From: an uncultured Paracoccus sp.
GTDB lineage: Bacteria > Pseudomonadota > Alphaproteobacteria > Rhodobacterales > Rhodobacteraceae
Assembly (NCBI RefSeq): GCF_947496875.1
Contig: NZ_CANMEH010000001.1
Span: 315,663 to 379,662 of the forward strand
DNA length: 64,000 nucleotides
Direction of reading: 5' to 3'
Of this stretch, positions 1-64,000 are shown piece after piece; the stretch's first letter is position 1; each line of letters opens with the position of its first letter. A model generated the notes under the pieces. It did no database searches. It had not been told where the DNA came from and saw only the letters and a list, made by a program, of their open reading frames with translations. Position numbers and translations under genes: made by a program.

Positions 1-389
1 GCCCGCAGCGCCGCCCGGTCCAGGACCTGCGTCGACGCGCCCAGTTCGCGCTGCATGGCTGCCAGGTTTTCCATGACCTGCGCGCCGGTGTCGCTGGTGG
101 TCAGGAACAGGTAGCCGTTTTCCTTGAAGCCCAGATCGGCAACTTCGCCGGCGGGACCGATGTGACGCGCGAAGTCGCGGATGAAATCGACGCCGAACCG
201 GCTGATCTCGACATTCACCCGATCCGAAAACTGCATCCGGATGCCGGATGCCGCCAGGGCCGTCGAACTGGTTGCATAGCTGGGATCGGGCTCGATCACT
301 TCGATGTCCAGGGTGGGGTCGAGCCGGCTGAGCCAGAACGCAACCGACGCCCCCATGACGGCACCCCCTGCGATCAGCACGTCGACCAT
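1..389 (-). CDS. FAD-dependent oxidoreductase (DAO family), N-terminal part, truncated by window edge
   Basis: Reverse strand reads [43 protein letters not shown]..., a Rossmann-like [10 protein letters not shown] start followed by an acidic residue after beta-2; open to window edge. Confidence 0.7.
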
Positions 390-547
390 GGCGCAATCCT
401 TCGCTCGTACCCGTGCAGCGTTGGCGCAGCGCGGCGGGTCAGGCAAGGGGCAGCAACCCGTCCCGGCCATTCGTCACGTGGCAAGATGCTGGACCTCGGC
501 CCGTCTTTCGGCGATACCCGGGCCAGCACTGCGCAAGGATCACGCCC

Positions 548-931
548 ATGTCGCTCAAGTCGATCATGCATCGCCTGCTGACCTGGTGGAACGGCCAGAC
601 CCTGAACACCCAGGTCTGGACCGCGATCCACGGCGAGAAGGTCGGAGAGGACGAGCAGGGCAACATCTATTACCAGAAGGATGGCGGCCGCCGGCGCTGG
701 GTCATCTACAACGGTGAGTCGGAGGCGAGTCGCGTCAGCCCGGACTGGCATGGCTGGCTGCACTTCACCTTCGACGAGATCCCCTCGCAGGTGCCGCTCG
801 CGCGCATGCCTTGGCAACAGCCGCATGTGCCGAACCTCACCGGCACGCCGGGCGCCTATCACCCCGCCGGGTCTCTGGTCCGGTCAGAACCTGTGGTTCG
901 CCGGGATTACGACGCGTGGCGGCCGGAATAG
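548..931 (+). CDS. NADH:ubiquinone oxidoreductase 17.2 kDa subunit-like protein (NDUFA12 family)
   Basis: [79 protein letters not shown] is typical of the NDUFA12 family; start moved inside the 413..931 ORF. Confidence 0.9.
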
Positions 932-941
932 GCCAACTGCG

Positions 942-1457
942 GTGACCCGTTGGCGGACACGAATGCTGGCGCTTGCGGCTGCGGCGGTGCCGGGCTGGGG
1001 TGGCGCCGTGGCGCAGGATGCGCCGCCGGACATTCCGGTGACCCGCGCGGGTGGCGCGCTGCTGCGCGGTCTGGACAAGATTGCCGGGACCGCGTCCGAT
1101 CTGCAGCTGGCGGTGGGGCAGAGCGTGGATTTCGGCAGGCTGACGGTGCGGCTGGGCGAGTGCCGGCAACCGGCGGACGATCCGGACTCGGACGCGTTCG
1201 CGCAGATGACCATCCTGGACCGGAAGACCGGTCAGACCGCATTCGCGGGCTGGATGATCGCGTCGGCACCCGCGCTGTCCGCGCTGGACGATGCGCGCTA
1301 CGATATTTGGGTCGTGGCCTGCAACGACGGCCGCGCGGCGGATCGGCCGGAACTTGTCTATGAACCCGACACCACGCCACAGCCCGATGATGTGGGCGAG
1401 GGCGGTCCGGACGCTGAAGAAGCCGTCGCCGACCCGGCCGAGGATCAGCCGGACTGA
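942..1457 (+). CDS. DUF2155 domain-containing exported protein
   Basis: Signal-like N-terminus then GLDKIAGTASDLQLAVGQSVDFGRLTVRLGECRQP...AFAGWMIASAPALSALDDARYDIWVVAC; GTG at 942 or ATG at 963. Confidence 0.75.
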   Translation: MTRWRTRMLALAAAAVPGWGGAVAQDAPPDIPVTRAGGALLRGLDKIAGTASDLQLAVGQSVDFGRLTVRLGECRQPADDPDSDAFAQMTILDRKTGQTAFAGWMIASAPALSALDDARYDIWVVACNDGRAADRPELVYEPDTTPQPDDVGEGGPDAEEAVADPAEDQPD

Positions 1458-2101
1458 ACCCCAGTCCCCTCCAGACGGCGCAGCAATGCCGCCGCATCCG
1501 ACAGGGGGCGGGCGCGGAAATCCGCGACACGGGTCAGCGCCCGGCGCAGCTGGGCCTGATAGCTTGCGCGCGGGATCTGCTGGCCGCCCATGCTCGCCAG
1601 ATGCGGGGTCAGGTACTGGGTGTCCAGCAGGGTGAAACCGCAATCGGCCAGGTGCTGCGACAGCCAGAGCAGCGCCATCTTGGACCCGTCCCGCTGACTC
1701 GAGAACATGCTTTCCCCGAAGAAGGCACCGCCCAGCGTCACGCCGAACAGGCCCCCCGCCAATTGGCCCTGATGGTAGACGGCCAGCGCATGCGCATGTC
1801 CGGCCCTGTGAAGATCGGCGTAGAGCCTGGCGAGCGGCGCATTGATCCAGGTCTCGGACCTGGCGGCGCAGGCGTCGACGATCGCGTCGAAATCGGGCGA
1901 GGCGTCGGCGGTCCAGCCGCCCCGTCGAAGGCTGCGGCGCAGCGATCGCGAGGCATGGATGCCGCCCACCGGCAGGATGCCGCGAAATGGTGGATCGTAC
2001 CAGTGCAGCTGCGGATCTGCGGCGCTGTGCGCCATCGGGAACACGCCTTGGGCGTAGCCCGTCAGCAGTTGCGCAGCAGTCGGGACGCGGTAGTCCATCA
2101 C
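1445..2101 (-). CDS. aat: leucyl/phenylalanyl-tRNA--protein transferase
   Basis: TAAQLLTGYAQGVFPMAHSAADPQLHWYDPPFRGILP...GGLFGVTLGGAFFGESMFS...LLDTQYLTPHLASMGG. Confidence 0.95.
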   Translation of the reverse strand: MMDYRVPTAAQLLTGYAQGVFPMAHSAADPQLHWYDPPFRGILPVGGIHASRSLRRSLRRGGWTADASPDFDAIVDACAARSETWINAPLARLYADLHRAGHAHALAVYHQGQLAGGLFGVTLGGAFFGESMFSSQRDGSKMALLWLSQHLADCGFTLLDTQYLTPHLASMGGQQIPRASYQAQLRRALTRVADFRARPLSDAAALLRRLEGTGVQSG

Positions 2102-2153
2102 ACCGCGGCGGCGCCGCGTGGCGCCGCCGCCGCGCGGTTCACCGTCATTCGCA

Positions 2154-3500
2154 TCACGTCAGGTTCTTGGCCAGCCAGCGTTCCAGCCAGTGGATCGAAT
2201 AGGTCCCGGCCTTGATCTCGGGGTCGCGGAGCAGGCGCCGGAACAGCGGCACGGTCGTGTCCACGCCATCGACGATCAGTTCGCCCAATGCGCGATCCAG
2301 GCGGGCCAGCGCCTCGGGCCGGTCGCGGCCATGGACGATCAGCTTGCCGATCAGCGAATCGTAATAGGGCGGAATCGTGTAGCCGTCATAGATCGCGGAA
2401 TCGATCCGAACGCCCAATCCGCCCGGTGCGTGGTATTGCGTGACCCGGCCCGGGCAGGGGGTGAAGTTCGGCAGCTTCTCGGCATTGATCCGCACCTCGA
2501 TGGCGTGCCCGCGCACCGTCAGGTCGTCCTGCACCAGCTCCATCGGCAGACCGGCGGCAACGCGGATCTGTTCGCGCACCAGATCGACGTCGAAGACGGC
2601 CTCGGTGACCGGGTGTTCCACCTGCAGCCGGGTGTTCATCTCGATGAAATAGAACGCGCCGTCTTCGAACAGGAATTCGATCGTGCCGGCCCCGGCGTAG
2701 CCCAGCTTGGCCATCGCGTCGGCGCAAGTGCGGCCGATCCGCTCGCGCTGCTCGGCGGTGATGGTCGGCCCCGGCGCTTCCTCGAGAACCTTCTGGTGGC
2801 GGCGCTGCAGGGAACAGTCGCGTTCACCCAAGTGGACGGCCTTTCCCTGGCCGTCACCGAAGACCTGCACCTCGATATGCCGGGGCTTCTGCAGGTATTT
2901 CTCGATATAGACGTCCGGGTTGCCGAAGGCCGCCTTGGCCTCGGCCCGGGCGGTCCGGAACGCGACGTCCAGGCCGGCGGCATCCTTGGCCACCTTCATC
3001 CCGCGCCCACCCCCTCCGGCGGTCGCCTTGATGATGACGGGATAGCCGATCTCCGCGGCGATCTCGCGGGCGTCCTCGACGCTGTCGACGCCGCCTTCGG
3101 ATCCCGGCACCACCGGGATACCCAGTTCTGCCGCAGTTTCCTTGGCGGTGATCTTGTCGCCCATGATCCGGATATGCTCGGCGCGCGGGCCGATGAAGGT
3201 CAGCCCGTGGTCCTCGACCATCTGCACGAACTGCGCGTTCTCGGACAGGAACCCGTAGCCGGGATGGATCGCCTGCGCGCCGGTGATCTCGCAGGCCGAG
3301 ATGATCGCCGGCATCGACAGATAGGACGACATCGATGGCGGCGGACCGATGCAGACGGATTCGTCGGCCATCCGCACATGCATCGCGTCGGCGTCGGCGG
3401 TGGAATGCACGGCGACCGAGGCGATCCCCATCTCGCGGCAGGCGCGGATGACGCGCAGGGCGATTTCGCCGCGGTTGGCTATCAGGATCTTGTCGAACAT
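2154..3500 (-). CDS. accC: acetyl-CoA carboxylase biotin carboxylase subunit
   Basis: [26 protein letters not shown]...[13 protein letters not shown]...[16 protein letters not shown]. Confidence 0.97.
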
Positions 3501-3501
3501 C

Positions 3502-4053
3502 TCAGTCGACGATCATCAGCGGCGTGCCGAATTCCACCGGGGTCCCGTCCTCGACCAGGATGCGGCGAACCGTCCCGGCCCGGGGGGACGGGATGTGGTT
3601 CATCGTCTTCATCGCCTCGACGATCAGCAGGGTGTCGCCCTCGGCGACCTGCTGGCCGATGCTCACGAAGGCGCTCACGCCCGGTTCCGGGGACAGGTAG
3701 GCGGTTCCGACCATCGGCGACGGCACCACGCCGGGCAGACTGGCCGGGTCGCTGCCCGGGCCCGGTGCCGTTTCCCCCGGGCCTGATCCGGCAGCGGCAT
3801 TTTCACCGGGGAACGTCGCGGCGGGGGACGCCTGCGCCGCGGCCGGCTGGCCATGCACGAGCTGCGCGAACGGGGCCTGCATCGCCTGGGTCGCGGCGCC
3901 CTGCTTGGACAGCTGGACGGTCAGGCGGTCGTTCTCGCCGTACTCGCGCTTGACGGACAGCTGGACCAACTCGTTCCGGTTCAGAAGCTCGGCCAAGGCC
4001 TGGATGAAGGCGACGTCGCCCTCGTGCTGCTTGCCGTCTTTGTTGTCGCTCAT
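3502..4053 (-). CDS. accB: acetyl-CoA carboxylase biotin carboxyl carrier protein
   Basis: C-terminal [18 protein letters not shown] biotinylation motif; Ala/Pro/Gly-rich linker; adjacent to accC. Confidence 0.95.
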
Positions 4054-4098
4054 CGGGATCTCTGCCTCGTGCCGTTCTGCGGATGCGGCGGTGGCCGC

Positions 4099-5097
4099 TT
4101 ATAGCGCCTCGTCCGGCGCAAGGGAAATCGTTTCCGGACCGCCGCCGGGACCGTCCGCGATCCCCCCATCGCCGGCCTCGCGGGCCGTGCTGCTGCCGGC
4201 ATCCTTGCGCGGCTTCCAGCGACGGTGGATCCAGAACCACTGGTCCATATGGGCGCGGATCAGGGTTTCCAGGTCGTCGTTCAGCGTCTGCATCATCACC
4301 GCGGCGTCGCCGTGCGGGACCGGGTGGCCGACCCGGACCGAAAAGCTCAGGCCATCGGCCTGCCGGATCCCCGCGATCGGGATCAGCGCGGCGCCATAGC
4401 GCAGCGCCAGTTCGGCCGGGGTCAGCACGGTCTCGGTCGGCAGGCCGAAGAACTGCAGGGTCTGCCCGTGCCGATCGAACTGGTCGAAGCCCAGGCACAG
4501 CAACCCGCCGCCGCGCAGGAACCGGATCATCGCCGCCAGTCCGGCCCGCCCGCGCGGGAACACGGGTTCGGCGATGGCCTTGATCGCGGGCACATAGTGC
4601 CGGTTGAACGCGGCATTGTTCATGGGGCGGTAAAGCCCGCCCACCGTCCAGCCGCGCCCCACCAGCGCCGCCCGCACCGCGTCGAAATTGCCGAAATGCC
4701 CGCAGGCAAGGACCACCGGCCGCCCCGCCGCGACGGCCTGTTCCAACGCCGGCAGGCCGGGCCCGGTCAGCGGCTCGCTGGCCTGCAGGCGCCGGGTGAA
4801 GCCCGCGCCGGAATAGATCTCCATGACCGAGCGGCCGGCATTGTCGGGCACGGCGCGGGTCAGTCGCTGCACCTCGCGCGGGCTCAGGTCAGGACGGGCC
4901 AGCGCCAGATTGTCGCGGATCCGGCGCCGCCAGCCGGCGAGCGGCGCGGCCAGATGCGCAAAGATCCACCCCATCGCGGGAATGCGCCGCCGATAGGGCA
5001 GCAGCCGGACCATCCGGATGATCGTGATGAACAGCAGGCTGGCCGCGCGGTCGGTCAGCGGAATGCGTGCGGAAGGATTGTCAGGCTGCTCTGCCAT
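4099..5097 (-). CDS. lysophospholipid/lipid A acyltransferase family protein (LpxL/HtrB-like)
   Basis: VVLACGHFGNFDAVRAAL...YRPMNNAAFNRHYV...LCLGFDQFDRHGQTLQFFG...TPAELALRYGAALIP; start taken at MAEQPDNP. Confidence 0.85.
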   Translation of the reverse strand: MAEQPDNPSARIPLTDRAASLLFITIIRMVRLLPYRRRIPAMGWIFAHLAAPLAGWRRRIRDNLALARPDLSPREVQRLTRAVPDNAGRSVMEIYSGAGFTRRLQASEPLTGPGLPALEQAVAAGRPVVLACGHFGNFDAVRAALVGRGWTVGGLYRPMNNAAFNRHYVPAIKAIAEPVFPRGRAGLAAMIRFLRGGGLLCLGFDQFDRHGQTLQFFGLPTETVLTPAELALRYGAALIPIAGIRQADGLSFSVRVGHPVPHGDAAVMMQTLNDDLETLIRAHMDQWFWIHRRWKPRKDAGSSTAREAGDGGIADGPGGGPETISLAPDEAL

Positions 5098-5098
5098 C

Positions 5099-6034
5099 TC
5101 AGGTCGCCGCTTGCATCGCATGTGCCTCGCGCATCCAGACATAGATACCGGCCGCCACAATGATCGTCGCACCCAGGATCGTCCACCCGTCCGGAACCGC
5201 CCCGAAGAACAGCCATCCCCACAGCCCCGCCCAGACCAGCCCCGTATAGCCGAACGGCGCCACCGCCGCCGCCTCGGCCAGCGAAAAGGCCTTGATCAGC
5301 AGCGCCTGCGCGACGGTTCCCAGCAGGCCGATGGCGACAAAGGCCCAGATGTCCCCGGGCTGCACCGGCTGCCACACGAAGGGGGCGGCCAGCGACGCGC
5401 CCAGCGTGGCGACCCCGGTCGACCACAGGATCGAGGTGGCGGTGCTGTCGCCACGAACCATCCGCGTCATCACTGCCCCCGCGGCATAGCTGACGGCCGC
5501 CAGCAGCGGCAGCACCGCGGCAGGGTGGAACACGCCGGCTCCGGGCCGGATCACGATCAACGCGCCGATCAGCGCCGCGAGAATCCCGAGAATGCGCCGG
5601 ATCCCGATCCGCTCGCCCAGGAACACGGCGGCGGCCAGCGTGATGAGCACCGGGTTGATGTCCATGATGGCGGTCGCCTCGGCCAGTCCGACATGCTGCA
5701 GCGACGTGAAGAAAAGCCCGATGGCGGCCAGCTGCATCAGGCCGCGCCCGACCTGCAGCAGGGGTGAGCCCGAGCGGGCGACCCGGCGCAGTCGCGGGCC
5801 CAGCACGGCCAGGACGATGACAAGGTTCACCGCCATGCGGGTCCAGATCACCTGGGCCGGGTGATAGTGCGCGGTCAGATGCTTGCCCGTGGCATCCATC
5901 AGGGTGAACAGCAGGACCGACCCGAGCAGCAGCAGGATGCCGGTCGATTGCGCCGAGCGGGGCGCACGGGCGGTCCTGCCGCTTGCGCCCGCTGTGTGCC
6001 CCATCAGGGCCGTGGCCCGTGGCAGCGGACGCAT
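5099..6034 (-). CDS. EamA/DMT superfamily transporter
   Basis: Two EamA-like repeats with about 10 hydrophobic segments (GILLLLGSVLLFTLMDATGKHL...; YAAGAVMTRMVRGDSTATSILWSTG). Confidence 0.8.
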   Translation of the reverse strand: MRPLPRATALMGHTAGASGRTARAPRSAQSTGILLLLGSVLLFTLMDATGKHLTAHYHPAQVIWTRMAVNLVIVLAVLGPRLRRVARSGSPLLQVGRGLMQLAAIGLFFTSLQHVGLAEATAIMDINPVLITLAAAVFLGERIGIRRILGILAALIGALIVIRPGAGVFHPAAVLPLLAAVSYAAGAVMTRMVRGDSTATSILWSTGVATLGASLAAPFVWQPVQPGDIWAFVAIGLLGTVAQALLIKAFSLAEAAAVAPFGYTGLVWAGLWGWLFFGAVPDGWTILGATIIVAAGIYVWMREAHAMQAAT

Positions 6035-6113
6035 CAGATACCGGGCGCCGATCGCAGGCCACGCAGCCGGGACGCCGCGGCGTCGCGCCGCTGGCCCGCG
6101 TCGGATGTCGGGA

Positions 6114-8135
6114 TCAAAGCAGCGCCTTGACCCGGGCCACTGTCGCTTCCGGCGTGATCCCGAACTCCCTGTACAGCCGGTCGGCCGGGGCCGATGCGCC
6201 GAACCCCGTCATCCCCACGAACCCCGCGCGCCGTTCGGCCCCGCGTTCGCCCAGCAGCAACCAGTCCCAGGGCTGGCGCACCGCCGCCTCGATCGCGACC
6301 CGCACGGGCCCTTCCGGCAGGACCTCGGCGCGGTACGCCTCGTCCTGGTCGCGGAACAGTTCCATGCAGGGGACCGACACCACCCGGGTCGGCACGCCTT
6401 CGGATTCCAGCGCCTCGGCCGCGGCCAGCGCGATCTCGACCTCGGACCCCGAGGCCATCAGGATCGCCTGCGGCGCGGCAGACGCCTCGCGCAGAACATA
6501 GGCGCCGCGTTCCGACAGGTTCGCGTCGGTGTGCTCGGTCCGGACCAGCGGCAGGTTCTGGCGGGACAGGGCCAGGATCGATGGGGTCGAGGTCGAGGTC
6601 AGCGCGATCTCCCACGCCTCGGCCGTCTCGATCAGGTCGGCAGGGCGGAAGGTCAGCGTGTTCGGGGTGGCGCGCAGCAGGGCCAGATGCTCGACCGGCT
6701 GGTGCGTCGGCCCGTCCTCGCCCAGACCGATGGAATCGTGGGTCATGACATAGACCACCGGGACGCCCATCAGCGCCGACAGCCGCATTGCCCCGCGGGC
6801 ATAATCGGTGAACGCCAGGAACGTGCCGCCATAGGGGCGGAACCCGCCATGCAGGTACAGCCCGTTCATCGCCGCGGCCATGCCGTGTTCGCGGATCCCG
6901 TAATGGACATAGCGGCCCAGCCGGTTCTCCGGGGAGAACACCCCCAGATCCTTGGTGCGGGTGTTGTTCGACCCGGTCAGGTCGGCGGAGCCGCCCATCG
7001 TTTCGGGCAGGATCGGGTTGACGACCTCCAGCACCATCTCGGATGCCTTGCGGGTGGCGACCTTGGGCCGGTCGGCGCAGGCGCGGCGTTTCAGATCGGA
7101 AATCGCGGCCGCCAGCCTGTCCGACGTCTGGCCGGACACCCGTGCAGCGAACGCGTCCCGCTGATCGGAAGGCAGGGCATCGACCCGCGCCGCCCAGGCC
7201 TCGCGCTCGGCGCTGCCGCGGGCGCCAAGTTCCCGCCAGCGGCCGACCAGTTCCTCGGGCAGCTCGAAATCGCCGTGATCCCATGCATAGGCGAGGCGGG
7301 TCGCTGCGATCTCCTCTGCGCCGAGCGGCGAGCCGTGGACACCGGACGTGCCGCCCTTGCCGGCCGAGCCGAACCCGATGATCGTCTTGCAGGCGACCAG
7401 CACCGGACGACCGTCGTCCTGTCCTGCGTCGGTCAGGGCGCGATGGATGTCGGCGGGGTCGTGGCCGTCGCAACGCAGCGTGCGCCAGCCCGACGCCTCG
7501 AACCGCTTGATCTGGTCGGTCGAGTCCGACAGTGACACCGCGCCGTCAATCGTGATGTCGTTGTCGTCCCACAGCACGATCAGCCGACCCAGCTTCAGAT
7601 GTCCGGCCAGGGCGATGGCTTCCTGGCTGATCCCCTCCATCAGGCAGCCGTCCCCGGCGATGACCCAGGTCCGGTGGTCGCACAGATCGGCCCCGAACTC
7701 TGCCCGCATCTTGGCCTCGGCCATGGCAAAGCCGACGGCAGTCGCCAGACCCTGCCCCAGCGGGCCCGTCGTCGTTTCCACCCCGTCGGCATGGCCGTAT
7801 TCCGGATGGCCCGCGGTGATCGCCCCCCACTGACGAAAGTTGCGGATCTGGTCCAGGCTCATCTGCTCGAAACCGGTCAGGTGCAGCAGCGAATACAGCA
7901 GCATCGAGCCGTGCCCGGCCGACAGGATGAACCGGTCCCGGTCGAACCAGTTCGGCGCCGCGGCATCGAATTTCAGGTGCTTGCCCCACAGCACCGTGGC
8001 CACATCCGCCATGCCCATGGGCATCCCCGGGTGGCCGGAATTCGCGGCCTGCACGGCGTCCATCGCCAGCACCCGGATGGCGCTGGCCAGGCTCCAGTGA
8101 TCGGGGTCGGCCTGTCGATGCGCGGTCAGATCCAT
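6114..8135 (-). CDS. tkt: transketolase
   Basis: [20 protein letters not shown]...[13 protein letters not shown]...[22 protein letters not shown]...[20 protein letters not shown]. Confidence 0.97.
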
Positions 8136-8167
8136 GGCAGCGGTCCTTGATGGGGCGGGGATGGCCT

Positions 8168-8205
8168 CTGATAGGCAGCGGTCCGGCGGGTTGCAAGCGG
8201 ACCGC
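8168..8205 (-). promoter_or_regulatory. candidate tkt promoter (TTGCAA-N17-TATCAG) with an inverted repeat flanking the -35
   Basis: Minus strand TTGCAA (8191-8196), 17-nt spacer, TATCAG (8168-8173); GCGGTCCG (8178-8185) pairs with CGGACCGC (8198-8205). Confidence 0.55.
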
Positions 8206-8333
8206 CGCGGCCGCCGCTCGCTGCCGGCGGAGGGCCAGAAACGGATGCCGCCGCGGGTCCGAGTACGACGCCTTGACCCCTGAAATCACGTCAGAGCGGA
8301 TCGCCGCCCCAGTGGGCGGTCGACCCGACGGGC

Positions 8334-9308
8334 CTAGTCGCCGTCGGCGAGTGGGTGGTGTTTCAGGACCAGGTCGCGCATGCGCTGGTCCAGCACATGG
8401 GTGTAGATTTCCGTCGTACCCAGGTCGGCGTGACCAAGCAGCATCTGGATCGACCGCAGATCGGCCCCCCCGTCCAGCAGATGGGTGGCGAATGCGTGGC
8501 GGATCACATGCGGGGTCACCCGGTCGGGCGGCAAGCCCGCGGCGACCGCAATGCGCCCGAGCAGCGCGTGCAAGCCCTGTCGCGTCATGTGGCCCGCCGC
8601 GCCGCGCGCCGGGAACAGCCAGCGCCCCCCGGCCCCGCGCACCAGCCGCCCCAAGGGCGTGTCGGGTCCGGCCGCATCGCGCGCCGCGATCCAGCAGTCC
8701 AGCGCCCGCTGCGCCGGGCGGGTCAGGGGAACCATTCTTTCCCGGCCGCCCTTGCCGCGGATCAGCAGCAGCCTGGGCCGCCCGCGACAGCTGTCGATCG
8801 GCAGGCTGACCAGTTCGCTGACCCGCATGCCGGTGGCGTAGAGCAGTTCCATCGCGCAGACCGTTCGGGCCCGGTTGGTCTCGCCCGGCTCCAGCGTCGC
8901 GGCGGCGTCCAGCAGCGCCGTGACCTCGGTCTGGCTCAGCGTGCGGGGCAGGCGCTGGACCCGGCCCGGGCCGCTGATGCGGATGGCCGGGTCATCGTTG
9001 CGCCAGCCCTCGTCCAGGGCAAAGCGGCAAAGCTGCCGGATGGACGACAGCCGTCTGGCGCGGGTCGCCCGCGACAGGCCGAGCGCGTCGCAGCGTGCCA
9101 GGTAGTCCTCGATATCATCCCGCACCATGCCTTGCAGGGTCAGGCCGCGCTCGTTCAGGAACGACAGAAAGTCGCGCAGATCACGGCCATAGGCGAGGAT
9201 GGTGTTCCGCGCCGCGCCCGCTTCGGCCGCCTGCGCGTCAAGAAAGGTCGCGACCCGTTGCAGATCGGCTACGGAGGCCAAACGGCCGCTCTGGGCCGCA
9301 GGGCTCAT
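8334..9308 (-). CDS. xerD: site-specific tyrosine recombinase, XerD-like
   Basis: Tyrosine-recombinase motifs: ELLYATGMRVSELVSL...TPHVIRHAFATHLLDGGADLRSIQMLLGHADLGTTEIYTHV; XerC versus XerD not resolved by eye. Confidence 0.85.
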   Translation of the reverse strand: MSPAAQSGRLASVADLQRVATFLDAQAAEAGAARNTILAYGRDLRDFLSFLNERGLTLQGMVRDDIEDYLARCDALGLSRATRARRLSSIRQLCRFALDEGWRNDDPAIRISGPGRVQRLPRTLSQTEVTALLDAAATLEPGETNRARTVCAMELLYATGMRVSELVSLPIDSCRGRPRLLLIRGKGGRERMVPLTRPAQRALDCWIAARDAAGPDTPLGRLVRGAGGRWLFPARGAAGHMTRQGLHALLGRIAVAAGLPPDRVTPHVIRHAFATHLLDGGADLRSIQMLLGHADLGTTEIYTHVLDQRMRDLVLKHHPLADGD

Positions 9309-9450
9309 CGATCTGAGGGGCGTGGCGGCCGGACCCCACCTGAGCAGCTCTCGGCGTCCGGGCTGCGCCCGCAGCGGGGCCACAGAGCTTCGCTGCGTTC
9401 CACCCCAGTGCGTGAAGGCCCGGCCTTCCCTGGCCCCCGGTGCCGGCGCT

Positions 9451-11217
9451 TCATTGCCGGGCCGCCGGAAGTGTCGGCAGCAGCATCAGTTCGACCGCCG
9501 CCTGGCGCGCGGTGGCCTCGTGCCCCAGTGCGCTCAGTGCGGCCAGTCCGCGCGCCGCGCGCCCCAGATCGCTGTCGAGGCCCGCGTCCACATCAGCCAT
9601 CGCACCGAGCAGGGCACGGCCTGATCCGGAGGCCTCCTGACCCTGGACCGCATCTGTCCCGACCGCGCCCTGAGCTGGCGCGTCCGCCCCGTCATCGAAC
9701 GCCGGTGCAAGGGCGGCGGCGCGCCCCCCCGGATCGTTGTCCGGCAACGGCATTGGCGGCGACCCCGCGGCAAAGCCGGCGAGCCATCGCGGGAAGCTGG
9801 GTGTTCCGGCCGGCGGCTGCACCGGAAGGCCTGCGAGCAGGCGCAGCGTGACCGTGGGGGCCGCCGCCCCGCCGGCAGGGGGCTTGGCCGGCAGACGGTC
9901 GGCGATCATCCCCGCCAGCTCCGGCGCCAGACCCGCGGCCGCAAAGCGCGACAGGGCGGCCGGCAGGACCGTGTCCAGCGTGGTCTGGTCCCCGGCGTCC
10001 AGCGCCGCGATGACGGCCTGCAGCGCCGCGGCCCGGTCCCAGACGCCGCCAGATGCCGCCGGCCGCTGTTCGGAATAGATCTCGTGCAGTTGCCGGGCTG
10101 GCAGCAATCCGGCCCGCGCCAGGCGCTCGGCAGCCTCCAGACGGGGTTTCCAGCCGCCATTCTCGCCGAGATCGGCCCACGCATAGATCAGCGGCAGCGA
10201 TGGGGTCGGAAGTGGTTGCCCAACCGATTCGTAGAGACGGAAGACCAGCGGCGACGGTTTCGGCGGCGGCGGCAGGTCCTCGCTTTGCTCGGCATAGGCG
10301 TCGTCGAGAAAGCGGGCCAGCAGCGCGGCGGTGCGCGGGTCGACCAGACCCAGCGGCTGAGCGCCGTGCAGCGCCACAGCCGCGGCAGCCCAGTCGCCAT
10401 TCAGCGCCAGGCAATAGATCCGCGTCGCCATGTCCTGCACCAGTCCCGGACGCTGGGACAGCGCCGCACAGGCCTGCGCATCCTCGCCGGTCAGCAGGTC
10501 CAGATCGAAGCTGCGCCGGAACAGCTGGGGATTGCCGGGGCCGGCAGCCTGCAGCAGCGCGCGGGCCGCGGGCAGATCGCCCTGGTCGATCAGACGGTCG
10601 ACCCGGGCCAGCAGCAGTCCGCCCTGCGGCAGGTTGCGGGGCGGCGGGACCTCGAGCTGGGCGGTCAGGATCCGGCGCAACATCTTTCTCAGCGCCGGCA
10701 GCCGCATGTCGGTCCGGGCCAGGGCGTCGGCCACCGCGTCCGCGGTCATGCCCTGCCACAGACCGGGCGAAAGCCCGGCGGCCTGGGCCGACTGGACGCC
10801 GGCGGCGTCCGGGTTTCCCTGCCCCAGTCGGGTCACGGTCACCGGCGGGGGGGTGGCGCTGCCGGCGACCCCGGGCTGCTGGCTCGCCCCGGGGCGCGGC
10901 GGGATGGCGCCGGTGGGCTGTTGCCCGCCATCCGCTGCAGGCAGCGGCGCCTGTGGCGCGCTGCCGGTGCCAGGCTGGCCGTCCGACGCGGGCGCACGGC
11001 GGCGGGCGGCATCGGGCGGCACGCCGTCGCCCGGGCGCCAGCCAGAGGTGGTGTTCGGGGGCGGTGCCTTGCCGGTCAACCAGTCGTTGGCGGACAGCGG
11101 CGCCTGCGCCAGTCGGCCGGGTGGCTGCGCCGCGTCGGTGACCAGCGATCCCGCGCCCTCGGCGGCCGTGGATGCCGGCCACGCTGCCAGAAACAGCAGC
11201 ATCGCTGCGTTGGCCAT
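9451..11217 (-). CDS. hypothetical exported protein, Pro/Gly-rich N-terminus and helical-repeat-like C-terminus
   Basis: Long ORF starting MANAAMLLFLAAWPASTAA (signal-like); C-terminal half Ala/Leu-rich helical; no family recognised. Confidence 0.75.
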   Translation of the reverse strand: MANAAMLLFLAAWPASTAAEGAGSLVTDAAQPPGRLAQAPLSANDWLTGKAPPPNTTSGWRPGDGVPPDAARRRAPASDGQPGTGSAPQAPLPAADGGQQPTGAIPPRPGASQQPGVAGSATPPPVTVTRLGQGNPDAAGVQSAQAAGLSPGLWQGMTADAVADALARTDMRLPALRKMLRRILTAQLEVPPPRNLPQGGLLLARVDRLIDQGDLPAARALLQAAGPGNPQLFRRSFDLDLLTGEDAQACAALSQRPGLVQDMATRIYCLALNGDWAAAAVALHGAQPLGLVDPRTAALLARFLDDAYAEQSEDLPPPPKPSPLVFRLYESVGQPLPTPSLPLIYAWADLGENGGWKPRLEAAERLARAGLLPARQLHEIYSEQRPAASGGVWDRAAALQAVIAALDAGDQTTLDTVLPAALSRFAAAGLAPELAGMIADRLPAKPPAGGAAAPTVTLRLLAGLPVQPPAGTPSFPRWLAGFAAGSPPMPLPDNDPGGRAAALAPAFDDGADAPAQGAVGTDAVQGQEASGSGRALLGAMADVDAGLDSDLGRAARGLAALSALGHEATARQAAVELMLLPTLPAARQ

Positions 11218-11245
11218 GCGACCAGGTCGTCCACGGGTCCCGCGA

Positions 11246-11470
11246 TCAGTCCGCACCGTCAGCTCCCTGTGTCGGCTCCGTGGCACCGGCCTGCGTGGCA
11301 GATGTTGGCGTGATCGGTGCAGCCGGGGCAGGGGCAGGGTCCGCCAGGTCCAGTTCGACGGGAACGCGGATCTCGACCGGATCGGCGTCCATGTCACCGA
11401 AATACGCGTAGCCGGCCAGCCCCAGCAGGGCCAGTCCGAGCAGGATCACCAAAACCCGCAATAGCCGCAT
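11246..11470 (-). CDS. small single-TM hypothetical protein
   Basis: MRLLRVLVILLGLALLGLAGYAYFGDMDADPVEIRVPVELDLADPAPAPAAP...: N-terminal TM helix then Pro/Ala/Thr-rich tail; just upstream of the 9451..11217 gene. Confidence 0.65.
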   Translation of the reverse strand: MRLLRVLVILLGLALLGLAGYAYFGDMDADPVEIRVPVELDLADPAPAPAAPITPTSATQAGATEPTQGADGAD

Positions 11471-11607
11471 TCGACTGTCCCAACACCGTTCAACCGCCGG
11501 TCTGCACGCCGGCTGTGCGGAATTATAGATGGCAATTCCCGAAACTTCACGCCATTCAGACAAACCGGCGTGAACCTGCCGGCACGAGGGGAGAACAGGA
11601 CGGAGAG

Positions 11608-12144
11608 ATGAGGCGCAGCATCGTTCTGATCGGCCTCATGGGGGCGGGGAAAAGTGCGGTCGGCGCCGAACTGGCCCGGCAACTGTCCGTCCCCTTCGTG
11701 GATTCGGATGCGGAGATCGAGGCCGCCGCAGCGATGAGCGTGGCGGAGATCTTTGCGCGGGACGGCGAGGCATTCTTTCGTGACCGCGAGCACCGCGTTC
11801 TGGCGCGGCTGCTGGACGCGCCGCCCAGGATCATTGCCACCGGGGGCGGGGCGTGGATGCAGGCGCTGAACCGCGCCCTGATCGGCAGGACCGGAATTTC
11901 GGTCTGGCTGGACTGCGATCTGGAAACCCTGTGGCGGCGCGTGCGTCATCGCCCGACGCGCCCGCTGTTGCAGACCCCTGACCCCCGCGCCACCCTGGAA
12001 CGGCTGCTGGCCGAGCGTGCCCCGGTTTACGCCACCGCTGATGTGAGGGTCGCCGTGGGGCCGCACGACAGCATCCAGGCGACCGCAGCCCGGGTCCTCG
12101 ACACCCTTCGCCAGACACGGCCCGAACTGCTGGAGCCCGCATGA
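11608..12144 (+). CDS. aroK: shikimate kinase
   Basis: MRRSIVLIGLMGAGKSAVGAELARQLSVPFVDSDAEIE...ATGGGAW. Confidence 0.95.
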   Translation: MRRSIVLIGLMGAGKSAVGAELARQLSVPFVDSDAEIEAAAAMSVAEIFARDGEAFFRDREHRVLARLLDAPPRIIATGGGAWMQALNRALIGRTGISVWLDCDLETLWRRVRHRPTRPLLQTPDPRATLERLLAERAPVYATADVRVAVGPHDSIQATAARVLDTLRQTRPELLEPA

Positions 12145-13241
12145 CCGCCATCGAAACCGTCACCGTCGAACTGGCCGAGCGGTCCTACCAGGTCCGGATC
12201 GGATCCGGGCTGGTCCGGGATGCCGCCGTGCATCTGCAGCCGCTGCTGGCCCGTCCGCGGGTTGCCATCCTGACGGACGAGACGGTGGCGCGGCTGCACC
12301 TGCCGTCCCTTGCCGCGGCGCTGGACTCGGCCGGAATCGGGACGACTGCGCTCGCGCTACCGGCCGGCGAGGCGACGAAATCTTGGGGCCAGCTGGAACG
12401 CGCGGTGGAATGGCTGATCGACCAGCGGGTCGAGCGGCGGGATCTGGTGATCGCGCTGGGGGGCGGCGTCATCGGGGATCTCGGCGGATTCGCCGCGGCG
12501 ATCCTGCGGCGCGGGGTGCGGTTCGTGCAGATCCCCACGACCCTGCTGGCCCAGGTCGACAGTTCCGTCGGCGGCAAGACCGGGATCAACTCCCGGCGGG
12601 GCAAGAACCTGATCGGCGCCTTTCACCAGCCCAGCCTCGTGCTGGCGGATACCGACGTGCTCGCAACCTTGCCGGACCGGGATTTCCGGGCAGGATACGG
12701 CGAGGTCGCGAAGTGCGGCCTGCTGGGGGACGCAGAGTTCTTTGCCTGGCTCGAGGAAAACGGGCCGGGGCTGCGCGACGACCCCTCCGCACTGCAGCAG
12801 GCGGTCGCGCATGCCGTCCGGATGAAGGCCGACATCGTCGCCCGCGATGAAACCGAACAGGGCGATCGGGCCCTGCTGAACCTGGGCCACACCTTCGGCC
12901 ATGCGCTGGAGGCGGCGACCGGCTATTCCGGGCGCCTGCTGCATGGCGAGGCGGTGGCAATCGGGTGCGCGCTTGCCTTCGACCTGTCCGCCCGCATGGG
13001 GCTTTGCCCGCAAGAGGAACCCTCGCGCGTCGCGGCGCATCTGGCCGCGATCGGCCTGCCGGTCCGCCCTGACGACGTTCCGGGCAGCCTGCCGGATGCC
13101 GATGCGCTGATCGCACTGATGGGCCAGGACAAGAAGGTGGTGGACGGGCAACTGCGCCTGATCCTCGCACGTGGCATCGGCCATGCCTTCGTCACGGATC
13201 GGATCGACATGGCCGCGCTGCGCGACGTGCTGGCGGCCTGA
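12141..13241 (+). CDS. aroB: 3-dehydroquinate synthase
   Basis: ALGGGVIGDLGGFAAAILRRGVRFVQIPTTLLAQVDSSVGGKTGIN...NLGHTFGHALE. Confidence 0.97.
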   Translation: MTAIETVTVELAERSYQVRIGSGLVRDAAVHLQPLLARPRVAILTDETVARLHLPSLAAALDSAGIGTTALALPAGEATKSWGQLERAVEWLIDQRVERRDLVIALGGGVIGDLGGFAAAILRRGVRFVQIPTTLLAQVDSSVGGKTGINSRRGKNLIGAFHQPSLVLADTDVLATLPDRDFRAGYGEVAKCGLLGDAEFFAWLEENGPGLRDDPSALQQAVAHAVRMKADIVARDETEQGDRALLNLGHTFGHALEAATGYSGRLLHGEAVAIGCALAFDLSARMGLCPQEEPSRVAAHLAAIGLPVRPDDVPGSLPDADALIALMGQDKKVVDGQLRLILARGIGHAFVTDRIDMAALRDVLAA

Positions 13242-13244
13242 CCG

Positions 13245-14891
13245 TCAGACCATCCGTTCCAGATCCTTGGCCGCGCGGACGAAATCGCGGAACAGCGGCG
13301 CGGGCGCGAACGGCTTGGACTTCAGTTCGGGATGTGACTGCACGCCGATGAACCAGGGGTGATCGCGCACCTCGACCACTTCCGGCAGGCGGCCGTCCGG
13401 TGACATGCCGGAAAACCACAGGCCGTGCTGTTCCAGCCGGTCCCGATAGGCCGCGTCTATTTCATAGCGGTGACGGTGGCGGTCCTCCATCTCGGTGGCG
13501 CCGCCATAGACCTCGGCGACCTTCGACCCGGGGGCCAGATGCGCGGTATAGGACCCCAGCCGCATGGTCCCGCCCTTGTCGTCGGTAATCTTGCGCTGAA
13601 CCGTCGAGTTCCCCTTCACCCATTCCTTCAGGTGATAGACGACCGGGGTGAAGCGGTCCGCGCCGGCTTCGTGGTCGAATTCCTCGGACCCCGCGTCGGC
13701 AATGCCCGCCAGGTTGCGCGCGGCCTCGATCACCGCCATCTGCATCCCCAGACAGATGCCCAGATAGGGCACCTTCTTCTCGCGCGCGTATTTCGCGGCC
13801 GAGATCATCCCTTCGGTCCCGCGTTCGCCGAACCCGCCGGGGACCACGATGCCGTGATAGCCGTCCAGCAGATGGATGCCCTCTGCCGTTTCCAGCTTTT
13901 CGGCGTCGATCCAGTCGGGCCGGACCCGGACCCGGTTCGCCATCCCCCCATGCGTCAGCGCCTCGGAGATGGATTTGTAGGCGTCCTCGAGCTGGGTATA
14001 CTTGCCGACGATCGCGACCCGCACCTCGCCTTCGGCGTTGGTCAGCCGATCCATCACGTCTTCCCAGCGGCGCAGGTCGGGCCGGGGGGCAGGGCTGATG
14101 CGGAAGGCGTCCAGCACGGCCCGGTCCAGCCCGGCCTGATGATAGGCCATCGGCGCCTCGTAGATGGACTTGAGGTCATAGGCGGGGATCACCGCATCCG
14201 GGCGGACGTTGCAGAACAGCGCGATCTTGGCGCGTTCGCGGTCCGGGATCGGCTGTTCGGACCGGCAGACCAGCACGTCGGGCTGCAGTCCGATCGAGCG
14301 CAGTTCCTTGACGCTGTGCTGCGTCGGCTTGGTCTTCAGCTCGCCGGAAGCGGCCAGATAAGGCAGCAGGGTCAGGTGCATCAGGATGCACTGCCCGCGC
14401 GGGCGGTCATTGGAAAACTGGCGGATCGCCTCGAAGAACGGCAGCCCCTCGATATCCCCGACCGTGCCGCCGATCTCGCACAGCTGGAAATCGACCTCGT
14501 CCTCGCCGATCGCGAGGAAATCCTTGATCTCGTTGGTGACGTGCGGGATCACCTGGATCGTCTTGCCCAGATAGCCGCCACGGCGTTCGCGTTCCAGCAC
14601 GTTGGAATAGATCCGGCCGGCGCTGATCGTGTCGGTGCGCCGGGCGCTGACGCCCGTAAACCGCTCGTAATGTCCCAGGTCCAGGTCGGTCTCTGCGCCG
14701 TCGTCGGTGACGAATACCTCGCCATGCTCGAAGGGGCTCATCGTCCCGGGATCGACGTTCAGATAGGGGTCGAGCTTGCGCAGCCGCACCGTATAGCCGC
14801 GGGCCTGCAGCAAGGCCCCCAGCGCCGCCGAGGCAAGCCCCTTGCCCAGCGAGGACACGACGCCACCGGTGATGAAGATGTAACGCGCCAT
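13245..14891 (-). CDS. pyrG: CTP synthase
   Basis: [78 protein letters not shown]. Confidence 0.98.
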
Positions 14892-14920
14892 GGAGCCCCC
14901 GTGATGATCTCAGCACTGCG

Positions 14921-14940
14921 AAAAACGGCCCGAACGGCCG
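14921..14940 (-). terminator. intrinsic-terminator-like hairpin with U-tract (secG terminator or pyrG leader attenuator)
   Basis: Minus strand CGGCC-GTTCG-GGCCG-TTTTT: 5-bp GC stem, 5-nt loop, immediate T5. Confidence 0.65.
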
Positions 14941-14956
14941 GCATCACGGGAGCCGG

Positions 14957-14985
14957 GACATACCCGACTTTCCGCGATCCCGCAA
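14957..14985 (-). promoter_or_regulatory. candidate pyrG promoter TTGCGG-N17-TATGTC
   Basis: Minus strand TTGCGG (14980-14985), 17-nt spacer, TATGTC (14957-14962), upstream of the hairpin. Confidence 0.5.
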
Positions 14986-15045
14986 CGGACCACATGGGAC
15001 CGGAATGCGGACCGGACCGCAGGCTTCGTCCGGCGCTTTCGGTAA

Positions 15046-15645
15046 TCAGTTCGTCTCGGCCGGCGCGGTCAGCGGAACCCTGACGGTCCGTCCGGTCCCG
15101 TCGCTGGCAGGAGGCGTGTCGCCGACCGGGACGGTCCGCGTGGTACGGCCGGCTGCGGGGGCCGCCTCTGCGTCCGCCGGCGCCGAAGCAGCCGCGGAAG
15201 GGGCGGGGGCAGGAGCGGGCGTCGTGATGTCGGCAGGCGGTGCGACCGGCGCGGGCGCCGCGGCAGCGGCCGGCGGAGTCGCAGGCGCGGCACCGGGCGG
15301 CAGCACAGGCTGTCCGACGCCGGGCGGCGGCGCATAGTCAGGTACGGCGGGCAGCCCGGTCGCAGGCGCGTCGGTTGTTTCCGCCGGGCTCGCCAGCCGG
15401 TCCATCACCGATCCATCTGCCGAATTGCGCGCCGCGATGACGGTCAGCGCAATGGACGTCACGAGAAATGCCCCGGCCAGAAGCCAGGTCGCGCGGGACA
15501 GGGCATTGGCGGCCTGGCGCCCGGTCATGACACCACCGCCACCCCCGCCAAGGCCAAGACCGCCGCCTTCGGACCGCTGCAGCAGCACCACGCCGATCAG
15601 CAGCACGGCGAGGATCAGATGCACGGTAAGAACGACGTTCTGCAC
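15046..15645 (-). CDS. secG: preprotein translocase subunit SecG with long Ala/Pro-rich C-terminal extension
   Basis: MQNVVLTVHLILAVLLIGVVLLQRSEGGGLGLGGGGGGVMTGRQAANALSRATWLLA. Confidence 0.93.
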   Translation of the reverse strand: MQNVVLTVHLILAVLLIGVVLLQRSEGGGLGLGGGGGGVMTGRQAANALSRATWLLAGAFLVTSIALTVIAARNSADGSVMDRLASPAETTDAPATGLPAVPDYAPPPGVGQPVLPPGAAPATPPAAAAAPAPVAPPADITTPAPAPAPSAAASAPADAEAAPAAGRTTRTVPVGDTPPASDGTGRTVRVPLTAPAETN

Positions 15646-15764
15646 GGGACGGGCCTTTCTCGCGGGACGCGCCTATCTAGTCGCGCGCGAAGTTGAAGGC
15701 AAGCAAGGCCGTTCGGGGCATGGCAGTGGCCTGCCGCACGGACCGGCGCACCGTCGGACGGGCC

Positions 15765-16481
15765 TCACGCCAGCGCCGCCAATGCCTGTTTCAGGTCGAT
15801 CGCGCCGTCATAAAGCGCACGGCCGGAAATCGCGCCGGCAATCACGCCGGTGTCGCGCAGCGCGATCAGGTCGTCCAGGGACGACACCCCCCCGGACGCG
15901 ATGACGGGAATGCTGACCGCCCGGGCCAGCTCCTCGGTGGCGGCGACGTTCGGCCCCTGCATTGCGCCATCACGATCGATGTCGGTGTAGATCAGCGCGG
16001 CCACCCCCGCATCCTGGAACCGCCGGGCCAGATCGGTGGCCATCACCTCGGTTTCCTCGACCCAGCCGCGGGTGGCAACGCGGCCCTGCCGGGCGTCGAT
16101 CCCGACGGCCACGCGCCCCGGAAAGGCCGCGGCCGCATCGGTCACAAGGCCGGGGTCCTCGACCGCCACTGTGCCCAGGATGACACGGGTTATCCCACGG
16201 TCCAGCCACGCTTCGATCGTGGCCATGTCGCGGATGCCGCCGCCGAGTTGGACGGGAACGTCGACGGCGGCAAGAATCGCGTCGACCGCGTCGCCATTGA
16301 CCGGTCGGCCGGCAAAGGCGCCGTTCAGATCCACGAGATGCAACCACCGCGCCCCGGTGGCAGCAAAGCTGCTGGCCTGCGCGGCGGGATCGGTGCCGAA
16401 CACGGTCGCGGCGTCCATGTCGCCGCGCAGCAGCCGGACACAGGCGCCATCCTTGAGGTCGATTGCCGGGTACAGGATCAT
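15765..16481 (-). CDS. hisA: phosphoribosylformimino-5-aminoimidazole carboxamide ribotide isomerase
   Basis: [21 protein letters not shown]...[11 protein letters not shown]...[27 protein letters not shown]...YTDIDRDG...IASGGVSS. Confidence 0.95.
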
Positions 16482-16665
16482 CAATGCCTCCGTCATGTTT
16501 GCAGGTCATTGCCATAGCGCCGCTGCAGGGGAAAGCGGCCAACCTGCTAGGGCCGATGAGCCGGACCTGAAAGCCGAACTGAGGCGGCCCGCCGGACCGG
16601 TCGCCGCATCTGCGGGGCCGGCCTTCTTCGCGCCGGGGCAGAAGTTGCGACGGGATCCGCGAGCG

Positions 16666-18465
16666 TCAGACGACCAGGCCCGCCCCCTCCTCGGCTGGCC
16701 GGGCATGGGCGCGGAACGCCGCGAACAGCTCGCGCCCCATGCCGTGGGCGTTGCGCGCCGGATCATGCGTCGCGGGGGTCCGGCTCAGGAAATCGGGTTC
16801 GAGACAGTCGAGACGCCCCGACACGGCGTCCACGCGGACGACGTCCCCGTCCCGCAGGCGGGCCAGCGGCCCGCCGGTCGCGGCCTCGGGCGAGACGTGA
16901 ATGGCCGCAGGCACCTTTCCCGACGCCCCCGACATCCGTCCATCCGTGACCAGCGCGACCCGCAGGCCACGGTCCAGCAGCACCGACAGGGTGGGGGTCA
17001 GGCTGTGCAATTCGGGCATGCCGTTGGCCCGGGGCCCCTGAAAGCGGACCACCACGACGGTATCCTGCGTGAACTCGCCGGCCTGGAAAGCGGTCCTGAC
17101 GGCGTCCTGGTCGTCGAAGATGCGGGCCGGCGCCTCGACCACGTGCAGATCGGGCTTCACGGCCGAGACCTTCGTCACGGCACGGCCCAGATTGCCGTCC
17201 AGCATGTGCAGCCCGCCGGTGGCCGCGAACGGATCGGCATGGGGGCGCAGGATGCGATCGTTCAGGCTGTCGCGGGTGCCGGCGACCCAGTGCAGCCCGT
17301 CATCGCCCAGCCGCGGCTCGGCCGTGTAGCGGTCGAGCCCGTCCCCCGCCACCGTCCGGACGTCATCGTGCAGCAGCCCCGCGGACAGCAGCTGACCGAT
17401 CAGGAACCCCAGCCCGCCCGCCGCATGGAAATGGTTCACGTCCGCCAGCCCGTTGGGATAGACCCGGGCGAGCAGGGGCACCGCCTGGCTGATGTCGTGG
17501 AAATCCTGCAGGGTCAGGATGATTCCGGCGGCGCGGGCCATGGCCGGCAGGTGGATCACCAGGTTCGTCGACCCGCCCGTGGCCATCAGCCCCACGATCC
17601 CGTTCACGAAGGCCCGTTCGTCCAGCACCGTGCCGACCGGCAGCCAGTCATTGCCCAGCCGGGTGATCGCCGCAGCCCGCGCCACCCCGGCGACGGTCAG
17701 CGCGTCGCGCAGCGGGGTGTTGGGGTTGACGAAGCTGGCGCCGGGCAGGTGCAGGCCCATGAACTCCATCAGCATCTGGTTGCTGTTCGCGGTGCCGTAG
17801 AAGGTGCAGGTGCCGGGGCTGTGATAGCTGGCCATTTCCGCAGCCATCAGCGCCGAACGGTCGACGCGGCCGGCGGCAAACTCCTGTCGCACCCTGGCCT
17901 TCTCGTCATTGGGCAGGCCGGACGGCATCGGGCCGCCGGGCAGGAACACCGCGGGCACGTGGCCAAAGGTCACCGCAGCGATCACCAGCCCGGGCACGAT
18001 CTTGTCGCAGATGCCCAGCCAGACCGCCGCGTCGAACGCGTCATGCGACATCGCCACCCCGGCGGCCAGCGCGATGACGTCACGCGAGAACAGCGACAGC
18101 TCCATCCCCGCGCGCCCCTGGGTCACCCCGTCGCACATCGCGGGGACGCCGCCCGCCACCTGTGCCGTCGCGCCGGCGTCGTGCGCCGCCTTGCGGATCA
18201 GGTCGGGGTACCGCTCATAGGGCTGATGCGCCGACAGCATGTCGTTGTAGGCGGTGACGATCCCGATATTGGGGCGTGCGGTCCGGGCCAGATCCAGCTT
18301 GTCTGGCATCGCTGCATAGGCGTGGGCCTGATTGCCGCAGGACAGGTGGGCCCGACGGGGGCCGTCCTCGGCGGCGCGGGCGAGCCGGTCGAGATACGCC
18401 CCGCGGCTGTCGGCCGAGCGTTCGCGAATCCGGTCGGTGACCCGTGCGATCGTGTCGTGCAGCAT
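16666..18465 (-). CDS. edd: phosphogluconate dehydratase (Entner-Doudoroff)
   Basis: [23 protein letters not shown]...[29 protein letters not shown]...[23 protein letters not shown]. Confidence 0.97.
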
Positions 18466-18494
18466 GATGGCTCCCCTTCAGCGCCCTGGTTGGA

Positions 18495-18523
18495 AGGATA
18501 GGGCGTTAGCGGTAACGCTGCAA
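18495..18523 (-). promoter_or_regulatory. candidate edd promoter (TTGCAG-N17-TATCCT) with GntR/LacI-type operator in the spacer
   Basis: Minus strand TTGCAG (18518-18523), 17-nt spacer, TATCCT (18495-18500); near-palindrome GCGTTACCGCTAACGC on minus strand (18503-18518). Confidence 0.65.
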
Positions 18524-18672
18524 CGCTGGGCCGAATGGCTAAGGGGAACGGAAGGGCCGACCGCAGTTGGCGTCGCCTAGGGCAGCTTGCCGGGGCGGCG
18601 AAACGGTGGCGTGATGGGTCCGGGGGCGGACATGTGGGCGTCGCCGCGCCGGATAGCTGTTGGAGAGACTGA

Positions 18673-19953
18673 ATGGACCCTGCCACGCTGCTGCGCCGCC
18701 TGTTCGATCGGGCGGTCGAGGTCGCCGACCCGATGCGCTTTGTCGCGGCGCATCTGCCCGCCCGCCGCCCTGGCCGCGTCGTGGTGGTGGGCGCGGGAAA
18801 GGCGAGCGCCCGCATGGCGGAGGCGGTCGAGGCGGTCTGGGGTCCTTGCGAGGGGCTCGTGATCACGCGCCATGGTCATGGCCGCCCGACGCAAGGGATC
18901 GAGATCGTCGAGGCCAGCCATCCGGTGCCGGACGCCGCGGGTGCGGCCGCGACGAACCGGATGCTTGAAATGCTGCAGGGGCTGGCCGCGGACGATCTGG
19001 TGCTGGTCCTGATTTCAGGCGGTGCATCGGCCCTGCTGACCGCGCCAGCCGGGGCGATGACGCTCGCCGAGAAACAGGCGCTGAACGCAGCGCTGCTGGC
19101 GTCGGGCGCGCCGATCGACCGCATGAACGTGCTGCGCAAGCATCTGAGCCGGGTCAAGGGCGGGCAGCTGGCGGCCGCGGCCGCGCCCGCGCAGGTCGTG
19201 GCGCTGATCATCTCGGACGTGCCGGGCGACGATCCGGCGATGATCGGGTCGGGGCCGACCGTGGGCGACCCGTCCACCGCGGCCGATGCGCTAGAGGTTG
19301 CCCGCCGCTGGCAGATCGAGCTGAGCGAGGCCGCGGCGGTCGTGCTGCAGCGTGGCAGCGGGGTCATCGCCCCCGACGATCCCCGACTGGCCCGCGTCAG
19401 CAATCACATCGTCGCGGCCCCGGCACAGTCGCTGCAGGCGGCCGCCGATCTTGCCGTGGAACTGGGCTGCGAGGTGCAGATGCTTGGCGCCGATCTGGGC
19501 GGCGAGGCGCGCGAGGTGGCGGCCGATCACGCGCGCCTGGCGTTGCAGGCCCGGCGTGGCAGGAATGGGGGCACGCGCCCCCTGGTGATCCTGTCCGGCG
19601 GTGAGCTGACGGTGACACGGCGCGGGGACGGCATCGGCGGGCCGAACGCGGAATACGCGCTGGCGCTGGCCTTGGCGCTGGACGGCGCGGACGGAATCCA
19701 TGCGATCGCCTGCGACACGGACGGGATCGACGGTGCGGCCGAGGTCGCCGGCGCCCTCATCGGTCGGGACACGCTTGATCGGGCCCGCCGGCTGGGCATT
19801 GATCCGCAGGACGCGCTGGCCCGCAACGACGCGCATGGCTTCTTCGCCGCGCTGTCGGACCAAGTGGTGACGGGACCGACGCTGACCAATGTCAACGATT
19901 TCCGCGCCATCCTCGTCCGCGGCCCGGACGCGGGTACCGACGCGCCGGCCTAG
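18673..19953 (+). CDS. glycerate 2-kinase (MOFRL-type, GckA/TtuD-like)
   Basis: VVVGAGKASARMAEAVE...VLVLISGGASALLTAP...LRKHLSRVKGGQLA...ISDVPGDDPAMIGSGPTVGDP...ILSGGELTVT. Confidence 0.92.
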   Translation: MDPATLLRRLFDRAVEVADPMRFVAAHLPARRPGRVVVVGAGKASARMAEAVEAVWGPCEGLVITRHGHGRPTQGIEIVEASHPVPDAAGAAATNRMLEMLQGLAADDLVLVLISGGASALLTAPAGAMTLAEKQALNAALLASGAPIDRMNVLRKHLSRVKGGQLAAAAAPAQVVALIISDVPGDDPAMIGSGPTVGDPSTAADALEVARRWQIELSEAAAVVLQRGSGVIAPDDPRLARVSNHIVAAPAQSLQAAADLAVELGCEVQMLGADLGGEAREVAADHARLALQARRGRNGGTRPLVILSGGELTVTRRGDGIGGPNAEYALALALALDGADGIHAIACDTDGIDGAAEVAGALIGRDTLDRARRLGIDPQDALARNDAHGFFAALSDQVVTGPTLTNVNDFRAILVRGPDAGTDAPA

Positions 19954-20052
19954 ACCACCGGCCCTCGCCCCGACAGCGCGCGGCCGAACCGCCTTTCCCC
20001 CGTGGCGCGGGGTGGCTATACCCCGGGCGAAACGGGTCAGGGAAGCGTGCGA

Positions 20053-21344
<1,292 letters not shown>

Positions 21345-21345
<1 letters not shown>

Positions 21346-21551
21346 TGGACCAGCGCAGCCGCAAGCGCTGGGCGCTGTTCCTGCTGCTGGTCTGGCTGCC
21401 GGTCTATCTGGGCCTCGCCTGGTGGGCGCTGAACTGGATACATGACCGCTGGGGCCGATTGCCGATCTGGGCAGAGGTGCCGATCTACGTCGTCGCGGCG
21501 TTCCTGTGGGCGGTCCCGTTCCGCGGCATCTTCCGCGGCACCGGCCGGTGA
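21345..21551 (+). CDS. small membrane protein, DUF2842-like
   Basis: MDQRSRKRWALFLLLVWLPVYLGLAWWALNWIHDRWGRLPIWAEVPIYVVAAFLWAVPFRGIFRGTGR; start overlaps the purA stop. Confidence 0.75.
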
Positions 21552-22210
21552 ACCCCGTTCTCACCTCGACCCGCGGGGTGACTCTGTTCGGCGGGGGCGA
21601 GGTGCGGGCCGAGGATGCGGCGATGGCGCTGGCGCTGGCGCCGGTTGCAATGGCCGCCGACAGCGGGGCCGATGCGGCGCTGGGGCTGGGGATCGTGCCG
21701 GCGGCGGTGGTCGGCGATTTCGACAGCATCACCGATGCCGCCCGGGCGGCCATCCCGGCTGACCGGCTGCACCGCGTCCCGGATCAGGACAGCACCGATT
21801 TCGACAAATGCCTGATGATGCTGCGGGCGCCTTTCGTGCTGGCGGTCGGATTTGCCGGGCCGCGGACCGACCATCTGCTGGCCGGGCTGACGACCCTGAT
21901 CCGTCATCCGGTTCCGCGGGCCTTCGTGATCGGGGCCGAGGACGTGATCTTTGTCGCACCGCCCGTTCTTGGCTTGGATCTCCTGCCCGGAACCCGGGTG
22001 TCGCTGATGCCGTTCGGGGCGGTCGAGGGGCACAGCACCGGGCTGCGCTGGCCGATCGACGGGCTGACGCTGACCCCGGCAACGCGGATCGGAACCTCGA
22101 ACGAGGCGACGGGACCGGTGCGGCTGCAGACCACCGGCCCCTGCCTGGTGATCCTGCCAAAGGATCAGCTGCGCGCCGCGCTGGACGGGTGCGGCATCCT
22201 GCCGGACTGA
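21548..22210 (+). CDS. thiamine diphosphokinase
   Basis: MAADSGADAALGLGIVPAAVVGDFDSI...DQDSTDFDKCLMML...GFAGPRTDHLLAGL. Confidence 0.88.
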   Translation: MNPVLTSTRGVTLFGGGEVRAEDAAMALALAPVAMAADSGADAALGLGIVPAAVVGDFDSITDAARAAIPADRLHRVPDQDSTDFDKCLMMLRAPFVLAVGFAGPRTDHLLAGLTTLIRHPVPRAFVIGAEDVIFVAPPVLGLDLLPGTRVSLMPFGAVEGHSTGLRWPIDGLTLTPATRIGTSNEATGPVRLQTTGPCLVILPKDQLRAALDGCGILPD

Positions 22211-22231
22211 CCGCGGCCCGGTTCCGAAGGC

Positions 22232-23242
22232 TCAGCGGCCGCGAATGCGCGGGTCCATCGCATCGCGCAGCCCGTCACCGATATAGTTGACGGTCAGCAC
22301 CGTCAGCGAGATCAGGACGCCGGGCAGGATCACCCGCCACGGATACATCTGCATCTGCTCGATCGCGTCGTAGAGCAGCCGCCCCCAGGTCGGAAAATCC
22401 GGCGGGAACCCCAGTCCCAGGAACGACAGCGCCGATTCCGTGATGATGGCGGTCGCGATGCCCAGCGTCGCCGCGACCACGATCGGCGACAGCACGTTGG
22501 GAAGGATGTGCCGCATGACCATGCGCCGGTTCGGTGTCCCGATCGAGCGGGCCGCCAGGATGAACTCCCGCTCCTTCAGGCCCAGCACGTCGCCGCGGAC
22601 GATGCGTGCCGCCTGCATCCAACTGGTCGCGCCGATCGCCGTGACGATCAGGACGAACGTGCCCATGCCGGGCCCCAGCACCTTGCCCAGCGGTTCGCGG
22701 AACAGCGTCACCATCAGCAGCAGCAGCGGCAGCAGGGGCAGCGCCAGGAACAGTTCGGTGACCCGCATCAGCGGGGCGTCCAGCCTGCGGAAGAAACCCG
22801 ACAGGATCCCGATCAGGCTGCCCAGGGTGACCGCGATCGACATGGCGGTCAGTCCGACGGCCAGCGAGACCTGCCCGCCCTTCATCAGTCGCGCCAGCAT
22901 GTCCCGGCCCAGCTGATCGGTCCCCAGCGGATGCGCCGCCGTGAAGCCCTGGTTGCGTGCCCTGATGTCCACATAGGTGGGATCGATCCGCCACAGGTAG
23001 GGGCCGACCGTCACGAACAGCACGATGCCCCAGAACAGCACCAGCGCCACCATCGCGCCCCGGTGCCGCCGGAACTGGCGCCACACGTCGCGCCACTGGC
23101 TGCGGCTGGCGGGGGTGGGCGCAACGTCGGTCACCGGATCGTCCGGGGGCAGCGCCATCCCGGCGGGGATCGCGGCATTCGCGGCCGATTCGCGGATCAG
23201 TTCGGCCCGGTCGCGGGCGGTCTGGGCGGCAGCGTCAGTCAT
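22232..23242 (-). CDS. peptide ABC transporter permease (DppC/OppC family)
   Basis: HPLGTDQLGRDMLARLMKGGQVSLAVGLTAMSIAVTLGSLIGILSGFF...ALSFLGLGFPPDFPTWGRLL. Confidence 0.93.
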   Translation of the reverse strand: MTDAAAQTARDRAELIRESAANAAIPAGMALPPDDPVTDVAPTPASRSQWRDVWRQFRRHRGAMVALVLFWGIVLFVTVGPYLWRIDPTYVDIRARNQGFTAAHPLGTDQLGRDMLARLMKGGQVSLAVGLTAMSIAVTLGSLIGILSGFFRRLDAPLMRVTELFLALPLLPLLLLMVTLFREPLGKVLGPGMGTFVLIVTAIGATSWMQAARIVRGDVLGLKEREFILAARSIGTPNRRMVMRHILPNVLSPIVVAATLGIATAIITESALSFLGLGFPPDFPTWGRLLYDAIEQMQMYPWRVILPGVLISLTVLTVNYIGDGLRDAMDPRIRGR

Positions 23243-24242
23243 AGCGGATCCGCGGGTCGAGGATGCCATAGACAATGTCGGCGATCAGGGTGAAGGTCAC
23301 GATCAGGATCGCGAAGATGAAGGTCAGCGTCAGGACCATCGGGATGTCGTTGGCGTGGATGGCCGAGATCAGCAGCTGCCCCAGCCCGTTCACCTTGAAC
23401 ACCTGTTCGGTGATGATCGCGCCGCCGAATACCGCCGGCAGTCCCAGCGCGATCACGGTGACGACCGGGATCAGGCTGTTGCGCAGCACGTGCTTCAGCA
23501 CGACGGTGCGTTCCGACAGCCCCTTGGCGCGGGCGGTGCGCACATAGTCCTGCCCGAGATTGTCGAGCATCGAGGCCCGCATGAAACGGCTGATCTGGGC
23601 GGCGTTGTAGAGGGCCAGCACCGTGACCGGCATCGCCATCTGCCGCACCTGCCGCAGGAAGCTGTCCCAGTCGGTGACCCGGTGCGTGGTGTCGTAGATC
23701 GACGGGAACCACTGAAGGTTGACCGCGAACACGATGATGAACACCACGCCGGTAAAGAAGGTGGGCATGGAAAACCCCACCATCGAGACGAAGGTGCCCA
23801 GCTGGTCGAACCAGCTGTACTGGCGATAGGCGGACAGGATGCCGATCGGGATCGCGATCAGGATGCCGATCAGGTAGCTCATGCCCACCACGGTCAGCGT
23901 CTGTGGCAGCCGCTCGGCGATCACGTCGAAGACCGGACTGCGCGACTGAAAACTGATGATCCGCTGGCCACCGGAGCCGAGTTGCGTGCCAAAAGCCTGG
24001 TTGATCCAGTGCAGCGGCTCGACCCAGAAGAACTGCTTCAGCCACAGCACATAGCGGATGTACCACGCCTGCCCGAGACCCAGGGCCTCGCGCATCCGTT
24101 CCTTGACCTCCGGCGGGACGGTCAGCGGCACGTCGCCCAGCGGATCGCCCGGCGACGCCTCGAGCAGCAGGAAGATCACCAGCGAGATGAAGAGCAGCGT
24201 CGGGATGGCCAGAAGGATCCGGCGGAACGCAAAGGTCAGCAT
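23235..24242 (-). CDS. peptide ABC transporter permease (DppB/OppB family)
   Basis: MLTFAFRRILLAIPTLLFISLVIFLLLEASPGDP...RTARAKGLSERTVVLKHVLRNSLIPVVTVIAL. Confidence 0.93.
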   Translation of the reverse strand: MLTFAFRRILLAIPTLLFISLVIFLLLEASPGDPLGDVPLTVPPEVKERMREALGLGQAWYIRYVLWLKQFFWVEPLHWINQAFGTQLGSGGQRIISFQSRSPVFDVIAERLPQTLTVVGMSYLIGILIAIPIGILSAYRQYSWFDQLGTFVSMVGFSMPTFFTGVVFIIVFAVNLQWFPSIYDTTHRVTDWDSFLRQVRQMAMPVTVLALYNAAQISRFMRASMLDNLGQDYVRTARAKGLSERTVVLKHVLRNSLIPVVTVIALGLPAVFGGAIITEQVFKVNGLGQLLISAIHANDIPMVLTLTFIFAILIVTFTLIADIVYGILDPRIRYD

Positions 24243-24452
24243 GGGGCGGCAGGGCCTCTGTGCGGATCGTGGATGCGGCCGTGACCGCGGGTCAGGTATC
24301 GTTCGGCAGTTGGCCGGCCAGTTGGCGTGGGCGGGCAATGGGTGCCCACGCACAGGCTCGTACCTCGGGACGCGCCGGGTGCTGCGATCAGGCGGACAGC
24401 AGGTGAGGGGCCCGGCAGAACACGCCCGCCGGACACCGCCGTCATGTTCTGG

Positions 24453-26153
24453 TCACTGCACGCGGTGCCAGTCCGATGCGTTCCACAATTCGCTGTCCCA
24501 GACGTTCAGGACCACGCCGCCCAGCGTATTGGAGTGCGCCGACACCCGGCCGCGGTCGATCAGCGGAACCACGACCATGCTTTCCTTGGTGATCATGTCG
24601 TTCAGCTTCTTGGCGATCTCGCCGCGCTTGTCCATGTCGGCGGTCTTGCCCATCTCGGCGACCAGAGCGTCATATTCCTCGTCGCAGTAGCGGTTGACGT
24701 TCTCGCCCTGCCACTGGGTTTCGGGACGGGGGGCCTTGTCGCAGGTCCACTGCGCCAGATACGGCTCCGGGTCGGTGCCGTCGAAGTTGTTGGCGTACAT
24801 CTCGACGTCGGCATAGAATTTCTGGAACGTGTCGGGCGACCCGGCATCGCCGCCGAAGAACACCGATCCGTCAACCGTCTTCAGCTCGGTCTCGACGCCG
24901 ATTTCGGACCACCACTGCTTGATCAGCGCCTGGAAGTCCTGCCGGACCGGGTTCACCGACGTCTGGAACAGCAGCTGCAGCTTGCGACCGTCCTTTTCGC
25001 GGACGCCGTCGCCGCCGACCGTCCAGCCGGCTTCCTCCAGCAACGCCTTCGCGCCTTCGACGTCCTGGGTCAGACACTCGGTGTTGTCGGACGCGAACTG
25101 CTCGGGCGCGGGCACGATGTTGCAGGTGGGCCGCCCCGCCTCGCCATAGCCGATCTCGTTCAGCAGGTTGCGGTCGATCGCCATGGACAGCGCCCGGCGC
25201 ACCCGTTCGTCCGACAGGATCGGGTGCGGGTGTTGGGTGGTGGCCCGCTCGCCCTCGGGAAGGGAGGAGGACGGGTCGGTCATGTTCATCTCGATCCGCT
25301 CGACCAGCGTGCCGAAATCGACGACGAACTGTCCCTTGCCCCCGGCGATCATCTGCTGCTGGACCTCGGGGCTGACCTGGGTGTTCCAGGCATAGTCGAA
25401 CTCGCCGGTTTCCATCACCGACCGCGCCGCCGCGGCCGCGTCGCCGCCGCCCTTGACCATGGCGGTGGCAAAGGCCGGTTTCGCCGGGTCGCGATAATTC
25501 GGATTCGCCTCCAGCGAGACGACGTCGTTGGTGCGGAACTCGGTCACCCGGAACGGGCCGGTGCCGACCGGATTGAAGTTCTGGTCCGTGCAGGTCGACG
25601 CCGCGGTGCCCAGGCAGTCCTGGAACTGCGCCTTCTGCAGGATCGGGGACTGGGCGCCGACAAAGGCCATGTACGGGTTGGGCTTGGGTTCCTTGAAGGT
25701 CACCTTGACGGTCTGCGGATCGACCGCCTCGACCTTGTCGATGCCCTGGTACCGGGACAGCTGCGCGCAACCGCCTTCCGGGTGCATGCAGTATTCGGCC
25801 GTGAAGACCACGTCATCGGCGGTGACGGGCGACCCGTCCGACCACTTCAGGTCCGGCTTCAGTTTCCACGTGACCGAGGTCATGTCCTCGGCAAAACCGC
25901 CATTTTCCTGGGTCGGGATCTCGGTTACCAGACGCGGATAGACCTCACCCTTGTTGTCGAACCCGGCCAGCGGTTCGAGCACCAGGCTGGAAACCTCGAC
26001 GTCCTTGGTCCCCGACGACAGATACGGGTTCATCGTCGAGACGGCCTGGGAATAGATGATGTTCACCTGCCCGTCCGTGCCGCGTTCCGCCTGGGCGGCC
26101 GAGGCCAGCGCGATGCTGGCGACCGCGCCGAGCAGCATGGTCTTTCGTGTCAT
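24453..26153 (-). CDS. peptide ABC transporter substrate-binding protein (SBP family 5)
   Basis: Signal peptide MTRKTMLLGAVASIALASAAQA; WKLKPDLKWSDGSPVTADDVVFTAEY...VRRALSMAIDRNLL. Confidence 0.93.
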   Translation of the reverse strand: MTRKTMLLGAVASIALASAAQAERGTDGQVNIIYSQAVSTMNPYLSSGTKDVEVSSLVLEPLAGFDNKGEVYPRLVTEIPTQENGGFAEDMTSVTWKLKPDLKWSDGSPVTADDVVFTAEYCMHPEGGCAQLSRYQGIDKVEAVDPQTVKVTFKEPKPNPYMAFVGAQSPILQKAQFQDCLGTAASTCTDQNFNPVGTGPFRVTEFRTNDVVSLEANPNYRDPAKPAFATAMVKGGGDAAAAARSVMETGEFDYAWNTQVSPEVQQQMIAGGKGQFVVDFGTLVERIEMNMTDPSSSLPEGERATTQHPHPILSDERVRRALSMAIDRNLLNEIGYGEAGRPTCNIVPAPEQFASDNTECLTQDVEGAKALLEEAGWTVGGDGVREKDGRKLQLLFQTSVNPVRQDFQALIKQWWSEIGVETELKTVDGSVFFGGDAGSPDTFQKFYADVEMYANNFDGTDPEPYLAQWTCDKAPRPETQWQGENVNRYCDEEYDALVAEMGKTADMDKRGEIAKKLNDMITKESMVVVPLIDRGRVSAHSNTLGGVVLNVWDSELWNASDWHRVQ

Positions 26154-26330
26154 GTGGTGCTCCTTGTTGGGGGTTTCCGCGGGCTTCTTGAACCGGCGAA
26201 CCGGCCGGACCCTGTCGGCGATCCTGGGGGGCGCATTGACGTCCTGCATTCCCCTTTGTGTGTCGGATATCCGGCGCAGAATGGAAGAAGCTTTCGTTGC
26301 GGCGGCCAAAAACGCAAGCCGGTTTTGTTG

Positions 26331-26358
26331 TTGCAAACGAAGCTTTCCGACTTAGCCT
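26331..26358 (+). promoter_or_regulatory. candidate promoter of the ATPase-M20 operon (TTGCAA-N16-TAGCCT)
   Basis: TTGCAA 26331-26336, TAGCCT 26353-26358; GAAGCTTTC repeat (26339-26347) lies in the spacer, second copy at 26287-26295. Confidence 0.4.
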
Positions 26359-26403
26359 GCGTCCTCTGCCGAACAGTGCGCCGGCGGGCGGCGAGGGGGT
26401 CAG

Positions 26404-28242
26404 ATGATGGATGACGCAACGCCGCTGGTGTCGATCCGGGGGCTGCAGGTCATCTTTCAGACCCGGGATGGTCCGGTCACCGGTGTGCAGGAGATCAGCT
26501 TCGACATCCGCCCGGGCGAATGCGTCTGCGTCGTGGGGGAATCCGGCTCGGGCAAGTCGGTCAGTTCGTTGTCGCTCATGCGGCTGGTCGAATTCGGCGG
26601 CGGCGAAATTGCCGCGGGACGGCTGATGTTCGACCCGGGGCAGGGCGGGATGATCGATCTGGCAACCCAGCCGCCTCAGGTGATGCGCGGCATCCGTGGC
26701 AACCAGATCGGCATGATCTTCCAGGAGCCGATGACCTCGCTGAACCCGGTCTTCACCGTGGGCGACCAGCTGGCCGAGGGGCTGACCGTGCATCGTGGCA
26801 TGACCCGGACGCAGGCCCGCGCCCGCGCGCTGGAGCTGCTGCGCGAGGTGCGCATCCCCGAACCGGAACGGCGGCTGGACCAGTACCCGCATGAATTGTC
26901 CGGCGGCATGCGCCAGCGGGTGGTGATCGCGATGGCCATGGCCTGCCGGCCGCGGCTGCTGATCTGCGACGAGCCAACCACCGCGCTGGACGTGACCATC
27001 CAGGCCGAGATCCTTGCCCTGATCGACCGGCTCAAGCGCGACACCGGCATGGCGGTCCTGTTCATCACGCACGACATGGCGGTGGTCGCGCAGATGGCCG
27101 ATCGGGTCGTGGTCATGTACCGCGGCAACAAGGTCGAGGAAGGCAGCGTCACCGAGATCTTCGAGAACCCCCGCGAGGACTACACCAAGGCCCTGCTGGC
27201 GGCCGTCCCGCGGCTGGGCGAGATGACCGGCCGCCCCGCACCCGAGCCGATGCGGCTGATGGGCGATGCCGGTTCGGTGGCGCCCCGGCCGATCCTGTCC
27301 GCCGACCCGCGACCGCTGCTGCAGGTGCAGAACCTAACGACCCGGTTCCCGGTCAAGGGCGGCATCCTGCGGCGCACCGTGGCACAGGTCCATGCGGTCG
27401 AGGATGTCAGCTTTACCCTGAACGCCGGCGAGACCCTGTCGCTCGTGGGCGAATCAGGCTGCGGCAAATCGACGACAGGCCGGTCGATCCTGCGCCTGGT
27501 CGAGCCGACATCGGGTCAGGTGCGATTGGGGGAGACGGACATCCTGGGATTGTCGCCGTCGCGGCTGCGCAAGGCGCGTCAGGACATGCAGATGATCTTT
27601 CAGGATCCGTTCGCCTCGCTCGACCCGCAGATGCGGCTCTTCGACCAGATCGAGGAGCCGATGCTGAATTTCGGCATCGGCACGAGATCGGAACGCCACG
27701 ACCGCATCGCCGCCCTGTTCGACCGGGTGGAACTGCCGCGCAGCTTCATGCGGCGTTTCCCGCACGAGATGTCCGGCGGCCAGCGCCAGCGGATCGCGAT
27801 TGCCCGCGCCCTGGCCTTGAACCCCAGGCTGATCATCGCGGACGAGGCTGTCAGCGCACTCGACGTCTCCGTGCAGGCACAGGTGCTGAACCTGCTGATG
27901 GAACTGCAGCAGGACATGGGCATCTCGATGCTGTTCATCAGCCACGACATGGCTGTCGTCGAACGGGTCAGCCATCTCGTCGCGGTCATGTATCTGGGCC
28001 GGATTGTGGAAATCGGCACCCGATCGCAGGTGTTCGAAAATCCCCGGCACAGCTATACACGGCAGCTGATGGCCGCCGTCCCGGTCGCCGACCCGAGGCA
28101 GCGGAAGATCAGCGAGGATCTGACCTTCACGCCGATCCCGTCGCCGATCCATCCGGTCGACCATGTGCCGGCGCCCTCGACCTACGCCGAGGTGGCGCCC
28201 GGACATCGCGTCCTTATCGATCCGCTCACCCATCAGGTCTAG
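26404..28242 (+). CDS. peptide ABC transporter ATP-binding protein, fused tandem ATPases (DppD-DppF type)
   Basis: Two Walker A ([16 protein letters not shown]) and two signature motifs ([16 protein letters not shown]) in one ORF. Confidence 0.95.
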
Positions 28243-28328
28243 CTGTGTCTGACTGCCGGATTGCCGCCTCGCGCGCGCTTGCAGCGGGACGGCTGTCGCG
28301 GCACGGTGGCGCGGAAGGAGAGACTGAA

Positions 28329-29495
28329 ATGCCCGTCAAGAACCGCATGGCCGAACTGCTGCCCGAGATCACCGCATGGCGGCAGGATTTCCACCGCCAT
28401 CCCGAACTGATGTACGAGGTTCACCGGACCGCGGGCCGGGTGGCCGAGCTGTTGCGCAGCTTCGGCCTGGACGAAGTGGTCGAAGGCGTCGGCCAGACCG
28501 GTGTGGTCGGTGTCATCAGGGGACGGTCCGATCGCAACGGTCGGGTGATCGGGCTGCGCGCCGACATGGACGCCTTGCCGATCAACGAGATTACCGGGCG
28601 GGACTATGCCTCTGGCACCCCCGGGGTCATGCATGCCTGCGGACATGACGGGCATACCTCGATGCTGCTGGGCGCGGCCAAGTACCTGGCCGAGACGCGC
28701 AATTTCGACGGCATGGCCGTGCTGATCTTCCAGCCGGCGGAAGAGGGCGGGGGCGGCGGGTTGGCCATGGTGAATGACGGTCTGGTCGACCGGTGGGGCA
28801 TCCAGGAATTCTACGCCATGCACAACATGCCGGGATTGCCGACCGGCAGTTTCGCCATCCGGGACGGCGCCATGATGGCCGCGGCGGACCAGTTCGACAT
28901 CGTCGTGACCGGCAAGGGCGGTCACGCGGCGAAGCCCAACGACGGCATCGACACGACCCTGGTTGCCGCGCAGATGATCGTCGCCCTGCAATCGATCGTC
29001 TCGCGCAACGTCGACCCGCTGAAAAGCGCCGTGCTGTCGGTCTGTGTCGTTCAGACGGACAGCACCGCCCACAACGTCATCCCGCAGGTCGTCCGGTTGA
29101 AGGGCACGGCCCGCAGCCTGGACGCGCAGGTGCGCGACCAGCTGGAGGAAGGCGTCAGCCGGGTCGTGCAGGGGGTCGCGGCCGCCTATGGCGCCACCGC
29201 CGAGGTCGATTTCAGGCGGGGCTATCCGGTCACCGTGAACGATCCCGACGCGATGCAGCATGCCGCGCAGGTCGCCCGGCAGGTGGCCGGCGATGTCGAT
29301 CTGACGGTCGAACCGATGATGGCCGGCGAGGATTTCAGCTACATGCTGGAAAAGCGACCGGGGGCCTACATCTTCCTGGGGAACGGCGACTCGGCCATGC
29401 TGCATCACGGCGCCTATGATTTCGACGACAACGCGATTCCGTTCGGGTCGAGCTGGTACGCGGAGATCGTCGAGGCGCGAATGCCCGTGGCCTAG
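28329..29495 (+). CDS. M20 family amidohydrolase (hippurate hydrolase/aminoacylase-like)
   Basis: WRQDFHRHPELMYEVHRTAGRVAELL...GLRADMDALPINE...MHACGHDGHTSMLLGAAKYLA...GEDFSYML. Confidence 0.95.
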   Translation: MPVKNRMAELLPEITAWRQDFHRHPELMYEVHRTAGRVAELLRSFGLDEVVEGVGQTGVVGVIRGRSDRNGRVIGLRADMDALPINEITGRDYASGTPGVMHACGHDGHTSMLLGAAKYLAETRNFDGMAVLIFQPAEEGGGGGLAMVNDGLVDRWGIQEFYAMHNMPGLPTGSFAIRDGAMMAAADQFDIVVTGKGGHAAKPNDGIDTTLVAAQMIVALQSIVSRNVDPLKSAVLSVCVVQTDSTAHNVIPQVVRLKGTARSLDAQVRDQLEEGVSRVVQGVAAAYGATAEVDFRRGYPVTVNDPDAMQHAAQVARQVAGDVDLTVEPMMAGEDFSYMLEKRPGAYIFLGNGDSAMLHHGAYDFDDNAIPFGSSWYAEIVEARMPVA

Positions 29496-29564
29496 GGCAG
29501 CAGGGCAGAACCCGCCCAAGCACCTGCCACGACTGGCGGCCGGGGGCGCCGAGCCAACCTTGGT

Positions 29565-30956
29565 TCAGAAATGGACGGCGCGGCCGTAGGCGTCCAGAAC
29601 CGCCTCGTGCATCGTCTCGGACAGGGTGGGATGCGGGAACACCGTTTCCATCAGCTCGGCCTCGGTGGTTTCCAGCGTCTGCCCGATCGCATAGCCTTGG
29701 ATCAGTTCGGTGACCTCGGCGCCCACCATGTGGGCGCCCAGCAGTTCGCCGGTCTTGGCATCGAAGACCGTCTTGACCATGCCCTCGGGTTCGCCCAGCG
29801 CGATCGCCTTGCCGTTTCCGATGAAGGGGAACTTGCCGACGCGGATCTCGTGACCGGCCGCGCGCGCCTTTTCCTCGGTCAACCCCACGGATGCGATCTG
29901 CGGATGACAGTAGGTGCAGCCGGGGATCGACTGCGGGCGGACCGGGTGCGGCTTGCCGCCGGCGACCAGTTCCGCCACCATGACGCCCTCGTGGCTGGCC
30001 TTGTGGGCGAGCCAAGGCGCCCCGGCGACGTCGCCGATCGCGTAGATCCCGTCGACGCCGGTGCGGCAGTATTCATCCACGACGATGTGGGTGCGATCGA
30101 TCTTCAGCCCGACCTCCTCGAACCCGCAATCCTCGACATTGCCGACGATCCCCACGGCAGAAATCACCGTGTCGAATTCAAGCTTCTCGGTCTTGCCGTC
30201 CGCCTCGATATGCGCGGTAATCTTGTCCTTGGCGCGGTCCAGCTGCTTCACCGACGCCTTTTCCATGATCGTCATGCCCTGCTTCTGGAACTGCTTCCGG
30301 GCAAAGGCGGCGATCTCGGCGTCCTCGACGGGCAGGATGCGGTCCATCACCTCGACGACCGTCGTCTTCGCACCGAGCGTGTTGTAGAAGCTGGCGAACT
30401 CGATGCCGATCGCGCCCGATCCGATGACCAGCAGCTTCTTGGGCATATGCGGGGGCACCAGCGCGTCGCGATAGCTCCACACCAACTCTCCGTCGGCCTC
30501 CAGCCCGGGCAGGTTGCGGGCCCGCGCGCCGGTGGCAATCACGACGGTTTTCGCCTCGATGTCGTCCTGGCCCTTTTCGGTCCGGACGGACACCTTGCCC
30601 GGCGCCGTCACCCGGGCCTGTCCGGCGATCACCGTGACCTTGTTCTTCTTCAGCAGATGCGCAACCCCGCCCGACAGCTGCTTTGCCACGCCCCGCGACC
30701 GCTTGACGACGGCGTCGAGATCATAGCCGATCCCCTCGGCCTTGAGCCCGAACTCCTTGGCGCGCTCCATCAGGTGAAACACCTCGGAGGAGCGCAGCAT
30801 CGCCTTGGTCGGGATGCAGCCCCAGTTCAGGCAGATCCCGCCCAGCTCCGCGCGCTCGACCACCGCGACCTTCAGGCCCAGCTGCGCGGCCCTGATCGCG
30901 CAGACATAGCCGCCCGGCCCCGATCCGATCACCACCATGTCGAATGACTGCGCCAT
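29565..30956 (-). CDS. lpd: dihydrolipoyl dehydrogenase
   Basis: VVIGSGPGGYVCAIRAAQLGLKVAVVERAELGGICLNWGCIPTKAML...GCTYCHPQIASVGLTE. Confidence 0.95.
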   Translation of the reverse strand: MAQSFDMVVIGSGPGGYVCAIRAAQLGLKVAVVERAELGGICLNWGCIPTKAMLRSSEVFHLMERAKEFGLKAEGIGYDLDAVVKRSRGVAKQLSGGVAHLLKKNKVTVIAGQARVTAPGKVSVRTEKGQDDIEAKTVVIATGARARNLPGLEADGELVWSYRDALVPPHMPKKLLVIGSGAIGIEFASFYNTLGAKTTVVEVMDRILPVEDAEIAAFARKQFQKQGMTIMEKASVKQLDRAKDKITAHIEADGKTEKLEFDTVISAVGIVGNVEDCGFEEVGLKIDRTHIVVDEYCRTGVDGIYAIGDVAGAPWLAHKASHEGVMVAELVAGGKPHPVRPQSIPGCTYCHPQIASVGLTEEKARAAGHEIRVGKFPFIGNGKAIALGEPEGMVKTVFDAKTGELLGAHMVGAEVTELIQGYAIGQTLETTEAELMETVFPHPTLSETMHEAVLDAYGRAVHF

Positions 30957-31004
30957 GTTGTCCCCGTCTGAACCGAACCTCGCCCGACTGGAACTGTTGC
31001 AGGG

Positions 31005-32834
31005 TCAGTCCAGATCGGCAAGGTCCAGCTTGCCCGAGACAAGCGCGCCGTAACCGCCTGCCTCCATCACCCGCTGTTCGTCGGGCGTGGGGGTCCGGCC
31101 CAGGGCCTCGTTGCGCCACGGAAAGCGCCCGAACCGTGCGATGGTGTCGCGGTGCAGTTGCGCGTGCCGCAGATTTTCACCGGGCATCCGCTCGGCGAAC
31201 AGCGCCACCGCCCGATCCTGCAGCGCCAGATCCTCGGCGTGCTCGTAGGGCAGGTAGAAGAACTGGCGGGCAGGTTCGCCAGTCGCCAGATCGTACCCGT
31301 CCGCGATGGCCCGGTCGGCAATCGACTGCGCCAGGTCGTCGGTCGCGAACGCGCGCGGGTCGCCCCGGAACATGTTGCGCGGGAACTGGTCGGTCAGGAT
31401 CAACGCGGCCAGGGCTCCCTCGGGCGTGTCGGCCCACTCGTCCGCCAGACGCCGGGCCTCCTGCCAGGCGATCATGAACCGGCTGCGGATTTCGTCGTCA
31501 ACAGCGTCGCTCTGCACGTACCAGCCCTTGGGGCCGACCTCGTCCAGCCAGAAACGGTTGATTTCGTCAGGGGTCATGCGGAACTCGGCTGCTGGATCGG
31601 TGGGGCCGTCGCCGGCCTCGGACAGGGCGGTCTCGACGGCCAGGGTGGTGGCCGAGGGCGACAGCACGGCGAACGCCCCGGTATCGGCAGGGGCCGGCGC
31701 CGCCCGTTGGGTCATACGCCAGGCCGCATAGCCGGACAAGCCGGCCAGCAGGATGCCCATGTACATCCAGAATCCGTCCGGGCCCACCGCCGACATCAGC
31801 CAGCCGGTCAGGATCGGCCCGAAGAACGACCCGCCCCCGTTGATCAGCAGCAGCCCGGCCGAGGCCGCGGCCATGTCCGCGGCCTCCAGAAAGTCGTTGG
31901 TATAGGCGATCAGCAGCGAATAGACCGGGTTCGCCACCCCGCCAAGCAGCGCGGCGGCCACCAGATAGCCCCAGATCGTCGTGTCGGTCACGATCACCGT
32001 TCCAGTGACGATCGTGCCGAACACCGCCAGCGCCATGATCAGCACCCGCCGGTCCATCCGGTCCGAAATCCAGCCGATCGGGTACTGGAACAGCAGCCCG
32101 CCCAGCCAGATGGCGGCGACAAAGGCCGAGATGTCGCGCACGCTCAGCTGCATCACCGAACCCCAGACCGAGGCCATGCCCAGCAGCGCCGCAAACACGC
32201 CCCCCATCAGGAAGATGCCGATGCACCCAAGCGGCGACGCGCGATAGAGCCGCGCGATGCTCATCGGGGCGATCGTCTCGAACCGCGGCGCCGGGGTCGA
32301 GGCCAGCAGGATCGGGGTGAAGGCCAGCGACACCAGCACCGAGGGAATGACGAACAGCAGCCATCCACCGGGGTCGCCGACGTTCATCAGCAGCTGCGCG
32401 GTGACCAGGCCCAGCATCTGCACGATCATGTAGGTCGACATGGTCTGGCCGCGATTCTCGTTGGTAGCGCCCGCGTTCAGCCAGCTTTCGGCGGTGATGT
32501 AGACGCCGCAGAACGAGAACCCGATGAGGAAGCGCAGCAGCGCCCAGATCATCCAGTTGGGCGCGGCGGCATACAGGATCAGGACCGCCGAGATCAGCGA
32601 GCCGAGCGCCGCAAAGACCCGCACATGCCCGACCCGCTGGATCAACCCGGGCACGACCAGGCTGCCTGCGACGAACCCGCCGAAATAGAACGCCATGACC
32701 AGCGCCATCCGGTTCGTGGGAATGCCCTCGATCCCGCCGCGGATCCCCAGCAGCGTGCCCTGCATTCCGTTGCCGACCATCAGCAGCAGGATGCCCAGCA
32801 GCAGCGGCCAGGCCGATCGCATCACCGTCAGCAT
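31005..32834 (-). CDS. MFS transporter fused in frame to a C-terminal DUF924 domain
   Basis: N-terminal 12-TM MFS ([30 protein letters not shown]...) continuous with [20 protein letters not shown]...[26 protein letters not shown]...[15 protein letters not shown] (DUF924-like). Confidence 0.88.
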
Positions 32835-33889
32835 GAGGCCTCCGGAATCAGCAGCGAGGCGTCGCCGTAGCTGAAGAACCGATAACCCTGTGCGATCGCG
32901 TGCGCGTAGATGCCGTCGATGCACTCCTTTTCCATCAGGGCGGAAACCAGCATCAGCAGGGTGGATCTGGGCAGGTGGAAATTCGTCATCAGGGCATCCG
33001 TCACCCGGAACCGGTAGCCGGGATAGATGAAGATTTCTGTCATGTCGTCATAGGGGTGGACGATTCCCCGCTCGTCCGCGGCGGTTTCGATCAGCCGCAG
33101 CGCGGTGGTGCCCACCGGAATGACCCGCCGGCCCGCGGCGCGCGCCGCATTGATCGCCGCCGCGGCATCCGCCGTGACCTGGCCTCGTTCCCCGTGCATG
33201 CGATGCGTCGTCACGTCATCCACCTTGACCGGCAGGAAGGTTCCGGCGCCGACATGCAGCGTCACCGTGGTCGTCTCGACACCCCGGTCCTTCAGCCGGT
33301 CCAGCAGCGGCTGGTCGAAATGCAGGCTGGCGGTGGGCGCGGCGACCGCCCCCGACTGCCGTGCCCAGACCGTCTGATAGTCCGTCCGGTCCTGGGCGTC
33401 GGGCGGCCGCATGGCGGCGATGTAGGGGGGCAGCGGCATGGCGCCGACGCGCTCAAGGGCCGTGTCCAGCGCATCCGCACCGACACCGAAACGCAGCGTG
33501 AGGTCGGTCTCGGTCACGCCCGTGACCTCGGCCGACAGCTCCGCGTCGAACCGGATGACCTCTCCGGCGCGCAGCTTTCGCAGGGGTCTGGCAAGTGCCC
33601 GCCACTGCCCGTCCGCCGTGGGCTCCAGCAGCGTGACCTCGACGCGCGCCGTCACCTCGCCCTGCGCCGTGGCGCGGGTGCGGCTGCCGCTCAGCCGGGC
33701 GGGAATCACCCGTGTGTCGTTCAGGACGAGCAGGTCACCAGGGCGCAGATGATCCGGCAGATCGGCAACGCTGGCGTCGGTGATGGCGCGTCCATGTGCG
33801 ACAAGCAGCCGTGCCGCGCTGCGCGGCCGGGCGGGACGCGTCGCGATCAATGCTTCGGGCAGGTGGAAGTCGAAGTCGGACAGCTGCAT
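32828..33889 (-). CDS. queA: S-adenosylmethionine:tRNA ribosyltransferase-isomerase
   Basis: [29 protein letters not shown]...[13 protein letters not shown]...[21 protein letters not shown]...[17 protein letters not shown]. Confidence 0.97.
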
Positions 33890-33969
33890 CCGGGGCTTGT
33901 CGGCGCGCTGCCCGGGCAGGTCAAGCCGGGGGCGGTCACGGCGCCGTGCCCGCCGCGGCTGGGCGACCG

Positions 33970-34656
33970 TCAGCCGACCGGCACGGCCAGCCAGCGATCG
34001 GCCAGCGCCGGCAGTGCCGCGAAATCCGGCAGCAGGTGGTCCGGCTTCAGTCGCTCGATCCCGCTCCCTTCGGGTCCGAAGCCGACAAGGGCCACGCGCA
34101 CGCCCGCAGCGCGCGCGGTCCGCACGTCGGTTTCGGTGTCGCCCACCAGGAAAGATCGTACGATCTGGCCGCCGGCCCGATCCACGGCGGCCCGGTAGGG
34201 TGCCGCATCCGGCTTGCGCACCGGCAACGTGTCGGCCCCGATCATGGCGTGGAACCGGTCGCGCACGTCCAGCGCGCGCAGCAGCCGTTCAGCAAGGTCG
34301 GCGGGCTTGTTGGTGCAGACCGCAAGACGGAACCCGGCCCGCTGCAGCGCGTCCAGCGCCGGCAGCACCCCGTCATACAGGCGTGTGTGGCGCGCGATGT
34401 CGGCCGCATAGAACTCGAGCAGCCGGGGATAATCCGCATCTTCGGCATCCGGCGGCAGGATGGTGTCGGCGGGGATCCGCGCATAGCCCGCCCGCAGCAT
34501 CGCCCGGCCGCCGTGAAAGGCAATCCGCGCGTCGGCGACCGGGTCCAGCAGATCGTCCAGCCCGCGCGAGCGGAAGCAGCCGTTCGCGGCGGCCACCAGG
34601 TCGGCGGCGGTATCGGCCAGGGTGCCGTCCAGATCGAAGACCACCGTTCCCGTCAT
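33970..34656 (-). CDS. gph: phosphoglycolate phosphatase (HAD family)
   Basis: [25 protein letters not shown]...[15 protein letters not shown]...[18 protein letters not shown]. Confidence 0.9.
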
Positions 34657-34697
34657 CAGCCGAAACCTTTCGTCAGAGCTTGTGACCGCTGCAGCCC

Positions 34698-34727
34698 TTG
34701 CCGCGGCCGTCGCGGCGTAGGTAGAAC
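34698..34727 (+). promoter_or_regulatory. candidate glmU promoter TTGCCG-N18-TAGAAC
   Basis: TTGCCG 34698-34703, 18-nt spacer, TAGAAC 34722-34727, 37 nt before the glmU ATG. Confidence 0.35.
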
Positions 34728-34764
34728 GCGCCAGCCGAAACATGAACCGGGAATTGGGGCAGAC

Positions 34765-36108
34765 ATGACGGAAAGCTCGGTCGCATTGATCGTTCTTGCG
34801 GCGGGGCAGGGCAGCCGGATGCTATCGGACCTGCCCAAGGTGCTGCATCGCCTCGGGGGTGTCCCGCTGGTCGGGCATGCGCTGGCGGCGGGCCGCAGCG
34901 TCGATCCCGATCGGGTTGTGGTGGTCGCGGGCCATGGCGCCGAGGCGGTGACGCGGGCCGTTGCGCGGCTCGACCCCGACGCCCGAGTGGCGTTGCAGCC
35001 CGAACAGCTGGGCACCGGCCATGCGGTGGCGCAGGCGCTGCCCTTGCTGGAGGACTTCGACGGCAGGGTGCTGGTGCTTTATGGCGACACGCCGTTCGTT
35101 GCGCCCGAGACGCTTGCGGCGCTGGCGTCCCACCCGGCCGATGTCGTCGTTCTGGGATTCAACGCGGCCGATCCGGGTCGATACGGCCGGCTGGTCGTAC
35201 GGGATGGCGCGCTGGACCGGATCGTCGAGTTCAAGGATGCCGATCCGGCCACCCGGCAGATCACCCTGTGCAATTCCGGCGTGCTGGCAATGGACGCGGC
35301 CCTGCTGCGCGAATTCGTCGGTCGCCTGGGCAACGACAACGCTGCGGGGGAGTACTATCTGACCGACGTTGTCGGGCTGGCCCGGGCCGAGGGCCGCAGT
35401 GCCGCCGTGGTGACGTGCGACGAGGCGGAGACGCTGGGGATCAACACCCGCGCCGAACTGGCTGCGGCCGAGGCGCAGTTCCAGCAGCGCCGGCGTGCCG
35501 AGGCGCTGGAGGACGGCGTCACGATGTCCGATCCCGCAACAGTCTGGTTTGCGCTGGACACGGTGGTAGGGCGCGACGCGGTGATCGGCCAGAACGTGGT
35601 GTTCGGGCCGGGCGTCACCATCGAGAGCGGTGCCGAGATCCTGCCGTTCTGCCACCTGGAAGGCTGCCACGTCTCGTCAGGCGCAACCGTCGGGCCCTTT
35701 GCCCGCCTGCGGCCCGGAGCCGAGCTGGGCGGGGACGTTCATGTCGGCAATTTCGTCGAGATCAAGAACAGCGTGCTCGATGAGGGCGTCAAGGTCGGCC
35801 ACCTCACCTATCTCGGCGATGCATGGGTGGGCGAGCGCGCGAATATCGGGGCGGGCACGGTGACCTGCAACTACGATGGAGTCGGCAAGCACCGGACGGA
35901 AATCGGTCCGGACGCGTTCATCGGATCGGACACGATGCTGGTCGCGCCGGTGCGGATCGGCGCGCGGGCGATGACCGGGTCGGGTTCGGTCATCACCCAG
36001 GACGTGCCTGACGACGCCCTGGGTTTGGGGCGGGCCAGGCAGGTGGTGAAGCCGGGGCTCGCCGCAAGGATCATGCAGGCGCTGCGCGCCGGAAAGGAAA
36101 CGACCTGA
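34765..36108 (+). CDS. glmU: bifunctional UDP-N-acetylglucosamine pyrophosphorylase/glucosamine-1-phosphate N-acetyltransferase
   Basis: VALIVLAAGQGSRMLSDLPKVLHRLGG...VGHLTYLGDAWVGERANIGAGTVTCNYDGVGKHRTEIG. Confidence 0.97.
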   Translation: MTESSVALIVLAAGQGSRMLSDLPKVLHRLGGVPLVGHALAAGRSVDPDRVVVVAGHGAEAVTRAVARLDPDARVALQPEQLGTGHAVAQALPLLEDFDGRVLVLYGDTPFVAPETLAALASHPADVVVLGFNAADPGRYGRLVVRDGALDRIVEFKDADPATRQITLCNSGVLAMDAALLREFVGRLGNDNAAGEYYLTDVVGLARAEGRSAAVVTCDEAETLGINTRAELAAAEAQFQQRRRAEALEDGVTMSDPATVWFALDTVVGRDAVIGQNVVFGPGVTIESGAEILPFCHLEGCHVSSGATVGPFARLRPGAELGGDVHVGNFVEIKNSVLDEGVKVGHLTYLGDAWVGERANIGAGTVTCNYDGVGKHRTEIGPDAFIGSDTMLVAPVRIGARAMTGSGSVITQDVPDDALGLGRARQVVKPGLAARIMQALRAGKETT

Positions 36109-36109
36109 G

Positions 36110-37927
36110 ATGTGCGGTATCGTCGGAATCCTGGGCAGGAACCAGTGCGCCCCGCAACTCGTCGAGGCGCTGAAGCGGATGGAATATCGCGGCTACGACA
36201 GTGCCGGCATCGCGACGGTGGACGACCGGGGCGTGCTCGATCGTCGCCGCGCAGTGGGCAAGCTGGTCAATCTGTCCGACCTGCTGGTCAAGGCGCCGCT
36301 GGAGGGCAAGGCGGGCATCGGCCACACCCGCTGGGCAACGCACGGGGCAGCCACCGAGGGCAATGCCCATCCGCATCGGCACGGCGCCGTCGCGGTGGTC
36401 CATAACGGCATCATCGAGAATTTCCGCGAACTGCGCGCCGAACTGGCGGCGCAGGGGATCGTCGCCCAGTCCGAAACCGACACCGAGACGGTGGCCCTGC
36501 TGACCGGCCACTACATGGACCAGGGGATGAACCCGGTGCAGGCGGTGCGGGCGACGCTAGCCCGGCTGCGCGGCGCCTTTGCGCTGGCCTTCCTGTTCGA
36601 GGGCGAGGGCGACCTGATGATCGGGGCGCGCAAGGGATCGCCCTTGGCGGTCGGGCAAGGCGACGGCGAGATGTATCTGGGATCGGATGCGATCGCCCTG
36701 GCGCCGTTCACGGACCGGATCACCTATCTGGAGGACGGCGACCACGTCGTGCTGAGCCGCGCGACCGCGCAGATCTTTGACAGCGAAGGTCGGCAGGTGA
36801 ACCGCGGCGCGGCGCGGATCGACATTGGCGCGACCGCCATCGACAAGGCCGGCTACCGCCACTTCATGGCCAAGGAGATCGCCGAGCAGCCGGGCGTGCT
36901 GGGCGATGCGCTGAGCCACTACGTGAAGGATGGCCGGATCGTGCTGCCCGACGCGATCGATTTCAGCCGGGTCGATCGGCTGACGATGATCGGGTGCGGC
37001 ACGGCGTTCTATGCCGCCTCGGTGGCGAAGTACTGGTTCGAGCAGTTGGCCGGGTTGCCCTGCGATGTCGATGTCGCGTCCGAGTTCCGCTATCGCGAGC
37101 CGCCGCTGTCGCCGTCCAGCTGGACGATCTGCGTCAGCCAGTCGGGCGAGACCGCGGATACGCTGGCGGCGCTGCACTATTGCCGCGGCAAGGTCGCGCA
37201 GACCGTGGCTGTGGTGAATGTCGGCACATCGGCGATCGCGCGGGATTCGGACATCGCGCTGCCGATCCTTGCAGGGGTCGAGGTCGGGGTTGCCTCCACC
37301 AAGGCCTTTACCTGCCAGCTGGCGGTGCTCGCGGTCCTCGCGCTGAAGGCCGCGGCGGACCGGGGCCGGCTGGATCCGGCGGCGTTGCAGGGCCACCTGG
37401 ACGACCTGCTCGCCGTGCCGGCGCTGGTCAGCCAGGCCGTGACGGCAGGCGAGGATTGCCGCAGCCTGGCGGACTGGTTGTCCGAGGCGCAGGACGTGCT
37501 GTTCCTGGGGCGCGGCGCCCTCTATCCCATCGCGCTGGAAGGCGCGCTGAAGCTCAAGGAAATCAGTTATATCCACGCAGAAGGCTATGCCTCGGGCGAG
37601 CTCAAGCATGGCCCGATCGCGCTGATCGATCGCAATGTCCCCGTCGTGGTGCTGGCGCCCAGCGATCCCTTGTTCGAGAAGACGGTGTCGAACATGCAGG
37701 AGGTGATGGCCCGTCACGGGCAGGTCTTGCTGGTGTCCGACGCGCAAGGGATCGAGGTGGCCGCAGAGGGGACGCATGCAACGCTGACGATGCCGTCGGG
37801 CGGCGGGGTGTTTGCGCCGATCGTCTATGCGGTGCCGATGCAGTTTCTGGCTTATCACACCGCCGTCGCCAAGGGCACCGATGTCGATCAGCCCCGCAAC
37901 CTGGCGAAGTCGGTCACGGTCGAATAG
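36110..37927 (+). CDS. glmS: glutamine--fructose-6-phosphate aminotransferase (isomerizing)
   Basis: MCGIVGILGRNQCAPQLVEALKRMEYRGYDSAGIA...ends DVDQPRNLAKSVTVE. Confidence 0.98.
   Translation: MCGIVGILGRNQCAPQLVEALKRMEYRGYDSAGIATVDDRGVLDRRRAVGKLVNLSDLLVKAPLEGKAGIGHTRWATHGAATEGNAHPHRHGAVAVVHNGIIENFRELRAELAAQGIVAQSETDTETVALLTGHYMDQGMNPVQAVRATLARLRGAFALAFLFEGEGDLMIGARKGSPLAVGQGDGEMYLGSDAIALAPFTDRITYLEDGDHVVLSRATAQIFDSEGRQVNRGAARIDIGATAIDKAGYRHFMAKEIAEQPGVLGDALSHYVKDGRIVLPDAIDFSRVDRLTMIGCGTAFYAASVAKYWFEQLAGLPCDVDVASEFRYREPPLSPSSWTICVSQSGETADTLAALHYCRGKVAQTVAVVNVGTSAIARDSDIALPILAGVEVGVASTKAFTCQLAVLAVLALKAAADRGRLDPAALQGHLDDLLAVPALVSQAVTAGEDCRSLADWLSEAQDVLFLGRGALYPIALEGALKLKEISYIHAEGYASGELKHGPIALIDRNVPVVVLAPSDPLFEKTVSNMQEVMARHGQVLLVSDAQGIEVAAEGTHATLTMPSGGGVFAPIVYAVPMQFLAYHTAVAKGTDVDQPRNLAKSVTVE
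37892..37927 (+). other. glmS 3' end matching the canonical TnsD/attTn7 recognition segment; no Tn7-like element seen downstream
   Basis: Sequence ccccgcaacctggcgaagtcggtcacggtcgaatag encodes PRNLAKSVTVE*, followed directly by a PAP2 gene. Confidence 0.6.
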
Positions 37928-38031
37928 GCGCTGGCGCACCCTGCCTTTCCGAACTGCCGGGTGGCCGGTTCGACGCTGGTGAGGCTGCTCCACGCCCGGC
38001 AACTTACCCGCGCCGCTTGCGTTGACCCGGC

Positions 38032-38610
38032 ATGGACCAGAACATCATCGAAGACATCCACGACGCGGACGTGGCCATCGCCGTCCAGGCCGGCCGGTAT
38101 CGCGACAATCCGGCGGTGGAGGCGGCCGGCGAGGCCAGCGAGATCGCCGACCAGCCGCCCGCCTTCACCCTTGCCGCAGCCGCGGTCGCGCTCGGCCTTG
38201 CAACGGGTCGTCCGCGGCTGATCGAGGGCGGCGCGCGGACGCTCGCGGCGCTGTTCGTGGCCACGCGGATCAAGTCGGCGATCAAGTCCCGCGTGGTGCG
38301 GACCCGCCCGTACAAGCTGCTGGATGAGGGGGAGTACGAGACAGGGCTGAGCGGACCCGACGAACGCGACTACAACTCGTTCCCTTCGGGACACACGGCC
38401 GATGCCGTGGCCGCGGCGCGCGCGGTGTCACGGGTTGCGCCGGACCTGGCAGTTCCGCTGTACTTGGGCGCGGCGGCGATCGGGGCGATCCAGATCCCGC
38501 GGGCCACCCATCACCTTGCCGACGTGGTCGCCGGCGCCGCCGTCGGCCTTGTCGCCGAGGCGCTGGTGGACGGCGGCGTCCGCCTGGTGAAACGCGGGCT
38601 GAACGACTGA
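38032..38610 (+). CDS. PAP2-superfamily phosphatase
   Basis: KSRVVRTRPYKLL...NSFPSGHTADAVAAARAVS...RATHHLADVVAGAAVG: PAP2 motif set. Confidence 0.85.
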   Translation: MDQNIIEDIHDADVAIAVQAGRYRDNPAVEAAGEASEIADQPPAFTLAAAAVALGLATGRPRLIEGGARTLAALFVATRIKSAIKSRVVRTRPYKLLDEGEYETGLSGPDERDYNSFPSGHTADAVAAARAVSRVAPDLAVPLYLGAAAIGAIQIPRATHHLADVVAGAAVGLVAEALVDGGVRLVKRGLND

Positions 38611-38664
38611 ACCGGGGTCTGTTACCCGGTCCGTATCGGTCCAGCCGTCAGGTCAGCCACGGCG

Positions 38665-39201
38665 TCAGGCGCCCCAGACCTCGATCTCGGGCAGGTCGGT
38701 CAGGCTGGCGCCGATCATCTGCAGGGCCGGCAGGGAGACCTGGCTGCCGGCCGTTGGCGGCCCGTCCAGCGGGATCAGGTCGACATTGGCGGACTTGCCG
38801 GTGGCCGGGTTGACGATCCGTCCCTTGCCGGGCGCGCGAACCAGCGGCGTCTTGATCCAGAACCCGCTTTGCGCGGCGTCGCCCAGCGAGGCGATCGTGG
38901 TTCCCAGCTTCTGACCCGACCCGCCGGCGCTGGCGGCCTGCGCCTTCTCGGCGGCCGTGGTGGTATCCAGCTGTGCCACGGTCCTCGCTGCGGGCTGCGG
39001 CAGGCTGCCGGATTGCGGCGGCGTGGCGATCAGCACGGCATCGCCGTCCGCGGTCGGTGCGGCGACGATGGTGGTGCCTTCGCTGGTCGTCACCTGGCTG
39101 ACGACGGGGCGCGGCGCCGGGGTGGTGGGGGATGATCCCAGCTGGTCGCAGGCGGCGATCGCCATCACGGGCAGGATCAGGCTCAGTCGAAGGAACGTCA
39201 T
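38665..39201 (-). CDS. putative lipoprotein of unknown function
   Basis: MTFLRLSLILPVMAIAACDQLGSS lipobox-like; ends LPEIEVWGA; nested in an inflated 560-aa ORF. Confidence 0.65.
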   Translation of the reverse strand: MTFLRLSLILPVMAIAACDQLGSSPTTPAPRPVVSQVTTSEGTTIVAAPTADGDAVLIATPPQSGSLPQPAARTVAQLDTTTAAEKAQAASAGGSGQKLGTTIASLGDAAQSGFWIKTPLVRAPGKGRIVNPATGKSANVDLIPLDGPPTAGSQVSLPALQMIGASLTDLPEIEVWGA

Positions 39202-39330
39202 GGCGAGGCCTCTTGCTAGCTGTCCAGCAGGCTTGCCACGCGCCCGGCCCCCCGTCCATCCGTCCCCGCATGCCGGCGCGCGCGTCAGGCGACGCTTGTG
39301 CCGATCAGGCCACGCCCCTATCTTGCCCGG

Positions 39331-40359
39331 ATGAACGCGCCCACGCCCCAGATTGCCCCGCGCGCCACCCCGTTGATCGATCCGTTCGCTCGGCCGATCA
39401 CCTATCTGCGGGTTTCCGTCACCGATCGCTGCGATTTTCGCTGCACCTACTGCATGGCCGAGCACATGCAGTTCCTGCCGAAAGCCGAGCTGCTGACGCT
39501 GGAGGAGCTGGAGCGGCTCTGTGGTGCCTTTGTCGATCTGGGCGTCCGCAAGCTGCGCATCACCGGTGGCGAGCCGCTGGTGCGCCGGAACATCATGTCG
39601 TTCTTCGAGGTGATGTCTCGCCGGCTGGGACAGGGTCTGGACGAACTGACGCTGACCACCAACGGTAGCCAGCTTGGCCGCTTTGCCCGGCAACTGGCGG
39701 ATTATGGGGTGCGCCGGGTCAACGTGTCGCTGGACACGCTGGACCACGACAAGTTCGCGGCGATCACCCGCTGGGGGCGGCTGCCGCAGGTCCTGGACGG
39801 CATCGCGGCAGCCAAGGCTGCCGGGCTGCGCGTCAAGATCAACACCGTGGCGCTGAAGGGTTTCAACGAGGATGAGCTGTTCTCGCTGCTCGACTGGTGT
39901 GCGGGCGAGGGTCACGACCTGACCTTTATCGAGGTCATGCCGATGGGCGATATCGGGGGCGAGGATCGGCTGGACCAGTACTGGCCGCTGTCCGATTTGC
40001 GGGCACGGCTTGCCGAGCGCTTCACCCTGACCCCGCTGGCCGAACGGACCGGGGGGCCGGCCCGCTATGTGCGGCTCGAGGAAACCGGGCAGAAGATCGG
40101 CTTCATCACCCCGCTGACCCACAATTTCTGTGAAAGCTGCAACCGCGTGCGCGTCACCTGTACCGGCGAACTGTTCATGTGCCTGGGGCAGGAGGATCGC
40201 GCCGACCTGCGCTCCCCCCTGCGCGACAGCCCCGGTGACGAGCGGCTCAAGGATGCCATTCGGGCGGCGATCGCCCGCAAGCCCAAGGGCCACGATTTCG
40301 ATTACTCCCGCGGCGTGGGCGGAAAGATGGCCCGGCACATGAGTCACACCGGCGGCTGA
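39331..40359 (+). CDS. moaA: GTP 3',8-cyclase (molybdenum cofactor biosynthesis)
   Basis: [26 protein letters not shown]...[12 protein letters not shown]...[22 protein letters not shown]. Confidence 0.97.
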
Positions 40360-40436
40360 GCCGTTACGGACCGGGCTTGGCGGGCTCGGGTATCGCCACC
40401 ATTCCGCTTTGCCCCGCGACGGAACCCATCTCCGCA

Positions 40437-40451
40437 GTTCCAGCTTTGTTC
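40437..40451 (+). promoter_or_regulatory. SOS (LexA) box GTTC-N7-GTTC upstream of uvrA
   Basis: GTTC CAGCTTT GTTC, exact match to the alphaproteobacterial SOS consensus. Confidence 0.85.
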
Positions 40452-40462
40452 CGAACGGGCAG

Positions 40463-40490
40463 TTGTCTTTCCGCGCCCCATGCCTATCTG
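40463..40490 (+). promoter_or_regulatory. candidate uvrA promoter TTGTCT-N16-TATCTG
   Basis: TTGTCT 40463-40468, TATCTG 40485-40490, 27 nt before the uvrA ATG. Confidence 0.4.
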
Positions 40491-40517
40491 ATGCGCTTGT
40501 CCCGAAAAGGCCGGCCC

Positions 40518-43427
40518 ATGGAACAGAAGTTCATCGAGATCCGCGGCGCGCGTGAACACAACCTCAAGGGCGTGGACCTGGACATCCCCCGCGATCGGCT
40601 GGTGGTGATCACCGGCCTGTCCGGATCGGGCAAGTCCAGCCTCGCCTTCGACACCATCTATGCCGAGGGCCAGCGCCGCTATGTCGAAAGCCTGTCGGCC
40701 TATGCCCGGCAGTTCCTGGACATGATGGGCAAGCCGGACGTCGACCACATCAGCGGCCTGTCGCCGGCGATCTCGATCGAGCAGAAGACCACCTCGAAGA
40801 ACCCGCGCTCGACGGTCGGCACCGTCACCGAGATCTACGACTATCTGCGGCTGCTGTTTGCGCGCGCCGGCACGCCCTATTCGCCGGCGACCGGATTGCC
40901 GATCGAGGCGCAGCAGGTGCAGGACATGGTCGACCGGGTGATGGCCCTGCCCGAGGGGACCCGCGCCTATCTGCTGGCCCCGATCGTACGCGACCGCAAG
41001 GGCGCCTATGAAAAGGAGCTGCTGGACCTGCGCAAGCGCGGCTTTCAGCGGGTCAAGATCGATGGCGCGTTCCACGAACTGGACAGCCCGCCCGCGCTGG
41101 ACAAGAAGTTCCGGCACGACATCGACGTGGTGGTCGATCGGATCGTCGTGCGCGAGGGGCTGGAGACCCGGCTTGCCGACAGCTTGCGCACCGCGCTGGA
41201 CCTGGCCGACGGGATCGCGGTGCTTGAAACGGCGCCCGCCGAAGGGGAGCCCGAGCGGATCACCTTCAGCGAGAATTTTGCCTGTCCGGTCAGCGGCTTC
41301 ACCCTGCCCGAGATCGAACCACGGCTGTTTTCGTTCAACGCCCCGATGGGCGCCTGCCCGGCCTGCGACGGGCTGGGGATGGAGCTGTTCTTCGACGAGC
41401 GGCTGGTCGTGCCGGACACCGGGCTGTCGCTCGCCCAAGGGGCGCTGGCACCCTGGGCCAAGTCCAAGTCGGCCTATCTGACCCAGACAGTGAACGCGCT
41501 GGCCACCCATTACGGGTTCGACCGCCGCACCCCGTGGCGCGACCTGCCCGAACAGGTGCAGCAGGTGTTCCTGCACGGGTCCGGGACGGACGAGATCCGC
41601 TTCCGCTTCGACGATGCCGGCCGCATCTACGAGGTGACGCGCAGCTTCGAGGGCGTGATCCCGAACCTCCAGCGCCGGCTGCGCGAAACCGACAGTACAT
41701 GGCTGCGCGAGGAGTTCGAGCGCTACCAGAACAACCGTCCCTGCCATGTCTGCGACGGGTATCGCCTGAAACCCGAGGCTCTGGCCGTGAAGGTCGGGAC
41801 GCGCCATATCGGCGAGGTTGTCGCCCTGTCGATCCACGAGGCGCTGGCCTGGGTGAACGAGGCACCGGCGCAGCTGTCACGACAGAAGTCCGAGATCGCG
41901 GCCCCGATCCTCAAGGAGATCCGCGAGCGGCTGGGCTTCCTGGTCAATGTCGGGCTCGACTATCTGACGCTGAGCCGGGCGGCCGGCACGCTGTCCGGGG
42001 GGGAAAGCCAGCGGATCCGCCTCGCCAGCCAGATCGGCAGCGGCCTGACCGGGGTGCTCTACGTGCTGGACGAACCGTCGATCGGGCTGCACCAGCGCGA
42101 CAACGACCGCCTGCTGGAAACGCTGAAGGGGCTGCGCGACGCCGGCAACAGCGTCATCGTGGTGGAGCATGACGAAGATGCCATCCGCCACGCCGACTAC
42201 GTCTTCGACATGGGGCCTGGGGCGGGCGTGCATGGGGGCACGGTGGTCAGTCAGGGAACCCCCGACCAGATCGCGGCCGACCCGGCCAGCCTGACCGGCC
42301 AGTATCTGTCCGGCGCCCGCGAGATCCCGGTGCCGCGGGAACGACGGACCGGCAAGGGCAAGCTGGTCACCGTCGAGGGGGCGACCGGCAACAACCTGAA
42401 GGACGTGACCGTCGGTTTTCCGCTGGGAAAGTTCGTTTGCATCACCGGCGTATCGGGCGGTGGCAAGTCGACGCTGACGATCGAGACGCTGTTCAAGACG
42501 GCATCGATGCGGCTGAACGGCGCCCGCCAGACGCCCGCCCCTGCGCGGGCGATCAAGGGGCTGGAGCATCTCGACAAGGTCATCGACATCGACCAGCGTC
42601 CGATCGGCCGGACGCCCCGGTCGAATCCGGCCACCTATACCGGCGCCTATACCCATATCCGCGACTGGTTCGCCGGCCTGCCCGAATCCAAGGCGCGCGG
42701 CTACAAGCCGGGCCGGTTCAGCTTCAACGTCAAGGGCGGCCGTTGCGAGGCCTGCCAGGGCGACGGCGTCATCAAGATCGAGATGCACTTCCTGCCCGAC
42801 GTCTATGTCACCTGCGAGACCTGCAAGGGGCAACGCTACAACCGCGAGACGCTGGAGGTCGAGTTCAAGGGCAAGTCCATCGCCGACGTCCTGGACATGA
42901 CCATCGAGGAGGGGCAGGCGTTCTTCAAGGCGGTGCCGTCGATCCGGTCCAAGATGGACGCGCTGATGCAGGTGGGGCTGGGCTACGTGAAGGTCGGCCA
43001 GCAGGCCACCACCCTGTCGGGCGGCGAGGCGCAGCGGGTCAAGCTGGCCAAGGAACTGTCCCGCGCCTCGACCGGCAAGACGCTGTACATCCTCGACGAA
43101 CCGACGACGGGCCTGCATTTCGACGATACGCGAAAGCTGCTCGAAGTCCTGCATTCGCTGGTCGATCAGGGCAACACGGTCGTCGTGATCGAACACAATC
43201 TCGACGTGATCAAGACCGCCGACTGGATCATCGACATCGGCCCCGAGGGCGGTGACGGCGGTGGCGTGATCGTCGCCGAGGGAACGCCGGAGGAGATCGC
43301 GGCTGTCCCGGAAAGCCACACCGGGCGTTACCTTGCCCCTCTGCTGGCGGAGGCCGAGCGCCGGCACGGGCCGGTCGCTGTCCCGCAGCCGAACCGCAAG
43401 CCGCGCCGGAAGATCGCGGCAGAGTGA
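40518..43427 (+). CDS. uvrA: excinuclease ABC subunit UvrA
   Basis: [67 protein letters not shown]. Confidence 0.98.
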
Positions 43428-43435
43428 GGCAATCG

Positions 43436-43455
43436 GGACCGCGGTGCAGCGGTCC
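43436..43455 (+). terminator. hairpin downstream of uvrA (no U-tract), possible terminator
   Basis: GGACCGC-GGTGCA-GCGGTCC: perfect 7-bp stem, 6-nt loop, 9 nt after the uvrA stop. Confidence 0.4.
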
Positions 43456-43505
43456 TGATCGCATGCGACATAAGGTGACATCGCGGGGTGCCGGGCCGGC
43501 TCTCA

Positions 43506-45228
<1,723 letters not shown>

Positions 45229-45229
<1 letters not shown>

Positions 45230-46467
45230 TGGACGGCGACATCCGCACCAACGCCTATGACGACGGCAGCACCGACCTGCTGGATGGCGAACAGCGCATC
45301 CGCAACTTCAACCTGAACTTCGGACCCCAGCATCCGGCCGCGCATGGCGTGCTGCGCCTCGTGCTGGAACTGGACGGCGAGGTGGTGGAGCGCGCCGACC
45401 CGCATATCGGCCTGCTGCATCGCGGCACCGAAAAGCTGATGGAGTCGCGCACCTACCTGCAGAACCTGCCGTATCTGGACCGGCTGGACTATGTCGCGCC
45501 CATGAACCAGGAGCACGCCTGGTGCCTGGCGATCGAGCGGCTGACCGGGGTCGAGATCCCGCGTCGCGCCTCGCTGATCCGGGTCCTGTACTCCGAGATC
45601 AGCCGCATCCTGAACCATCTGCTGAACCTGACGTCGCAAGCCATGGACGTCGGCGCGCTGACCCCGCCGCTGTGGGGTTACGAAGAGCGTGAGAAGCTGA
45701 TGATCTTCTACGAGCGGGCGTCCGGAGCGCGGCTTCACGCGGCCTATTTCCGCCCGGGCGGGGTCCACCAGGACCTGCCGCCGGCGTTGCTGGACGACAT
45801 CGACGACTGGGCCGTCGCATTCCCGCGCGTCGTCGACGATCTGCACAGCCTGCTGACCGAGAACCGGATCTTCAAGCAGCGCAATGTCGACATCGGCGTC
45901 GTCAAGGAACAGGACGTGCTGGACTGGGGCTATTCGGGCCCAATGGCGCGCGGATCGGGCCTGGCCTGGGACCTGCGGCGCAGCCAGCCCTACGAGTGCT
46001 ACGACGAGTTCGAGTTCGAGGTCCCGGTCGGAACCAACGGCGACTGCTACGACCGTTACCTGATCCGGATGGAGGAGATGATCCAGTCCACCAGGATCAT
46101 CCGCCAGGCCGTGGCCAAGCTGAAGGCCGAGCCCGCCGGCGACGTGCTGGCCCGCGGCAAGCTGACGCCGCCGCGCCGGGCCGAGATGAAGCGCGACATG
46201 GAAAGCCTGATCCACCACTTCAAGCTGTACACCGAGGGCTTCAAGGTGCCTGCCGGAGAGGTCTATGCCGCGGTCGAGGCGCCCAAGGGCGAGTTCGGCG
46301 TCTACATGGTGAGCGACGGCACGAACAAGCCGTACCGCGCCAAGCTGCGGGCCCCGGGCTATCTGCATCTGCAGTCGATCGACTGGCTGACCCGCGGCCA
46401 CATGCTGGCCGACGTGGCCGCGGTGATCGGGTCCATCGACATCGTCTTCGGCGAGATCGACCGGTGA
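45229..46467 (+). CDS. nuoD: NADH-quinone oxidoreductase subunit D
   Basis: [45 protein letters not shown]. Confidence 0.98.
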
Positions 46468-46517
46468 GCGGCGCGTTCCCTTTCCCCGTTCCGCATGCCA
46501 GTGGAGATCCTGCGTAG

Positions 46518-47393
46518 ATGCTGCGCCGTCTTGCGAAAGAACAACCCGAGTCATTTGCGTTCACCTCCCGGAACCTCGCCTGGGCCCATGCGCAGATGTC
46601 GAAGTTTCCCGAGGGGCGGCAGCGCTCGGCGATCATCCCGCTGCTGTGGCGCGCGCAGGAACAGGAAGGCTGGCTGACCCGGCCGGCCATCGAGTACGTC
46701 GCCACCCTTCTGGACATGCCGTATATCCGGGCGCTCGAGGTCGCGACATTCTACTTCATGTTCCAGCTGCAGCCTGTCGGCCGCATCGCCAATGTCCAGA
46801 TTTGCGGCACCACGACCTGCATGATCTGCGGTGCCGAGGATCTGGTCGCGTTTTGCAGGACCCGGATCGCGCCGACGCCCCACACCGTGTCGGCCGACGG
46901 CAATTTCAGCTGGGAAGAGGTCGAGTGCCTCGGCGCCTGCTCGAACGCGCCGATGGTGCAGATCGGCAAGGACTATTACGAGGATCTGACGGTCGAGAAG
47001 CTGTCGGCCCTGCTGGATGCGCTCGCCGCCGGCCAGCTGCCGGTGCCGGGCCCGCAGAACGGCCGGTTCTCGTCCGAGCCCAGTGGCGGCCCCGTGGCGC
47101 TGCGGGACACCCAAGGGGGCGAAGAGAACAACGCCTCGGTCGCGCTGGCGCTCAAGCAGCGCGACACGGTCAAGCGGATCGACGGGTCCGAGGCGCCGAT
47201 CCTGACCCCCTGGCGGCGACAGCCCGACACGGATGAGGGCGATGGCGACGATAACGAGCCGGAACCGTCGCGCGGACGGCCGGCAGACGAAACCGGGGTG
47301 ACCGTCCAGGAAGCCGCCGGCACCTCCGCCGCGCGGCCGCGGTCCAAGCGCGAGCCCGCCGGGGCGCCCGCCGACGCCAAGGACACCGAATAG
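46518..47393 (+). CDS. nuoE: NADH-quinone oxidoreductase subunit E with long polar C-terminal extension
   Basis: [36 protein letters not shown]...[25 protein letters not shown]; about 110 further polar residues. Confidence 0.95.
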
Positions 47394-47400
47394 GATCGCC

Positions 47401-48152
47401 ATGACACAGGACATCTGCAAACGGAATTGCTGGATCGCCGGCGCGGCACTGGGCCTGCTGATCCTTGTCCTGAGCTGGACGGGCATGGGACTCGCGGGCG
47501 CACTGTTCCTGGCAATCATTGCCGGGGCGCTGTTCGGTGCGTTGCTGGTGTGGCTGGTCTGCAGTGGCGATAGGGGCTCCGCACCGGATCTGGTCGCGAG
47601 CGAGCCCGCGACGGCCGGCGGCGGGTCGGCCCCGGGCGGCAGGACATTGACGATCGACAGGGACGAGGATCCGGGGCCGGCCGAGACGGTGCTGATGGGA
47701 ACGGCGCAGGCACCCGTGATACCGGTCGGGCAGCCGGCACCGCCGCGATCGATCGTGGCAGGAGCCACCCGGGATCAGACGCTGTCGCACGGCGCCGTCC
47801 GGGCTGCCACGGGGGGTGGTCAGGCGCCGACATTCGGCACCACCCAGGGCAATACCGCGGGGGCGTCCCCGGGACATACCGCTCAGGACTCGTCCGAGCC
47901 CGCGCCGGTGGCGGAGGACAGCCCGCTGGAGGACACCCGGGCGGTCATGGATGACCTGTCTGAATCGCAGGACCATAGAATGCCGGGTGAATCGGTGCGC
48001 TCGGCCGAACCCGGCGGCGTGCAGGACCAGCGGCCTCCCCGTGGACCGGACATGGAAGACCTGAACGACCCTTCCACGGTCGATGACGCGACCGGATTCT
48101 CCGAGGGCGAAGATTCCGGCGCCTACCGGGCGACCGACGCCGGGCCGCGGCC

Positions 48153-48156
<4 letters not shown>
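47401..48156 (+). CDS. nuo-embedded hypothetical membrane-anchored protein with long polar tail
   Basis: N-terminal hydrophobic pair (WIAGAALGLLILVLSW...LAGALFLAIIAGALFGALLVWLVC) then about 190 acidic/Pro/Gly-rich residues; tightly spaced between nuoE and nuoF. Confidence 0.75.
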
Positions 48157-49692
<1,536 letters not shown>

Positions 49693-49708
49693 TCCGGGAG
49701 GCCGCGGC

Positions 49709-50170
49709 GTGAAAGGCAAGATCCTGCACATCGACGATGCCAGCGGCGAGGGCGTGATCTCGACCGAGGACGGTGCGCGCTATCGCTTTTCCGCGCCGGA
49801 TCTCATGGGGGCCGGCGAGATCGCGCGTGCGGGCGCGGCCGTCGATTTCGCCGTCGCCGGCGACCGGGCGGTCGAGGTCTATCCCGATCCCGGGCCGGCA
49901 CATGTGGCCGTGCGGCGCGGGGACAAGAACAAGATCGTCGCCGCCTTGCTTGCGTTCTTCCTGGGTGCGTTCGGGGTTCACAAGTTCTACATCGGCGCGA
50001 ACCTTGCGGGCGTGATCATGCTGGTCAGCTCGGGGTTGGGCTTCCTGCTGTTCTTTCTGCCGAATGCGGTAATGGGCCTGATCTCATTCATCGAGGGGAT
50101 CATCTACCTGACCCGTTCGGACGAGCAGTTCTACGAGACCTACGAAGTCGGGCGAAAGGCGTGGTTCTGA
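49709..50170 (+). CDS. TM2 domain-containing protein with N-terminal cold-shock-like segment, nuo-embedded
   Basis: [32 protein letters not shown]...[63 protein letters not shown]. Confidence 0.8.
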
Positions 50171-50289
50171 TGGTCCGGCCCGGTCCGATCTGCCGCAACA
50201 TCGCTCACACGGGGCTGACGCAGCCGTGTCGGGCCATTGCCGTTCGGCTCCCGTATCCTGTCGCCTTTGGACCGGCGAAGGAGAAGACC

Positions 50290-50712
50290 ATGACAAGGGT
50301 GAACCGGGCGGCACGTCGCCTCGCGGCGGCGGTGATCGCCGTCGGACTTGCTGCGACCTCGGCCGCGGCGCTCGAGCCGCTGTCGACCGAGCGCTACATC
50401 AATGACCGGCTGATCGCGGCGCGGATCGCCGACCGGATCCGGCGGGAGTGCCCCAGCATCGACGGCCGGATGATCTATGCGTTCCAGCAGGCACGGGCAT
50501 TGCAGAGATACGCGCTGGACAAGGGTTATTCCAAGCAGCAGATCGACACGTTCCTGGACAGCAAGTCGGAACGTCGCCGCATCTATGCGATTGCCGAGGA
50601 CTACCTGGCGCGCAAAGGTGTCAGTGGGGACGATCCCGCGAGCTTCTGCCGTCTGGGTCTGCAGGAGATCGCCGACGGATCGGTCGCCGGGTCGCTGCTG
50701 GTGGCGAAGTGA
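50290..50712 (+). CDS. exported DUF5333-like protein, nuo-embedded
   Basis: Signal peptide ([16 protein letters not shown]) then [84 protein letters not shown]. Confidence 0.7.
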
Positions 50713-50783
50713 TGGCCGAAGACCGGCAGAACGGTAAAGGGCGGCTGGCCGGTTGCGGCCGGGCCAAAGCGTAAGGCAGGCAG

Positions 50784-52817
50784 ATGAGCGACAAGCGCAC
50801 CATCAAGATCGATGAAAAGCTGATCGAGGTCGATCCGAACCTGACCTTGATCCAGGCCTGCGAACACGCAGGGATCGAGATCCCGCGCTTCTGCTATCAC
50901 GAGCGGCTGTCGATCGCCGGCAACTGCCGCATGTGCCTGGTCGAGATCGTCGGCGGCCCACCCAAGCCCGCCGCCAGTTGCGCGATGCAGGTCAAGGATC
51001 TGCGCCCCGGTCCGGATGGCGCGCCGTCCGAGATCCGAACCAACAGCCCGATGGTCCGCAAGGCCCGGGAAGGGGTGATGGAGTTCCTGCTGATCAACCA
51101 TCCGCTGGACTGTCCGATCTGCGACCAGGGCGGCGAATGCGACCTGCAGGACCAGGCGATGGCGTATGGCGTCGATTTCAGCCGCTATCGCGAGCCCAAG
51201 CGCGCCAATGCGGAACTGGACCTGGGGCCGCTGGTCGAAACCCACATGACCCGCTGCATCCACTGCACCCGGTGCGTCCGCTTCATCACCGAGGTGGCCG
51301 GGATCGCAGAGATGGGCCAGACCGGGCGCGGCGAGGATGTAGAGATCACCAGCGTTCTGACCACGACGCTGGACACGAACCTGCAGGGCAACATCATCGA
51401 TCTGTGCCCGGTCGGGGCGCTGGTCAGCAAGCCGTATTCCTTCACGGCCCGGCCGTGGGAGCTGCGCAAGACCGAGTCGATCGACGTGATGGACGCGCTG
51501 GGATCGTCGATCCGCGTCGACACCAAGGGGCGCGAGGTGATGCGCATCCTGCCCCGCAACCATGACGACGTGAATGAGGAATGGATCAGCGACAAGACCC
51601 GGTTCGTCTGGGACGGGCTGCGCCGGCAGCGGCTGGACCGGCCCTATATCCGCGAGAACGGCCGTCTGCGCCCCGCAAGCTGGCCCGAGGCGCTGGACGC
51701 AGCAGCAACGGCCATGAAGGGTCGCAAGGTCGCCGGGCTGATCGGAGACCTGGCCCCGGTCGAGGCGGTCTATGCGCTCAAGCAGCTGATCGAGGCGATC
51801 GGCGGGACCGTGGAATGCCGTACGGATGGCGCCAAGCTGCCGGCAGGGAACCGGTCGGGCTATGTCGGGACCGCGGCGATCGCTGACATCGATCAGGCCC
51901 GGATGATCCAGCTGATCGGGACCGATCCGCGGACCGAGGCGCCGGTGCTGAATGCCCGCATCCGCAAGGCCTGGATCCAGGGCGCCCAAGTGGGCGTGAT
52001 CGGTCCTGCGTCGGACCTTACCTATGGGTATGCCCTGGCCGGACCCGGGCGCGAGGCGCTGGCACAGCTGTCCGGACGCACCACTAGCGACGCCACGCGG
52101 GACAAGCCGAGCCTGGTGATCGTGGGGCAGGGCGCCCTGCGCGGCGACGATGGCGCGGCCGTCCTGGGCCATGCGATGCGGCTGGCGCAGAACTCCGCCT
52201 CGGGGTTGCTGATCCTGCACACGGCCGCGAGCCGCGTCGGCGCCATGGACGTGGGGGCGGTGACCGAGGGCGGCATGGATGCCGCGCTGGACGGGGCCGA
52301 GGTGGTCTGGTCGCTGGGCGCCGACGAGGTCGAGATCACCGCGCGCGACGCCGGCGGGCCGTTCGTCATCTACCAAGGCAGCCACGGGGACCGTGGCGCG
52401 CATCGGGCCGACGTGATCCTTCCGGCCGCGTGCTACACCGAGGAAAACGGTCTGTTCGTGAACACCGAGGGACGGCCGCAACTCGCCCTGCGGGCGAATT
52501 TTGCGCCGGGCGAGGCCAAGGAAAACTGGGCGATCATCCGGGCATTGTCGCCGTTGCTGGGCAAGACCCAGCCTTGGCAGACCCTGGCCGAGCTTCGCGG
52601 GGCATTGATCGAGGACGTGCCGCATCTGGCCCGGATCGACGAGGTCCCGGAAAATGCCTGGCAGCCGGTCGAGGTCGGACCTCTGGGCAGCGGCGACTTC
52701 CAGACCGCGATCCGGGATTTCTATCTTTCGAACCCGATCGCACGAAGCTCGGTGCTGATGGGGCAGCTTTCGGAAATGGCGGCGGCGCGTTCTGCCCGCG
52801 CCCTGGCGGCGGAGTAA
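50784..52817 (+). CDS. nuoG: NADH-quinone oxidoreductase subunit G
   Basis: [55 protein letters not shown]...[21 protein letters not shown]. Confidence 0.97.
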
Positions 52818-52822
52818 TCAAG

Positions 52823-53614
52823 ATGGCCATTCGTTTTGCCCGTACCCTGTTGCCCGCGGCGGCGCTCGCCACCGCGCTGGCCGGATGCACCGATCCCGGG
52901 CCGGATGCCTCGCAGCTGCGCCCGTCCGGCAAGCCTGACCAGCTGGACGTGGCCGTGCTGCAGGATACCCCGAACGGGGCCCAGCTGACCCGCGGCCGCA
53001 TCTCGACCAAGTCGGGCGACATCCTGATCCTCGAGCCGGATGGCAGTGTCAGCGAGGTGGCCCTGGACAGCCCCAGCGGCCGCGACGCCTTCGACGTCTC
53101 CGAGGCCGAGCTGGCGGCGCTGGCCGTCAACCTGGGAATCGACCTGTCCGCGGCACCCGCCGATATCGATCTGGGCCCATCGTCCGGCAGGACGATCCGG
53201 CGGGGTCCGACCGCTCAGGAAAAGGCACTGGAGGAGTTCGCCGCGCGGACCCGGCCGGCGCTGCCGACCTTTCCGCCCGGCTTCAAGGCGGACCCCGAGG
53301 TATTCATCGGAACCAGGGTCGAGACGATCAAGGGCGACACCCGCGGCTCGCTGGTCGAGGTGACGGCGAACCTCAGGGACGGGGTGGACGCGGACGTGGC
53401 CTTCGCCTATGCCACATGCGCGCTTGCCGGGTGGGCCAAGGGCGAAGGGCGCCAGTACGCGCGCCACATCCGCACCCTTCAGGCAAACCGGAACGGCAAG
53501 CTGCTGATCGGATCGGTCTTCACGCTGTCCGGTGACAAGCCCATGGGTCTGCGGGTCATGGAGACGCGCGATACCCTGCAGGAATGCGAAGCCCGCGGCA
53601 TCCCCGCGGCGTGA
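52823..53614 (+). CDS. nuo-embedded putative lipoprotein of unknown function
   Basis: MAIRFARTLLPAAALATALAGCTDPGPDAS (lipobox LAGC) between nuoG and nuoH; inflated in the ORF track to 52430. Confidence 0.75.
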   Translation: MAIRFARTLLPAAALATALAGCTDPGPDASQLRPSGKPDQLDVAVLQDTPNGAQLTRGRISTKSGDILILEPDGSVSEVALDSPSGRDAFDVSEAELAALAVNLGIDLSAAPADIDLGPSSGRTIRRGPTAQEKALEEFAARTRPALPTFPPGFKADPEVFIGTRVETIKGDTRGSLVEVTANLRDGVDADVAFAYATCALAGWAKGEGRQYARHIRTLQANRNGKLLIGSVFTLSGDKPMGLRVMETRDTLQECEARGIPAA

Positions 53615-53632
53615 ACCAAGGGAGCGACGAGA

Positions 53633-54697
53633 ATGGCTGAATTCCTGGCATCTCCCCTCGGCGTCACGCTGATCATGCTGGCGCAGGGGCTTGCGATCAT
53701 CGCCTTCGTGATGATCTCGCTGCTGTTCCTCGTCTATGGCGACCGCAAGGTGTGGGCGGCGGTGCAGATGCGCCGCGGCCCCAACGTGGTGGGTCCTTGG
53801 GGCCTGCTGCAGTCGGTGGCCGACGCGCTGAAATACATCGTCAAGGAAATCGTGATCCCGGCCGGGGCCGACAAGTTCGTGTTCTTCCTGGCGCCATTCC
53901 TCAGCATGATGCTGGCGACCCTGGCGTGGGTCGTGGTGCCGTTCGCGCCCGGCTGGGTGATGGCCGACATCAACGTGGGTATCCTGTTCATCTTCGCCGT
54001 GTCCTCGCTCGAGGTTTACGGCGTGATCATGGGTGGCTGGGCGTCCAACTCGAAATACCCGTTCCTCGCGTCGCTGCGCTCTGCGGCGCAGATGATCTCC
54101 TACGAGGTCAGCCTGGGGCTGATCATCGTCGGGGTGATCATCTCGGCCGGCACCATGAACCTGACCGGCATCGTGGAATCCCAGCGCGGCGAATACGGGC
54201 TGTTCCACTGGTACTGGTTGGCGCATCTGCCGATGCTGGTCCTGTTCTTCATCAGCGCGCTTGCAGAAACGAACCGGCCGCCTTTTGACTTGGCCGAGGC
54301 TGAATCGGAATTGGTCGCCGGGCACATGGTCGAATATTCCTCGACGCCCTACCTGCTCTACATGGCCGGCGAGTATATCGCGATCTGGCTGTTGTGCGCG
54401 CTGATCTCGCTGCTGTTCTTCGGCGGCTGGCTGTCGCCGATCCCGGGCCTGCCGGATGGGGCGATCTGGATGTTCCTGAAGATGGTCTTCTGGTTCTTCA
54501 TGTTCGCCATGGTGAAGGCGATCGTGCCGCGCTATCGCTACGATCAGCTGATGCGTGTCGGCTGGAAGGTGTTCTTGCCGCTGTCCCTGGCCTGGGTGGT
54601 GCTGATCGCCTTTCTGGCGCGCTATCAGGTGCTGGGCGGGGCCTGGGCGCGCTGGGATCACATGGTGCCCATCGGCGCAACCCTAGTCGGAGGATAA
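53633..54697 (+). CDS. nuoH: NADH-quinone oxidoreductase subunit H
   Basis: [36 protein letters not shown]...[29 protein letters not shown]. Confidence 0.98.
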
Positions 54698-54700
54698 GTC

Positions 54701-55370
<670 letters not shown>

Positions 55371-55435
55371 GCGGGACGGGTCCGGACCCGTCAGCCGCGT
55401 TGCGACCGAGTCAGACGAGCCAGGTGGGGTGAACC

Positions 55436-55843
55436 ATGAGCGACGCGTTTTCCAAGATGTTTTCCCAGATGCTCGCGTCGGGGCAGGAAATGGCCCGGGC
55501 GTTCAATCCCAAGCTCGAGAACTTCGACATGCGGGCCTTCGAGAAGATGATCCCGACCATGTCGGCCGAAATGATGGAGATGTGGTTCGGGCGCACCTTC
55601 AACCGTGAAGGGCTGGACGCGAAGACGCGGATGCTGCTGACCATCGGCGCGCTGACGGTCCAGGGCGCGATGGCCGAGCCGCAACTGCGGCTGGCGGTTC
55701 GCCATGCCCGCCAGGCCGGCGCCACCCCCCGTGAAATCGCCGAGACGATCTGGCAGATGAGCATGTTTGGGGGGATGCCGGCGATGCAGAAGGCGCTGAA
55801 CATCGCGCAGTCCGTCTTTGCCGAAGAGGACGCCGAGAAATGA
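55436..55843 (+). CDS. carboxymuconolactone decarboxylase-like protein, cysteine-free, nuo-embedded
   Basis: [71 protein letters not shown]. Confidence 0.8.
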
Positions 55844-56442
55844 TCGTCTTCGCGTTCTACCTGTTCGGACTGTCCGCGGTGATTGCCGGGTTCATGGTCG
55901 TGATCTCGCGCAACCCGGTGCATTCGGTCCTGTGGCTGATCCTGGCTTTCCTGTCCGCATCGGGTCTGTTCGTCATGCAAGGGGCGGAGTTCGTCGCCAT
56001 GCTGCTGATCATCGTCTATGTCGGCGCAGTCGCGGTGCTGTTCCTGTTCGTCGTGATGATGCTGGACGTCGATTTCGCGGAACTGCGGGGCGAGCTCGCC
56101 GGGTACCTGCCGCTGGGATTGCTGATTGCGGTGGTGATGCTGGCGCAATTGGCCTTCGGTTTCGGGGTTTGGGAATCATCCGAAACGGCCGCTGCTGCCC
56201 GCGCGGCGCCGATCATCGAGAACACGCTGAACACCCACGCGATCGGGACCGTGCTCTACGATCGCTATCTGCTGCCCTTCCAGCTTGCGGGGCTGATCCT
56301 GCTGGTGGCGATGATCGGGGCAATCCTGCTGACGCTGCGTCACCGCAGGGACATCAAGCGGCAGGACGTGCTGCAGCAGATGTGGCGCGACCCGGCCAAG
56401 GCCATGCGGATGACCAACCCGCGACCCGGCGAGGGGCTGTGA
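55840..56442 (+). CDS. nuoJ: NADH-quinone oxidoreductase subunit J
   Basis: [55 protein letters not shown]. Confidence 0.97.
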
Positions 56443-56555
56443 CGCACAGGGCTGGGGGGCGCATTCGTGCCGGCGGCGATCTGGCGGCCACATGTCGCGG
56501 GGCTGTCACGCAACAGGCCGCCGGATCGGGTGGCAGTCTGACTGGTTCGTGATAA

Positions 56556-56942
<387 letters not shown>

Positions 56943-56948
56943 CCGGGA

Positions 56949-59138
56949 ATGGAACAGATCATCCTCTTTTCGCCCATGGTCGCCGCACTGATCGCTGGGT
57001 TCGGATGGCGCGTCATCTCGGAACGCGGCGCCGAGATCCTGACCACGGGCGTCCTGTTCCTGGCGTGCGTCCTTTCCTGGATCGTCTTCCTGACCTTTGA
57101 CGGCACGGTTCGCCACATCCCGGTGATGGACTGGATCGTGACCGAGGGCTTTGCGGCCGAATGGTCGATCCGGATCGACCGGCTGACCGCCATCATGCTA
57201 ATCGTGGTGACCACCGTCTCGGCGCTGGTTCACCTGTATTCTGTCGGCTACATGGCGCACGACGACAACTGGACCGAAGACGAACATTACCGCGCCCGGT
57301 TCTTTGCCTATCTGTCGTTCTTCACCTTCACCATGCTGATGCTGGTGACCGCCGACAACCTGCTGCAGATGTTCTTCGGGTGGGAAGGCGTGGGGCTCGC
57401 CTCGTATCTGCTGATCGGCTTCTACTACAAGAAGCCCAGCGCCAACGCCGCCGCGATGAAGGCCTTCATCGTGAACCGGGTGGGCGATTTCGGCTTTCTG
57501 CTGGGCATCTTCGCGCTGTTCTGGCTGACCGGGACCATCCGGTTCGACGAGATCTTCGCGCAGGTGCCGCAAATCGCGACCACCGAGGTGCCGTTCCTGT
57601 GGACCACATGGAACGCCGCGAACCTCGTCGGCGTGCTGCTGTTCATCGGCGCCATGGGCAAGTCGGCACAGCTCGGCCTGCACACCTGGCTGCCCGATGC
57701 GATGGAGGGCCCGACGCCGGTGTCGGCCCTGATCCATGCCGCGACGATGGTGACCGCGGGCGTGTTCCTGGTCTGCCGGATGTCACCGCTGTACGAGTTT
57801 GCCCCCGATGCGCGCAGCTTCATCGTCTTCATCGGCGCGGCGACCGCGTTCTACGCCGCCACGGTCGGTCTGGTGCAGAACGACATCAAGCGCGTGATCG
57901 CCTATTCGACCTGTTCGCAGCTGGGCTACATGTTCGTGGCCGCCGGTGTCGGCGTCTATTCGGTGGCGATGTTCCATCTTCTGACCCATGCCTTCTTCAA
58001 GGCGATGCTGTTTCTCGGCGCGGGGTCGGTGATCCATGCCATGCACCACGAGCAGGACCTGCGGAACTATGGCGGGCTGCGCCACAAGCTGCCGCTGACC
58101 TTCTGGGCGATGCTGATCGGCACGCTGGCGATCACCGGGGTGGGCATTCCGCTGACCACGATCGGCTTTGCCGGCTTCCTGTCCAAGGACGCGATCATCG
58201 AAAGCGCCTTTGCGTCGGAACGGGCCTATGCGTTCTGGCTGCTGGTGATCGCGGCGATGTTTACCAGCTTCTACAGCTGGCGGCTGATGTTCCTGACCTT
58301 CTGGGGCGCACCGCGCCCGCAGAAGGTCTGGGATCCCGAGGTCAAGGAAGAGGAAGAGGTCCAGACGGCGGAGGCCGCGCAGGATCACGGCCAGGGCCAT
58401 CATGACGGTCTGCACGCCTATGAGCATGCGCATGAAAGCCCGAGAACCATGACGATCCCGCTGGGAGTGCTGGCGATCGGGTCGATATTTGCCGGGATGG
58501 TCTGGTACCAGGATTTCTTTGGCGACAGGGTCGAACAGTTCTTCCACATGCCGGCTGCGGCGCATGGCGAGGCCGCCACCCATGGCGAGGACACTGCCGC
58601 GCCCGCCGAGGCGGCAGCCGACCACGGCACGGCCCCCGTCGCGTCCGAGGGAGACGACCACGGTGCAGCCGCCGCGGTGGCGGCGCCGGTCGGGGGGGCA
58701 ATCTACATGCACCCTGACAACCAGGTGCTGCACGATGCCCATTACGTTCCCGCCTGGGTCCGGATGTCGCCGTTCATCGCGATGGTGATCGGGTTTGCCG
58801 TCGCGTGGCTCATGTATATCCGTCAGCCGGCACTGCCCGCCCGGATCGCGCGGACCCAGGCCCCGCTGCATCGCTTTCTGCTGAACAAGTGGTATTTCGA
58901 CGAACTCTACGACGCGGTCTTCGTGCGCTCGGCCCGATGGCTGGGACGGGCGCTGTGGCATGGCGGCGACGGGCGTACCATCGACGGGGCGATCAACGGG
59001 CTCGCCATGGGGCTGATCCCGCGGGTGACCCGGTTCGCGGGCCGGGTTCAGTCCGGCTATCTGTTCCATTATGCGTTCGGGATGGTGCTGGGCCTGCTGG
59101 CCCTGCTGGTCTGGGTGATGATGCGGGGCATGCACTGA
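56949..59138 (+). CDS. nuoL: NADH-quinone oxidoreductase subunit L, with His-rich polar loops
   Basis: [51 protein letters not shown]...[29 protein letters not shown]. Confidence 0.98.
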
Positions 59139-59139
59139 G

Positions 59140-60687
59140 ATGACGTATCTGCTGTCGATCATCACCTTTCTGCCGATCGTCGCCGCGATCATCCTGGCGC
59201 TGTTCCTGCGCGATGACGACGACGCCGCGGCCAACAACGCCCGATGGACCGCCCTGTTCGCGACCACGGCGACGTTCATCCTGTCCTGTTTCGTGCTGGC
59301 CGGGTTCAACCCCGCGGACACCGGCTTCCAGATGGTGGAGGATCGCCCCTGGATCATGGGGCTGCGCTACAAGATGGGCGTGGACGGGATCTCGATCCTG
59401 TTCGTCATGCTGACCACGTTCCTGATGCCGCTGGTCATCCTGTCCACGTGGGAGGTCACGCAGCGGGTGAAGGACTACATGATCGCCTTCCTGGTGCTGG
59501 AAGGCCTGATGATCGGCGTCTTCACGGCACTCGACCTGTTCCTGTTCTACCTGTTCTTCGAAGCCGGGCTGATCCCGATGTTCCTGCTGATCGGGATCTG
59601 GGGCGGCGCCAACCGGATCTACGCCTCGTTCAAGTTCTTCCTGTACACCTTCCTCGGCTCGGTCCTGATGCTGGTCGCCATGGTCACGATGGCCAACCTG
59701 GCCGGCAGCACCGACATTGCGACGCTGCTGGAATTCGATTTCCCGAGCGGGCCGATCCCGATGTTCGGCACCAGCCTGAGGGGCGGACTGCAGACCCTGC
59801 TGTTCCTGGCGTTCCTGGCAAGCTTTGCCGTCAAGCTGCCGATGTGGCCGGTCCACACCTGGCTGCCCGACGCCCATGTGCAGGCGCCCACCGCGGCATC
59901 GGTCCTGCTGGCCGCGGTCCTGCTGAAGATGGGCGGCTACGGTTTCCTGCGCTTTTCGCTGCCGATGTTCCCCGAGGCCTCCGCCATCGCCCAGCCGGTG
60001 ATCTTCTGGCTGTCCGCCATCGCGATCGTCTATACCTCGCTGGTGGCGCTGGCCCAGACCGACATGAAGAAGCTGATCGCCTATTCGTCGGTTGCCCACA
60101 TGGGCTACGTGACGCTGGGGATCTTTGCGGCGAACCAGCCCGGCGTCGACGGGGCGATCTTCCAGATGATCAGCCACGGCTTCGTGTCCGGCGCGCTGTT
60201 CCTGCTGGTCGGCGTGATCTATGACCGGCTGCACACGCGCGAAATCGACGCCTATGGCGGGCTGGTCAACCGCATGCCGATCTATGCGCTGATCTTCCTG
60301 TTCTTCACCATGGCCAATGTGGGGCTGCCGGGAACCTCCGGGTTCGTCGGGGAATTCCTGACCATCCTGGGCGCGTTCCGGGTCAACACCTGGGTCGCGC
60401 TGGTGGCGACATCGGGTGTGATCCTGTCGGCCGCCTATGCGCTGTGGCTCTATCGCCGGGTGACGCTGGGCGAGCTGGTCAAGAGCAGCCTGATGACGAT
60501 GACGGAAATGACGGCGCGTGAACGGTGGATCTTTGCCCCGCTGATCGCGATGACCCTGTTGCTGGGCGTCTATCCGCGGGCCGTCACCGACATCACCAGA
60601 CCTGCCGTCGCGGCGCTTCTGAACGACTATCACGCCAGCCAGCCTGCCGCGGCGCCCGTCGGGGTCGTGGCCGAGGCAGGGCACTGA
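59140..60687 (+). CDS. nuoM: NADH-quinone oxidoreductase subunit M
   Basis: [28 protein letters not shown]...[43 protein letters not shown]. Confidence 0.98.
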
Positions 60688-60697
60688 GGGGGCGCGC

Positions 60698-62191
60698 ATG
60701 ATTTCGCTGGATATCTGGACCATCCTGCCCGAGGCCATGCTGGCCCTGTTCGCGCTGACCGCGCTGGTGGTCGGGGCGTTCGCCGGAAAGGATGCGCAGG
60801 GCCGGGCGATCCTGTGGCTGACCGTCGTCGCATTGCTGATCGCAGCCTTCGCGATCGGGCAGAATGATCGCGTGCCGACCGCGGCGTTTTTCGGCATGTT
60901 CATCGACGACGGCTTCGCGCGTTTCGCAAAGATCGTGGTGCTGATCTCGGCCGCCGCCGTCCTGGCGATGAGCGTCGACTATCTGGATCGCCAGCGCATG
61001 CTGCGCTTCGAACTGCCGATCCTGGTGGTTCTGGCGGTGCTGGGCATGATGGTGATGGTGTCGGCCGGCGACCTGCTGACCATCTACATGGGGCTGGAGC
61101 TGCAGTCCCTCTCGCTGTACGTGGTCGCGGCGATGCGGCGCGACAGTGCCAGGTCGTCCGAGGCGGGGCTGAAGTATTTCGTCCTCGGCTCCCTCAGTTC
61201 CGGCATGCTGCTCTACGGCGCATCGCTGGTCTACGGCTTTGCCGGCACGACAAACCTCGCCGCGATCGCGACCGTGGTAACCGCCGGCGAACTGCCGCTG
61301 GGGCTGCTGTTCGGTCTCGTGTTCCTGCTGGTCGGGCTGGCGTTCAAGGTGAGCGCGGTGCCGTTCCACATGTGGACCCCGGACGTCTACGAGGGCGCGC
61401 CTACTCCGGTCACGGCGTTCTTTGCCACCGCACCCAAGATGGCCGCCATGGCGCTGATTGCGCGGCTGGTATTCGGGGGCTTCGGCAATGTGGTGGCCGA
61501 CTGGGCGCAGATCGTCGCGGTTCTCGCCGTGCTGTCGATGTTCCTGGGGTCGATCGCCGGGATCGGGCAGCGTGATATCAAGCGCCTGATGGCGTATTCG
61601 TCCATCGCGCATATGGGGTTCGCGCTGGTCGGGCTGGCCGCGGGCACCGCCCTCGGCGTGCAGACGATGCTGCTCTACATGGCGATCTATGTGGTGATGA
61701 ACGTCGGCGCCTTCGCCTTCATCCTGTCGATGGAGCGGAACGGCCGCCCGGTCACGGCCCTGACCGACCTGAACCTGCTGGCCCGGACCGAGCCTCTGAA
61801 GGCGGCGGCGATGATGATCGTCCTGTTCAGCCTGGCCGGGGTTCCGCCCTTCCTCGGGTTCTTCGCCAAGTACGGCGTGCTACGCGCCGCGGTGGATGCG
61901 GGTCTGGGCTGGCTGGCGATTCTGGGGGTGATCGCATCGGTGATCGGTGCGTTCTATTACCTGCGCATGGTCTACTACATGTATTTCGGGTCCGACCGCG
62001 ACGGTGTCCTGATCAGCCGAATGGCAGCACCGCAGTGGCTGGCCCTGGTCGGATCGGCCGCGGTCATCACCCTGGGCGCGATCAGCATGCTGGGGGTGGA
62101 CGAAGCTGCGGCCCGGGCGGCGGCGTCGCTGGTCACACCGGACAGCCCGGTGGGCGACCCCGTTGCGGTTGCGACGGCCCGCATTGACTGA
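60698..62191 (+). CDS. nuoN: NADH-quinone oxidoreductase subunit N
   Basis: [36 protein letters not shown]...[30 protein letters not shown]. Confidence 0.97.
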
Positions 62192-63020
62192 ACGTCAGAT
62201 CGTCGGCCGGTCTGAGGTCGACCAGGCAGAACCACTCGCGGCACCCGCCAGGCCCGCACGACCCGGCTGGCCGGCCGGGGTGACGCGCCATGTGCTGGAC
62301 GAGGTGGACAGCACGAACGCGGTGGCGATGCGGATGGCACCGACCCTCGCAGGCCCCGCCTGGATCATGGCACGGACCCAGACGGCTGGCCGTGGCCGGC
62401 GCGGCCGGGCCTGGCTGATGCCACAAGGCAACCTCGCCGCGACCTTCATCTTCACGCCCGAAGCGCCCGCCGACAGGGTGGCACAGCTGAGCTTTGTCGC
62501 CGCCGTCGCACTGCACGACACGCTGCGGCAGGTCGTGGGCCCAACGCAGCGCCTTGCGATCAAGTGGCCCAACGATGTGCTGCTGAACGACCGCAAGGTG
62601 GCCGGCATCCTGCTGGAAAGTGTCGGCGCGGGGCAGCGGGTCCGGGCCGTCGCGATCGGCGTCGGCGTGAACCTGGCCGCGGCGCCCGATCCGGGGCTGC
62701 TGCAGGACGCGACGGTGCCGCCGGGTTCGGTGCACGCGGAAACCGGCGTCGTGATCACGCCCGACGACTGTCTGGACCTGCTGGCCCAGGGCTTCGACAG
62801 GTGGCTGGCGGCGTGGCAGACGCATGGCTTTACCTCGGTGCGCGCCGCATGGCTGGCCCGTGCGGCCCGGCTGGGGCAGACCATCACGGCCCGCTGCGGC
62901 CCGTCCACCCACGCCGGCCGTTTCGACGACATCGACGATACCGGCGCACTGATCATGACGACCCCGGCGGGACGACAGGTGATCTCGGCCGCCGACGTTC
63001 ACTTTCCGCAAGAGGCCTGA
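62163..63020 (+). CDS. birA: biotin--[acetyl-CoA-carboxylase] ligase
   Basis: [16 protein letters not shown]...[26 protein letters not shown]...[22 protein letters not shown]. Confidence 0.92.
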
Positions 63021-63021
63021 C

Positions 63022-63801
63022 GTGCTGTTGTGCATCGACACCGGCAACACCAACAGCGTGTTTTCGATCTGGAACGGCACCGAGTTCATCGCCCACTGGC
63101 GCATCTCGACTGACAACCGGCGGACCGCCGACGAATACTTCGTGTGGCTGTCGTCGTTGATCGCCCTGCACCGCCTGGACGTGACGATCGACGGCTGCAT
63201 CGTCAGTTCGACGGTGCCGCGCGTCGTGTTCAACCTGCGTGTGCTGTGCAGCCGGTATTTCAATCTGCGACCGCTGGTGGTCGGGCGGCCCGACTGCCTG
63301 CTGCCGGTGGCGCCGCGGGTGGACGAGGGCGCGGTGGTCGGGCCGGACCGGCTGGTCAACACCTGGGCCGCGTTCGACCGCTATGGCCCCGACCTGACCG
63401 TGGTCGATTTCGGCACCGCGACCACCTTCGACGTGGTGGATGACGACGGGGCTTATATCGGCGGGGTGATCGCCCCCGGGGTGAACCTGTCGCTCGAGGC
63501 GCTGCACATGGGGGCGGCGTCGCTGCCCCATGTCGACATCAGCAAGCCGCAGGCGGTCATCGGCACCAACACCGTCGCCTGCATCCAGTCGGGGGTGTTC
63601 TGGGGCTATGTCGGCCTGGTGCGGGAAATCTGCGCGCGGATTGCGGGCGAACGCGACCGAAAGATGAAGGTGATTGCAACCGGTGGCCTGGCGCCGTTGT
63701 TCGACCAGGCAGAGGATCTGTTCCACAGTTGGGACGACGATCTGACGATGCACGGGCTGCGGCTCATCCACGATCACAACAGGGAGATGGGCAATGTCTG
63801 A
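63022..63801 (+). CDS. coaX: type III pantothenate kinase
   Basis: MLLCIDTGNTNSVFSIWNG...LTVVDFGTATTFDVVDDDGAYIGGVIAPGVNLSLEALHMGAASLP. Confidence 0.95.
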   Translation: MLLCIDTGNTNSVFSIWNGTEFIAHWRISTDNRRTADEYFVWLSSLIALHRLDVTIDGCIVSSTVPRVVFNLRVLCSRYFNLRPLVVGRPDCLLPVAPRVDEGAVVGPDRLVNTWAAFDRYGPDLTVVDFGTATTFDVVDDDGAYIGGVIAPGVNLSLEALHMGAASLPHVDISKPQAVIGTNTVACIQSGVFWGYVGLVREICARIAGERDRKMKVIATGGLAPLFDQAEDLFHSWDDDLTMHGLRLIHDHNREMGNV

Positions 63802-64000
63802 ACGCCTGATCTACATGCCGCTTGGCGGCGCGGGCGAAATTGGGATGAACGCCTATGTCTATGGCTACGGCGCGCCCGGCCGGGAGCGGCTGATCCTGGT
63901 CGACCTGGGTGTCACCTTCGGCGACATGGACGGCTCACCGGGCATCGACCTGATCATGGCCGATCCCGGCTGGCTGGTGGACAATCGCGACCGGCTGGAG
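63794..64000 (+). CDS. ribonuclease J, N-terminal part, truncated by window edge
   Basis: MSERLIYMPLGGAGEIGMNAYVYGYGAPGRERLILVDLGVTFGDMDGSPGIDLIMADPGWLV; start overlaps the coaX stop. Confidence 0.88.
   Translation, partial: MSERLIYMPLGGAGEIGMNAYVYGYGAPGRERLILVDLGVTFGDMDGSPGIDLIMADPGWLVDNRDRLE

Follow-up and report, generated by a model that had tools for sequence, protein, structure and literature searches.

The window, a stretch of 64,000 nucleotides from Paracoccus, carries on its minus strand pyrG, the gene of CTP synthase, with secG lying upstream of it. Both genes were identified with NCBIfam models at scores above the cut-off: TIGR00337 (721.9 bits) and NF003792 (791.1 bits) for PyrG, and TIGR00810 (70.9 bits) for SecG. 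Residues 3-70 of the 199 residues of SecG match the 73-position model, and the protein continues past it in a long tail rich in Pro and Ala. An ORF of 169 amino acids (14407-14916, minus strand) overlaps the pyrG start out of frame and is regarded as a by-product of the high GC content. The features of the locus, in the direction of transcription, are as follows:

15046..15645, minus strand: secG
14980..14985, minus strand: -35 element TTGCGG of the pyrG promoter (TTG 35 nt before the C-run in 102 of 108 Rhodobacterales leaders)
14957..14962, minus strand: -10 element TATGTC of the pyrG promoter (TA 12 nt before the first C in 89 of the 108 leaders, 11 nt in 19)
14948..14950, minus strand: CCC at positions 7-9 after the -10 element, preceded by T6; predicted start at C7 and putative CTP-sensing element (CCC in 108 of 108)
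14942..14950, minus strand: 5' arm CCCGTGATG, an anti-Shine-Dalgarno arm (from sequence, folding and conservation)
14926..14940, minus strand: inner hairpin CGGCC-GTTCG-GGCCG (from sequence; similar hairpins recur in Paracoccus)
14921..14925, minus strand: T5 tract after the inner hairpin (from sequence; not conserved)
14898..14906, minus strand: 3' arm CATCACGGG, overlapping the ribosome-binding site (from sequence, folding and conservation)
14896..14900, minus strand: GGGGG, the Shine-Dalgarno-like run of pyrG (GGGGG or GGGAG in relatives)
13245..14891, minus strand: pyrG, with its ATG at 14891

The -35 and -10 elements are separated by a spacer of 17 nt, and the six nucleotides CCGGCT separate TATGTC from CCCGTGATG. 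The first-pass annotation had pointed to a promoter match, an inner stem followed by T5, 9-bp outer arms and a G-rich region resembling a Shine-Dalgarno (SD) sequence, and all of these are present on the minus strand. It had also proposed that the leader RNA would fold with the hairpin nested inside the outer stem. Such a nested structure is indeed obtained by computation (71 nt, -33.3 kcal/mol, z -2.2). As a 9-bp arm reaching the start region also arises in 8 of 400 dinucleotide shuffles of the window, the window sequence by itself is suggestive and no more. It is the conservation of the arms that settles the reality of the observation.

To describe this conservation, a search by PyrG similarity was used, which gave 80 Rhodobacterales loci chosen regardless of their leaders; the leader was included in 79. 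Together with the window and two more genomes of the family, and with one duplicate removed, these make 81 distinct leaders, and the addition of 27 distinct Paracoccus leaders brings the set to 108. CCCGTG was the search string, so that the 5' core is uniform by construction, yet no leader was dropped for lacking it. CCCGTG and, near the ATG, a C(A/G)CGGG partner are found in all 108 leaders, with one partner reading CACGGA. The partner carries the sole ribosome-binding site of pyrG, and CACGGG is followed by GG or AG in 89 of the 108 leaders (GG in 59). The first seven pairs of the arms are formed in 97% of the leaders, compared with 30-64% after the partner has been shifted by 1-3 nt. The claim that an outer stem covers the ribosome-binding site is thus borne out, its invariant core being paired in 107-108 of the 108 leaders. 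The placement of the promoter upstream of the structure holds as well, since the TTG has the same spacing in 102 of the 108 leaders. The stem stops close to where the RNA is predicted to begin, and pairing at position 5 and upstream does not exceed expectation.

The loop between the arms varies from 23 to 109 nt, and loops of equal length are about 30% identical, i.e. saturated. The leaders thus keep their promoter spacing and start sequence constant, as well as the anti-SD arm and its partner bearing the SD-like run (GGGGG or GGGAG). Covariation of arms that are nearly invariant proves little. The only variation in the stem core is a change of T-A to T-G in 10 of the 108 leaders, and both sides never change together. 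The check for outer-arm covariation in relatives, suggested by the first-pass annotation, therefore says little about the core, and at the inner pair that follows the signal is weak (P 0.02).

The near invariance of the core letters and the lack of compensatory change would also be consistent with CCCGTG and CACGGG being DNA sites of a regulator, not arms of an RNA. However, the distance between the two elements ranges from 23 to 109 bp, one of them always coincides with the SD sequence, and the strict two-arm pattern is essentially confined to pyrG. In a separate sample of the family, this strict pattern, applied to DNA, occurred in 60 of 121 genomes with one site each, and 29 of the 30 loci examined were pyrG; in the genome of the window, pyrG is the sole site. 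A pattern that dispenses with the start codon and includes the promoter bases finds chiefly pyrG, plus sporadic and mostly non-recurrent sites elsewhere. A pair of DNA sites is hence a very improbable explanation of the arms.

The inner hairpin with its T5 tract has the form of an intrinsic terminator, and it had been proposed that the leader may be a transcription attenuator, in which this hairpin terminates the transcript and the outer stem acts as an antiterminator or modulator. A GC hairpin between the arms is present in most Paracoccus leaders. The T-run that should follow it is found in none of the 29 other Paracoccus leaders, leaving the genome of the window alone among 30, and a lax terminator rule is passed by 11 of 82 Rhodobacterales leaders, whereas the outer arms are universal. 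Furthermore, the outer stem surrounds the hairpin rather than competing with it. The Rfam PyrG_leader model, which does match B. subtilis, finds nothing in the genome of the window. The non-conserved T-run rules the hairpin out as a conserved terminator or attenuator. Because this run is not conserved and the outer stem encloses the hairpin without competition, attenuation of the B. subtilis type is unlikely as a general mechanism, and as an account of the window leader it is highly improbable. The T5 tract is perhaps a weak local terminator in the genome of the window only. The inner hairpin would chiefly draw the arms together, a function for which a terminator role is unneeded.

No other Rfam family reached the gathering score in the window, and relaxing the threshold to E up to 10 gave chance hits only. 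PyrC_leader and PyrD_leader, which match E. coli pyrC and pyrD, have no match in the window, and PyrC_leader has none in the genome of the window either. The conserved GTG at positions 10-12 was considered as the start of an upstream ORF and rejected. A stop codon precedes the ATG in 32, 60 and 23 leaders in the three frames, frame 0 is not favoured, and the frame is not kept, with single-base indels separating close Ruegeria leaders.

Bacterial RNA polymerase prefers to start at position 7, and its choice of start depends on substrate concentration (PMC5730371). In the Rhodobacterales leaders CCCGTG begins 35 nt after the TTG of the -35 element and, counted from the -10 element, at approximately position 7, which is the usual +1. 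A pyrimidine occupies position 6 in 106 of the 108 leaders, CCC occupies positions 7-9 and G position 10 in every one of them, and purines occupy positions 3-4 in more than 90%. In the 19 leaders with the TA one base closer, the C-run would begin at position 6. By its sequence, the leader has a sigma-70 promoter in which pyrimidines fill all the preferred start positions (T6 C7 C8 C9), with G10 next. The 5' arm TCCCGTG starts at the predicted +1, and the distant 3' arm CACGGG(G/A)G is the ribosome-binding site. The -10 element of the window, TATGTC, has no final T; the last base is likewise not T in more than 60% of the alphaproteobacterial sigma-70 promoters examined in PMC8407463.

The first-pass annotation named B. 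subtilis pyrG as the known case of CTP-sensed attenuation and overlooked pyrC and pyrD of E. coli, which are closer. In the genome sequence, E. coli pyrC reads TTGTG-T6-C7-C8-G9-GC, and its arm CCGGC pairs with GCCGGAG, which holds the SD sequence; the start region of pyrD has C7 C8 G9. It is well established for pyrC and pyrD that high CTP leads to a start at C and a masked SD sequence, and low CTP to a shorter RNA that starts at G and is translated; the work of Wilson in 1992, Sorensen in 1993 and Liu and Turnbough in 1994 on this regulation is listed in PMC5730371. Rhodobacterales pyrG shares with pyrC and pyrD of E. coli and Salmonella (RF02372, RF02373) the C7 C8 within a pyrimidine run and the G just after it. 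As in E. coli pyrC, the second arm contains the SD sequence, and a downstream start would drop the C's at the 5' end and weaken the stem. The differences are that the gene is pyrG, whose product makes CTP, that the arms are TCCCGTG and CACGGGRG, and that the loop is usually about 46 nt with a hairpin of its own, compared to about 15 nt or less in pyrC and pyrD. The pyrG leader also has no Rfam match, and its CTP response is predicted by analogy of sequence.

By combining these observations, it is possible to propose that the Rhodobacterales pyrG leader is a CTP-responsive translational switch operating like that of E. coli pyrC, a reading to which we assign a probability of roughly 0.6. When CTP is plentiful, RNA polymerase would initiate at C7, and the complete 5' arm would then pair with the ribosome-binding site and hide it, so that little PyrG is made. 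As CTP falls, initiation with C would be disfavoured and the start would move, most likely to G10. The RNA starting at G10 lacks CCC, which would reduce the stem from at least seven pairs to about 4-6 and allow PyrG to be translated. CTP is likely sensed by the pyrC-type rule, in a leader that would act like pyrC and lies outside the Rfam PyrC family. Paracoccus and the whole order Rhodobacterales thus probably make less CTP synthase when CTP is plentiful. The link to CTP that had been suggested for this leader is retained by inference, because the C-run occupies the preferred start position.

The calculated arm-duplex energies and helix probability are consistent with such a switch. The energy of the arm duplex changes from -11.1 kcal/mol for the C7 start to -2.1 kcal/mol for the G10 start, and from -14.8 to -5.8 kcal/mol in the window. 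For E. coli pyrC, loss of the C's gives a smaller drop, from -8.3 to -2.6 kcal/mol. The helix probability of the C7-start RNA has a median of 0.91. In full-ensemble folding, the median accessibility of the SD sequence rises modestly upon loss of CCC, from 0.31 to 0.42. For the window, one calculation gives no gain and another a rise from 0.21 to 0.31, and for E. coli pyrC the same kind of measure shows little change (0.47 to 0.51). The modest rise counts against the switch, as do the place of G10, one position beyond the G9 of E. coli pyrC, the purines at positions 4-5, which offer an alternative upstream start that would retain the arm, and the 19 leaders with the TA one base closer.

The modest ensemble effect of removing CCC would also suit a fixed stem that masks the SD sequence without sensing CTP. 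Such a stem would form in read-through RNA as well, and it might keep the translation of pyrG low or block it on RNA reading through from secG, with a protein, small RNA or ribosome perhaps opening it. This explanation leaves two things unaccounted for, namely that the arm begins with nothing but pyrimidines precisely where the polymerase prefers to start, and that C7 C8 is found there in other orders that have no stem; it is considered unlikely.

The C-run might instead act through slippage. At high CTP, reiterative transcription on CCC could release useless poly-C RNAs, or the added C's could pair with GGGGG and tighten the mask. In all 108 leaders the same base is repeated from the predicted +1 through +3, which is the geometry of the B. 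subtilis pyrG slippage, and the G's of the 3' arm often outnumber the C's of the 5' arm, as in the leaders with GG after CACGGG. In S. agalactiae, nucleotide genes commonly show reiterative transcription (PMC4448216). The B. subtilis PyrG_leader (RF02371) has in common with the present leader the gene, a homopolymer run at the start and the presumed CTP signal. It relies on a G-run and a terminator, whereas the Rhodobacterales leader has a C-run, masks the SD sequence and has no conserved terminator. Slippage on C is, to our knowledge, sparsely documented. E. coli pyrC and pyrD act through start choice, and in the wider class described below there are often only two C's before the ATG, which are probably too few for efficient slippage. 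Slippage is therefore rather unlikely, and the pyrC-like choice of start is the preferred reading.

This wider class consists of 104 pyrG starts from other alphaproteobacterial families, which were compared with 293 control ORF starts from 20 of the same genomes. TA at -14 is found in 54 of the 104 pyrG starts and 12 of the 293 controls, CC before the ATG in 68 and 37, and both together in 49 and 3, respectively. Of the 54 pyrG starts with TA at -14, 51 have a pyrimidine at position 6, C7 and C8 are each present in 51, and the ATG begins at position 9. In several other families the sequence is TCCC-ATG with the ATG at position 10, for example TTAAGTCCCATG (L293) and TCAAGTCCCATG (L298); the Rhodobacterales counterpart is TTAAGTCCCGTG, as in L004. 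In about half of the other families the -10 element lies immediately upstream, and the predicted RNA start is at or within 3 nt of the ATG. The pyrG of the window is not near-leaderless; it has a leader of the 70-nt class, as in Rhodobacterales.

The pyrG genes of many families, with a -10 element directly upstream and the ATG at position 9 or 10, resemble the leaderless mRNAs of Alphaproteobacteria (Caulobacter, Sinorhizobium). They differ in having C7 C8 before the ATG, so that the main start would leave a leader of 2-3 nt. C7 C8 (C9) before the pyrG ATG suggests an ancestral near-leaderless, CTP-sensitive start that might be the source of the Rhodobacterales arm. In what we propose as the simplest reading, the 5' arm arose from such a start when ATG changed to GTG, and a leader with an SD sequence was gained downstream. 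According to studies cited in the review PMC9031893, leaderless translation is in some species strongly reduced when the start codon lies at a distance from the 5' end. By this effect, a move from CC-AUG to AUG when CTP is low could in itself raise PyrG.

It may thus be suggested, tentatively and with the odds rather against it, that a CTP-sensitive choice of the pyrG start at C7 C8 (C9) extends throughout the Alphaproteobacteria. Most families would make CC-AUG with a 2-3 nt leader at high CTP and the leaderless, better translated AUG at low CTP, and in Rhodobacterales CCC-ATG would have become the CCC-GTG of the anti-SD arm. Some caution is due, as AGG lies within six nt before CC in some genomes, and it is possible that near-leaderless pyrG is transcribed from further upstream. 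TCC-ATG is not the rule in the sampled pyrG leaders of other proteobacterial classes, with one exception (L287). The papers found contain no description of a CTP-dependent choice between CCAUG and AUG.

As far as the literature search reached, the control of CTP synthase in Alphaproteobacteria is apparently undescribed, and no paper was found on start-site control of pyrG in this group. If the proposed switch is real, it is a protein-free CTP sensor on the enzyme that makes CTP, kept across an order. With it, the principle known so far from pyrC and pyrD, two other genes of pyrimidine synthesis in E. coli, would reach a further class and the gene that is its most direct target. Should the near-leaderless form respond too, a single leaderless mRNA would be regulated through one nucleotide pool, which would answer the question, left open in PMC9031893, of how the translation of a particular leaderless mRNA is regulated.

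Finally, GAATC lies 20 nt ahead of the CCCGTG, counted from its first C, in 71 of the 108 Rhodobacterales leaders; the window (at about 14970) does not have it. In the region just upstream of this place, GANTC is found in none of the 108. The motif fits GANTC (CcrM-type) but almost always reads GAATC, so it is possibly another promoter or regulator motif.
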